Numbered from the stretch's first letter, positions 1-48,477 are shown. The stretch is DNA of 48,477 nt from Deltaproteobacteria bacterium (GCA_019313185.1 JAFDBS010000108.1:1-48477); one strand, 5' to 3'. Notes: generated by a model not told the origin, from the sequence alone. Translations and numbers: made by a program.

Positions 1-112
1 CCGGCCTGTCTTGACATTGGTCACAGAGAAAAGACCACAATGCATCCGCTTGCTTGTCGGAAATCAGGTCTTGCTTCACAGCTTCTTGAAGGTGGTTGCG
101 ATTCAATTTCAT
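1..112 (-). CDS. N-terminal part of a hypothetical protein (DUF2157-like start), cut by the window edge
   Basis: The reverse strand reads 37 codons from an ATG at 112 to the window edge without a stop. The segment ISDKQADALWSFL resembles the opening helix of DUF2157-type membrane proteins, but only this stub is visible, so the family call is weak. It lies 51 bases downstream of the GlnE-like gene on the same strand and could be its operon partner. The next upstream ATG, at 120, runs into a stop after three codons, which supports the start at 112. Confidence 0.45.
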   Translation of the reverse strand, partial: MKLNRNHLQEAVKQDLISDKQADALWSFLCDQCQDRP

Positions 113-163
113 AATTTCATCTCGCAGGAGACAGCTTGTTATAGGTGATTATTCCCAGCAGGG

Positions 164-2221
164 TTAAAGTTTCTCGAGCAGATCATCGCAATAATTTCTA
201 CACCAGTTGATCTCATTGCTCAGTGATTGGGCATCTTCAAAGTCAAGCCGCCGTGCCAAATATTTGAAATCAGGTGTTGTCTGATCAGGCAAGACAAGGT
301 CTTTCGCATTGCCACGCACAGCACGCAGTGCGTCAATTGTACGCCTGAAACATCGGTACGCACGACTCAGGCTTTCGGCCTGCTCAGTATCAATAACTCC
401 TGCCTCAAGAAGTTCATTCAGTGCCTCCATACTGTTTGTCTTTCGCACGGCAAGGTCCTCGGCACCGTGCTTGATCTGAAGTGCCTGCAAGTAAAATTCG
501 ATATCAACCAACATCCCCGGACTATATTTAACATTGATCCTGTGTTTATCAGTGAGTTCAGAGACCATGCGCTGTCTCAGGTGCAGAAGATTTCCAACAT
601 CGAAAGGCTCCCCTGAATATACAAAACGATCTCGAGCGTTCAGTGCTTCTCTACAGAGTTGTTCATCTCCGGCAATAGCGCGCAGCTTCACCATTGCCAT
701 CCGCTCAAAGGGTTCAGCCTGTCCGTCTGGAGAAAAATAATTCTGAAATGCCTTGAGGGAACAGGCTAATGTTCCCTTATCGCCAAATGGGCGCAGTCTC
801 AGGTCAATTTCGAAAATTCCTTCCTTGCGCGTTTGCAACGTTTTGAGGAAAGTCCGGACGAAGTTTTCAAAATAGGCACTGTTGTCCACTGTCTTTGGAC
901 CAGACGTGTGCCCTGCTCCACCGTAAACAAATAGTAGTTCCAGATCGGAGGCAAAACCCATTTCCCTGCCACCAAATTTTCCTGCAGCCAGAATTGCCCA
1001 AGGACACGGCCGTTCCTCAACCAGTGGATGCCCGAATCGAGAATCCAACTGGGTATGGCACAAATCAGCGGTAGCGTCCACAATCACATCCGCCAAATCG
1101 CTCAGCTCCTCCGCAAACTGCGTGTCGTTGGAGAGTCGCGTGATATGTCGCAGATCAATGCGGAACATCTCTCGATCTTTGACTTGGTTCAGCAACCCTA
1201 CCCTTTTATCGAGTGAGGTTTCAGTTTTCAATCTCTCATTCAGGAGCTTTTGAAGCGTCTGTTTGTCGAAATCATGCTCGATTTCGGATCGATCTTGAAC
1301 CAGTGGGAAAAGGTTTTCATGTTGCATCCGCAAAAAATCTTCCCACAGAAACCGACTTACTCCCATGACTTCAGCCAACATCTGAAGGGTCTCAACTGAA
1401 TGAATGCTTGACAATTCTGATGCCCGGTTTTCGGTTGGCAGGAATTGCAAAGTAAAATCACGAAATTGTCGAATAGCCTGACCAGGATTGGATGAGTGAG
1501 GCAAAAGATAAGCAAACTGTTTGATCAATGCACAAACAAAACGGAGTTCAAAAAGCTTATCCTGATCTATGATTTTGCGTCCATGCATATCACGAACATG
1601 AAAGATGTCTTGCACCAGGTTGCCATCTGTATGAATAGTCGCACGGACTACATTGATGGCCAGCAGTGAAAGTGCGTTCGAAAAGGCAAAGAGAAAACCG
1701 GGCGTATCACGGGACTGAATATGGAGCAGCGTATCTGTCTCTACACTGTCATTGTCTATTTCGATTTCCACCGGCAACATCTGTTCCTGTGCCGCAGTTT
1801 GGGCTGCAAACCGGGCCGCGACCAACTCGGATATTTCGTCTCGTACCGGTTCAATTCCGTCTTTGACCAGTTTTGCGTTGTAGTGCTTCAGGTCATCGGT
1901 GAAGTTTTCAAGGTCTTTTTTAGTAAATTCCTTGTCTTGCCAATTCAAATCGAGCAGATCCAAGATTTTTGCTTGGCTTGGTTGTCGCTCGTCTACGACC
2001 GGGAGAATCTCAGCTGAATGAATCCCGATGCCGTAAGCTGTCAACAGTCCGGAAAGAATCGTCAAGAGCCCCTCTTTATCGGTGGCCGCCACAGCCAAAC
2101 ATCCTTTTCGCTGCCCTGCACTGACATTGTCCCAACTCAGAACAAGATCTGTTGGCTCTGCCACATTGTCCAATAGGTATCGAAAACGACCCAATAGTTT
2201 TTCTTCTTGAATAATTTGCAC
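164..2221 (-). CDS. GlnE-like nucleotidyltransferase with two N-terminal ACT domains
   Basis: This 685-residue protein starts at a GTG (2219-2221) preceded by a strong GGAGG. Two ACT-like segments lie at about residues 38-105 and 164-215, each with the ligand-domain pattern D-x-x-G-L/F-L. A nucleotidyltransferase core follows: GKFGGRE at 414-420, the acidic pair D426-x-E428, DLRLRPFG at 473-480, and a helical block at about 569-585 (GMLVDIEFYLQ) matching the GlnE/PII-UTase helical domain. Canonical GlnE is about 945 residues with two nucleotidyltransferase domains and no ACT domains. This protein has one catalytic domain plus the ACT pair usually found at the other end of GlnD. A role in adenylylating or deadenylylating glutamine synthetase in response to an amino acid is likely by family. 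The second catalytic acidic residue is Glu rather than the usual Asp, probably a tolerated variant. Confidence 0.8.
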   Translation of the reverse strand: MQIIQEEKLLGRFRYLLDNVAEPTDLVLSWDNVSAGQRKGCLAVAATDKEGLLTILSGLLTAYGIGIHSAEILPVVDERQPSQAKILDLLDLNWQDKEFTKKDLENFTDDLKHYNAKLVKDGIEPVRDEISELVAARFAAQTAAQEQMLPVEIEIDNDSVETDTLLHIQSRDTPGFLFAFSNALSLLAINVVRATIHTDGNLVQDIFHVRDMHGRKIIDQDKLFELRFVCALIKQFAYLLPHSSNPGQAIRQFRDFTLQFLPTENRASELSSIHSVETLQMLAEVMGVSRFLWEDFLRMQHENLFPLVQDRSEIEHDFDKQTLQKLLNERLKTETSLDKRVGLLNQVKDREMFRIDLRHITRLSNDTQFAEELSDLADVIVDATADLCHTQLDSRFGHPLVEERPCPWAILAAGKFGGREMGFASDLELLFVYGGAGHTSGPKTVDNSAYFENFVRTFLKTLQTRKEGIFEIDLRLRPFGDKGTLACSLKAFQNYFSPDGQAEPFERMAMVKLRAIAGDEQLCREALNARDRFVYSGEPFDVGNLLHLRQRMVSELTDKHRINVKYSPGMLVDIEFYLQALQIKHGAEDLAVRKTNSMEALNELLEAGVIDTEQAESLSRAYRCFRRTIDALRAVRGNAKDLVLPDQTTPDFKYLARRLDFEDAQSLSNEINWCRNYCDDLLEKL

Positions 2222-2426
2222 TGCGAAATCCCTCCACGACCACCTATGTTGAGCGATTTAGAAACATTGTTTAAGAGTCACATCACAACAACGATAGAAT
2301 CCCATCCCCAGACAGTTATAAAATTTGGTCTTTTCAGTTGAAATCGAATGAATAATCATATTGACACAGCGTTGTGATCATCGTCAGGGATGCCATGGTT
2401 CAATTGACGTCAGAAAAAACATATAA

Positions 2427-3120
2427 TTATCGACGAGGTTGGCGTGAAAAAGTCATTTTTTGAGTAGGTAACTTTTCAGGATGGCCAACCCAGGCATCGG
2501 CAAGCAGGGCCGGCTCACGTTCATTCGCCGTTATCCGGTGAGGATGATCAGGCCGGTTGAGTATCAGAGAGCCTGGTGCATAAACGCCAACATCATGCTC
2601 TGAAATTGAACCGCTTAGACAAAAATACGACTCGGTTATGCCCTGATGACAGTGGGTTGGATCGGTTGTCCGAGGAGTAAACATCACCAGTCCGAGGATC
2701 AGTTCAGTCAAAACGATAGGCCCTTTGGGTCCGAGAAATTCGGCAAAGGTATATATATTTTGAACTTAACCCGGCTGGGACCTTACCATAGCCGTACTCC
2801 CAAATGAGCTGATCGCGAATGCGAACTATCGCCCGGGAAACCGACGCCGTAGAATATGCTGTCCCGATATCATGGGCTCTTGATAAATGGGCACAAACTG
2901 GCTTCTCAGATCCTTCAACCTTGCCTTTATGGACCGGCGGCTCATCGCTTGACAGCCGTGACAGGCGGTGACGGACTTCTTTTTGGTGAGAGCGGATGAT
3001 TGTGCAGCCTCCGACTGATCTAAAACGATAGAGATCATATAACTCATGCACCAAATAGTGCAAATCCGAAAAATGGTTAAGGCGGGATCGCGAATCTGGA
3101 TCACTTTGAAATTCGTCCAT
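2427..3120 (-). pseudogene. DMSP-lyase-like cupin (DddL type) broken by a single frameshift
   Basis: Two minus-strand frames join into one protein of about 230 residues. The first frame (from the ATG at 3120) gives the N-terminal part with HYLVHELYDLYRF and LIWEYGYGKVP. The other (to 2427) gives FAEFLGPKGPI followed by a cupin core with HCHQGITESY, APGSLILN and PDHPHRIT. The reading frame breaks near 2748-2749 in the plus-strand run AAAGG. Removing one G there restores a continuous product reading KYIYFAEFLGPKG. The metal ligands expected of this cupin family (two His, Glu, then Tyr, and a later His) are all present. DddL-type lyases cleave dimethylsulfoniopropionate to dimethyl sulfide and acrylate. 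The family call is from remembered motifs and is moderately sure. Whether the break is a mutation or a sequencing error cannot be told from the sequence. Confidence 0.6.
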
Positions 3121-3641
3121 TGGTCAACCCAATATCGACTCAAAAGTGAGTATCGAAACGAAGACATTGTTGCCTGTAATCATGACATTTGTATAAACGA
3201 CCTTGGACCAGAGGTCAAACCTCATCTCTAAAAAATGATGAGGTGAGCAATTAATGCAGTCTCGTAAAAGAACAGTTCATATAGGGTCGACGATATTATG
3301 AAGGCCTTTACTCTAACAGTCGCCCAGGATCTAGCCAGTTTACCTGGTATGTCCACTTCGCTGAACCTAGCGTTTAAAATATGACCCCAATCCTTTTCGC
3401 ATGGATCGCACAGGCAAGTCTCCAGGCGATCAACTGTCCTTCGGCGGCTGTGTCCACGCCGAAAAGTTGGTTCAAATCGATGCGGTTGTTCAGGTTGATC
3501 AGGGCTTTGCATCATAGCATTTTAAATGATCTTTTATTATGTAGCGATATCAGGGGTCTGACTCAGGATGGTCCCATTGACAGTCATAGGATAGTTGTTA
3601 TCCTGAAAAACGAGCGGGTAAGACCTGTTCACGGAGAGGAC
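3121..3641. other. Non-coding stretch between the cupin pseudogene and the site-2 protease
   Basis: Open frames here show no recognisable motif or convincing ribosome binding site. The frame of the downstream protease stays open upstream to 3381, but that extension of 87 codons looks unlike coding sequence and lacks the family's N-terminus. The region probably carries the divergent promoters of its neighbours. I could not place them with confidence. Confidence 0.5.
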
Positions 3642-4391
3642 ATGTTCGAAGATCGCGTCACCTTGTTCAAGCTGTTCGGTTTCAAAGTTCAGATCGATGC
3701 AAGTTGGATAATCATCGCTTTGTTGGTTACTTGGTCGCTCGCCACCGGTTATTTCCCAAGCAGTTACGAAGGTCTCTCCACCCGTAGTTACTGGCAGATG
3801 AGCTTGATCGGTACAACGGGTTTGTTCGCATCGATCATTTTTCACGAATTCTGTCATTCCGTCGTAGCACGCCGTTACGGTCTGCCGATGAAGGGGATCA
3901 CACTTTTTATCTTCGGCGGAATCGCCGAGATGAACAAACATCCGGATCGGCCAAAGACTGAATTCCTCATGGCCGTGGCCGGACCGGTAGCCAGCGTGCT
4001 TCTCGGCTTTGGTTTCCATGGCTTGCAACAATATATCGATAGCCAAAACGGTTCGGTGCTGCTCAGCGGGGTTTTCGGCTACCTCGCCTTTATTAATTGG
4101 TTGTTAGCCGGTTTCAACATGCTTCCGGCTTTTCCACTGGACGGTGGACGGATCCTGCGTTCATTGCTATGGGCCATCCGCGACGACCTTGTTTGGGCAA
4201 CCGACATTGTCTGCCGTCTCGGTTCCTGGTTTGGGATTGCGCTCGCCACCCTTGGCGTCATTGCGCTCCTTCAGGGCTATTCGATCAACGGCATCTGGTA
4301 CATCTTGATCGGAATGTTTCTGAACGGTGCAGCCAGAGCTTCTCAGGGACGGGTCAGGAAAAGCTTGCCCTCGACCAGGCAGAACCAGTGA
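3642..4391 (+). CDS. Site-2 protease family zinc metalloprotease (M50), CBS-less
   Basis: This 249-residue membrane protein starts at an ATG preceded by GGAGAGGA. The zinc motif HEFCH is at residues 68-72, and the third-ligand motif of the S2P family, N-x-x-P-A-F-P-L-D-G-G-R, is at 159-170 with D167 as the ligand. Several hydrophobic segments surround both. Family members cut transmembrane segments of substrates such as anti-sigma factors. Many bacterial proteins with this core (about 370 residues) carry a C-terminal pair of CBS domains. Here the protein ends about 20 residues after the last membrane helix and no CBS remnant is seen downstream, so it is either a short form or an old truncation. 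It is 191 bases upstream of the pyrophosphatase gene on the same strand. Confidence 0.85.
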   Translation: MFEDRVTLFKLFGFKVQIDASWIIIALLVTWSLATGYFPSSYEGLSTRSYWQMSLIGTTGLFASIIFHEFCHSVVARRYGLPMKGITLFIFGGIAEMNKHPDRPKTEFLMAVAGPVASVLLGFGFHGLQQYIDSQNGSVLLSGVFGYLAFINWLLAGFNMLPAFPLDGGRILRSLLWAIRDDLVWATDIVCRLGSWFGIALATLGVIALLQGYSINGIWYILIGMFLNGAARASQGRVRKSLPSTRQNQ

Positions 4392-4582
4392 CACGTCAAT
4401 TGCCAGGTGTAGGTGGAAAGCTATCCCCCTTCCACAGAGACTTTTTAGGGGCATTGGCCAGTCACCTTTCTGGAATGCGGACGCTTTCAGATCAAACTTA
4501 TCACGGTGGCGAAGTCATGTTTCGTAATTGTCTAATACTGAACCGGTGTATCGTTGAACGTTGACCACTCCAAGGAGACAGC

Positions 4583-5131
4583 ATGCACCCCTGGCACGAC
4601 ATAGACATTAGTGAAGACCAACTTGGAGACGGCTTCCCAGTGATCATCGAAATTCCAACCGGCTCGAAGAACAAGTATGAACTCGACAAATCGACTGGCA
4701 TACTGCGGTTGGACCGGGTTTTGTACGGTGCCTTACATTATCCTGCCAATTACGGTTTTATTCCCCGCACCTTCTGTGACGACGGAGACCCCCTCGACGT
4801 CCTGGTACTTGGTCAGGAACCGGTGCAACCGATGACCCTGCTCCTGGCACGCCCAATCGGCGTGATGCACATGTGCGACGAAGGTCAAGCTGACGATAAA
4901 ATCATTGCAGTCAACCTGCATGATCCAGCAGTTCGCGGTATCCAGGGCATCGATGATCTTCCCGATTATATCATGGCGGAGATCCAGAAATTTTTTGCCG
5001 AGTACAAGGACCTTGAAGAGAAGGAAGTTGCCGTCGACAATATTCAGGGCCCTCAGACTGCGATCGACATTATTCGAGATGCGCTCGATCTCTACCGACG
5101 TGTGATTGCGCCGCAGAGGAACTCAAGCTGA
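4583..5131 (+). CDS. ppa: Soluble inorganic pyrophosphatase, family I
   Basis: The gene encodes 182 residues, the usual length for the family, and starts at an ATG behind AAGGAG. It hydrolyses pyrophosphate in the cytoplasm with Mg2+ and so pulls biosynthetic reactions forward. The family signature D-G-D-P-L-D-V is at residues 67-73. Other active-site positions are recognisable: E23 and K31 in the N-terminal strand, R45, and the tyrosine of NYGFIPRT at 56-63. Nothing looks damaged. Confidence 0.97.
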   Translation: MHPWHDIDISEDQLGDGFPVIIEIPTGSKNKYELDKSTGILRLDRVLYGALHYPANYGFIPRTFCDDGDPLDVLVLGQEPVQPMTLLLARPIGVMHMCDEGQADDKIIAVNLHDPAVRGIQGIDDLPDYIMAEIQKFFAEYKDLEEKEVAVDNIQGPQTAIDIIRDALDLYRRVIAPQRNSS

Positions 5132-5268
5132 GAGCTATTCGACGTCATGATTTTGATGAACTTGACCAAACGGAAATAGTCAAACGCTTACTTGTCTATC
5201 GAACAGCAATGGGAAAAACTGTTAAGATGTAAATACGATCGGATAAATCAACTGTGAAGGAGGTTGAC

Positions 5269-5454
5269 GTGGGAACCCATTACATTACTGATGACTGCAC
5301 AGGCTGTGGCACGTGCGAACTGTCCTGTCCGGTAGATGCCATCAGCTCGGGAGATCCGATATTCATAATTGACATCGATGCCTGTATCGACTGCGGTGCA
5401 TGTGATGACGTCTGCCCGGTGGACGCCATCATGTGGGAGGAAACTGCCGGCTAA
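5269..5454 (+). CDS. 2[4Fe-4S] ferredoxin
   Basis: A 61-residue bacterial-type ferredoxin with two complete cluster motifs of the form CxxCxxCxxxCP: C10, C13, C16, C20 and C39, C42, C45, C49. It should carry low-potential electrons between cytoplasmic oxidoreductases. I chose the GTG at 5269 because the strong AAGGAGG at 5257-5263 sits six bases before it. An earlier in-frame GTG at 5254 would place that ribosome binding site inside the gene. It appears monocistronic. Confidence 0.93.
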   Translation: MGTHYITDDCTGCGTCELSCPVDAISSGDPIFIIDIDACIDCGACDDVCPVDAIMWEETAG

Positions 5455-5920
5455 ATCAAACGATCATCAAATTTTTACGAGTTGTTCTCAACTCTTTTAC
5501 CGTCACTTCTTTGTTCAACTCGTCGGAGCAGAGCAAGAAGCGTCTAATGGAACAGTCTCAGAGCTAATCAGGACTGAAAGGCATAGGCTTGAAGATCAAA
5601 CTGCTGACGACCAGCTGTGATCACAACGCTGCGGTCGACTTGAACAACCCTTTGATCGAGAGCTTGCTGACTTTTCACTGAACCACGGATCGAATTGCCC
5701 TTTGCTGCCACAACTTGGCAGAGACATCTTGACCTTTGGTATTCATGCCCCGGAGGGATTTCCTGCGGCGCGCTTGACCAAATCTGCCATACAGCGATTG
5801 CTATCCAAAGGCTGTCCCGGCTTTCTGCAACCTCATGATGTATGACCTCACCCGTATTTTGCTTGATCCAACGAACACACCGAGAGGATGACCATCATGA
5901 TCCTGCTTGGAGTTGCTTAA
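5455..5920. other. Gene-free stretch with no clear content
   Basis: No open frame here has a recognisable motif. One short plus-strand stretch near 5634-5680 vaguely resembles the end of an SlyD/FKBP-type domain but is too short to call. No terminator with a T-run was found after the ferredoxin. Confidence 0.5.
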
Positions 5921-6424
5921 ATGCCAATCCATAATACTGACATCGCCCGCATCTTTAACCGTATCGCCGATCTGCTCGAGATCAGCAACGCAAGCCCTTT
6001 TAGAGTTCGCGCCTACCGCAACGCCGCACGCACCATTGTAGATAAGCCGCAAAGTATCGCACAGATGCTTAAAGACGGTGCTGACCTCAGCGAACTTCCG
6101 GACATTTGCACAGACCTGGCTGGTAAGATTGCCGAGATCGTTGAAAGTGGAAATCTCGCTATGCTCGATGGCCTTGAAAAAGATATTCCTGGGACGTTGG
6201 CTGATCTGCTCGAAATTGACCAGCTCGGTCCGAAACGGGTCGCCTTCCTGCACCGGGAACTTAACATCAACGATCTTGACGACCTCGCCGAAGCCGTCCG
6301 TGCACAAACGATCCAAGGACCCAATGGCTTCGGCATGAAGATCGAGGCCAAAATCCTCAAAAAGCTCGAACGGCATGTGGAGACTGCAGTGCGCTCCATG
6401 CGCGCCGAAGCCGAGCAATTTTAA
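5921..6424 (+). pseudogene. N-terminal fragment of DNA polymerase X (PolX), catalytic part missing
   Basis: The 167-residue product matches the start of bacterial PolX: an 8-kDa-type domain with D-I-A-R-I-F-N-R-I-A-D-L-L-E and PFRVRAYRNAART, then helix-hairpin-helix repeats around LGPKRV (residues 107-112) and GFGMK. Intact PolX is about 570 residues, with a polymerase palm and a C-terminal PHP exonuclease. Here a stop follows AEAEQF, where the family would run on into the palm domain, and the next 240 bases hold no continuation in any frame. The first hairpin, normally LPGIG, reads LPDIC, another sign of decay or divergence. A separately useful DNA-binding fragment is possible but less likely than a broken gene. 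Confidence 0.7.
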
Positions 6425-6665
6425 AATTTTTATGGGGCAAATTAAAACTTTTGCCAGGATTTGCAAATAGACTGCATAAAAGATTACCCTTAAAACCAGG
6501 GCAATTGAAAAGGCAATTTATCGGAAGCACTTCTCGTAAAACAACAATATGTAAAAGTATATAAGGGTGCTATAAAGGAGTTATCGATAGTCTATATTTG
6601 TTATGCACTTATGACTCAACAACTAAAGCTTTTTGTCATATTTGACTTAGGTTAAGTCTGTTCTA

Positions 6666-7496
6666 TCATTCAAGCGAAAAGTGAATGGTGACAAGAAACG
6701 CCCAGGCGTCACGATTGAGTTCAGTGGGGATTGGCTTGAATCGACCGAGGCGTTTAAGACTTCTTATTGCAGCGCGATCCAAAATCGACCAGCCTGAGGA
6801 TTTTTCAATGTTCGTTCGTGAAATAGTGCCATCTTCCAGAACGGTAAAGGTAACAATCACATCTCCTTCCAGACCTCTTCGCCGCGCAGAGTCAGGATAT
6901 TTTTTGTGTTTGGCAAGCTCTCTCAGCAGGGCTTGTAGATAATCATTTTCCAAATTCTCAATATCGAATTCTTTGGTTTGTCCCATAATAGATTCATCAT
7001 CAGTGACAGTATCAGAAATTGACGATTCTGAAATATTTGACATTTCGCGGGAACTCTTTTGCCATTCAAGATCAGATCGTTTTTCGGTTGTTGGGGGAAA
7101 AGTGTCAGGTTTTTCTGCTTTTTTTTGTGGTGCCAGTAGTTTCTGATCGTATTTTTTAGAATCATGCTTTTTAGTAACAGCCTTGACAGGTTCAACAAGA
7201 GTTTTTGTTATCTCATCTTCTTTTTTATTAATGGGTTTTTCTGTCAGGTCTTCTGCTTGAGTTTTTTCTGGGGGTAGCTCTGATTTTGACGGTTCTGTTT
7301 GAGGTTGTGACTTAGCTTCATCCAACTTTATAGTACTTATAACGATGGGAGATTTTTGTTGCTTGGGAAGCAACTTGGCAATATTCGTCCAAAAGAAATA
7401 TCCGACGAGGAGAAATACGACTAGATGAGCCAGTAGAGAAATTGCCATAGCTGAAAACAGCGGCAACAAGTGTCGGTGGGATTTTGTATTTGGCAT
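6666..7496 (-). CDS. tonB: TonB family energy transducer
   Basis: The 276-residue protein has the TonB plan. A short cytoplasmic N-terminus is followed by one membrane helix at about residues 14-36, a long Lys/Glu/Pro-rich periplasmic spacer (about 45-150), and a C-terminal TonB domain at about 190-275 with YPDSARRRGLEGDV, VLEDGTI and LDRAAIRSL. It would couple the proton gradient, through ExbB/ExbD, to an outer-membrane receptor. The receptor gene lies 121 bases upstream on the same strand, so this is probably its dedicated TonB. No ExbB/ExbD pair is adjacent. The ExbB/ExbD-like genes near 39 kb look specialised for something else. Confidence 0.92.
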   Translation of the reverse strand: MPNTKSHRHLLPLFSAMAISLLAHLVVFLLVGYFFWTNIAKLLPKQQKSPIVISTIKLDEAKSQPQTEPSKSELPPEKTQAEDLTEKPINKKEDEITKTLVEPVKAVTKKHDSKKYDQKLLAPQKKAEKPDTFPPTTEKRSDLEWQKSSREMSNISESSISDTVTDDESIMGQTKEFDIENLENDYLQALLRELAKHKKYPDSARRRGLEGDVIVTFTVLEDGTISRTNIEKSSGWSILDRAAIRSLKRLGRFKPIPTELNRDAWAFLVTIHFSLE

Positions 7497-7617
7497 TTAA
7501 TTGCTTAATTTGAACTTGTAAAACTCCTTCAAGGCTTTGGATTAATTTTACATGAAAACATTAGAGGCGCTACCATAGCCATACACACTAGGACAATGAA
7601 ATTTTATACAGGACTAT

Positions 7618-9741
7618 TCAGAGCAGCCATCTCAACGAGATGCCACCATAAACATTGATTTCAGGCGCAGGCTCGAAAAAACGATTGTTGCTCTCGTTGA
7701 CACGGACCGCGCCGATGTATTCTTTATTGAACACATTATTGACCCCCAAAAATGGTCTGAATTCAAAATCTTTAAAGTAAATCGTGTGAACCAGCCGAAA
7801 ATTTGACAAGGCGTAACTCCAGGCTTTGTCCGAATTGGCATTATCAACATAAACCTCATCCACATATTGGGTTTCCCACGAAGCAAAGAGTCCTGACGGA
7901 TGATAGTAGTTTAACTCGATAAACGCATTTTGTTTGGGAATTCCCGGTATCTTGTTACCCTTGAAAGATGTTCCCGAGCTATCAATGAATTTTTTAAATT
8001 CAAAGTCTGAATAAGTATAAGCCATAGACACATTCAAACCTTCCATTGGCTTGATGTTCAAGGACACTTCTAATCCATTTCGAGTCGTTTCTCCGGCATT
8101 GGTATAGTAATCAGAACCGGCTGGGTTTTGTCCTGCCACTATCAGTTCATCATCTGTTTCGATTCTGAAAACGGCCAATTCATAATTTAATACCGTATCA
8201 AGAAAGCCTTTGATGCCAACCTCATAGTTTGTTGCCGTTTGTGGATCAAGATCGTCATTAAAACCACCTGCTGCTGTCGGGTTGGCGAATTCACGACTGC
8301 TTGGAGTTTCAAAAGAGGTCCCGATATTGCCATATAAGTTGATCGCATTGCTATGACTGTAGACTAATCCGACCATGGGGCTGAATTCGGAGAAATCGAT
8401 ATCTCCCGAATCATCCGACCCGTCGTTAAAGTATTTGTCGTTAAAATCGAATTCAACCTCGTCATACCTTGCACCCAAGGTGAGTTCCAAGGCTTCAGTT
8501 ATTTTGAACTCGTTTTGCAGATAGACTCCCCAACTGATGACATCTTCATCCTGGTCAAGAGATTTGGGTCCCACCACATCACTATCGATAATGTTTGTAT
8601 AATTGACCCGATCGTCATTTTGGCTGTCGATTTCAGCACCCACGGTAAGTCGGTTATCGTGCCCAAAGATCTCTCCTTTGTAACTGTATTGCCCACCTCC
8701 CCCGACAACAAATCGGTCGAGGTCGATAATTCCACCCGATGGTGTTACCCCTTGGCCACTGAAGTCGCCAAAAGGCAATTGACCGTCAAAATCTCTGAAC
8801 ACATAATAGTTACGCAAACTAAAATCGTGTAACACCCCAATAGACTTTTTGTAAAGTAAACCTATTTGCTCTTGTTCGACTGACTCTCCGGCGTCAAATC
8901 TCAAGTTGTTTCTCTGGGCAGCTTTCGGTGTGGAAATATCGACATTAAATGCGTTGCCCGTCCTGACCAGTCCTCCCGGATCGTCCGCCTTGGGTGAATC
9001 CACAGCGTTGACAGTCAGCGTCAGATTGGAACTCTCATCAAAGTCGTAGCGAAATTTAGAATTTAACAGGGTGTTTTTTGTGCCGCTATGATCGCGATAT
9101 CCATCATAATTGAGCTTGGACACATTAACGAGGTAATTCAACTTGCCTTTTTGCCCCCCGAATTTAAAGTGATGCTTACGGAAATCATATGAACCGAAAC
9201 TGGTCCGTAATTCCACGAATGGCTCATCCTCAGGGCCATCTTCGGTATACATGTTAATCACACCGCCCGATGCAACACCATATAAAGAGGATGCTGGCCC
9301 TCTTATAACCTCTATGCGATCGAGGGAACCAATATCAATGCTGTCAACCCCTCCTTGCCCATCGGGCAGAGTCGCTGGGATTCCATCAACATAGAGCTTG
9401 ATGCCCCGGATGCCGAACGTTGCCCTCGCACCGAACCCTCTGATAGAAATCCGCAAGTCCTGGGCGAAATTGTACCTGTTCTGCACAAATAGCCCTGGGA
9501 TTTTCACCAGCGATTCATCAATGCCAATCTGCTGTCTGCCGAATTGAATATCATCCATACTGACGTAACCGATGGAGACAGGCGTCTGGTAGAGGGATTT
9601 TTCTACCCTGGTCGCGCTCACCGTGATATCACCCAGGTGTACCGTCTCAGGGGTGTTTTTGGCTATGGCCTGCGCGCCACAAAAGACCGGCACAAACGTG
9701 CCGAGAATAAATGTTGTTATTGCGATCGTTTTCCACTGCAT
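7618..9741 (-). CDS. TonB-dependent outer-membrane receptor
   Basis: This 707-residue receptor begins with a signal peptide (about residues 1-28) and a TonB-box-like VHLGDITVSATR. The plug domain contains SIRGFGARATFGIRG, LYVDGIPATLPDGQG and IEVIRGPASSLYG, and a 22-strand-type barrel ends in a terminal aromatic-rich strand (ISLRWLL). It should import a scarce ligand such as a siderophore, metal complex or vitamin. The motifs do not settle which. No cobalamin or other riboswitch was seen ahead of it. It follows the GST-like gene by 37 bases and precedes tonB, so the three probably form one transcript. A role in metal supply for the PQQ dehydrogenase downstream in the window is possible but untested. 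Confidence 0.92.
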   Translation of the reverse strand: MQWKTIAITTFILGTFVPVFCGAQAIAKNTPETVHLGDITVSATRVEKSLYQTPVSIGYVSMDDIQFGRQQIGIDESLVKIPGLFVQNRYNFAQDLRISIRGFGARATFGIRGIKLYVDGIPATLPDGQGGVDSIDIGSLDRIEVIRGPASSLYGVASGGVINMYTEDGPEDEPFVELRTSFGSYDFRKHHFKFGGQKGKLNYLVNVSKLNYDGYRDHSGTKNTLLNSKFRYDFDESSNLTLTVNAVDSPKADDPGGLVRTGNAFNVDISTPKAAQRNNLRFDAGESVEQEQIGLLYKKSIGVLHDFSLRNYYVFRDFDGQLPFGDFSGQGVTPSGGIIDLDRFVVGGGGQYSYKGEIFGHDNRLTVGAEIDSQNDDRVNYTNIIDSDVVGPKSLDQDEDVISWGVYLQNEFKITEALELTLGARYDEVEFDFNDKYFNDGSDDSGDIDFSEFSPMVGLVYSHSNAINLYGNIGTSFETPSSREFANPTAAGGFNDDLDPQTATNYEVGIKGFLDTVLNYELAVFRIETDDELIVAGQNPAGSDYYTNAGETTRNGLEVSLNIKPMEGLNVSMAYTYSDFEFKKFIDSSGTSFKGNKIPGIPKQNAFIELNYYHPSGLFASWETQYVDEVYVDNANSDKAWSYALSNFRLVHTIYFKDFEFRPFLGVNNVFNKEYIGAVRVNESNNRFFEPAPEINVYGGISLRWLL

Positions 9742-9778
9742 AACAACGTCCTTTCAGTCGCCGCCATGGCGGTCTGGG

Positions 9779-10474
9779 TCAACACGCTGTATCATCAACA
9801 AGACAGTGCCCTTCGGGCAGGTAGCTGCGATAGAGTTGGTGGGTACGCTGAAAACTAGGACGTCCAAAAACCCTGCACAGTTTCTCCTCGATAACAGGGA
9901 AAAACGACAGGCATTCCTGCCCTTCTGGAGTTTGTTGCATCTGCCTGATAATTGGCGCGATAAAGAGGTCCGCCAGGCTAAAGTGCTGACCAGCCAGATA
10001 GTCGTTTTGCGCGTAGGCATAACTCAACTGTCGCAAAGCCGCTTGGATCTCCGGCATGGCAGCCTGGATGATTGATTTGTCAGGCTTTCCCTGTGGCCCC
10101 CTGGGGAAAACATAATGACTTACCAAGTTGCTGATACAGGGCCTGTGATAGTAACAATTGATGGAACTGATCCATTGCTCCATGCGGGCTGCTGCTAGCG
10201 GCTCTTGAGGGACGAGACTGGTCCCTTCAAAAAGCAGGTCGATGCAGCGACAGATGGCTGACGTCTCGTAAAACTTGGCGCCAGCAATTTCAGCCGCGGG
10301 TATTTTGGCAAACGGATGCCAGAGCAAGTGATCAGGAGTTTTCAGGGCTACCGGCGTATCATGGCCATTCACCTGCAACGTGTAAGAGGCACCCCTCTCC
10401 TCGCAGGTAAGAATGACTGTCTCGACGTAGTGGCTAATAGGGGTACCGATGATTTTTATCGAAGATGGTTTCAT
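9779..10474 (-). CDS. Glutathione S-transferase-like protein
   Basis: The 231-residue protein has a thioredoxin-fold N-terminal half, with the cis-proline region HPFAKIPA and the glutathione gamma-glutamyl-binding E-T/S pair in YETSAICR. An all-helical C-terminal half contains YLAGQHFSLADLFIAP, the GST N-capping box region. It would conjugate or reduce an electrophile with glutathione, or serve as an isomerase. The substrate cannot be read from sequence. It is the first gene of a minus-strand set with the TonB-dependent receptor and tonB, and is divergent from the SDR gene across about 205 bases that must hold both promoters. Confidence 0.85.
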   Translation of the reverse strand: MKPSSIKIIGTPISHYVETVILTCEERGASYTLQVNGHDTPVALKTPDHLLWHPFAKIPAAEIAGAKFYETSAICRCIDLLFEGTSLVPQEPLAAARMEQWISSINCYYHRPCISNLVSHYVFPRGPQGKPDKSIIQAAMPEIQAALRQLSYAYAQNDYLAGQHFSLADLFIAPIIRQMQQTPEGQECLSFFPVIEEKLCRVFGRPSFQRTHQLYRSYLPEGHCLVDDTAC

Positions 10475-10679
10475 CAGGGTCCCGTATCTGTGTTATTCAA
10501 GAATCATCCCTATGCAGACCGCATAAAGCACGTACCGCAAATGGTTAATATCTTAGCACACTGTGATCGAACGACGGCGATTATATTCTTGTCAAAGGAA
10601 TATTTGTTGTTGATCATCATTCTCATTACTGGTTTATTAACCCATACCGAAAAAGAAACAAACTTGTTGGGAGGTAGAG

Positions 10680-11486
10680 ATGCAGCAAAACATATTTAGT
10701 ATCAGCGGTCAACAGGCCCTGGTAACCGGTGCCGGTGCCAATGGCGGGATCGGTCATGCGATAGCGCTTGGCCTTGCCCGTGCGGGCGTCAAGCTGTATC
10801 TGGCTGATATCGATCAGGAGGGGTTGAACCGCAGCATAAACGAGTCAAGAGACCTCGGTGGGGAAGCCGAAGGCATGAGGTGCGACATTGCCGAAGAAAA
10901 CCAGGTCCAGGCCCTTTTCGACTGGCTCGACTCAACAGGTGCACAACTCGACATCCTGGTCAACGTGCCGTTCGCCTTTCCCAGCCGGACCCGCCCTCAC
11001 CTCCTGAAATACGCCGATTGGCTGAAGACGCAGCAGGTCAGCGTAACCGGCTATTTCCTCTGTTGTCGTGCAGCGATTGAGCGCATGCTGCCACAAAAAA
11101 GAGGCTGCATCATCAATATCGGTTCGAATGCCGGTGTTTCCGCCTTAGGGCGTGGCGCCATGGCCTACAGCTGCGCCAAGGCCGCAGTCCACCAGATGAC
11201 GCGGGAACTGGCTGTCGAATACGCACAGGACGGCATTCGCGTCAATACCATTGCCCCGGCGCAAACCCTCACCCCTGGTTTGAAAGAACACATAAAGAAC
11301 AAAGCTTTCCAGGAGCAGGTCCTGCCCAAGATCCTTAATGGCATTCCGATGAGGCGCTTGCTGAAACCAGAAGAAATGGTCGGCCCCACGCTTTTTCTGG
11401 CATCTCCGGCTGCGGCTGGAGTAACGGGAGCTTTGCTGCCGGTTGATGGTGGCAACCTGGCCATGAATGCCGGTGGTGGCCAGTAA
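10680..11486 (+). CDS. Short-chain dehydrogenase/reductase (SDR)
   Basis: The 268-residue classical SDR starts at an ATG behind GGGAGG. The dinucleotide-binding motif TGAGANGGIG spans residues 16-25, and the catalytic Ser-Tyr-Lys set is S149, Y163 and K167 (YSCAK). The C-terminal PVDGGNLAMN is typical. The usual N-N-A-G after beta-strand 4 reads N-V-P-F here, a noticeable departure. The substrate is unknown. The gene points towards the end of the minus-strand U32 operon (23 bases between stops), so the two are convergent. It could still act in the same pathway, since GST, SDR and the operon lie side by side. Confidence 0.9.
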   Translation: MQQNIFSISGQQALVTGAGANGGIGHAIALGLARAGVKLYLADIDQEGLNRSINESRDLGGEAEGMRCDIAEENQVQALFDWLDSTGAQLDILVNVPFAFPSRTRPHLLKYADWLKTQQVSVTGYFLCCRAAIERMLPQKRGCIINIGSNAGVSALGRGAMAYSCAKAAVHQMTRELAVEYAQDGIRVNTIAPAQTLTPGLKEHIKNKAFQEQVLPKILNGIPMRRLLKPEEMVGPTLFLASPAAAGVTGALLPVDGGNLAMNAGGGQ

Positions 11487-11509
11487 GGAGGGCTGTTTGG
11501 GAATGGTCA

Positions 11510-14122
11510 TCAAGCCAGCTGAATCAAGCCGTTGGCGCCATCGAGACGGATTCGGTCACCGCTATTCAGCATCGCCGTAGCTCCCGGCAGGACGGCAGCA
11601 GGGATCCCGCGTTCACGTGCTTGGCAGGCACTATGGGCCAGCAGGCCACCAATCTCGACAATCAAGCCACCGAGGTTACCGAGCAGCGCCGACAACCCGA
11701 GATTAAGAGATGGGATAACCAACACATGTTCCGGACCTAGGTCCATTTGAAGACTCCCGAGATCGTCCAATGTTTCGACAACACAGGCAACCCCCTCGAT
11801 ATAACCGGGTGAAACCGCCTGCCCCTGCCATGAGTCGGCAGGGCTGAGCTGATGCTCGACACCCAGTTTTCCCAAGTCCTTTTCAAAAAGAACCGCCGGT
11901 ACTCGATTCTTTTCGGCCAGGTAACTGGCCAATTGGTGGTGGGTACGTCTCTTCGTGATAGTACGACGCCATTTCGCCAATGATTCACAGCAGGCGGAGA
12001 TCTCGTGAGGGTAAAGGTAAAAAATATCACCCGGTTCGAGTTGCAGTCGTGATTCGATCTCCAGCAAGGTCGACCTGACTAGGTCGTATTCAGCCAGGAA
12101 GAAATACTTGACATGCTCACGCAACGGCAGGAAGCGCTGTGCCAACCTCAGGTCAAACCAGAAATCAGGGTGAGCATCGTGCGACATATGGTTGTTTTCA
12201 AGCATCTTCTCGCTGGCAATGCGCTTGCCCTGCTGCGACGGCTGTGATCGCTCTGCCTCTTGCTCCAGGGAGGTGCGCGCCCGGATCATCTCCATCAGGG
12301 GCCCGGGATCTTCATGATAGCGCGGCAGTGAAACTTCCAGCTCATTGGTAGCGAGATGGCCGTAACGATGCAGGTATTCTGACATCGTCAAGGTGCCACG
12401 ACAAACTTCTTCAAGATCGTTGTGTTTTGAGCTGATCGGCGTTTCCTGCAGACCCAAGAAAAGTACGGTGAGATAGAATGTCTGTTCCTGGGGGGTTAAG
12501 TCGAGCAGGCGAACCCGGCACAAGTCATAAAAGTAGAAGCCGAGGCGGGCAATACTGACGAATTCCCTGCAAGTTTCCTGTTGCAGGTGTTTGATGAGAC
12601 CATTCAGGCGCTCGGTCAGACCGGGCAGCTCAAGATCTTCCAAGCGTATCGCATTCTGTGCATTCAGGTAGTTGCGCCAACGCTGCTCCATAGCTGCCAT
12701 CATGTCATCATCAAAAGCGTTTGCGTGCTGGCGTTGCAACAGATTGAAATTTTTTAAGGTTTCGAGACGTAGTCTGGCCTCTTCATGGGGATAGTTTTCC
12801 TCGGCCCGAGCTTCATCCAGCAGCTGCTCATAAAGCCCCAACTCGGGATAGTTCGCCAACTCCGGGTTCTGCTCAACAATTTTATGGATGCGCGCTACAG
12901 GCTGCTGTATACCGATATCATAGGTGTAAGCATCGATTTCGAGCAGAAAGAAAGGCTGACCGGCCATCAGTTGGAACAGGCCGTCACAGGCATCCGCGGC
13001 CAACTGATAACCCAGACGCTGCCGCCCACGTATGATGGCACCGTCGCGCCCTGCGAAAATCAGATCAAAGAGGCCGAAACTCATGGGCGTCGGGGATGGC
13101 AGAAGTTCGGCGATATTGCCGTTACTGAGGATGCTATTCGACTGCTTGAGCCGCCCCTGCTGCCGCAATTCTGCCAGCCTCTGCTGTAACAGGATTTTTT
13201 CACGGGCGATATATTTGGCAATTTTTTTCTGTTCGTAGAAGGCAGCGCAGGTGATCGGACGCACCTGCAGCAACTGGATACCAAACGCATCGAAAGCGAA
13301 CTCAATGTCGACAGCCATGTCTTCATGCTGCTCAACTTTCTTGGCCAGGCAATGCAGTTCGGAAAGCTGGGAAACGCTTAAGGTGGATGATTTCTTCTCG
13401 GTTTTAGGGACTGTTTTACGTCCTTTGGCGGTGTGCATCCATGCTTGTTCGGCGACCGTCTGTCGGATCAGCTTGCCGTGCCGATCCATTACGTAGTGAT
13501 CGGGAGTCAGCTTACCGGCAGTGAGGGGTTCGCCCAAACCCAAAATGGCATTGATGTGAATATGGTCTGGGTTGCCGGTGATGGGGTCAGTACTGAACAG
13601 GATGCCAGAACTCGAGGCCTCGACCTGTGCCTGCACAAAGACAGCGATGGTAGAAAGTTCATCATGATGATGCAAGCGACGATAGCGTTGGGCTTCTGAA
13701 CAGTTGGCGGAATCGAAACAGCCGGCAACGGCGTTCAAGAGATTGGCTTCCTGGCGGATATTCAGGTAGGAGGGATAAATGCCGGCTGCACTGGCTTCAT
13801 GCTGGTCTTCATCCAGAGCGGAACTGCGCACTGCGACGGTGATCAGTTTAAGCGAACGGTGGATACGTAAAATCTCTGCACACAACTCCGGTGCGAGCAG
13901 CGGGTTGTTGTCCCGACTGGCAAGGTAGTGCTGGTACGCGGAAACGGTGATGCAGTACCCTTTGGGCACACGAAAGCCGGCCTGGGAAAGGCGCGCCAGG
14001 CGATAGGCCTTCTCCCCGACCCAGTCGCGTGCCTCTGGAGTCACATCCCCGAGTTTTATGACCCAAGGCACCTCACCGGTCAGAGAATGCGCATAATTGA
14101 TGTCAGATTGCGACAGTTGCAT
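11510..14122 (-). CDS. PEP-utilising dikinase-like enzyme (PEP synthase / rifampicin phosphotransferase type)
   Basis: The product is about 870 residues. The N-terminal ATP-grasp (PPDK N-terminal) domain has VAVRSSALDEDQHEASAAG and LLQVRPIT. A long helical middle part follows. The C-terminal swivelling phosphohistidine domain has GGLLAHSACQARERGIPA, with the catalytic His at about residue 830, and LNSGDRIRLDG. The PEP/pyruvate-binding TIM barrel of true PEP synthase is absent. The plan is therefore that of rifampicin phosphotransferases and related enzymes that move the beta-phosphate of ATP, via His, onto a small molecule. It is the last gene of the U32 operon and its start overlaps the preceding gene. 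ATG at 14122 or 14140 are both possible and neither has a strong ribosome binding site. With the phosphatase at the operon's other end it suggests a phosphorylated intermediate. Confidence 0.82.
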   Translation of the reverse strand: MQLSQSDINYAHSLTGEVPWVIKLGDVTPEARDWVGEKAYRLARLSQAGFRVPKGYCITVSAYQHYLASRDNNPLLAPELCAEILRIHRSLKLITVAVRSSALDEDQHEASAAGIYPSYLNIRQEANLLNAVAGCFDSANCSEAQRYRRLHHHDELSTIAVFVQAQVEASSSGILFSTDPITGNPDHIHINAILGLGEPLTAGKLTPDHYVMDRHGKLIRQTVAEQAWMHTAKGRKTVPKTEKKSSTLSVSQLSELHCLAKKVEQHEDMAVDIEFAFDAFGIQLLQVRPITCAAFYEQKKIAKYIAREKILLQQRLAELRQQGRLKQSNSILSNGNIAELLPSPTPMSFGLFDLIFAGRDGAIIRGRQRLGYQLAADACDGLFQLMAGQPFFLLEIDAYTYDIGIQQPVARIHKIVEQNPELANYPELGLYEQLLDEARAEENYPHEEARLRLETLKNFNLLQRQHANAFDDDMMAAMEQRWRNYLNAQNAIRLEDLELPGLTERLNGLIKHLQQETCREFVSIARLGFYFYDLCRVRLLDLTPQEQTFYLTVLFLGLQETPISSKHNDLEEVCRGTLTMSEYLHRYGHLATNELEVSLPRYHEDPGPLMEMIRARTSLEQEAERSQPSQQGKRIASEKMLENNHMSHDAHPDFWFDLRLAQRFLPLREHVKYFFLAEYDLVRSTLLEIESRLQLEPGDIFYLYPHEISACCESLAKWRRTITKRRTHHQLASYLAEKNRVPAVLFEKDLGKLGVEHQLSPADSWQGQAVSPGYIEGVACVVETLDDLGSLQMDLGPEHVLVIPSLNLGLSALLGNLGGLIVEIGGLLAHSACQARERGIPAAVLPGATAMLNSGDRIRLDGANGLIQLA

Positions 14123-15056
14123 GATGGACTCGACTGTCATCGCGTCGCACGCGTTCCGTGCGCCACCGGTGACGGATTGCCTCCCATTTTTCTTCAAAAT
14201 CCCGCAGGTCCTTGCCGCCCTGTAACACGTGATCTAAGGCGCGCCTGTAAAATTTGACGATATCGCAGATCAGCGGGATCGAACGTTCACGCCCAGGTAT
14301 CTTGAACCGGCTGACGCCTAACTCCACGTACTGGGGGAGTTCCCATAAGAGCAGTTCGGGGGTCCCTTTGAGTGTGGGGGTTTCAGGCTGGAGCTCGTGA
14401 TCGATCTCCAGATCCCACTGAGCACGGCAGATCCGGTGGCAACTGCCCCCGCGGCTTGCACTGCCAATGCAATGGTTTTTCTGCTCTTCATCGCGGTAGT
14501 GGTCAATATGAAAGTAGCTGCTCGAATAGCAGCGTCCCGGGCAGATACGGCCAGGTTTTGTTGCCTGGAACATGAAGGCTTCCAGGGCCATGTCAGTCTG
14601 TTGATTGATCTGGCGCAGTTCCTCCACGCCCCAACGGTAAGGTATTACTATAATATTGGCTCCTAACTCATTAAAAAACTTGATATCATTGATATTGAAC
14701 ACTCCGGCCGTCACACTGACGTGGATCTCAATGTCCGGGAAATTCTGACGAACCAGGCGGATACAGCCCGGATCACAGAGCATGATCCCATCGACACCAC
14801 GTGTCACGTATAGCTCCACCTTGTCCAGAAAGAGCTTAAACTCTTCAGGGCAAGGCATGACGTTCATGGCAAGGCGGATATCCTTGTCATAGGTCTTGCC
14901 GTAATCTATCAGGTCAAAAATCTCCTGGTCAGTGAGCTCATCGCTCTGCGGACGCCGGCTCCAGCCTCTCGGTCCGACATAAACTGAATCGGCACCGCTT
15001 TCCAGGGCCGCAATAGCCATCGATTTACTGCCCCCAGGGGCCATCAGGACTGCCAT
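14103..15056 (-). CDS. U32 family protein, UbiU-like (third UbiU-like copy)
   Basis: This 317-residue protein starts at an ATG two bases after the preceding stop, with GGAAGTATAGAG ahead of it. The TIM-barrel start MAPGGS and GADSVYVGPRGWSRR (residues 5-35) is shared with its two paralogues in the operon. Four cysteines are placed as a pair of CxxxC motifs (C172, C176, C206, C210). FKIPGRERS at about 251-259 corresponds to the KIEGR motif of U32 proteins, with Pro in place of the usual Glu. Characterised relatives (UbiU, TrhP, RlhA) support O2-independent hydroxylation, and UbiU binds [4Fe-4S]. Protease activity, implied by the family name, is not expected. It carries extra cysteines (C69, C94, C98, C196) that the paralogues lack. 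The substrate is unknown. Confidence 0.85.
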   Translation of the reverse strand: MAVLMAPGGSKSMAIAALESGADSVYVGPRGWSRRPQSDELTDQEIFDLIDYGKTYDKDIRLAMNVMPCPEEFKLFLDKVELYVTRGVDGIMLCDPGCIRLVRQNFPDIEIHVSVTAGVFNINDIKFFNELGANIIVIPYRWGVEELRQINQQTDMALEAFMFQATKPGRICPGRCYSSSYFHIDHYRDEEQKNHCIGSASRGGSCHRICRAQWDLEIDHELQPETPTLKGTPELLLWELPQYVELGVSRFKIPGRERSIPLICDIVKFYRRALDHVLQGGKDLRDFEEKWEAIRHRWRTERVRRDDSRVHHATVAI

Positions 15057-15058
15057 CT

Positions 15059-16009
15059 CTATACTTCCATTGCCGGTGCTATAAGCTTTCTGCCGGCACG
15101 CATGCAGCTGAACCATTCTTTATCAAGAGCGGGTACAGCTTGGTTGTCGATTTGGGCAACAACTTGGTGCAATCGCACCAGGTTGTCAAAGTCGGCCGAC
15201 GACCATGATGTCACCATGCGTCGTTGCCAAAGGGCATAAACTTGATCGAGGGTCTTTGAGGACGGCAAACCGACGATCTCATACCAACTTTCAGGACAGC
15301 TCACCAGGATCTGGATTGCCTCCCGATACGCCTGGCAAAAACCCACTATGACATGCGAATGTCGGTTGACAAATTCGTCCCTGAAAACGAAAAATGTCGT
15401 GGCTGGTGATGCATCGATCAACGATTCGACCAAATCGACGATGTCACAAACCTGGTGTATCCACGGAGTGTTGAGAATCTCCGGAATACGGTGCCAGAAA
15501 ATCAGGGCGGCTTCAAATCGCTGATCTTTCAGCTGGGACTCCAGCTCAATTTTCGATGGAACAACAACCGTTTCGCAGGTCTCCGCAGGATCAAACCCAT
15601 GATTCTGCTTCACCCAGGCACGTAGCACCTTCCAGTTCTTGTCGGTCTCGCGCAGTAACCCGATGCGATGTCCTTCAAGATCCCCCGGGCTGTTGATTCC
15701 GGATGACTCACATGCGAGCAGGCCTCCCATGATGCGGCCATAAGGATAAGCAGCCGTGAACGGAATGCCTGCAGCGCGGGCACGCCCGATAGAAAGCCAA
15801 TCGGTATCGATGAAGTCGATTTCACCGGCTTGCAGGGCTGTTTCCGGTGAAGTCCTGCGTGCATCACCCTGCTGATCATGCAGGATGAGATTGAGCTCGA
15901 AACCATTTTTAAGGTCAAGCTGATAATCATTGATCGTCTGCATGACCCAGCGCGTGCTGCCGGTCGTTTCAAAACCAGCTTTAAGCGCCGGAAAAGTCTG
16001 GCCGTGCAT
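15059..16009 (-). CDS. Cytosolic NMT1/THI5-like substrate-binding-protein fold
   Basis: The 316-residue protein has the two-lobe NMT1/TauA-type binding-protein sequence (GEIDFIDTDWLSIGRARAAGIPF, LEGHRIGLLRE) but no signal peptide or lipobox. Its start MHGQTFPALKAG goes straight into the first strand. The ATG directly follows the stop of the preceding gene with AAGG upstream, so a missed leader is unlikely. It is clearly paralogous to the exported binding protein at 26535-27536: TDWLSIGRAR against TDWIWVSRMR, GSTRW against GTVNW. Binding-protein folds without signals are known as enzymes (MqnA, MqnD, Thi5). The Cys-rich Thi5 active-site motif is not present. An enzyme or small-molecule carrier for the U32 pathway is the likeliest reading. 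There are no ABC permease or ATPase genes in this operon. Confidence 0.75.
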   Translation of the reverse strand: MHGQTFPALKAGFETTGSTRWVMQTINDYQLDLKNGFELNLILHDQQGDARRTSPETALQAGEIDFIDTDWLSIGRARAAGIPFTAAYPYGRIMGGLLACESSGINSPGDLEGHRIGLLRETDKNWKVLRAWVKQNHGFDPAETCETVVVPSKIELESQLKDQRFEAALIFWHRIPEILNTPWIHQVCDIVDLVESLIDASPATTFFVFRDEFVNRHSHVIVGFCQAYREAIQILVSCPESWYEIVGLPSSKTLDQVYALWQRRMVTSWSSADFDNLVRLHQVVAQIDNQAVPALDKEWFSCMRAGRKLIAPAMEV

Positions 16010-16996
16010 TCAGATACCTTCCTTGACGGAACTTTTTTCGTGCCCGTAACTGTGGGCGCGCGACACCAGGGAATTGACGCGACGCCCTTTGGCTGCTACC
16101 CAGCGCTTGCGCAGAACCTCCATCTCCGCAGCGTAGGCCGACATGTCTATTTGGGTGCCATCGAGAATCCCGTCGATCACCTTGCGATAAAACGCCACCA
16201 GGTCACAGATCATCTTGGCAGGGCGTTCGCGCCCGGAAAGCTTGAAACAGGACACGCCAGCTTGAATCATTTCAGGAATCTGTTCGAGCATCAGGTGCGC
16301 ATCGCTACGCAGCTTGAGAGCCTGATGCGCTTCATTGACCACTCCGAAATCCCAGGCCTTCTGGCAAATGCGGTAGCATTCCTTGGCACCACGGTTTGCG
16401 CTGCCGTAAAAATAATCCTTGCCCTCTTCCTCGGTCCAGTTGCGGAATTTCAGATAACTGCTCATGATACATTTGCCAGGGCAGATTTTCCCCGTCTGGA
16501 TCGGTTCGAAGAGAAAGACTTCCTTTTCAATATCGCATTTTTTGTGGAGTTCTCGCACTTCTTTGACGCCCCACCGGTAAGGCAGGATGATAACGTCAGC
16601 ACCGAGGTCCTTGTAAAAATACACATCCTCAAGGTTGGTGATGCCACTGCCGATGCTGACATGAATCACGGCGTCAGGAGCCAGTTGGCGAATCGGGGCA
16701 ATAGCGCCGGGGTCGGTAACGATAAAACCGGCTGCGCCCAGCTCGGCAAAACGAGCGATGGCATCCAGCCATTGCCGGTATTCCATAGGGCTCGGGAAGG
16801 TATTGAAGACAACCCGGATATCGGCGTCGTTGGCCTTTGCGTGGGTGATGACCTCTTTGATCTGTGAATCGGTCATTTCGAGTTCATAGGGGCGTCGACT
16901 CCACCCCAGCGCGCCCACATAGATCGAGTCTGCGCCGGCGTCAACCGCGCCGACCGCCATCTCCAACGATCCTCCCGGTGCAAGTAGGTGACTCAT
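16010..16996 (-). CDS. U32 family protein, UbiU-like (second UbiU-like copy)
   Basis: The 328-residue product starts at an ATG with GAGGATAATTTT before it, four bases after the stop of the UbiV-like gene. It has LAPGGSLEM, GADSIYVGALGWSRR, four cysteines C172, C176, C207 and C211 in two CxxxC pairs, and FKLSGRERP at about 251-259. Family knowledge points to a [4Fe-4S] TIM-barrel protein working in O2-independent hydroxylation. E. coli UbiU forms a heterodimer with UbiV, and here the two genes are adjacent in the order UbiV-like then UbiU-like. A longer open frame extends to 17203 but would overlap the neighbour by 200 bases and lacks conserved sequence, so I reject it. The C-terminal tail past residue 305 is charged and variable. 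Confidence 0.86.
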   Translation of the reverse strand: MSHLLAPGGSLEMAVGAVDAGADSIYVGALGWSRRPYELEMTDSQIKEVITHAKANDADIRVVFNTFPSPMEYRQWLDAIARFAELGAAGFIVTDPGAIAPIRQLAPDAVIHVSIGSGITNLEDVYFYKDLGADVIILPYRWGVKEVRELHKKCDIEKEVFLFEPIQTGKICPGKCIMSSYLKFRNWTEEEGKDYFYGSANRGAKECYRICQKAWDFGVVNEAHQALKLRSDAHLMLEQIPEMIQAGVSCFKLSGRERPAKMICDLVAFYRKVIDGILDGTQIDMSAYAAEMEVLRKRWVAAKGRRVNSLVSRAHSYGHEKSSVKEGI

Positions 16997-17000
16997 AAAA

Positions 17001-17912
17001 TTATCCTCGGCCAATGTAATGCTGGCCTGCGCTCTCGAAATAGTAGCCGTTGCAGAGGCCCATCTTGGCATGGGCAGAAAGCGCCTGGAGCATCTCTTCC
17101 ATGCTCTCCGGCTGCAGCCCGGCAGTGATACGGTCCAGTTCCCGGCGGTAGATCGCACCAACCGTGCCGGCGTAGTCAGCCGGCTCGCCAAGGTTCTGGA
17201 CATGGAAATGTTGCAGTCCTTGATCGACCATCTGCTGCATATATTCGATCATGCAGAGGTCTTTACCGCTCACAGTCATGCGGCCCGTGTCTTTCAGAGA
17301 CCAGTCGCCCTCGCTGCGATGCAGCCAGTGCTCCTCTGTGCAGGCATAATTGCATTTGCCCTCGCTGCTCGCATCGTGTTCGAGGATAAAACAGGTTTCC
17401 GAGATCACCAGGGGCATTTTGCCGTGGACCGGGACGAGCACATCGATGGGCGTCTGTTCCTTGATGAAGACGATTTCCTTCAGACTCAGTTCGGGGTTTG
17501 GATAAACCCTCTCCACACCGTATTCTTTGAGGATACGTGCTGTTTCATGGGTATAAAGGTTGCCGAAAACTCCCAGGTGAACCGGAATCTGGTTGCCCAT
17601 ATTCTTGAGCATGCGCAGAAGTCCCATGTTGTGGACCTCGATGCCATCAACGGGTAACTTGAAGACCTCCTCTATGAATTCCTCCATCCAGAGCAACTCA
17701 TGATTCGATGGTACGGCATACAGACGGACGAAAGATTTCTTTCCCCAGTTGTGTACAGTTTCGACAGCCTTGGACAGGACGTCGATGTGAGCAGAAAAGT
17801 TTTCCGGGTACAACGGACAGGAATAGTCCCCCAGATAAAGTGCATCGTAGGCGGAGTAATCTCCTTCATTCAACATCTTGGGGTTACAGACACCGGTAGA
17901 TAGTTCGAACAT
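17001..17912 (-). CDS. U32 family protein, UbiV-like
   Basis: The 303-residue protein starts at an ATG with GAGGAG six bases ahead. It is the shorter U32 type without the KIEGR-like tail. The cysteines fall where UbiV of E. coli has its [4Fe-4S] ligands (C39, C180, C193, C197 there): C32 in YLGDYSC, then C174, C187 and C191 with the identical 12- and 3-residue spacings. A further U32 feature, SGKDLCMIEYM, includes C220. UbiV works with UbiU in O2-independent ubiquinone hydroxylation. Here no UbiT-like SCP2 protein or other ubiquinone gene is near, so a different substrate is likely. It is flanked on both sides by UbiU-like genes, so it could form alternative heterodimers with three partners. 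Confidence 0.87.
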   Translation of the reverse strand: MFELSTGVCNPKMLNEGDYSAYDALYLGDYSCPLYPENFSAHIDVLSKAVETVHNWGKKSFVRLYAVPSNHELLWMEEFIEEVFKLPVDGIEVHNMGLLRMLKNMGNQIPVHLGVFGNLYTHETARILKEYGVERVYPNPELSLKEIVFIKEQTPIDVLVPVHGKMPLVISETCFILEHDASSEGKCNYACTEEHWLHRSEGDWSLKDTGRMTVSGKDLCMIEYMQQMVDQGLQHFHVQNLGEPADYAGTVGAIYRRELDRITAGLQPESMEEMLQALSAHAKMGLCNGYYFESAGQHYIGRG

Positions 17913-17988
17913 TAAACACTCCTCTACATCGAAAAGAAATCAAAAACGTGGATGCGATGTTCAACAGTTATTTGTTGTTTGTTATGAA

Positions 17989-18966
17989 TCAGCTGGCGAT
18001 GGCAGCCTGGCCTGAACCGAGCAATGCTTCACCAAGCAAACGCTTGTCTCTGCGACCACGCTCCGTGCGCCAGCGTTCACGCAGCGCCACCAGCGGCTCG
18101 TCAAAACGTTGCAGGTCTGGGTTGTCCTGCTCTTTGATAGTGTCGACGACCCTGCGATAGAGTCGTATCAACTCCCGGACCAATTCCGTCGACCGGTCCC
18201 GGCCGGGCACTTTGAGACAATCGACCCCGGCGTCAAGATAGGCTGGCAGTTCATGCAGCCACAACGCCGGGTTCTCTTTGATCGTAATGCCCTCGTCAAG
18301 AATCGCGGTTTCGTCGGAAAAGTCCCATTTAGTCTGGCAGACCCTCAAGCAGTCACCGCCGCGACTGGCGCTGCCGTAAAAGTGATCCTTGCCCTGGGCA
18401 TCGACCGAACGCTTGAAGCTGAAATAACTGCTCATCATGCATTTGCCCGGACAGATTTTGCCCCCGGAAGGTGTCTTGAAGAGAAAGACCTCGATCCCGG
18501 ATCCTATCTCCTCACTGATCCTGGCAATCTCCTCAACGCTCAAGCGATACGGCAAAACCACATAAGTTGCGCCCATCTCCTTGAGGAACTTGACGTCTTC
18601 ATAGTTTGTGATGCCGAAACCGACACTGGTGTGGATATCGATATCTGGCAGGTGCTGGCGCGCAAGCCGCATCAGACCAATATCGCTGATCATAAAACCC
18701 TTGGCACCCCAGTTGCTGTAGCGTTCGATATGCTCGAGAAACAGCGGAATTTCGGTGGAACTTGGCAGGGTGTTGAGGACGATACGCACTTCACGGTGGC
18801 GTTCGCCGGCGTAATCGATTATCTCATGAATGTCGTTATCATCCAGTTCATCACGGGCGCCACGGCGACTCCAGCCTTTCACGCCGACATAAGTCGCTTC
18901 CGCCCCCTCGTCGAGAACCATTTTGGCCATTTCAAGGGTTCCGCCCGGCGCCATCAATATCGCCAT
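17989..18966 (-). CDS. U32 family protein, UbiU-like (first UbiU-like copy)
   Basis: The product is 325 residues from the ATG at 18966, with AGGAGA ahead. Its first 13 bases overlap the end of the aminotransferase gene. It has MAPGGTLEM, GAEATYVGVKGWSRRG, cysteines C172, C176, C206 and C210, and LKVPGRDRS at about 251-259 in place of the U32 KIEGR motif. It is closely similar in plan to the other two UbiU-like proteins, so the set arose by tandem duplication and divergence. A [4Fe-4S] cluster and a part in O2-independent hydroxylation are inferred from UbiU. The downstream gap of 76 bases before the UbiV-like gene is the largest inside the operon and could hold a secondary promoter. I see no clear one. 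Confidence 0.86.
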   Translation of the reverse strand: MAILMAPGGTLEMAKMVLDEGAEATYVGVKGWSRRGARDELDDNDIHEIIDYAGERHREVRIVLNTLPSSTEIPLFLEHIERYSNWGAKGFMISDIGLMRLARQHLPDIDIHTSVGFGITNYEDVKFLKEMGATYVVLPYRLSVEEIARISEEIGSGIEVFLFKTPSGGKICPGKCMMSSYFSFKRSVDAQGKDHFYGSASRGGDCLRVCQTKWDFSDETAILDEGITIKENPALWLHELPAYLDAGVDCLKVPGRDRSTELVRELIRLYRRVVDTIKEQDNPDLQRFDEPLVALRERWRTERGRRDKRLLGEALLGSGQAAIAS

Positions 18967-20066
18967 AATTTTTCTCCTGAACACGGTTGTTTTGGAACAC
19001 TCACGGGGCATTCTGAAACAGGAAACCAGGACTGTTCGCTTTGAATTTCCTTGAGTGCAATCAGCAGACGTTCAATTGTTTCCGGGGGTCCGATTGTGAC
19101 CCGGATGAATTCATGCAGGCCGAATCGCTCCAAAGGTTTGACGAGTAAGCGATAGGTCTTTAACGCTTCAGACGTTGCCAAAGCGTAACCGCAGTATAGC
19201 AAAATGAAATTCGTAAATGAAGGGACATGCGCAATCCTCAAATCGGACAAGCCAGCATATAATATACGTTTAAAGACGACGTTGTTACCCAGGACGCGCA
19301 ACAGATAGTCTTGATCCTTGAGCGCCGCCAAGGCCGCCGTATGGGCAAGGCGGTTGACATTAAATTGCTGTCTCTGACTTTGTACGATACGGATCAGGTC
19401 AGGGCTGCCGATGGCATAGCCGATGCGTAACCCAGCCAGCCCATACGCCTTCGAAAATGTTCGCAGCACGATGAGGTTCTCGCGCTGTTTGAGAAGCGCC
19501 AGTCCAAGACCCTGATCACTGCTGTACTCGGCATAGGCCTCATCCAAAACAACCAGGATATCCTCCGGTATAGTCGCTAGCCAGTGTTCGAGTGTACCTC
19601 GGTCGATTTCCGTGCCTGTCGGGTTGTTGGGGTTCCCAAGGATGATCAGCGATGTCTTCTCACAGATCATATCCACAACCGCGTCCAGGTCGAAGTGCCA
19701 ATCACGCAGGCCGGTACGGATAATCTTGGCACCGGCTCTTTGCGAGGCAGAGCCGTAAGGCAGAAACGACGGGCTAGGTACGATTACCTCGGTGCCCGGC
19801 CTGGCCCATTGCCGGGCGATGAGATCAATCAACTCGTTAGAGCCGTTACCCAGCATGAAGTGTTCGGTCTCAGTCTCGTAATGTTCTGCCAGAGCATCGA
19901 GAAGCGGTGTGCCGTCAATGTCTGGATAACGATATACCTGGGCGGCCTCTCTTTGGATAGCCTCAATCGCCAGAGGGGACGGCCCCATGAGGTTTTCGTT
20001 GTTCGCCAGGTCGACGACATAGGCAGCATTCTCGACCCGCGGGACCAAGTCGGTGGCGGCCATCAT
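18954..20066 (-). CDS. HisC-like PLP-dependent aminotransferase (class I/II)
   Basis: The 370-residue enzyme has the HisC-type N-terminus NNENLMGPSP, then NPNNPTG at 145-151, the PLP-ring Asp in LDEAY (D175), the Schiff-base lysine K206 in RTFSKAYGLAGLRIGY, and a C-terminal FIRVTIG supplying the carboxylate-binding Arg. It starts at an ATG that overlaps the preceding stop in ATGA. Histidinol-phosphate aminotransferases and their relatives also act on aromatic amino acids, threonine phosphate (CobD) and other substrates. The context (U32, FAH, dikinase; no other his genes) argues for a specialised pathway rather than histidine synthesis. An amino acid or amino-phosphate intermediate seems likely. 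Confidence 0.88.
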   Translation of the reverse strand: MMAATDLVPRVENAAYVVDLANNENLMGPSPLAIEAIQREAAQVYRYPDIDGTPLLDALAEHYETETEHFMLGNGSNELIDLIARQWARPGTEVIVPSPSFLPYGSASQRAGAKIIRTGLRDWHFDLDAVVDMICEKTSLIILGNPNNPTGTEIDRGTLEHWLATIPEDILVVLDEAYAEYSSDQGLGLALLKQRENLIVLRTFSKAYGLAGLRIGYAIGSPDLIRIVQSQRQQFNVNRLAHTAALAALKDQDYLLRVLGNNVVFKRILYAGLSDLRIAHVPSFTNFILLYCGYALATSEALKTYRLLVKPLERFGLHEFIRVTIGPPETIERLLIALKEIQSEQSWFPVSECPVSVPKQPCSGEKLWRY

Positions 20067-20863
20067 TGACTTACTCCCGTCTGGATGTCGACGCAGGCAA
20101 GCTGATCATCAGTTATAGCGACATCGCATGGATTAACCGGTCGACAGACGCCGTTGCAGAGGCTGCCGATCCCCTCGACGGTGACCTCTACTTGGTCACC
20201 CACAGACATCGGTCCCATCCCGGGGGGAGTGCCGGTTAAAATGAGGTCCCCCGGCTCCAGAGTCATGACACGAGAGATGAAGGCAATCAGTTCCGGTACA
20301 GGGAACACCAGATCGGAGGTCAATGCATTCTGACGCAACTCACCATTTAGACGGGTCTCAATACAGAGGGCACTGGGATCGATATCGGTTTCCACCCAGG
20401 GGCCGACGGGCGTGAAGCCATCAAACGACTTGGCGACGCCAAAATTGTTTTCACGCATCAGTATATCCCAGGCCGTCACATCGTTCGAACAACAATAGCC
20501 GAGGATGTAATCGTTTGCCTGCGATGCCATGATGCTGCTGGCTCTACGGCGAATAACAACAGCCAACTCTCCTTCGAAGTAGACCTCTCTGCTCTGCGCT
20601 GGGTATGGAATTCCGGCGCCATGAATAGTCAACGAGGAAGGAGGCTTGAGAAAAATCAATGGGCTGGCAGGCAGAATATGCCCGTGTTCCTCGTGCTGAC
20701 GGTAGTTGAGGCCGGCGGCGACAATTTTACTGGGAGTCACGGGCGCAAGGACAATGAGCTCTTCGAGACAAAATACCCTCTCAGTACCCAACTCCCTAAC
20801 CCGGTCACCCAATATCTGTCCTTCGAAAGGCCTTCCCTTGAAGGAAAACCGCCCTATCCTCAT
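20063..20863 (-). CDS. Fumarylacetoacetate hydrolase (FAH) family enzyme
   Basis: The 266-residue protein has the FAH fold: IVAAGLNYRQHEEHG with H57 as the likely catalytic base, the metal ligands E97 and E99 in YFEGEL and D128 in CSNDVTAWD, K145 in AKSFDGFTPVGPW, and LTGTPPGMG. Family members bind Mg2+ or Mn2+ and hydrolyse C-C bonds of beta-diketo acids, decarboxylate oxaloacetate, or isomerise and hydrate ring-cleavage products. The gene overlaps its neighbours by four bases on both sides, so it is strictly coupled to the phosphatase and aminotransferase. The substrate is unknown, but a keto acid made or consumed by the adjacent aminotransferase is a natural guess. Confidence 0.9.
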   Translation of the reverse strand: MRIGRFSFKGRPFEGQILGDRVRELGTERVFCLEELIVLAPVTPSKIVAAGLNYRQHEEHGHILPASPLIFLKPPSSLTIHGAGIPYPAQSREVYFEGELAVVIRRRASSIMASQANDYILGYCCSNDVTAWDILMRENNFGVAKSFDGFTPVGPWVETDIDPSALCIETRLNGELRQNALTSDLVFPVPELIAFISRVMTLEPGDLILTGTPPGMGPMSVGDQVEVTVEGIGSLCNGVCRPVNPCDVAITDDQLACVDIQTGVSQ

Positions 20864-21357
20864 GCTCCTACTCCATGCTTTACAGCGCCTGTTCTTGTAT
20901 GCCGCAACTTAGCGAGCTTTGCGTAATAATCTTTTATTGAAGTGACCAAGGCGGGGTGTGGATCCGCTGCGGGGTGAAACGCCTTGACTTGTTTATGAGC
21001 TTCCTCAAGCGGAAGCCCTTCGTGTTCATGCAGATAGCACGCGCAGATAGAGGGAGAACGGGAGATACCCATTTCACAGTGCAGCAGGACACGTCGACCT
21101 TTTTCCAGTTGGAATTTGATAAAGCCCATACATTCGACAATTGCGGCATCTGGCAAAGGCACCCGATCCTGAAATTCAACTGTCAGGTGAGGCGTTTTAA
21201 GACCAGGTTTTGTGGCAGCAAGGCTGAGGATCGCATCGATGCCGTTCTCCACGAGCAACCCCCTGTTCTCAGCACACAATCGACTTCCAAGGGCGAGATA
21301 TTGACGCACATGATTGATTGTCTTAACAGGTTCTATGCCTTGATTAATAAAAATCAT
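20860..21357 (-). CDS. Dual-specificity (cysteine) phosphatase-like protein
   Basis: About 165 residues with an intact CX5R loop HCEMGISRS (C95 nucleophile, R101) and a following helix starting SPSICACYL. This is the compact dual-specificity phosphatase plan. It is the first gene of the nine-gene minus-strand operon. The start is an ATG at 21357 or the adjoining GTG at 21360, and neither has a strong ribosome binding site. The stop overlaps the FAH start by four bases. Position in a metabolic operon whose last gene is a dikinase suggests it removes a phosphate from a pathway intermediate or from a protein. Phosphoprotein signalling cannot be excluded. Confidence 0.87.
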   Translation of the reverse strand: MIFINQGIEPVKTINHVRQYLALGSRLCAENRGLLVENGIDAILSLAATKPGLKTPHLTVEFQDRVPLPDAAIVECMGFIKFQLEKGRRVLLHCEMGISRSPSICACYLHEHEGLPLEEAHKQVKAFHPAADPHPALVTSIKDYYAKLAKLRHTRTGAVKHGVGA

Positions 21358-21389
21358 CACTTGCTTGCCGAGTCTTCAAGAAATGCCCA

Positions 21390-21411
21390 TTTGCAAGCTA
21401 TCGATTGCAAA
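21390..21411. promoter_or_regulatory. Inverted repeat ahead of the U32 operon
   Basis: Perfect seven-base arms TTTGCAA and TTGCAAA with an eight-base centre lie about 30 bases upstream of the phosphatase start. The symmetry and position suit a dimeric repressor or activator of the nine-gene operon. The regulator is unknown. Confidence 0.45.
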
Positions 21412-22103
21412 CATACATAAACATTTCAGTCCACGTTACGAAATTAATACTCTTCTACTCCTTAATAGATAAGGCAGTTTGCCGAACCCTGTCAACTCTG
21501 CAAACGGAAACTGTGAATCTGGCGAAACAAATGGTGTCTCTAAGCAATCGTAAATATGAGCTAGTCTTGGCATGAGCTACAGCACCTGTCATGAAACATT
21601 TTCCTGTGGGCACTACAGCCCAATCAGATATTTAAAGCGTAGTCACTTTGGAGTCCGTTTAATTGAGCCAGAGTGAGCTGGGGTTAAATTCCTTTCTAAG
21701 CTCACCCTTTTATTTCAATGAGCTATTTTAAAGGGGTTAAGTTAAAATCCCTGACTTTCATTTGAAATGTACCCAACAAAAAATTTTCAAATACACTTGA
21801 TATTCAAAGTGAGAGAGGTAGATTTAATTTACAGCCAAATATGCTACACACAATTATTTTTTATATAAGCATACAGACCATCCAATATATTTGAGAAGCC
21901 TGCAAGCGCTCGACAAATCTTTTCTCAAATATACAATCACTAATGTATGCAGTAAAGGGCTACTGAAACCGAAACACATTAAAAATTGTTAAATATAAAA
22001 CGATGTTTGATTTATTTTTATCGACACTAAAAATTGATTCAATTAGCCACAAAAAAAATATTATTTTTTTGCGAAACAATCATATGTAAAATCGGAAAAA
22101 AAA

Positions 22104-22123
22104 CCGTATACGGCTGTATACGG
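22104..22123. promoter_or_regulatory. GTATACGG tandem repeat, probable operator of the PQQ dehydrogenase gene
   Basis: Two copies of GTATACGG begin at 22106 and 22116, exactly ten bases (one helical turn) apart. The first forms the perfect palindrome CCGTATACGG. They end 21 bases before a TTGACA at 22145, the usual place for an activator site. Their regularity within AT-rich sequence makes chance less likely. Confidence 0.5.
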
Positions 22124-22144
22124 AGTTAAAAGCTTTATATACAA

Positions 22145-22174
22145 TTGACATGTTGAATATGGCCATGTTATTGA
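22145..22174 (+). promoter_or_regulatory. Putative promoter of the PQQ dehydrogenase gene
   Basis: A perfect -35 hexamer TTGACA (22145-22150) is followed 18 bases later by TATTGA, a poor -10. A poor -10 with an upstream operator would suit activator-dependent transcription. It implies a leader of roughly 120 bases before the ATG at 22301. Confidence 0.4.
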
Positions 22175-22300
22175 AGATTAAAATTTAGCTTTGTTGATCA
22201 ATTAACCCTGCACTGAAGAAGAAAACTCGCACCACAATCAATAGGCATTCAAACAATGTTATAGCCCACCAATTGAGTGGTGGGGGAAAGGGTGACAAAG

Positions 22301-24070
22301 ATGATAAAGATTCATAACGTCAAACTAAGAACCGCAGTCGCAACATTCGCATGTTTCGGAATGATTGCTTTGGCTAGCAGTGCCATCGCAGCGGGCAATG
22401 TTACCGAAGAAATGATTCTGAACGACGCGAACACCGTGGAAGATGTCGTTTCCTACGGCATGGGTCCCCTCATTCAACGCTACAGCCCCCTGAAGCAGAT
22501 CAACACGGAAACCGTCAAGAAGCTAGCTCCGGCATGGACTCTTTCTTACGGCGCTGAAAAGCAGCGCGGTCAGGAAGCCCAACCGATGGTCAACGATGGC
22601 AAGATCTTCGTCACGGCATCCTACTCACGTGTTTTCGCAGCAGATGCTCGCACAGGTGATGAGCTTTGGGAATACAACCATCGCCTGCCCGAGGGCATCC
22701 TGCCTTGCTGCGACGTTATCAACCGTGGCAACGCCCTGTATGAAAACCTTGTCATCTTCGGTACCCTAGACGCACGCCTGGTCGCCCTCGACCGTGACAC
22801 CGGCGACGTTGTCTGGGATGTTGCTACCGACGACTACAAAGCTGGCGTTTCGATCACCATGGCCCCATTCATCACCAAGGGCGGCCTTGTTATGGTCAGT
22901 AACGCCGGTAGCGAATTCGGTGCTGTTGGCTGGGTCAAGGCATATGACGCCAAGACCGGCAAGAACGTTTGGGAGCGCCCGGTCATCGAAGGTCACATGG
23001 GCACCCTTAACGGCAAGCCTAATGGCATCACCGGCACCACCAACGCCACCTGGCCTGGCGACCTCTGGAAGACTGGCGGCGGATGCCCTTGGAACCAGGG
23101 TAGCTACGACCCCGAGTTGGACATGGTTTACTTCACCACCGGTAACCCGGCGCCGTGGAACGCCTACAAGCGCCCTGGAGACAACCTCTACACTACCTCG
23201 ATTCTCGGTATCGATGCCAACACTGGCATGATCAAGTGGCACTACCAGACTGTTCCGAACGACGCATGGGACTTCGATGCTATCTCCGAACTTCTGCTGT
23301 TCGACTTCGAGATGGACGGCAAGGTCATCAAGGCCGGTGCCCAGGCTCACAAGAATGGTTTCTTCTACATCCTCGACCGCACCAACGGCAAGCTGCTGAG
23401 TGCCGAGCCTTTCGTCAAGGAAATCAACTGGGCGAGCGGTGTCGACATGAAGACCGGTCGTCCCATCGAAACCGGCAATCGTCCTGGCGACCCGGCAGAA
23501 TCTGCTGACGGCAAGCAGGGCAAGACCGTTTGGGCCGTTCCGAGCTTCCTCGGCGGCAAAAACTGGAACCCGATGGCTTACAACCCCGAAAACGGCCTCT
23601 TCTACATCCCGGCCACCGAGTGGGGCATGGACATCTGGAACAACCCGATCAGCTACAAGAAGGGTGCTGCCTATCTCGGCGCCGGCTTCACCATCAAGCC
23701 GGTATTCGATGACTACATGGGCGCCATGCGTGCTTTCGATCCCAAAACCAGTAAGATTGTCTGGGAAGTCAAGAACCCCTCTCCTCTCTGGTCTGGTGCT
23801 CTGGTCACCGCCGGCAACCTGGTCTTTTACGGCACTCCTGAAGGTTACCTGAAGGCTCTGGATGCCACAACTGGCGCAGAACTGTGGCAGTACAACACCG
23901 GTTCCGGTGTTATCGGTTCACCGATCACCTGGCAAATGGATGGTGAGCAGTGGGTTGCCGTGCCTTCCGGCTGGGGCGGCGCTGTGCCTCTGTGGGGCGG
24001 CGAAGTTGCCAAGGCTGTCAAACACCTCAACCAGGGTGGCAGCCTCTGGGCTTTCAAGCTCGTGAAGTAA
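22301..24070 (+). CDS. PQQ-dependent alcohol dehydrogenase with lanthanide-type Asp-x-Asp signature
   Basis: The 589-residue periplasmic quinoprotein starts with a signal peptide ending near AIAAGN (residues 28-33). It has the vicinal disulfide C136-C137, a metal-ligand Glu at E205 (GSEFG), Asn in GNPAPWN (N282), the catalytic Asp D324 in DAWDFD, and a second Asp two residues on (D326). In methanol and ethanol dehydrogenases the extra Asp marks lanthanide enzymes (XoxF, ExaF, PedH); calcium enzymes have Ala or Ser there. It oxidises alcohols and passes electrons to cytochrome c, here probably the PedF-like gene downstream. Codon choice is strongly biased to C-ending codons, unlike its neighbours, which suggests very high expression. 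The ATG at 22301 best fits the signal peptide. In-frame GTG codons at 22277 and 22292 are alternatives. Confidence 0.93.
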
Positions 24071-24108
24071 TCGACGACAAGTACGATCTGTCGATCATAC
24101 TAACCTGT

Positions 24109-24132
24109 GGCCGGATGCTAATGCGTCCGGCC
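24109..24132 (+). other. Strong hairpin after the PQQ dehydrogenase gene
   Basis: A ten-base stem (GGCCGGATGC with GCGTCCGGCC, one G-T pair) and a TAAT loop start 38 bases after the stop codon. There is no T-run after it, so it is more likely a 3' stabiliser or partial attenuator than a full terminator. It could let the dehydrogenase transcript far outnumber the downstream genes. Confidence 0.55.
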
Positions 24133-24292
24133 GCAGTTATGTTCAGCCTCTGCGATGGGGGAATGTCATGAGTTCATGCTAATCTGAAATAGATAGACGC
24201 ATACAAAAAAAAATGTTATGATTCAATGTGTTAGAGTTTAAAATTCATCATTTTTCATTGATTACAGAATTAACCCAATTAAGGAGTTACTA

Positions 24293-24730
24293 ATGTCTGA
24301 GGTAAAAAGTAAAAGTTTCATTGTTCTGGTTTTTATGATAGCTGTTCTCTCTCTCCCAGTAACTATACTGGCTCATGGTGATGTCCAGCCGCAGCAAGTA
24401 GACATTGAAGGCCTTGAGCCACTTGGTGATGAATGGAGAGAAACAAATCCTTACTCTCCCGATGATCCTATTGCCGTTCAAATTGGCAAAATCGCATATA
24501 ATACAAACTGTGCACGCTGTCATGGAATCGATGCGATGAGTGGCGGTTTTTCCCCTGACCTACGTGAACTGCCCAAGGGGGATCGCGGCGATCAGTGGTA
24601 CATCGAACCGACTCGTGCCGGTGTAATCCGCAATGGCAAAGAATACATGCCGGCCTATGAGGGCCTGATGCAGCAGGAAGCCATGTGGGCTATCCGTACC
24701 TGGTTGCTAACTCTTCCTGCTCCGGAGTAA
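24293..24730 (+). CDS. pedF: Cytochrome c, PedF-like (c-550 type)
   Basis: The 145-residue exported protein has a signal peptide cut near ILAHG (residues 25-29). One haem-binding CARCH lies at 73-77, with a probable axial Met at M119 in EYMPAYEG. The sequence AHGDV, the NPY segment and NCARCHG with SGGFSPDLR match the PedF type found with PQQ ethanol dehydrogenases. It should take electrons from the dehydrogenase encoded just upstream and deliver them to the respiratory chain. A clear AAGGAG precedes the ATG. Confidence 0.9.
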   Translation: MSEVKSKSFIVLVFMIAVLSLPVTILAHGDVQPQQVDIEGLEPLGDEWRETNPYSPDDPIAVQIGKIAYNTNCARCHGIDAMSGGFSPDLRELPKGDRGDQWYIEPTRAGVIRNGKEYMPAYEGLMQQEAMWAIRTWLLTLPAPE

Positions 24731-24749
24731 TTCAAAGGAGTATTAAACG

Positions 24750-25655
24750 ATGAAACGCAACATCTGCAAAAGTTTTCTAGTCAAGTTTGCAACATTGTTC
24801 ATGATCGCTCTGTTGTCAACAGCATCAACAGCTATTGCCGAACCTTTAAAGAAGATAAAAGAGCGCGGTTTCATTGAAATCGCAGTTTACGAAAGGTTCT
24901 TGCCCTACTCCTACGAAGAAAACGGTCAGCCCAAGGGCGTCGATGTGGAGATTGGCAAGGCCTTGGCCGAGAAACTCGGCTTGAAGCCGAAATTTCGACT
25001 CTTCCAGCTTGACGAATCGGCTGACGATGATCTGCGCAACCATGTCTGGAAAGGTCATCCGATAAACGGGGCGCCCGCCGACATCATGCTCCATGTGCCG
25101 ACACACCCGGCCTTCGCCAAAGAAAACGAGCAGGCAAAAATCCTCTCGCCCTACTTCCGCGAGATCGTCGTTGTGGCACGCTATCCGCGCCTGAAGCATA
25201 TCGTCAGTGTCGCCCACCTCGGTAACGAGAGGATCGGAGCCGAAAAACTGACCTTGGCCAGTGATTATCTGGCTTCGGCCTTAAGCGGCCTTTTGCGTAA
25301 CAACATGGCCCTATACCCGTCTGTCTCTGAAGCGATTGAAGACATGAAGACCGGTAAAGTCACTGCGGTTATGGGCCAGCGCGGTGAGATCGAGGGGTTC
25401 CTTGGTGCAAACAAGGATAAATTCGTTGTTGGCCCCCTGGCCATGCCTGGCCTGCCCTATGACGGCTGGGACCTCGGCGTTGCCGTGAAGGCCACCCATA
25501 CGGAGCTCGCTGCGGCAGTTGATCAGGCCATGGCGGAACTGCAGGCCGAAGGAACCATCAAGCGTATTTTCGAAGCATATGGCCTGACTTACACCGAGCC
25601 GAAAACCAAATTGGTTCAACAACAGTATGAGGATCAGCCGCAGCGTGACATCTGA
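24750..25655 (+). CDS. Periplasmic solute-binding protein of the PQQ dehydrogenase locus (XoxJ/MxaJ-like)
   Basis: The 301-residue protein has a signal peptide (about 1-30) and a family-3 binding-protein fold: IKERGFIEIAVYERFLPYSY, GQPKGVDVEIGKALAEKLG and a C-terminal AELQAEGTIKRIFEAYGL. Proteins of this type (XoxJ, MxaJ) are encoded beside methanol and ethanol dehydrogenases and are thought to help assemble or activate them rather than feed a transporter. It follows pedF by 19 bases, with AAGGAG ahead of the ATG, and is followed by a terminator. The unit dehydrogenase-cytochrome-binding protein therefore looks like a core transcript. Confidence 0.85.
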   Translation: MKRNICKSFLVKFATLFMIALLSTASTAIAEPLKKIKERGFIEIAVYERFLPYSYEENGQPKGVDVEIGKALAEKLGLKPKFRLFQLDESADDDLRNHVWKGHPINGAPADIMLHVPTHPAFAKENEQAKILSPYFREIVVVARYPRLKHIVSVAHLGNERIGAEKLTLASDYLASALSGLLRNNMALYPSVSEAIEDMKTGKVTAVMGQRGEIEGFLGANKDKFVVGPLAMPGLPYDGWDLGVAVKATHTELAAAVDQAMAELQAEGTIKRIFEAYGLTYTEPKTKLVQQQYEDQPQRDI

Positions 25656-25690
25656 TGGTTTAAACTGTGGGCCTGCCTGAATTGTCTCAA

Positions 25691-25722
25691 CACAAAAACC
25701 CTGGCCCGGCCGGGGTTTTTTG
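25691..25722 (+). terminator. Rho-independent terminator after the binding-protein gene
   Basis: A GC-rich hairpin (AAAACCCTGG...CCGGGGTTTT) is followed by TTTTTT. It closes the first PQQ unit 36 bases after its last stop codon. Confidence 0.85.
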
Positions 25723-25749
25723 TAAAAGAATCAAGTAGAGATAAACGTT

Positions 25750-26307
25750 ATGACAATACAATTATCCGGGTTTGTGATGTTCATCATTCTTTTGGCACCA
25801 GTTTGTGCTGGCGCAGCAAACAAGATTGATACTGATGAAACGGCGGCAATGCAAAGTGTTGAAAACACCAACCGTTTCGATATCGTCTTTAATGGCGCAG
25901 CTATTCTCGATCATTCGACAGGATTTGTATGGGAGCAATCGCCTGATCCAGCGCTGATGTCATGGGATGATGCCGTCAACCACTGCGAGAATTTAGAACT
26001 TGCCAATAAGAAAGACTGGCGGTTGGCCACTCTCGAGGAACTTACCAGCTTGATCGATTCATCCGTGCTGGGCTCGCCAAAACTTCCCGAACTGCACCCC
26101 TTTGATACCGGCTGCAAGCTCGGTGGTTGCGTACAGGCTGACACATACTGGACTGGCACCCCGCTGGAAGGAAATTCTGCACAGGTTTGGGGTGTTTGCT
26201 TCTGCAATGGCAGCTTGAAACAGTCCAGCAAAAACTACGACAACTTCGCCTGGTGTTTGCTTGATGAAACGGATAAGGCCCAGAGGAGTGCATATCTGAG
26301 TAACTGA
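25750..26307 (+). CDS. Exported DUF1566 (Lcl-type) domain protein
   Basis: The 185-residue product has a signal peptide (about residues 1-22) and the DUF1566 pattern: FNGAAILDHSTGFVWEQSPD, DAVNHCENLELANKKDWRLATLEELTSLID and TYWTGTP. Several cysteines (C78, C121, C126, C149, C151, C168 approximately) could make disulfides in the periplasm. The function of the domain is not known; it occurs in surface and lectin-like proteins. It sits between two terminator-separated parts of the PQQ locus and may be transcribed alone. About 200 AT-rich bases follow before the next gene. Confidence 0.8.
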   Translation: MTIQLSGFVMFIILLAPVCAGAANKIDTDETAAMQSVENTNRFDIVFNGAAILDHSTGFVWEQSPDPALMSWDDAVNHCENLELANKKDWRLATLEELTSLIDSSVLGSPKLPELHPFDTGCKLGGCVQADTYWTGTPLEGNSAQVWGVCFCNGSLKQSSKNYDNFAWCLLDETDKAQRSAYLSN

Positions 26308-26534
26308 CTGAGATTATTTTAGTTTATCGGTTTGCAGGCGACCATCAACTTTATCATTCTAACCCAATCTGGTAAGTTGTATCTGCATTGTTTCGGTTGC
26401 TACAACTTGTAAACAGCTGATGCCTGACGAGCCTCACAATTTATTGTTGTCAATCCTTTTTTGTTTTAACTGTTGAACTGATGTTTACTTAAGCTAACTA
26501 CTATTGAATGCGTCGTCAAACCGAAGGTCAACCA

Positions 26535-27536
26535 ATGAAAAAACTTGTCGTACTGATTTTCGTTTTTCTACTTATACCCATCAGCAGCGTTGCCTCCAAA
26601 CATGAGACTCCTGTCGTGCGAATAGGGGTGTTGCAATTTGGCACGGTCAACTGGGAGTTGGACGTTCTCAAACATCACGGTTTCGATGAAAAATTCGGCG
26701 TCAATGTCGAGGTTGTCCCTCTTGGTTCAAAGAACGCCACCAGCGTTTCCTTGCAGGGTGGTGCCGTCGACATTATCGTGACTGACTGGATCTGGGTGAG
26801 TCGTATGCGCCATGATGGCACACCCTATACCTTCTTCCCCTATTCGATGACCGTTGGATCACTTTACGTTCGCCCGGACTCGGGGATCGAAAGCTTGCCG
26901 CAGCTGCAGGGGAAAAAGCTCGGCATTGCAGGTGGTCCAGTCGATAAAAGTTGGCTGTTATTGCGCGCCTATGCCCAGGCCAAGTTCGGCCTTGATCTCA
27001 ACAAGGCCCTTGAACCGACCTTTGCCGCCCCGCCACTGCTCAACGAGTTGATGTTGCGAGGTGACATCGATGCGGTTCTTAACTTCTGGCACTACGGTGC
27101 AAGATTGGAAGCTGCCGGGATGAAACCCCTGATAAGGGTTCCTGATTTGAGCCATGAGCTCGGGATCAGCGCCTCGGTGCCCCTGCTCGGCTGGGTGTTC
27201 AATGAGCAATGGGCAAAGAATAATCAGTCTGCCTTGATCAGTTTTTTGCGAGGGTCTTACGCGGCGAAGCAACTGCTCGCCACCTCAGACAGCGAATGGG
27301 AGCGCATCAGGCCGCTGACCAAGGCGAATAACGACATCACCCTTCATGCGCTGCGTGACGCTTACCGAGAGGGGATTCCGCGTCAATTTACACAGCAAGA
27401 GATGGACGCAGCAACGGCTGTCTTTGCTATATTAGTTAAAGAAGGCGGTGAAAAACTGGCTGGTGGTAGCACAGCTCTCAGTCAGGGAACGTTTTGGACG
27501 CTCACAAGCCCGCAGGAACTTATCCCCCGAAAATGA
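26535..27536 (+). CDS. Exported NMT1/TauA-type substrate-binding protein of an ABC importer
   Basis: The 333-residue protein has a signal peptide (MKKLVVLIFVFLLIPISSVAS) and the binding-protein core VRIGVLQFGTVNWEL, DIIVTDWIWVSRMR and LQGKKLGIAGG. It is the periplasmic receptor for the permease and ATPase that follow with four-base overlaps. The ligand class (nitrate, sulfonate, thiamine precursor and so on) cannot be fixed by sequence alone. It is a clear paralogue of the signal-less protein at 15059-16009. I chose the ATG at 26535, since the longer frame from 26508 adds nine charged residues that would spoil the signal peptide. Confidence 0.87.
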   Translation: MKKLVVLIFVFLLIPISSVASKHETPVVRIGVLQFGTVNWELDVLKHHGFDEKFGVNVEVVPLGSKNATSVSLQGGAVDIIVTDWIWVSRMRHDGTPYTFFPYSMTVGSLYVRPDSGIESLPQLQGKKLGIAGGPVDKSWLLLRAYAQAKFGLDLNKALEPTFAAPPLLNELMLRGDIDAVLNFWHYGARLEAAGMKPLIRVPDLSHELGISASVPLLGWVFNEQWAKNNQSALISFLRGSYAAKQLLATSDSEWERIRPLTKANNDITLHALRDAYREGIPRQFTQQEMDAATAVFAILVKEGGEKLAGGSTALSQGTFWTLTSPQELIPRK

Positions 27537-28279
27537 TGACACGCGATCGTTGGCTCAACGTCCTCTTTCTGTCCGGTTTTTTCCTTCTCTGGCAAATCAT
27601 CGCCCAGGTTTTGGAAAGTTCGTCGCTCCCGGCCCCTTCTGCTGTTCTGGTTGAGTTTTGGAAACAACTGGAATCCGGTGAAATGCTTTATCATCTGGGC
27701 ATCACCCTGTGGCGTGTACTCGTCGCATTTGCCGTTTCGATGCTGATAGGGACATTTATCGGTATTCTGATGGGTCGCTACCGTATGGTCAACTCCGCCC
27801 TCGACGGCCTGCTTGTTCTTGGACTGAACATACCGGCTCTGGTCACTATCATTCTCTGTTATATCTGGTTCGGTCTGGTGGATGCTGCCGCGATTACTGC
27901 CGTGGCAATCAACAAAATTCCCACTGTTATTGTAACCGTCCGGGAGGGTGCCAGGGCTGTCGACCGGAAACTGCTCGAGGTAGCCGATGCCTTCCATATC
28001 CCCCGTTATCGAAAGCTTTTCCGCGTCTATCTCCCTCAACTTTACCCTTACCTGATGGCCGCAGCACGTTCCGGCCTGGCGCTCATTTGGAAGATCGTTC
28101 TGGTCGTTGAACTGTTAGGGCGAAGCAACGGTGTTGGTTTCCAGTTGGGGACCTATTTCCAATTTTTTGACATCACCGGAATCCTTGCCTACACCTTTGC
28201 TTTTGCATCAGTCGTCCTGGTCGTCGAGGCTGCAGCAATGAGGCCGATTGATAATCGCATCTCAAGGTGGCGCTCTTGA
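27533..28279 (+). CDS. ABC transporter permease (NitT/TauT type)
   Basis: The 248-residue membrane protein has six or so hydrophobic segments and the binding-protein-dependent permease motif VADAFHIPRYRKLFRVYLPQ (an EAA loop variant) that docks on the ATPase. Its ATG overlaps the stop of the binding-protein gene (ATGA). Together with the flanking genes it makes a complete importer of the taurine/nitrate/thiamine-precursor class. Confidence 0.9.
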   Translation: MMTRDRWLNVLFLSGFFLLWQIIAQVLESSSLPAPSAVLVEFWKQLESGEMLYHLGITLWRVLVAFAVSMLIGTFIGILMGRYRMVNSALDGLLVLGLNIPALVTIILCYIWFGLVDAAAITAVAINKIPTVIVTVREGARAVDRKLLEVADAFHIPRYRKLFRVYLPQLYPYLMAAARSGLALIWKIVLVVELLGRSNGVGFQLGTYFQFFDITGILAYTFAFASVVLVVEAAAMRPIDNRISRWRS

Positions 28280-29079
28280 CCGAACTGGCTATTGATATCG
28301 TCCGAAAACATTATGCCAGTAGTGACGTCCTCGCCTTGAAGGATCTCAGCTTCAGTGTAACTTCAGGCAAGTTCGTCGCTTTGGTCGGTCCTTCTGGGGC
28401 AGGCAAAACGACGATTTTAAACAGCATCCTCGGTCTGGACAACGACTACCAAGGTGATGTTCTGGTCAATGCCCAGTCTCTGAAAGAGGTTGATGTACAT
28501 CCGGCAAAGATCGGCTGCATGTTCCAGGAACCGCGCCTGATGCCGTGGATGACAGTGGAACAAAATCTCGAATTGGTACTCGAAGGCAAGTCAAGTGACA
28601 AGCAGCTTATCAGAAAAGTACTTGAACAGGTCGAACTGACTGAACGTGCATCAAGTTATCCTGGGCATCTTTCCGGCGGCATGCAACGCCGTGTCGCATT
28701 GGCGAGAGCCTTTGCGGTAAATCCTAACCTGCTGCTCATGGATGAACCATTCCTTTCGCTTGATGAACCGAGCGCCGATCGCCTGCGTCAATTGCTTTAC
28801 ACCTTATGGCAGGAATTGCGGCCGACTGTGATCTTCGTTACCCATAATCTCAGGGAGGCGCTGGCACTGGCTGATGAAATCATCTTTTTATCTGCCAGTC
28901 CCGGAACAGTTATCCGACACTTCCCGATCGATATAAAGCGCCCGCAGCAACTCGATCACTCTGCGATCAGCGAGTTGCAGGAGCGCCTTTTGCGGGAAAA
29001 CCCAGAAATCCTCTCAGGCCTTGCGGAAGAGAACGACGGAGGTAACATCAACCCCACACAGGAGCAATATCTACAGTGA
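28276..29079 (+). CDS. ABC transporter ATPase (NitT/TauT type)
   Basis: About 267 residues with Walker A GPSGAGKTT, a Q-loop in CMFQEPRLMPWMTV, the signature LSGGMQRRVALARA, Walker B LLLMDEP and the switch His in FVTHNLREA. It powers the preceding permease. The probable start is a TTG at 28276, which overlaps the permease stop and has AAGGTGG five bases ahead. A GTG at 28267 is the alternative. The C-terminal 45 residues are hydrophilic and variable. Confidence 0.9.
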   Translation: MTELAIDIVRKHYASSDVLALKDLSFSVTSGKFVALVGPSGAGKTTILNSILGLDNDYQGDVLVNAQSLKEVDVHPAKIGCMFQEPRLMPWMTVEQNLELVLEGKSSDKQLIRKVLEQVELTERASSYPGHLSGGMQRRVALARAFAVNPNLLLMDEPFLSLDEPSADRLRQLLYTLWQELRPTVIFVTHNLREALALADEIIFLSASPGTVIRHFPIDIKRPQQLDHSAISELQERLLRENPEILSGLAEENDGGNINPTQEQYLQ

Positions 29080-29882
29080 ACGAAACAGTGGCAGAAGACA
29101 AATCCTCGCCTGCTGTCCTCGAGGTGGGCGCGGTCAGCAAGTCATACGGAACCCTCAAGGCTCTTGACAGGGTTAATATGAATTTGCATAAGGGTGAATT
29201 TGTCGCGCTGTTAGGTCCCAATGGTGCTGGCAAGACGACCTTGTTTCAGCTGCTGACCGGACTGTTTGTACCGGACGACGGCACAATTCAAATTCTGGGG
29301 CACGATATTCGCCGTTCGCCGGTGCGGGCCCTTGGCGGTATCGGTGTGGTTTTTCAGCAGCCAACCCTGGATCTAGATCTGAGCGTTCGTGCGAACCTGG
29401 TCTATCACTGTAGACTTCACGGAATCCCGCGCACAGAGGCCAAGCAACGTATTACTGAGGAATTAGAGCGGCTCAATCTGGTCGAGCGCGCAGCCGATCC
29501 AGCGAGAAGCCTGAGCGGCGGCAACCGACGCAAGGTTGAGGTTGCTCGTGCATTACTCCACAACCCGGGACTCCTGCTGATGGATGAAGCCACTGTAGGC
29601 CTTGACCCCGGCTCACGTGCTTCTCTGGTGGATTACGTGGTGAGCTTGTGTGAGCAACGGAAAATCAGCGTGCTGTGGTCGACCCACCTGGTTGATGAAG
29701 CAGAACGTGCTCACCGGGTCTTCATGCTGCATAAAGGCAACTTGATTGCGGATGGCACGCCCGCAACGTTAACTGCTAAAGCTGAGCGCAACAACCTTGC
29801 TGAAGCTTTCCTGTCCATGACCGGGGTGACTCCGGGTCCCAGTGACAATGATCAGATATTGACCGTCAAAGGCAGCAATTAA
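29076..29882 (+). CDS. ABC-2 type transporter ATPase of the PQQ alcohol dehydrogenase system
   Basis: The 268-residue ATPase starts at a GTG overlapping the previous stop (GTGA). It has Walker A GPNGAGKTT, the signature LSGGNRRKVEVARA, Walker B LLLMDEATVGLDPGSR and the switch His in WSTHLVDEAE, all in the exporter/ABC-2 style rather than the importer style of its neighbour. It matches the ATPase subunit described as part of PQQ-dependent alcohol dehydrogenase systems. Its membrane partner is the ABC-2 permease at 32113-32922, separated by the beta-propeller and binding-protein genes. The substrate is not known. Confidence 0.88.
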   Translation: MNETVAEDKSSPAVLEVGAVSKSYGTLKALDRVNMNLHKGEFVALLGPNGAGKTTLFQLLTGLFVPDDGTIQILGHDIRRSPVRALGGIGVVFQQPTLDLDLSVRANLVYHCRLHGIPRTEAKQRITEELERLNLVERAADPARSLSGGNRRKVEVARALLHNPGLLLMDEATVGLDPGSRASLVDYVVSLCEQRKISVLWSTHLVDEAERAHRVFMLHKGNLIADGTPATLTAKAERNNLAEAFLSMTGVTPGPSDNDQILTVKGSN

Positions 29883-29908
29883 TATCTATTGACCGGAAAG
29901 GAATCAAG

Positions 29909-30886
29909 ATGAAACATCTCACAATATGCCTGACGTTTTGTTTATGCCTCAGCATCTCCCAAGCCGTATTCGCCAAGGGGAGCGGTTATGTCTTCGTCAG
30001 TAGTGAAAAAGACGATGTAGTGAGTGTTTTCAAATCAGATACGCTTGAATTAGTCAAAAAAATCCCGACCAATGAACGTCCACGGACTCTCAGATTCAAC
30101 AGTGATCGAAGCAAAATCTTTGTCGCTTGCGGCGATGGAGACGCTATTGACATCATTGATGTCGCCAGGCTGGAAGTCATTAAATCGGTTGATGTGGGTG
30201 AAGACCCTGACCGTTTCGATGTCAGCCCGGATGACAAATACATTTATGCGGCTAACGAGGATGACGGACTGTTGACAATCTTCGATCTGAAACAGGACAA
30301 AAAAATCGCAGAGATTCCCGTTGGTGAAGAACCAGAGGGCACCCTAGCCCACCCTGACAACAAGACGGTTTTTGTCGCCTCGGAAGTGGCGAACATGATA
30401 CATGTTATTGATGTCCCCAGTCGCGAGTTGCTGCACAACATTGTTGTCGGCCTGCGCCCCCGACGTATGGCATTGACACCTGATCAAGGCTTTTTGTGGG
30501 TAACCAACGAGATGGGTGGCACGGTAACGATCATCGACGCAAAAAGCTACAAGGTTGTTGATGAGATCAAATTTCAGCCCAAAGGCTTTCGCCCGGAAGA
30601 TGTCACACCGGTCGGGATCATCATGACCAAAGATGGCACACGTGCTTATGTGACCCTCGGGCACGCCAACCACGTAGCCGTTGTCGATGTCGCTAAACGC
30701 AGCATTGACAAATATGTCCTGGTTGGCAAACGCGCCTGGGGGATAACGCTCAGCGCTGATGAAAAAACCCTTTATGTTGTCAACGGCAAAAGCGATGACC
30801 TTTCGGCCATCGATACGGAATCTTTAAAGGTCAAGCGCTCTGTTCCAGCAGGCCGTGTCCCTCACGAAGTTCTGGCGGATGATTAA
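29909..30886 (+). CDS. Exported YVTN beta-propeller protein associated with PQQ-dependent catabolism
   Basis: The 325-residue protein has a signal peptide (about 1-22) and repeated blades of the form V-x-V-I-D-x-x-S/A-x-x-V-x-x-x-I with P-x-x-x-x-x-x-P-D (for example DIIDVARLEVIKSVDVGEDP and VIDVPSRELLHNIVVGLRP). It corresponds to the beta-propeller family reported beside PQQ-dependent alcohol dehydrogenases. Its job is not established; a chaperone or electron-path scaffold role has been guessed for such proteins. GGAAAGGA sits ahead of the ATG. Confidence 0.88.
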   Translation: MKHLTICLTFCLCLSISQAVFAKGSGYVFVSSEKDDVVSVFKSDTLELVKKIPTNERPRTLRFNSDRSKIFVACGDGDAIDIIDVARLEVIKSVDVGEDPDRFDVSPDDKYIYAANEDDGLLTIFDLKQDKKIAEIPVGEEPEGTLAHPDNKTVFVASEVANMIHVIDVPSRELLHNIVVGLRPRRMALTPDQGFLWVTNEMGGTVTIIDAKSYKVVDEIKFQPKGFRPEDVTPVGIIMTKDGTRAYVTLGHANHVAVVDVAKRSIDKYVLVGKRAWGITLSADEKTLYVVNGKSDDLSAIDTESLKVKRSVPAGRVPHEVLADD

Positions 30887-30887
30887 A

Positions 30888-32069
30888 ATGAAAAGAATGA
30901 CTTTCTTCATACTCGTTCTCTTGTCCATCTGCTTGCCCGTCCAAACGGTTCGGGCAGAGACCGAAACCCTGATCATCGGCTACTTGGAATATGAGGATGA
31001 TCCTCGTTACGAAGAGTCTTATACCGATGATAGATTCCCTGCACAACCATGGGGAAGACCGACTGATGGGATCGAGGCGGCCTTGAAAGATACACGTTTT
31101 GCCGCGATGGCAGCCGGGGTTCAATTCAAACTGGAACGACGCTCGGTCGCAGCTGCTGAGGAGTTACTCCCCGCACTCAATGAATTGCACGCCGCCGGCG
31201 CGCATTTTTTCCTTCTGGACCTTCCCGGAAAAATGGTTGTCGAAGTGGCGAGCAAGACCAGAGGCATGCCTGTGCTGCTCTTCAACCTCTCGGCCCTCGA
31301 TGACGACCTGCGTCAGGAACACTGCCAGCCACATCTGATGCATCTCGCTCCGAGCCGTACAATGTTGACGGATGCTGTTTCTCAATTCCTCGTTTTCAAA
31401 AAATGGCGCGATTTGCTCGTCCTCAAAGGTACACAGCCGGAAGATGCCGCTTATTACAAGGCGTTCCTACGCTCAGCCAAGCGCTTCGGCATCAAGCCCT
31501 TAGAAGTAAAGGACTTCGTGCTTGGTCGAGACCCACGTCAGAGGAGCAAGAATAATGTTGCTCTACTCACTGCCGGAGTTGATTATGAAGTCCTTTACGT
31601 TATCGATTCCCATGGCGAGTTCGCCCGAGATGTTCCTTATCAGGACCAGAAGCCGCGCGCCGTGGTCGGTGCGGCAGGGCTGGTTGCTGACTGGTGGCAT
31701 TGGGCGTGGGAGCGTAATGGTGCGCCTCAGGTAAATAAACGTTTTTTTAAAACAGCCAAGCGGCCCATGACCGGTTATGACTGGTCAGGCTGGATTGCCA
31801 TAAAAGTCATTGCCGAAACGTTGATTCGCAGTGAATCAAAAGATTTCCCGAGCCTGGCCGCGTATATCCGCGGCGAAGATCTTGCTCTGGACGGCTCGAA
31901 AGGCTATCAGCTTAACTTCCGTTCCTGGAATAACCAGTTACGTCAACCGATCTTTTTGACAACACCCAACTGGGTTGTTGCTCAGGCGCCTCTCGACGGG
32001 TTTCTCCACCCGACAAACAACTTGGACACCTTGGGTTTTGACGATCGTGAGAGTGCATGCAAATTTTAG
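30888..32069 (+). CDS. Periplasmic binding protein of the PQQ dehydrogenase-linked ABC system
   Basis: The 393-residue exported protein has a signal peptide ending near VRAET, then LIIGYLEYEDDPRYEESYTDDRF, which is typical of the leucine/branched-chain-like binding proteins found only in PQQ alcohol dehydrogenase clusters. W-rich segments (DWWHWAWERNG, YDWSGWIAIK) are characteristic. The ATG is one base past the stop of the propeller gene. Unlike most importer receptors it is paired with an ABC-2 exporter, so it may sense or scavenge rather than import. Confidence 0.87.
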   Translation: MKRMTFFILVLLSICLPVQTVRAETETLIIGYLEYEDDPRYEESYTDDRFPAQPWGRPTDGIEAALKDTRFAAMAAGVQFKLERRSVAAAEELLPALNELHAAGAHFFLLDLPGKMVVEVASKTRGMPVLLFNLSALDDDLRQEHCQPHLMHLAPSRTMLTDAVSQFLVFKKWRDLLVLKGTQPEDAAYYKAFLRSAKRFGIKPLEVKDFVLGRDPRQRSKNNVALLTAGVDYEVLYVIDSHGEFARDVPYQDQKPRAVVGAAGLVADWWHWAWERNGAPQVNKRFFKTAKRPMTGYDWSGWIAIKVIAETLIRSESKDFPSLAAYIRGEDLALDGSKGYQLNFRSWNNQLRQPIFLTTPNWVVAQAPLDGFLHPTNNLDTLGFDDRESACKF

Positions 32070-32112
32070 TCACGTCATCTTGTAGGAACGCCTTTGCGGA
32101 GGGCCTTGAGAA

Positions 32113-32922
32113 ATGAATTTCAACCATGCAGCACAGGCAATGCTCGCGGTGGGCAGTCGAGAGGTCGTCAAGTTTGTCCGCCAGAAAGGGCGCCTGTTTT
32201 CTTCGCTTGTTCGGCCCGCTTTGTGGCTGATCGTTTTTGCTGTCGGCTTCCAGAATGTATTCGGTGTTGCAGTTATACCGCCATATGAAACCTATATTGA
32301 GTACCAGGTTTACATTGCCCCGGGTTTGTTGGGCATGGTGTTGCTCTTTAACGGTATGCAGTCTTCTCTGGCAATGGTATACGACAGGGAGATGGGGCTC
32401 ATGCGGCTTTTGCTGACTGCTCCTCTGCCACGCTGGTTTCTTTTGCTTTGCAAACTTGGCGCCGGAACCCTCCTTTCGACTCTACAAGGCTATGCGTTTC
32501 TTATCCTGTGCGCAGTTTTCAAGGTCGACATTCCATGGACGGGTTGGATCTATGCGCTTCCGGCAATTATTGTCAGCGGGATGATGCTAGGTGCCCTCGG
32601 CCTTCTGCTTTCCGTGCATATCAAACAACTGGAAAACTTTGCTGGCACGATGAATTTCGTCATCTTCCCAATGTTTTTCATCTCATCCGCTCTTTATCCT
32701 CTCTGGAAGCTTCAGGAAGCCGGGGCCGAGGTTGTCTTTCAATTGGCCAGGTTCAACCCATTCACTCATGCCGTCGAACTGATACGCCATTCCCTTTACG
32801 GCAAGCTCAACGGTATTTCCCTGGCCGTCGTGTGTGTGTCTTTCGTGATATTTTTTGCACTGGCTGCTCATGGCTACAATCCGCAGCGCGGCATACTCAA
32901 ACGAAGCCCACAACCGGCATAG
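32113..32922 (+). CDS. ABC-2 type transporter permease
   Basis: The 269-residue permease has six membrane segments and the ABC-2 pattern around YDREMGLMRLLLTAPLPRWFLLLCK and FPMFFISSALYPLW, with FNPFTHAVELIRHSLYG near the end. It pairs with the ATPase at 29076-29882. This permease/ATPase/binding-protein/propeller set is the module reported beside PQQ-dependent alcohol oxidation genes in other proteobacteria. Export of a toxic aldehyde or acid, or membrane placement of a cofactor, is a guess. Confidence 0.88.
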   Translation: MNFNHAAQAMLAVGSREVVKFVRQKGRLFSSLVRPALWLIVFAVGFQNVFGVAVIPPYETYIEYQVYIAPGLLGMVLLFNGMQSSLAMVYDREMGLMRLLLTAPLPRWFLLLCKLGAGTLLSTLQGYAFLILCAVFKVDIPWTGWIYALPAIIVSGMMLGALGLLLSVHIKQLENFAGTMNFVIFPMFFISSALYPLWKLQEAGAEVVFQLARFNPFTHAVELIRHSLYGKLNGISLAVVCVSFVIFFALAAHGYNPQRGILKRSPQPA

Positions 32923-33050
32923 GCCGCCGAATGCTCATCATCATGACGCTGATCAGATAAAATCGGTGATTTTCTGGAGCCTGGCCTCTGTGCAACAGAG
33001 ATAACTGTTTTGATTGGACTGTATGATTCTAACAGAAGGATGATTTTATT

Positions 33051-35216
33051 TTGAAATCCATGTTTATTGATATCTTGTCCACACTCGTGGCACGTTTGAA
33101 TTTGGGCAAACTGGGGGTTTCATTATTACTGGTACTGTACCCAACCCTCTCGCCCGTTTCGGCAAAGGCTGGCGAACTCAGCCACGAGACCATATCGCCC
33201 TACTTCCCTTCCCCCTTCTATATCGGTGAGAAGGATCCCGAACTTCCGGTCTGGGTTATCTACAAAGAAGGCCCCGTTCCTAAAGCGATCGGCTACGCCT
33301 TTGAATCCATTGACTTTGCCCAGATCCCGGGATTTGCCGGTTCGCCGATGAACCTGCTGGTCGCAATCGATACCGAGGGGGAATTGCTTGATGTGCAGAT
33401 TCTCTCGCAGCATGAGCCGGTGTTTGTCGGCGGTCTGGGTGAGGAACCACTTAAAGCCTTCCTGAAACAGTACCGCGGTAAGTCACTCCTACAGAGCATA
33501 AAAGTCAGTTCAAGGATGAACCGTGCGTCAGGGTTGTCTGCAGAAGAGGTTGTCCTGGATGGCATTTCCAAAGCAACTGTCTCCGTCCGGATCATCAATC
33601 AAACGGTTATCTCGACGGCACTCCAGGTGGCGCGTGCCAAGCTCGGTTTCGCTCACGGTCGCGATCCTAACGAGGTTGCCCGAGTACGCATGGACCTGTT
33701 TGAAAAGAAGAGCTGGGATGAATTGCTCAAAGAAAACCTGGTTGTTCACAAGCACGTCCTCAACAAGGACGTACAACAGCTTTTTGCCGGCACGGCCCTC
33801 GAAGATGAAGACAGGATCGCAATTGAGCGTCCGGATGACGCTTTTATCGACTTGTACATCGCTCCGGTCTCGGTGCCGACCATCGGCCATTCACTCTTCA
33901 ACGAGCAGGACATGGAGAAGATCACGCGCTATCTCGAAGACGGAGATCACGCTATCCTGGTGATGTCCACGGGGCGTTACAGCTTTATCGATGAGGCCTT
34001 TGTACGTGGCTCAAGCCCGCGTATGCTTGCCCTCACACAGGACAAGCTGCCCATGGAGATGCGTGATCTCGATGTTATCGTCTCCCCTGTATTGCCCCGT
34101 GCCCCGAAGGTTGAAGACATAAAGGTTTTTCAAGTCGCCAGCCCGGCTGGCCTGGACCCAGACCTGCCGTGGGAGATGTCTCTTCACGTTGTCAGGCAGA
34201 AAGGGATTGTCTATCCCGAGCAGGTTGTTAAGGATATCGATGTTCGCTTCGATCTGCCGGAGCGTTTTGTTACCCGCCCCGAGGTCAAGAAAGAGCTGGA
34301 AGGCTGGCTGGCCGTCTGGGCAGAAAGGTCATGGGAGATCGCCGTGCTTTTGCTGGCATTGATCATTTTGAGCGGCGCCCTTTTCCTGCAAAACAGGCTT
34401 TATGCATCCAGTCGCAGGCTGTTGGTGTTCCGCTACGCCTTCTACGCCTTCACACTGGTCTTTATCGGTTGGTACGCACAGGGGCAACTCTCCATCGTCA
34501 ACTTCACAGCACTGCTCCAGGCGCTCAAGACTGGCCGATCGTTGGCTTTCTATCTATACGACCCGATGACCATCATCCTCTGGGCGTTTGTCCTGTTGAG
34601 TCTGGTCATCTGGGGCCGCGGGACCTTCTGCGGATGGCTCTGTCCCTTCGGCGCCCTGCAGGATTTTGTGCGATTCCTGGCGAAGAGCTTTGGGGTCCGC
34701 ATCATCAGGATCAAGTCACCGTGGAACGGCTACCTGAAAAAACTAAAATATCTCATACTGTTTGTCACCCTCGCAGCGGCGGCGTTCTCGAACACCCTCG
34801 TCGATAGTCTCGTCGAGATCGAGCCATTTAAGACGGCCATCACAGTGGTCTTCGAGCGTTCTTGGCCTTTTGTCGCCTATGCGGTCGGTCTTTTGCTGCT
34901 CGGCGCCTTTATATACAAATTCTTTTGTCGATACCTCTGCCCATTGGGGGCCGGCCTAGAGATCCTAGGCCTGGCGCGACGATTTAACTGGCTGACACGG
35001 CGTGTTGAGTGCGGTAGACCCTGCCAGTTCTGCCGTAGCGCTTGCGATTATGACGCAATCAGGCGCGATGGCAGTATCGACTATCGGGAATGCTTCCAGT
35101 GTCTGGATTGTGTCTCCATCTATAGTGACCCGGATCGATGTCTTGCCGAGATCGCCTTGCGCAAGACCGGCCGGCGCATGATAGATGCCGACAAGGAGCG
35201 ACACGCTGGGCACTGA
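33051..35216 (+). CDS. NosR/NirI-like membrane flavo-Fe-S protein
   Basis: About 720 residues. After a signal/anchor comes a periplasmic FMN-binding domain with the flavinylation pattern D-G-I-S-K-A-T-V-S at 170-178 (acceptor T176). Membrane segments follow from about residue 425, with TFCGWLCPFGALQDF and FCRYLCPLGAGLEI, and a cytoplasmic cysteine-rich end (CGRPCQFCRSACDYDAI, CFQCLDC) for two [4Fe-4S] clusters. NosR and NirI pass electrons across the membrane to support nitrous oxide or nitrite reductases. No nos or nir genes are in view, so it more likely serves the PQQ system. The start is TTG 33051 (AGAAGGA ten bases before) or ATG 33060. Confidence 0.85.
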   Translation: MKSMFIDILSTLVARLNLGKLGVSLLLVLYPTLSPVSAKAGELSHETISPYFPSPFYIGEKDPELPVWVIYKEGPVPKAIGYAFESIDFAQIPGFAGSPMNLLVAIDTEGELLDVQILSQHEPVFVGGLGEEPLKAFLKQYRGKSLLQSIKVSSRMNRASGLSAEEVVLDGISKATVSVRIINQTVISTALQVARAKLGFAHGRDPNEVARVRMDLFEKKSWDELLKENLVVHKHVLNKDVQQLFAGTALEDEDRIAIERPDDAFIDLYIAPVSVPTIGHSLFNEQDMEKITRYLEDGDHAILVMSTGRYSFIDEAFVRGSSPRMLALTQDKLPMEMRDLDVIVSPVLPRAPKVEDIKVFQVASPAGLDPDLPWEMSLHVVRQKGIVYPEQVVKDIDVRFDLPERFVTRPEVKKELEGWLAVWAERSWEIAVLLLALIILSGALFLQNRLYASSRRLLVFRYAFYAFTLVFIGWYAQGQLSIVNFTALLQALKTGRSLAFYLYDPMTIILWAFVLLSLVIWGRGTFCGWLCPFGALQDFVRFLAKSFGVRIIRIKSPWNGYLKKLKYLILFVTLAAAAFSNTLVDSLVEIEPFKTAITVVFERSWPFVAYAVGLLLLGAFIYKFFCRYLCPLGAGLEILGLARRFNWLTRRVECGRPCQFCRSACDYDAIRRDGSIDYRECFQCLDCVSIYSDPDRCLAEIALRKTGRRMIDADKERHAGH

Positions 35217-35287
35217 AGATTCAAGTCTGAAAAGAACTATATATTGAAGCTCAGGATTGCACATAAAACACATTTAAGGAGTAGATC

Positions 35288-35986
35288 ATGAAAAGAGTCA
35301 TTGCAATTATGGCCCTCTTCCTTGGCCTTGCATCGGGCGTTGCCTGCGCAGAGGAAGCATTCACCACAGAAGAGGAGAAAGTCGGTTATGCGATTGGCAT
35401 GAATCTCGGCATCACCATGCAGAGTTCTAATGTAACCGCAGACCCTGACCAAATTGCTGCCGGCCTGAAGGCAATTCTTAAAGGAGAGCCGACTCTCATG
35501 ACGGTGCAAGAGATGGGACAGATCCTGATTGTGCACCGTGAAAAGAGGCTGGAGATGCAGAAAAAACAGATGGAGGAGATGAACGCCACAGCTGATGACA
35601 TTCTCGTCAAGTCAAAGGAATTCATGGCCCAGAATGCCAAACAGGATGGTGTCGTGACCCTCGAAAGCGGCCTGCAATACAAGGTTCTTTCCAGCGGTTA
35701 CGGCGCTTCCCCGGGTGCCGACACGATGGTTCAGGTCCATTATCGCGGCACGCTGGTTGACGGCACTGAGTTTGACAGTTCCCATAAGTATGGCGAACCG
35801 GTGAGTTTCAACGTAAACCGGGTGATTCCAGGTTGGACAGAGGCCCTGCAGCTGATGAAAGAAGGCGACAAGTGGCTGCTAGCGATACCGCCAGAACTTG
35901 CCTACGGAGAAAAAGGCGCCCCGCCCGTTGTGCCGCCAAATGCGGCGCTGGTTTTTGAAGTCGAACTTTTGAAAGTTCTCAATTGA
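35288..35986 (+). CDS. Exported FKBP-type peptidyl-prolyl isomerase (FkpA/Mip-like)
   Basis: The 232-residue protein has a signal peptide (about 1-21), an N-terminal helical dimerisation domain (YAIGMNLGITMQ onward) and a C-terminal FKBP domain from about residue 135 with VQVHYRGTLVDGTEFDSS, VIPGWTEALQLMKEGDKW and IPPELAYG. It speeds proline isomerisation of periplasmic proteins. In this position it may help fold the quinoprotein, cytochrome and binding proteins of the locus. AAGGAG precedes the ATG. Confidence 0.95.
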   Translation: MKRVIAIMALFLGLASGVACAEEAFTTEEEKVGYAIGMNLGITMQSSNVTADPDQIAAGLKAILKGEPTLMTVQEMGQILIVHREKRLEMQKKQMEEMNATADDILVKSKEFMAQNAKQDGVVTLESGLQYKVLSSGYGASPGADTMVQVHYRGTLVDGTEFDSSHKYGEPVSFNVNRVIPGWTEALQLMKEGDKWLLAIPPELAYGEKGAPPVVPPNAALVFEVELLKVLN

Positions 35987-36008
35987 TCTACAAGGTGAAT
36001 TTCACTTT

Positions 36009-36040
36009 TTCCTGAAACAGGCACCAGCCTGTTTCAGGAA
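36009..36040 (+). other. Perfect 14-base-pair hairpin between FKBP and the next gene
   Basis: TTCCTGAAACAGGC and its exact complement flank the loop ACCA. No T-run follows on either strand, so it is probably an RNA stabiliser or processing site rather than a terminator. Confidence 0.55.
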
Positions 36041-36075
36041 CACCCATAGGCAGCAAAACGATTGGAGAACATCAC

Positions 36076-36723
36076 GTGCAAAAAGCTTTTATGATTTTCC
36101 GTTTGGTCCTGCTTGTCACATTCAATCTTGTCAGCATGGACGCTCTGGCTGAGGACACCGACATAGACCTCCTCTACGGAGCTCATGTCAACATACCTCT
36201 CGACTGGAAAGATCTCGGCTCTGAGCTGGACATCCAGTCAGAAAAGGCCACAATTGCTGCGAGACTGGCTGAAATCACCAGCGCTGATACGGCTCCTGAG
36301 ATGCCTTTGATCAGCCTAGCTTCAAACAGCGGCAGCCCACCGACGATGATTACGGTTCTCTACAATGACTGCCCTGAAGGCGCCTGTCCTGACAGTAATT
36401 ACTTCGAGAACCTGATCAGCAACAGCGAGGAAGTCCAGCTCAACGAAAAGAAAGAACAGGAGCGGGTGGACAAACTCAACGCCGAGAGCGGTCACAAAAC
36501 ACTGCAGCACTTCCCGATGGAAGTGAAAAAGGAATGCGATGCCTACTACAGCATGGCTGGAGGGCAGGAAGTAGCCATGTATGGACAGATCGCCTATGTA
36601 TCAAAGCTCAAGGTTATCTATACCAAGGACAAGCTCCTGGGGATGACGATCGGTTATCCATCAGCAGACAAGGACAACGGTGCCGTGGCGGAGAAATCGC
36701 TGGCATCTTTCGGTTGTGACTAA
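36076..36723 (+). CDS. Hypothetical exported protein, last gene of the PQQ locus
   Basis: The 215-residue product starts at a GTG and has a signal peptide ending near ALAED (about residues 24-28). The mature part is charged and soluble-looking, with cysteines near 99, 103, 153 and 214 that could pair in the periplasm. I do not recognise a family. It lies 90 bases after the FKBP gene on the same strand and is followed by a terminator, so it ends the locus. A periplasmic role is the only safe inference. Confidence 0.75.
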   Translation: MQKAFMIFRLVLLVTFNLVSMDALAEDTDIDLLYGAHVNIPLDWKDLGSELDIQSEKATIAARLAEITSADTAPEMPLISLASNSGSPPTMITVLYNDCPEGACPDSNYFENLISNSEEVQLNEKKEQERVDKLNAESGHKTLQHFPMEVKKECDAYYSMAGGQEVAMYGQIAYVSKLKVIYTKDKLLGMTIGYPSADKDNGAVAEKSLASFGCD

Positions 36724-36750
36724 CCGCCGCCGTTTGAATTTTCAACCCCA

Positions 36751-36794
36751 AAAAGGCCACCTTGATCTCGCATCGGGTGGCCACTTTTTCTTTT
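36751..36794 (+). terminator. Rho-independent terminator of the PQQ locus
   Basis: GGCCACC (36755-36761) pairs with GGTGGCC (36776-36782) and is followed by ACTTTTTCTTTT. It lies 28 bases past the last stop codon. Confidence 0.85.
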
Positions 36795-36834
36795 AGTCTC
36801 GTCTTGAAATAAGTTGACATCTGGAGACTTATTT

Positions 36835-37510
36835 ATGGACAGGGTAGACAGCAAGCAGAAGAGACGGACGCAACGTGATTACACCATAGGCTTTAAATTG
36901 CAAGTGGTTGCCGCCCTAGAACAAGGCTATAAGCAGGTCCAGAAGGTTTATGTCATGCAGGGGCGCTCAGCAGTGCTAAAAAGGCTAAATAAGCACGGCA
37001 AGCTGGATTGGGCCCAACTTGTGAGGCTGACGATACCCAAGACTTCCAAAGCCAAAAAGACTCCGGCTCAAACCAACAAGCGACTTGAGCGCGAGCTCGA
37101 GGATGAGCGTCTTCGCAATCTGCTGTTGAATGACGTGGCGGATAAACTGGATGCAGAACACGGAGCCGGACTGAGAAAAAACATATTCCAAGGAGCACGA
37201 CGCCTTTAAGAACAAAAAGAGGTCAGCTTGAGCCGCGCTTGCAGGCTTTTTGGCATCACGCGGCAAGCCGTTTATCAAAGAGAACAACGCACTAAGCAAC
37301 GCGTGATAGAGTTGGCCCAGGTCCAGGGCATGGTGATGTAGCTAAAAGTATGATGCCAAGAGTTGGAGGACGCAAATTGAATTTTTGCTGAAACCCACAT
37401 TTGAAGATCCTGGTTGAAGAATCTGTCGATATTTACAACCGCCTGCGGCCGCATCTTATCCTGGGCTTGAAACCACACCAGAACAAGTGCATGACCACCT
37501 CCGAAAGGGA
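36835..37510 (+). mobile_element. Degenerate IS3-type insertion sequence (orfA intact-looking, orfB decayed)
   Basis: The frame from 36835 to 37209 reads as an IS3-type OrfA: RRTQRDYTIGFKLQVVAALEQG, then QGRSAVLKRLNKHGKLDW. After it, pieces of OrfB appear in shifting frames: SRACRLFGITRQAVYQREQ near 37230-37290, MPRVGGRKLNF near 37352-37385, and near 37420-37500 IYNRLRPHL and TPEQVHDH, which is the C-terminal end of IS3 transposases. The DDE catalytic core between them is missing, so the element is dead by internal deletion and frameshifts. Terminal repeats could not be set. It separates the PQQ locus from the minus-strand operon to its right. Confidence 0.8.
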
Positions 37511-37595
37511 GGAGACTTGATAAAAAACTCTCAACGTATTTGAGGACGTAACACGTTTAAATTTTAAATTCAGCAGCGTCTTAGGCAGACCGTCC

Positions 37596-38300
37596 TTAAT
37601 AGTCGAATTCGGTTAACTCCATCACCATGGTCCCACCGACAAAGACACCGGTATCAAGTTTCTCGGTACGCTCAAGCTTTACCAGCCCGACACCAAGAGC
37701 ATACCATTCATGGGTGGTGACCGGCAGTTCTCCCCAACCGATGCGCGGATCGACATACATGGTCAGGTCAGCTTCGCCAACAACCTCGATGCAGTTCTTG
37801 AAAACACCGGCTGGAACCCTAACGGTTGCGTCTGTCGATTCAATGTGATAGTTCATTGGGAAGGTGATGCTGCGATGGTAAAACTCAAGATACGGATGGA
37901 CGCGCCGGATCACATAGGGGTGAGTTTTCACGACCCAGGAAGTCCCTGCTTCGAGAGGATATTTCAAAACGAAACGTGGCTCGGGGTCCATCGTCACCTC
38001 AAGATCGACAATCGTACGCTTACCGACCCGGTATATCCCCTTCTTGTCCTGCTTGATCAGATAATCCGTGCCCGAACTGGTACGACGGACAAAGTAATCT
38101 GTGCCACCAACACTCTGGCTTCCAAGGCTCCTGATTTGGAAGGATTTCTCGGTCACTACACCGCGTTCGGTTCTGGTCACGATCCGGTAAGACCATTCAA
38201 TGTCATTTTCTTTTGGGAAATAGCCGGTCGGTTCCGACGAACACCCGGTGCATAGAAATGCCAGTAACCAGATGAGCCAGCTTCGTCGAATGAATTTCAT
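37596..38300 (-). CDS. Lipoprotein of unknown function, last gene of the channel operon
   Basis: The 234-residue protein has a lipoprotein signal with lipobox L-C-T-G-C at about 16-20, so it is anchored by C20. The mature part is beta-rich (for example WSYRIVTRTERGVVTEKSFQIRS and a WGELPVTTHEWYALGVGLVKLER end), similar in style to outer-membrane-associated lipoproteins, but I do not recognise a named family. It overlaps the preceding gene by four bases and so is coupled to the ExbB/ExbD-like genes. Confidence 0.8.
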   Translation of the reverse strand: MKFIRRSWLIWLLAFLCTGCSSEPTGYFPKENDIEWSYRIVTRTERGVVTEKSFQIRSLGSQSVGGTDYFVRRTSSGTDYLIKQDKKGIYRVGKRTIVDLEVTMDPEPRFVLKYPLEAGTSWVVKTHPYVIRRVHPYLEFYHRSITFPMNYHIESTDATVRVPAGVFKNCIEVVGEADLTMYVDPRIGWGELPVTTHEWYALGVGLVKLERTEKLDTGVFVGGTMVMELTEFDY

Positions 38301-38809
38301 TTTTCAGGCATCTCCGGGTCAGGAAGATCATAGATACGAATGATCTTGCGCTTTTCTGAGAATCTCCCCAAGTTGTTCGAACTCTCAGCCTCTAGAATCC
38401 ATTCCATCTTACCCAGTTGCATGATGCCGTTGCGAGTGCGCTTTTCGGCCGCCTCGAGCATCGTATGCATCTCTGAATCATAGTCCAACCGGTATGCTCG
38501 CGGTTCAGTGGCCGGCATGTTTTCGGCAAGCGAGCTGGCCCAGACATAAATCACGCCTTTACTGCCGGTCGTTTTGTCCGGTTCTTGGATAGACGTAGCC
38601 AACAGCAGGAATCGATCAGGCAGGTTGGCCGATGTCGGCCAGCCTTGAAGACCTCCGAGTGACAGGTAGGTGACAAAGTACAAGGTACTGATCAGCAGAA
38701 TACTGACGAACTTGACCCAGACCGGCCAGCGGGTACTCACCATGAGCCCGAGAAGTAAAATTCCCAACGCTACGTATGCGATGGACAATCCAATAACAGC
38801 CTGAGTCAT
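38297..38809 (-). CDS. Membrane protein of unknown function in the channel operon
   Basis: The 170-residue product has two clear membrane segments at about residues 5-27 and 32-53, then a soluble domain (FLLLATSIQEPD, IYVWASSLAENMPATEPRAYRLDY). No family is recognised. It overlaps the genes on both sides by four bases (38806-38809 and 38297-38300). With the channel, ExbD-like and lipoprotein genes it forms a complete inner-to-outer envelope set. Confidence 0.8.
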   Translation of the reverse strand: MTQAVIGLSIAYVALGILLLGLMVSTRWPVWVKFVSILLISTLYFVTYLSLGGLQGWPTSANLPDRFLLLATSIQEPDKTTGSKGVIYVWASSLAENMPATEPRAYRLDYDSEMHTMLEAAEKRTRNGIMQLGKMEWILEAESSNNLGRFSEKRKIIRIYDLPDPEMPEK

Positions 38810-39414
38810 AATTTCTTCACCTCGACAATTGATTTGTAAAGTGTATTGATCGCTTTCACCTGGCCGTCCCGGCTGAGGGAAAAGCGGACCGCCGTTTTCT
38901 CGACCCCCTTCTGTTCCAAGGTCACATTGCCATAAAACACCACTTCCAGTTTCGGGTTAACTTTGACCACCCTCACATTTGCCGTCACCGGTTGCTCGGT
39001 TTTCGTTTCGTAATAGTGCAGGTTGACAACGTACTCACCGGGCAGGGTACCTCGAATTGTGACCACCTCCTGATTGAGCGGATTGGCAATCTCCCTGCCA
39101 TTGACCATGATGGTATCGTTTTCCATGCCGCGATCGTCACGGTCAAGGTGCATCAGAGCGATTGCCGGCTTGCGGAACCAGACGACATTACCGTGGGGAT
39201 CCTCAACCCACATATCGACATCATCAGTATTGAAGTCATCCCAGGTGGTGGTGACGATATACTCGGCTTTCGGGTCGATCAGTCCTTCTTTTGGCGGCGG
39301 ATTGAGTGCGACCAGGGCCACCATGAAGAGGAAGGTAAACGCAAGCAGGCAGTTGAATAATAAGTCCGTAAACGGATCCTGGTCATGTGGTCGTCTGGCT
39401 CTCAGGATGGCCAT
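38806..39414 (-). CDS. ExbD-like protein with YfaP/DUF2135-like periplasmic domain
   Basis: The 202-residue product has one membrane helix at about residues 15-38. Its start DPFTDLLFNCLLAFTFLFMV aligns with the ExbD helix, and D17 takes the place of the proton-path Asp (D25 of E. coli ExbD). After the helix there is no ExbD peptidoglycan or TonB-binding domain. Instead the sequence DDVDMWVEDPHGNVVWF, DRDDRG, and LPGEYVVNLHYY resembles the DUF2135/YfaP-type extracellular domain. The start is two bases from the stop of the channel gene. A proton-driven role is inferred from D17 and the adjacent channel. Confidence 0.72.
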   Translation of the reverse strand: MAILRARRPHDQDPFTDLLFNCLLAFTFLFMVALVALNPPPKEGLIDPKAEYIVTTTWDDFNTDDVDMWVEDPHGNVVWFRKPAIALMHLDRDDRGMENDTIMVNGREIANPLNQEVVTIRGTLPGEYVVNLHYYETKTEQPVTANVRVVKVNPKLEVVFYGNVTLEQKGVEKTAVRFSLSRDGQVKAINTLYKSIVEVKKL

Positions 39415-39416
39415 CT

Positions 39417-40244
39417 TTAAGACCCATTTTTGGCAATACGCGGAATCACGGCTGTCTGTGCATAATGCACGGTGTGACTGACCAGTTTATCAGCGCCACG
39501 GTCGAGCATCAGGTACTGCAGGCCAAGAAGCACATTAGCAGCGAGCCCGGCCAGAGTCGTGTTCAGGGCGACGCCCATGCCGATCGTCATCCTTGAGAGA
39601 AGACTCTGGACATCCGACAGGTCGAGGGATTCCATGGTCGTGACGGTACCCAGCATCATGACAAAGCCGATAACCGTTCCCAAAAGGCCGAGCTTCAAGG
39701 CCAAACCACTGATGAACCAGCCGATTTCATGCTGGCCACGGGCGCGTTCCGCGAGGATCTCTGCAAGCTGCGTATGTTCCAATTGTAATTCCGGTGCCGA
39801 AGTGCAGCATTGGTAGCGGAGAAGGATTGAACGCAGGTAATCAACGGGTAGTGACGCTTTCAGCGGTTGCTTGTTGAGTAGCACAGATTCGCCTTCCAGT
39901 TGCAGGACAGCCTCGTCTTCGTCGTTACTTTCTTCAAGCTCATTGATCAGGTTCAGCTGTTGAGATATGAAGAGGGTACGAACACCACAATGAACGGTGG
40001 TGCCGAGAAACAAGAGCGAGATGACATAGCAGACACGGGTCGGGTCTTTCTTAAGAATCTGGCTCAAGACCCCCTGGTCCCATGCCAGCCAAAGAGCAAA
40101 GCACAGAGCACAGGCAAAAATGAACCATTGTAGAAACAACTGATGTCTTTCGGTTCTGTCGAGCATATGTCCCTTTACTCCAGGAGAATTGATAAATGTC
40201 TTGTTATGCCGCCTTGTTCTGAAAAAGGTTTTCAGCGCATTCAT
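39417..40244 (-). CDS. MotA/TolQ/ExbB-type proton channel protein
   Basis: The 275-residue protein has membrane segments near residues 37-56, 69-88, about 178-205 and 220-245. The conserved TolQ/ExbB core GLALKLGLLGTVIGFVMML and MGVALNTTLAGLAANVLLG carries the T and A/G residues that line the proton path. A long acidic cytoplasmic loop (ELEESNDEDEA) is unusual. It would form a pentamer around the ExbD-like partner encoded next. It follows the second PQQ-dehydrogenase-like gene by 42 bases on the same strand, so co-transcription is likely. Confidence 0.85.
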   Translation of the reverse strand: MNALKTFFRTRRHNKTFINSPGVKGHMLDRTERHQLFLQWFIFACALCFALWLAWDQGVLSQILKKDPTRVCYVISLLFLGTTVHCGVRTLFISQQLNLINELEESNDEDEAVLQLEGESVLLNKQPLKASLPVDYLRSILLRYQCCTSAPELQLEHTQLAEILAERARGQHEIGWFISGLALKLGLLGTVIGFVMMLGTVTTMESLDLSDVQSLLSRMTIGMGVALNTTLAGLAANVLLGLQYLMLDRGADKLVSHTVHYAQTAVIPRIAKNGS

Positions 40245-40286
40245 TGCCTTGCCCAGTCATGAAATATTTTCATCATCTCAACCTGC

Positions 40287-42131
40287 TTATTTATCATCGA
40301 GGGTAAAAGCCAGGATCAGGTCCCCTGTCTTGTAACCAAACAGCTTGTTCCCACCGGCAACCACGGCAATATATTGTTTGCCATCAACGGCATAGGTGAC
40401 TGGCGGTGCGTTAACGCCGAAGGCCGACGTGTAGCGCCAGAGTATTTCGCCGGTTTCGGCATGCATTGCCAGTAGTTTGCCATCCCCTTCGCCGGCAAAA
40501 ACCAGTTTCCCAGCAGTTGACAAGGCTCCGCCGACCATAGGGAGGTCAGTTTTGCGCTGCCAGCGAATCGCCCCAGTATTACTGTCAATCGCGGTAACTG
40601 TTCCCCAGCGTTCATCACTTGATGGTTTGCTATAGGTGTAACTCTGCCAGGGTCGCTCCGGTGACGGCTGCAATTGCTTTGAGAAATAAGTTGTCGGGTG
40701 GTGAACGGCAACCACGTACAAGCTGCGAAGCTTGGGATTATAGGCCATGGGCGACCAGGAGGCCCCACCGAAAATCCCCGGTGCGATCTCTACACCCTGC
40801 TCGGAAGGGCGTTTGAACATATTACGTTGTGGTACAAAGGGTTTTGACTTGAACAATAAACGACCTGTCTGGCGTTCAAGGAAATAAACCCAGCCGGTTT
40901 TCCCGGCTTGGGCCACCGCCTTAATTGGTTGACCATTGATGTTTACCTCTAGAAGTACGGGCGGGCACGCTGCGTCGTAGCCCCAACGATCGTGAGGAAC
41001 CTGTTGAAAAACCCAGGCCGTTTTTCCGTTAGCCATGTGAATTGCAACAAGACTGACAGTATTGAGATTATCACCCGGCCGGGTCGAGTCATCCATTTGA
41101 GGTGCTGGGTTCCCAGTACCGACAAACATCAGCCCAGATTCCGGATCAATTGCTGGAGTGGTCCATATTGAACCACCTCCAAGGCGCCAGGTCTCTTTGT
41201 AGTGGGGCGCCGCTTTTTTTTCCTGCTCTATATCGCGATTTAAATCTTCACCTCCGGGTGTAGTCTCACGATATTCTCCAACCCATGTTTCATCCTGAAC
41301 AGTGTACCAGCGCCAGAGCTCCTGTCCGGATTCGGCGTCATAAGACACCAGGAAACCACGTAAACCATGACCTCCTCCGGATAATCCCACGACTGAAAGC
41401 TCAGTATCTCCATCTGGTTTCATATCAAGGTGCAAACCGTATCCTGCACCGGTTATGCCGACAAAGACCTTCCCGTCATAAATCTGGGGCGCCATGTTTG
41501 CACTGTAACCAGTTCCTCCAATGATCTTGGCATTTTCAAAACCGGTTTCTCCCAGAAGAGGGGCCAGGGCTTCACGACGGCCAGTTTGAGGATCTGTTAT
41601 CGGAACATCCCAGGCAACCTTTCCGGTTTTTTGATCAAGGGCAATCAGACGTGCGTCAATGGTGACGGTGTAAACTTTATCGTTTCCGACCGCCACTCCG
41701 CGATTAGCTGGGCCACAGCACGTTTTCTTGGTTGTGAGTTGATGATGGTAACGCCATATCACCTCCCCATTCGCAGCATCGAGAGCCAAAACATCGTTCC
41801 ATGGCGTTGATAGGTATAACACACCGTCTAGAACAATCGGTGTCGCTTGGAAAGAGCCTATTTTACCAGTATGGAAAGACCAAGCGAGCTTGAGATTGCC
41901 GACATTGACATGGTTGACTTGAGACAGTTGACTGAATCGATGATTGGCGTAATTATGACCATAAATGGGCCAATCAACGGCAGGAACAGCCTTCAGCTGC
42001 TCCCCGGAGTTGGCAATGGCCCGGGGCAAAAAGACAAAGAAACAAAAACACAGAATGTAACAGACGTCCCTGAGATATTGGTTGTTTAAAAACCCACAAG
42101 TTGTCTGCTGAAACATCAGAAATAGTCTCAT
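40287..42131 (-). CDS. PQQ-dehydrogenase-like eight-blade propeller with altered active site
   Basis: About 610 residues with a hydrophobic export signal near 22-41, W-docking blade motifs, and the vicinal disulfide C138-C139 in KKTCCGPANRG. The metal-ligand Glu of the GxSGAE motif is replaced (GITGAGYG, about 226-232), with about 24 extra residues inserted before HGLRGFLVSYDAESG. The catalytic Asp is a Gly: PHDRWGYDAA has G384 where the other dehydrogenase has D324, although the +2 Asp (D386) and GNPAPQ Asn are kept. So the fold and disulfide are retained but the usual metal/base site is not. It may bind PQQ for another purpose or use a different mechanism. The start is uncertain because the promoter lies almost on the first ATG; ATG at 42116 is an alternative. 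Confidence 0.85.
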   Translation of the reverse strand: MRLFLMFQQTTCGFLNNQYLRDVCYILCFCFFVFLPRAIANSGEQLKAVPAVDWPIYGHNYANHRFSQLSQVNHVNVGNLKLAWSFHTGKIGSFQATPIVLDGVLYLSTPWNDVLALDAANGEVIWRYHHQLTTKKTCCGPANRGVAVGNDKVYTVTIDARLIALDQKTGKVAWDVPITDPQTGRREALAPLLGETGFENAKIIGGTGYSANMAPQIYDGKVFVGITGAGYGLHLDMKPDGDTELSVVGLSGGGHGLRGFLVSYDAESGQELWRWYTVQDETWVGEYRETTPGGEDLNRDIEQEKKAAPHYKETWRLGGGSIWTTPAIDPESGLMFVGTGNPAPQMDDSTRPGDNLNTVSLVAIHMANGKTAWVFQQVPHDRWGYDAACPPVLLEVNINGQPIKAVAQAGKTGWVYFLERQTGRLLFKSKPFVPQRNMFKRPSEQGVEIAPGIFGGASWSPMAYNPKLRSLYVVAVHHPTTYFSKQLQPSPERPWQSYTYSKPSSDERWGTVTAIDSNTGAIRWQRKTDLPMVGGALSTAGKLVFAGEGDGKLLAMHAETGEILWRYTSAFGVNAPPVTYAVDGKQYIAVVAGGNKLFGYKTGDLILAFTLDDK

Positions 42132-42136
42132 ATTAT

Positions 42137-42166
42137 TTTATAAAACAAGCTGAGACCAACTGTCAA
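42137..42166 (-). promoter_or_regulatory. Strong sigma-70-like promoter of the second PQQ-dehydrogenase operon
   Basis: On the minus strand TTGACA (42166-42161) and TATAAA (42142-42137) are 18 bases apart, close to consensus. Transcription would start near 42130, almost at the first ATG (42131), implying a leaderless or very short leader, or a start at 42116. The remaining bases up to 42451 hold no visible gene. Confidence 0.6.
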
Positions 42167-42451
42167 TCGCATAGCAGGGATTAAAATCAAAAACCGCTTT
42201 TATTTCAAAGTATTGTGAGTTGGCACATTACCAGTTCAGACTTCAATATCATTTCAATATCGAAGTTATAATTTATGTTGATGGGGGACATTTAAACAAA
42301 GATATAATTACTAAGCTTGGCAAACCCAAGAACCAGTGACACACACCTGACAACTCGATTAATCTATAAATTTAAATATTAACAGTTAAGTATTTTCTTA
42401 TTTCTCAGGCTTATTCAGACAAACTGGGAAATGAAAAAAATGAATCATTGT

Positions 42452-45400
42452 TTAAATGTCATTGTATTCAGCCAACCAGCACAATGTATTCACCAATGCC
42501 ATCTGCTCCACTGTATAACACTTGATCGCCATCAACCTGGGATTTGCCACCAAAACTGCCAAACAGCGGGCCCTGGAAAGAGCCACATTGATCCGGTTTT
42601 TGCTGTACAAAAATTCGATATGCCTTGGCAAATAATCGCCGCTTGAAGTCGCCATCGAGACGATCACCGCCTCGGCCTCTTGCCCCTGGAATTTGTCGAC
42701 AGTACCCACCCGTGCATCACCCGGCAGGTTGTCTTTCAAGAGATTGACCTGCATGTTGTAGGGGGCAACCACCAGAATGTTGTCTGCATTCATGGGGTGC
42801 GGTTGGCCGTTGCGGTCTACGTAGCCTTGCTTCAGCAAACTCGCATAAAGATCTGAGACTAATTTTGCTTCTTCAAGGCTTCGCTGGGAGCAGCCGTCAT
42901 GATCGACTCCGACAAAGCGAATACCTGTCGGCTTTAGTCCCGGATGCGCATCCGGCGTCAGAACCAGTCTCTGATTTTGATTGCCCGGCTCTGCTTTCAA
43001 ACGACCGTCGTAAACAGCCTGTGAAATAAATTGACAGACATCATCATGCATGCGCCATGAGGTGTCGAGAAACACGCCTCGATCATCGGCAATGGTGGCC
43101 TCTCCCTGGAGCAGGTAATCCAGAGCCGATTCTCCCGAATGGCCCGGATGGACACCCTGAACAGGCTGCTGGAGTTGCATCTGGTCGCCAAGCAGGACAA
43201 TGTTTTGCGCGCTGGTGCTCATCGCTACCAGGTTGGCCAGAGAGACCTGCCCGGCCTCATCGACAAACAGATAGTCCAAGGCCTGATCAAAAGCAGGATC
43301 GGCGAACAGCCAGGCCGTACCGGCAACCAGGTTGGCGTTGGAGACAATCACTGCATTCTTGTCATTCTCATCCTCAATCAGCGAGCCATTGAAGTATGTC
43401 TCGAGCCCTGATGATTTCTTGATGCCTCGAAACCTGACCTGTTTCTCATCTGCGACCTGTTCAACCGCGCCAAGGAGGTTGTTGATAGCTTTGTGGCTGT
43501 TGGATGAAATGCCGACCCTTGCGCCGTTTTTCAGCAGATCGACGATCACGTGGGATCCCGTGTAGGTTTTTCCGGCGCCGGGTGGACCTTGAATGAACAA
43601 GTAGCTTTCCTGAAGCCGGCTGACGACATCGCTGATCTGCTGAATCTGGCTGGTCCGATCCATCAATATTGGTGACCCCGCTGGAAGTCCTTTGATCGAT
43701 GGATGCTGTCTGGTAAGGATCGCTTTCAAGGCTTCATATTTTGCTGCGCCGGCAATGAGGCAGTCAGCAAACCGGTAAACCGCTTCCCTCAAAATATCGG
43801 TACTGATCGGTCCAGTCGTGATCACTGACAACCGTTCTGGAAGCGTACCGCTGCGTTTACCAAGTTTGATCCGAACCAGCCTGTTTCGCTCATCGATCGA
43901 CTCGATGGTCCCGGCACGGTCCAGTGTGTCGGAACGCAGGCAACTGTCACCGGCCTTGAGCTTGAACTCCTGGTCAGGATAACGGAATGTATAGATCACA
44001 GATTGTTTGATCGCATTGGGCGGATGTCCAGGGTCAGACTGCAGGGCACCGATCGCCTCAGGTTCGTCGATCAGCTCTTCTTCTGTCATCTCTTGCCGTG
44101 CAAACATCGCCCACCAAGACGGTTTGTCCGCCCGGCGATGAAAGTCCAGCAATTGATGCACTAACTCGCGCAACCGGTCATTCTCGCCCCAATCGCCTCT
44201 GTCGGTGGGCAAGTCTGCCGTCAGTTTGTCTGCATACGTGGCAAGGCGGGCTTCTGCTTGCCGTACTTTTTCACTTTTCTGTTCATTAAGCAGTTGATCC
44301 GGCAGTGGCGTAAACCAGAGGCATTCAGGCGGACGGATGTCGAGAAGCCATTCGCGCAACAGGTAGGTCGAACGGCAGTCGTCTTCATTGTAGCGGCTGA
44401 TTTGCTCAAGCAGTTGCGAATCTTGGGTGTCTTTCCAGTACTCGTAGTAAACGATGCTCGCTCCCGCATCGGTCACCTCGCCTTCCCGCTTATCCATGTA
44501 AAACGTCTCGAGATTCTTGATCGAATAGCGTGGTGCAGACACCAGCACAGACTCCCGGACAATTTTATACAAATCAACCAGTTTTTCAGTACGCAGCAAA
44601 TGATCCACTTCCACTTCGCATCTCCCGTGGAGCGACATCAGTTTTTTAAGGGCCGTCTCTTCATACGAAGCGTAATGGTAAATGTGCATTTGCGGATATC
44701 GGGCCAAACGCTCCATGACAAACGCCATGAAGGCTTCAAACGCCCGGCGTTCCTCGTCACGGTTGTGAGCCCAGAACGGTTGAAACTTGGCCGCGCCATC
44801 TTCGTGGTAATAAACCCCGAAGAGGTACTCCAGCCCCCCTTCTTCGAGAGGGTCCCCTTCCATATCGAAAAACAGATCACCGGGGCTGGGTTTGGGCAGC
44901 CTCTGAAACCCCCTGATCTCGTCAGGATTGGTTTCCAAAAGCTCATACCGGTTTTCGCCTGTTTCTCGCAGGGCGAACTGCAATGCCGCCTGGCGTTGCA
45001 GGCGGTTTAGAATCGCTGGACGGATTCCCGCAACACCCGCAAAACTGATTTGTGCTCGAGCAAGCTCTGCAAGAGTCGAAATGCCTGCCGCATTCAACTT
45101 TTTAATCTGGATTTTGTTGATGTTGGCAACCTGGCACAGGTGATCGTCTTCAGCCCATTTGGCCATGCACAAGTCCCGCCAATGACACAGGTCGCAGTGG
45201 GGGCACGGCTCTGGATAAGTCTCTGCCTGACTTCCCTTGACCTTGACCTGTTCGAGAAAACGGGATTTGACTGTGCGGTAATAATGGAGGAAATCGGCGA
45301 GTCGGTAGTTCTGTTCTGTCCGGTCGCCCAACACCACGTGGAGCATATTGGGCAAGAGGTGTTGTGCCTCGGCCAGAAGGTCTGAATACAGGCAAAGCTG

Positions 45401-45838
45401 CATGATAAATTTTGCCTTGGTACTCCTGGCCAGCTTGGTGTCGATCACTTCATAGCTGTGGTCGCCCAGGCCGGATGGCCGATCCACTTTTCGTAGAAAA
45501 TCGACATGGCCGATAAAGTCTTCTGATTGAAGACACCCCTGGAAGATCACCGGAACCCCATCAGACATGGCCTGATGGGTGGCCTGTACAGATTGCTCAA
45601 GACTTGCACCGTCGGTCTCGATGGAAACCACGTTGATCCCTTTGTGCTGGAGATTTGCCAGATACTGGGCTTCGTGCTCAAACCCTTTTTGTTGGATCAG
45701 CTTGGTCTGCTCGTCATCTTCTGTTTTGGGTAAAGGCGTTTCAAGGTGGAACAAATCCAGAGTCGTCAAATGCTCGCATTCGAGAAAGTTCACCAGGTCG
45801 CTCGCCGAGAAAATGGTTGTCCCATTGCGTTTTTGCAT
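42452..45838 (-). CDS. TM0106-type RecB-like nuclease fused to an RNase H-like domain and superfamily 1 helicase
   Basis: The 1128-residue protein has three parts. Residues about 1-230 form a RecB-like nuclease with D113 and the DTK of IDTK (133-135), and a Cas4/AddB-like Fe-S set: C21 plus C212, C215, C218, C224. Residues about 320-500 form an RNase H/DEDD-type domain (DLFFDMEGDP, YNEDDC). From about 740 comes an SF1 helicase with Walker A GPPGAGKT (751-758), DEAGQ, GDQMQLQQP and a C-terminal VGTVDKFQGQEA and NVALSRAR. It would unwind and cut DNA or RNA-DNA, in repair or defence. The product is intact. No partner genes are adjacent. Confidence 0.88.
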   Translation of the reverse strand: MQKRNGTTIFSASDLVNFLECEHLTTLDLFHLETPLPKTEDDEQTKLIQQKGFEHEAQYLANLQHKGINVVSIETDGASLEQSVQATHQAMSDGVPVIFQGCLQSEDFIGHVDFLRKVDRPSGLGDHSYEVIDTKLARSTKAKFIMQLCLYSDLLAEAQHLLPNMLHVVLGDRTEQNYRLADFLHYYRTVKSRFLEQVKVKGSQAETYPEPCPHCDLCHWRDLCMAKWAEDDHLCQVANINKIQIKKLNAAGISTLAELARAQISFAGVAGIRPAILNRLQRQAALQFALRETGENRYELLETNPDEIRGFQRLPKPSPGDLFFDMEGDPLEEGGLEYLFGVYYHEDGAAKFQPFWAHNRDEERRAFEAFMAFVMERLARYPQMHIYHYASYEETALKKLMSLHGRCEVEVDHLLRTEKLVDLYKIVRESVLVSAPRYSIKNLETFYMDKREGEVTDAGASIVYYEYWKDTQDSQLLEQISRYNEDDCRSTYLLREWLLDIRPPECLWFTPLPDQLLNEQKSEKVRQAEARLATYADKLTADLPTDRGDWGENDRLRELVHQLLDFHRRADKPSWWAMFARQEMTEEELIDEPEAIGALQSDPGHPPNAIKQSVIYTFRYPDQEFKLKAGDSCLRSDTLDRAGTIESIDERNRLVRIKLGKRSGTLPERLSVITTGPISTDILREAVYRFADCLIAGAAKYEALKAILTRQHPSIKGLPAGSPILMDRTSQIQQISDVVSRLQESYLFIQGPPGAGKTYTGSHVIVDLLKNGARVGISSNSHKAINNLLGAVEQVADEKQVRFRGIKKSSGLETYFNGSLIEDENDKNAVIVSNANLVAGTAWLFADPAFDQALDYLFVDEAGQVSLANLVAMSTSAQNIVLLGDQMQLQQPVQGVHPGHSGESALDYLLQGEATIADDRGVFLDTSWRMHDDVCQFISQAVYDGRLKAEPGNQNQRLVLTPDAHPGLKPTGIRFVGVDHDGCSQRSLEEAKLVSDLYASLLKQGYVDRNGQPHPMNADNILVVAPYNMQVNLLKDNLPGDARVGTVDKFQGQEAEAVIVSMATSSGDYLPRHIEFLYSKNRINVALSRARCLAVLVANPRLMAIKCYTVEQMALVNTLCWLAEYNDI

Positions 45839-46089
45839 CGTGGCTAAACCCTGTACTTTGTAAAATAAAACACTTTAATATTGACCATATAGGTAGTTGA
45901 TATATATAGCTTAATCAAATCCTCATAAACGGATTGACCGTTTTGTTCCGGTTCAAGTCTGCAGTGAAATATCAAAGGGAAGGCCATGTCTATGCAAGCA
46001 GACGTTTTGCCTGTTCTCTCTTTCTGAAAAACGTATGCCAATCAAACGCTGATAAGGCTGACCTGCCTCTGCACTGGTCGGCTTTGAAT

Positions 46090-46600
46090 GTTCGTGAAGC
46101 AAAATAGGTTCTCCATATGCCATTGCCGTTATCGGCAGCGGCTTTTAAGTCTCTGATGAAGATCGTCGATAACCGAGCAAACGGTGCGCGCGGCCCGTGT
46201 TGTAATGTTTAAGCTGTTGTTCAATCTTCGGCTTGGCTTCCTTCAAGGTATATAATATCTCTGCGTTTAGCAACTCGTCTCTCAGTTTGTTACTGAACGA
46301 TTCGATCTAGCTGTTCTCCTTGGAATTGCACGGGTCAATGAGCAGAGTCTGTCAGCCGGTTCTGTCCAAAGATTGTCTGATCCCTAGCGTTCGGGAACAT
46401 ATATGATCAGAGCAAAGCCGCCAATTTTTTCAGTACAACTCTTGATTTTAGCTTTTTCTTAACCCTGCTCGCCAGACATTCCCAGGTGAATTCGTCAATA
46501 ACCGTCAGCATCTGGAAAACTTGACCATTGATGGTTCAGTTCTGCACGAAGTCATGGGCACAGACATGATTCTTGTATTCAGACTGAACGGAATGTGATG
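46090..46600 (-). mobile_element. Decayed IS3-type transposase remnant (integrase core)
   Basis: Minus-strand frames read FQMLTVIDEFTWECLASRVKK near 46470-46520, the integrase-core segment of IS3-type transposases. At about 46130-46300 they read NKLRDELLNAEI, TLKEAKPKIEQQLKHYN and RAHRLLGYRR, their C-terminal end. The pieces are broken by stops and frameshifts and the N-terminal part is absent. It is a second, independent remnant, since its residues differ from the 36.8 kb copy. The bases from 45839 to 46089 hold nothing else I can name. Confidence 0.75.
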
Positions 46601-46798
46601 GGATCTTACCCCTTTGGAATGTCAGCTAAACTGTACAAACGACTCGGGATAAATAAACAAGCCAAAGGGTTTTTCTCAAAAAGAATGGTCCCACATTGGG
46701 GACAGGTCCAATCAACCCATGAGCTTGTCAAAGGGATGGACAGGTTCTGAGGAGGCAGGTCAACATCTGACCCGGTAGAGATGTTTTCCAAAACTTGC

Positions 46799-46834
46799 AA
46801 AGATAAAATGGCCACCCGCTTCCAGGTAGCCATT
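46799..46834 (-). terminator. Probable terminator of the zinc-ribbon gene
   Basis: An inverted repeat, ATGGCCACC with GGTAGCCAT and an eight-base loop (one mismatch), is followed on the minus strand by the T-rich TTTTATCTTT. It lies about 80 bases past the stop of the zinc-ribbon gene. Confidence 0.6.
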
Positions 46835-46915
46835 ATTGATTTAATTCACTGCGTTATTTTTTAAACAGAAGCTGTACACCCACAAAACACTTCACATGAC
46901 AGGATGTCTTGCCGA

Positions 46916-47170
46916 TTAAGTGCTGGCATTGGAAACAGGGTATGTTGTCTTGACCTCAAAATAGGGCGTTGTTTCTAAATAACCTTTATATCCATTGGGT
47001 CGTTTATTGGTGAAACAATATATTTCCGCAAAAATGCCGCCGTAACAATTTGCACAGTAAAACGGTACCGTATGAGTGTTTTGTTCGTGCGGATTGGCAA
47101 TCTCACCAAAAGATGAGAACGCAACATTTTCACTCTGGCAATGAGGACAATCTCTCGTGATCAGACCCAT
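46916..47170 (-). CDS. Small zinc-ribbon protein
   Basis: The 84-residue protein has two CxxC knuckles, C8-x-x-C11 (CPHC) and C39-x-x-C42 (CANC), which should bind one zinc. The N-terminal DCPHCQSENVAF with FYCANCYGG is like the start of DUF4145-type proteins, which continue for another hundred residues or more. Here the protein stops after PYFEVKTTYPVS, so it may be a truncated copy or a naturally short relative. It is 85 bases downstream of the PAS gene on the same strand and has a terminator behind it. Confidence 0.65.
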   Translation of the reverse strand: MGLITRDCPHCQSENVAFSSFGEIANPHEQNTHTVPFYCANCYGGIFAEIYCFTNKRPNGYKGYLETTPYFEVKTTYPVSNAST

Positions 47171-47255
47171 TTTTGATCCGCAATCAAAACCGTTGGCGCT
47201 TCAATAGAATGCTTCTGCCTGCCCATTGTTCGCTTACTGTAGAAGGGAGCGTCGG

Positions 47256-47597
47256 TTAACCCAGTCCACCTTCAAAAATAAATTCCACGACACCACCCAT
47301 GTCGTCTCCATTGTAAAAGGGGACGGCAACGATGGTCAGAGTTCCCTCCGGCCCTTCCGAGGTGTAGTAATGCACTTTAATTTTCTTCTCTGCAAATGCT
47401 TTGTATATCCCCTTTAGTTTCTCGACAGTTTCAGGCTTGTGGCACTCAGTCATGTTTCGACCGACCTCCAGGCCCTTAATCTCCAGCATGTCAAAAACTT
47501 CATAAGCCCTTTGGTTGACATGGGTAATGTTGAAATCACAATCAGATATAACGATGGCCGTGTTGAGATTTTGACAAGCATTAGTGAAGTCATTCAT
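47256..47597 (-). CDS. Stand-alone PAS domain protein
   Basis: The 113-residue product consists of one PAS fold: AIVISDCDFNITHVNQRAYEVF, a central helix and a C-terminal sheet TLTIVAVPFYNGDDMGGVVEF. There is no kinase, cyclase or DNA-binding domain. Such single PAS proteins act as small-molecule or redox sensors or dimerisation partners. The start is supported by AGGAGG seven bases ahead. The ligand is unknown. Confidence 0.85.
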   Translation of the reverse strand: MNDFTNACQNLNTAIVISDCDFNITHVNQRAYEVFDMLEIKGLEVGRNMTECHKPETVEKLKGIYKAFAEKKIKVHYYTSEGPEGTLTIVAVPFYNGDDMGGVVEFIFEGGLG

Positions 47598-48334
47598 TCG
47601 TCTTTCCTCCTGACATTAAAAATAGGCAACGTGTTGTGCACTCCAATTCACCAATACACAACCTTGCAATTTCAGTACCGTTTCAAAACATCGTTTTATC
47701 GACTTTAGGTATCGAATTATTCAGAGAAAGTAACAGGTTGACATTTGGCCATGCTGACAATTCATTGTCAAAATGTGGAGATATTCCCACAATTGATAAA
47801 TCATCAGAACCAAGTTGTAGGGAATTTCTACAATCAGCTAAAGGCTTTCAAAGATTGTGATTGAGTTATACAGCTTTGCAGGGATCCACCATTTCAATAC
47901 CATTGGGTAAAAATGATGATTGAAAAAGACAGGCACAATATCTGATTGGCTTTTGATAAAAAACCTACCGCTAAGGAGGTCTTGAACCGTGGGACAAAAG
48001 TTTTCTACAGCAGAGGTTGTGAAGAAGGCGTCGATCAACTTGCCACAGCAGATCGTTTTGGTGTTGCCGGATCATCTGCCACAATAATCCTGTTATGATG
48101 CCCAGGATATCCGACTTCACCACATAATCATACGTGGCAACCTGTAAAAAATGGATCGGTTCATCACTAAATGAAACGGAGCATGTGTACACCTAATTCC
48201 CAAATACATATCGTATCAACACAAAACGGTACCTCGGCGGATGGTTTGTGTCACCGTGATGAGCTGGTTCAATATTGAACAAAGAACTGGCCAGTCACTT
48301 GACGATATTATGATTAACGTTTACGATAATCGTT
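47598..48334. other. Region with coding-like but broken minus-strand frames
   Basis: Between the PAS gene and the regulator at the end, two overlapping minus-strand frames at 47838-48192 have protein-like composition. One holds KSDILGIITGLLW, the other FCPTVQDLLSGRFF and PVFFNHHFYPMVLKWW. They could be one gene cut by a frameshift near 48030. I do not recognise the family and see no ribosome binding site, so I leave it as unresolved. Confidence 0.4.
48323..48333. promoter_or_regulatory. Palindrome abutting the start of the PadR-type gene
   Basis: ACGATAATCGT is a perfect inverted repeat with a one-base centre, ending one base before the ATG. It is in the right place for self-repression by the encoded regulator. 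Confidence 0.4.
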
Positions 48335-48477
48335 ATGGATTTAAAAAATCATGAACTCATAGCAGTTAACAAAGAAATTCTGCTTGGGTTCTGGAAAATT
48401 CATATCCTGCGCCATGCAGCCGAAGGGCCTTTGGTGGGACAATGGATGCTCAAGGAGTTACAGCGTCATGGCTACCA
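48335..48477 (+). CDS. PadR-type transcriptional regulator, N-terminal part (cut by the window end)
   Basis: Forty-seven codons are visible. After a short leader the sequence LLGFWKIHILRHAAEGPLVG and WMLKELQRHGY has the pattern of a PadR winged-helix N-terminus (FWKxHILxHAAEGPxxGxWMxxEL). The regulated genes are unknown. There is no ribosome binding site before the ATG, and the upstream in-frame codons reach a stop within 25 bases, so no earlier start exists. Translation may be leaderless or weak. Confidence 0.75.
   Translation, partial: MDLKNHELIAVNKEILLGFWKIHILRHAAEGPLVGQWMLKELQRHGY

Follow-up and report, generated by a model that had tools for sequence, protein, structure and literature searches.

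A conserved B-D-M gene unit common to phages and a few bacteria, with features of an ion-driven membrane motor

The operon and its five products

We have analysed a run of five genes in a 48,477 nt stretch of DNA from a Deltaproteobacteria bacterium (GCA_019313185.1 JAFDBS010000108.1:1-48477), referred to below as the window. The five ORFs occupy positions 37596-42131 on the minus strand. Taken as longest ORFs, two neighbouring pairs are 42 and 2 bases apart and the other two pairs overlap by 4 bases each; these coordinates agree with the five-gene run reported in a preliminary description of the locus. The features, in the order of transcription, are as follows.

42137-42166, minus strand: promoter-like match TTGACA-18-TATAAA
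40287-42131, minus strand: PQQ-like quinoprotein, 614 aa
39417-40244, minus strand: B, ExbB-like protein, 275 aa as longest ORF
38806-39414, minus strand: D, ExbD-like protein, 202 aa
38297-38809, minus strand: M, membrane protein, 170 aa
37596-38300, minus strand: outer-membrane-type lipoprotein, 234 aa, lipobox LCTGC

The true start of B is probably the ATG at 40166, 78 bases downstream of the longest-ORF start, since this Met coincides in the alignment with the first residue of the homologue in a second genome carrying the operon (L005, see below) and a Shine-Dalgarno-like sequence, GGAGTAAAGGG, is located just upstream. With this start the distance between the quinoprotein and B genes becomes 120 bases; the 42-base gap given earlier holds for the longest ORFs only. 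The near-consensus promoter proposed earlier is present as a perfect match to TTGACA-18-TATAAA at 42166-42137 (allowing one mismatch, 0.19 matches would be expected across the window). However, its −10 box stops 6 bases ahead of the quinoprotein ATG, which leaves the annotated start without a 5′ leader, and a general promoter scan listed nothing at this position.

B scores 35.4 bits against the MotA/TolQ/ExbB family model PF01618 (Pfam cut-off 22.9), as anticipated by its earlier identification as an ExbB/TolQ-like channel. PF01618 is matched individually by 47 of 49 members of the B family (E<=0.05), and the family profile matches solved ZorA, MotA, TolQ and ExbB chains in PDB (E-values from 3e-6 to 0.009). 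B has four hydrophobic segments. The motif GLLGTVIG contributes residues G186, G189, T190 and G193, and the motif GMGVALNTTLAG contributes G222, A226, T230 and G233; six of these residues (G186, G189, G193, G222, T230 and G233) are invariant in all 49 members, while position 190 is occupied by Thr in 37 members and by Asn in 12. The phage B proteins are short, with about 138 aa. A second ExbB-type gene with a stronger match (C216, E=1e-38) is present elsewhere in the host genome.

D has a single predicted N-terminal transmembrane helix (residues 14-37) followed by a beta-sandwich (structure prediction, mean pLDDT 88.8). Asp17, four residues inside the helix, had been noted earlier, and its loss in relatives would have spoken against the earlier proposal; Asp is found at this position in 55 of 56 D proteins, the exception being L031. 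Twelve further positions are invariant in the family (W58, D65, D67, D93, D94, G96, D100, N114, E116, R121, G126 and Y128). The term ‘ExbD-like’ thus applies to the layout, one helix with an Asp, but not to the sequence family, as none of the 56 members matches the ExbD/TolR family of Pfam (E<=0.05). The DUF2135/YfaP-like domain previously assigned to D could not be established: the window protein scores 13.3 bits against a cut-off of 22, a single member out of 56 matches DUF2135 (E=0.0022) and a large protein linked to D by profile (L043) does not match it either. Searches of D against Pfam, NCBIfam, PADLOC and PHROGs gave no family above cut-off, and Pfam detected no recognised peptidoglycan-binding domain in D members. 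A fold search yielded no significant solved match (best E 0.008); the fold does match nine viral predicted structures with E<0.001, at modest TM-scores and with uninformative names.

M is predicted to have two transmembrane helices, 3-25 and 30-54, followed by a C-terminal beta domain (pLDDT 88.5). It belongs to no known family in Pfam, NCBIfam, PADLOC or PHROGs, and a fold search with M gave no significant solved match, the best (E 0.024) being to OB-fold-like proteins. In PHROGs, B, D and M all remain unmatched at E<=0.01, for the window proteins as well as for phage copies. The N-terminus of D and the loop between the M helices are positively charged; by these charge patterns the D and M domains would be located in the periplasm.

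The quinoprotein is a beta-propeller similar to PQQ dehydrogenases, with strong matches to TIGR03075 and TIGR04528 that stay under the curated cut-offs; for TIGR03075 the score of 444.6 bits is below the 480.05 set for PQQ-dependent methanol/ethanol dehydrogenases. In an alignment with 1kb0 and 1kv9 the vicinal Cys-Cys is retained, and both the metal-ligand Glu and the catalytic Asp, roles that we take from what is established for methanol and ethanol dehydrogenases, are replaced by Gly. Identical substitutions occur in the L005 quinoprotein. Dehydrogenase activity is therefore unlikely; the protein is probably non-catalytic and, with the catalytic residues lost, more likely to be a binding or sensing propeller. 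The L005 quinoprotein ORF is broken across two frames, possibly through an error of assembly. The large lipoprotein encoded at the end of the operon is weakly similar to DUF3108 (22.1 bits, cut-off 27), and a gene with 70% identity takes the equivalent position in L005.

Distribution and neighbourhood of the B-D-M unit

A scan of 84,980 species genomes with the single D sequence as a query, a search of low sensitivity that finds close relatives only and thus samples bacteria thinly, produced one match, in a distant MAG titled uncultured Nitrospirae bacterium ES_M_CG2-30-53-67 (L005). L005 carries all five genes in the same order as in the window. NosR-like genes, as well as genes for TonB and TonB-dependent receptors, occur in the vicinity of the L005 operon and, in the window, outside the five-gene run.

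A viral scan with the single D sequence gave no match, but relatives were found by tblastn and by alignment-based scans. With tblastn, D homologues were detected in 27 records of Rhizobium or Sinorhizobium isolate phages, as well as in Azospirillum megaplasmids. In all three isolate phages examined (Rhizobium phages N34, N3_13 and 16-3) D is directly preceded by B and directly followed by M; the isolate records examined list the phage copies as hypothetical proteins. In Azospirillum brasilense Sp7 there are two complete B-D-M cassettes with about 25 kb between them. From IMG/VR, two alignment-based scans retrieved 100 loci (some contigs being counted twice) that encode 58 distinct D proteins. 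All three genes were present in 98 of the 100 loci, in the order B-D-M in 97, and B and D usually overlap or are a few bases apart. The single exception to the order (L115) reads M, trypsin-like protease gene, B, D. A T4-type capsid gene was found on 11 of 21 cassette contigs tested and in none of 14 control genomes; a terminase was found on seven of the 21. From the capsid and terminase genes, together with the isolate records, we conclude that B-D-M is truly phage-borne, jumbo phages included; phages account for most of the wider relatives. Its recurrence in order across very diverged genomes is more than chance, and B-D-M is a conserved unit common to phages and a few bacteria. The possibility that these genes occur mostly apart, which would have spoken against the earlier proposal, is thus dismissed for the core.

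The situation is different for the two outer genes. The quinoprotein and the large lipoprotein accompany B-D-M only in the window genome and in L005, and neither is present in the phage and Azospirillum cassettes examined, which makes them lineage-specific partners. The five-gene order looked for in other genomes was recovered in L005. The earlier proposal, a machine of five genes for which the quinoprotein acts as sensor or client, fits the gene set of the window genome and L005 only.

No D gene was found in 57 relatives of the host genome. Among 395 genomes of the host phylum the only full-length match was in the host genome itself, and three weak matches corresponded to domains within large proteins; one genome out of eight in the L005 phylum has D. 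Between the window and L005 the operon proteins share 68-86% identity, but the RpoB proteins only 58.5%. This difference, along with the lack of D in the relatives searched, indicates that the operon has spread horizontally. In a tree of concatenated B, D and M, the window and L005 sequences fall into one clade with environmental phages, jumbo phages among them (bootstrap 100), and Azospirillum joins a large phage contig (bootstrap 96); the tree settles neither the position of the root nor whether transfer went from phages to bacteria or the reverse.

We also looked at genes neighbouring the phage cassettes. By motif, 21 of 60 phage loci have a trypsin-like protease gene no more than about 3 kb away (22 with L012, added by Pfam), compared with one distal match in a similar amount of sequence. 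The protease-linked loci come mostly from related phages of the 16-3 type, with L008, L012, L068 and L115 making separate lineages; most marine phage loci have no protease gene. A Pfam scan of 113 neighbouring phage proteins, with most 16-3-type loci left out, showed Trypsin_2 as the commonest domain (three matches) and no single dominant partner. In three loci (L011, L053 and L055) an endolysin gene (GH108 in L011) and a spanin-like pair are followed about 85-115 bases downstream by B-D-M, and in about half of the 16-3-type loci a phage lysozyme and Rz/Rz1-like genes are located 4-6 kb upstream. In a few phages (L006, L017, L076 and L085) M is followed by a small lipoprotein gene. By a strict rule, a lipoprotein gene is present just downstream of the cassette in six of 52 loci, where 1.2% is expected; a downstream lipoprotein is hence a feature of a subset and not a general rule.

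A putative envelope motor and the alternatives

Judged from the alignments, the conservation in B and D is the pattern expected for an ion path of the MotA/ExbB type with an Asp-bearing axle. We consider it very probable that B-D-M is an ion-driven motor, and it probably exerts force on the envelope; any specific client that we could name at present is unlikely to be the right one. Of the force-transducing envelope machine proposed earlier, the ion-motor part is supported by the conservation of Asp17 and by the near-constant company of B, D and M, while force transduction is inferred. Taken as a whole, an envelope motor made of B, D and M that occurs in phages as well as bacteria, and is tied here to a probably non-catalytic quinoprotein, is the best explanation and in our judgement somewhat more probable than its negation.

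We infer the workings of B-D-M, from its oligomeric state and ion flow to force transfer, its client and its part in infection, along the following lines. B, D and M would assemble in the inner membrane as a small motor of MotA/ExbB (5:2) type. Ions, carried by Asp17, would cross between the B ring and the D transmembrane helices, and their flow at Asp17 would turn or strain D. The D beta-sandwich and the periplasmic domain of M would then pass the motion to a periplasmic or outer-membrane partner. This partner may be host-specific: a protease or small lipoprotein in phages, the large lipoprotein and the propeller protein in the window bacterium. The phage cassette probably acts on the host envelope in the course of infection, often with the trypsin-like protease or small lipoprotein encoded nearby. 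A broader proposal, which we advance tentatively, is that phage-encoded B-D-M motors, in T4-like jumbo phages and in temperate phages of the Rhizobium type, work the host envelope, and that bacteria of unrelated phyla tie the motor to envelope proteins of their own, here the lipoprotein and the non-catalytic quinoprotein. Several observations run against the best explanation. D has neither the ExbD/TolR periplasmic domain nor a recognised peptidoglycan-binding domain, T190 of B is replaced by Asn in a quarter of the family (12/49) and D of L031 lacks the Asp; as to the partners, the protease is missing in most marine phage loci and the downstream lipoprotein is confined to 6/52 loci.

The window encodes a TonB-type protein together with a TonB-dependent receptor (6666-9741). 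Such genes also flank the L005 operon, the receptors of the two genomes being 53% identical. The bacterial operon could accordingly be an accessory Ton-type energiser in which B and D drive TonB and a receptor, with the quinoprotein and lipoprotein capturing the substrate. Yet the TonB and receptor genes of the window lie 28 kb from the operon, no tonB gene is inside any of the cassettes seen, D is without the ExbD family domain and the host genome has another, stronger ExbB-type gene (C216); a receptor gene beside the phage copies was not noticed. We regard this explanation as quite improbable. The phage cassettes invite another one, control of lysis, where a gated ion leak or envelope strain would time lysis together with endolysin and spanins. 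The loci with an endolysin and spanin-like pair directly ahead of B-D-M, as well as the 16-3-type loci with lysozyme and Rz/Rz1-like genes upstream, are consistent with such a role, which is nevertheless rather unlikely: in many other phage loci no lysis genes adjoin the cassette, in Rhizobium phage N34 it sits among replication genes and bacteria retain it without lysis genes.

About equally unlikely is an antiphage or superinfection-exclusion device similar to ZorAB, that is, a motor activated when a rival attacks the envelope. ZorA is among the best matches of B, and in phage 16-3 a few kb separate the cassette, which is part of an accessory region, from the immX genes. However, the similarity to ZorA spans only about 67 residues, the long ZorA tail is missing, D has no OmpA-type domain, the operon has no ZorC, ZorD or ZorE gene and PADLOC finds no match for D or M.

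Relation to known systems

Ion-driven motors of the MotA/ExbB type operate in flagella, in the Ton and Tol systems, in gliding and in Zorya. No description of phage-encoded ExbB/ExbD-type motors was found in the open-access literature searched, which is weak evidence of absence (a jumbo-phage paper merely cited a Ton-dependent phage), and B-D-M is apparently a phage gene family of motor type not described in that literature. If the motor reading is correct, viruses own a compact membrane-energised machine with a third subunit, and B-D-M represents an unrecognised family of envelope machines common to phages and bacteria. With a B of about 138 residues it would also be a minimal motor for structural work. 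As B-D-M is present in a laboratory model, the Sinorhizobium meliloti phage 16-3, its role in infection is directly testable.

The cassette resembles ExbBD (Ton) and TolQR (Tol-Pal) in having a channel protein of the MotA/TolQ/ExbB type and a single-helix partner encoded by adjacent genes, the partner bearing a conserved Asp in the membrane close to where its helix begins. It differs from them in that the beta-sandwich of D matches no ExbD/TolR model, M is nearly always present, TonB or TolA is absent from the cassette and phage B is short. The conserved Asp of MotB, TolR and AglQ/S has been reviewed (PMC9389320). A survey of MotAB describes generic ion transporters (GIT) with adjacent A and B genes, whose B subunits carry varied appended domains, many of them of unknown function (PMC12505986); in the portion of the survey consulted, phage-encoded members, an M-like third subunit and a D-like domain are not named.

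ZorAB of Zorya resembles the cassette in that, of the solved structures, ZorA is one of those that match B best (E 7e-6). A PADLOC scan of the five proteins, together with gene lengths, does not place the operon in Zorya: B is without the ZorA tail, D is without a recognised peptidoglycan-binding domain of the ZorB type and the ZorC, ZorD and ZorE genes are absent. Finally, the quinoprotein shares a beta-propeller with a vicinal Cys-Cys with PQQ-dependent alcohol dehydrogenases and acido-empty-quinoproteins (TIGR03075 and TIGR04528), and differs from them in the change of the metal-ligand Glu and catalytic Asp to Gly, seen in both genomes.

Quinoproteins and flanks of the operon

The window encodes a further quinoprotein at 22277-24070, which retains both the Cys-Cys pair and a WDFD motif and shares about 33% identity with the PQQ-like quinoprotein of the five-gene operon; it is possibly the active enzyme of this region. 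In the uncultured Nitrospirae genome carrying all five genes in order (L005), the quinoprotein gene (5469-7116) is divided between two reading frames.

Upstream of the operon lies one large gene:

42452-45838, coding for a protein of 1128 aa that contains RNase H-like as well as AAA helicase domains

This protein also gave a weak match to PD-(D/E)XK. Just past the 3′ end of the operon, at 36814-37560, we noted by eye remnants resembling insertion-sequence transposases; a Pfam search of these remnants returned no match.

The cassette in Azospirillum and phages

The cassette, composed of genes for the MotA/ExbB-type channel (B), the Asp17-helix protein (D) and the two-TM protein (M), is present twice in complete form on the same megaplasmid of Azospirillum brasilense Sp7 (L118 and L009), with a spacing of about 25 kb.

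Among the neighbors of phage cassettes, Pfam yielded a single match to the Pycsar effector PycTM, whose likely origin, by inspection, is the gene immediately upstream of B in phage locus L077 (4672-5388). Host-like genes, recognized by Pfam or by eye, lie close to the cassette in the large phages L061, L070, L053, L055 and L059, which collectively carry:

DnaK, ClpS, DnaJ, ClpA, peptide deformylase and SbmA/BacA

A second motor-like pair in the same genome

Another unusual motor-like gene pair was observed at 329-3314 of contig C53 (L002), from the same genome as the window. One member encodes an ExbB-type protein, and the adjoining gene encodes a single-helix protein, which combines a membrane Asp with a von Willebrand A domain. 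The gene beside the pair resembles, by eye, those for formylglycine-generating enzymes.
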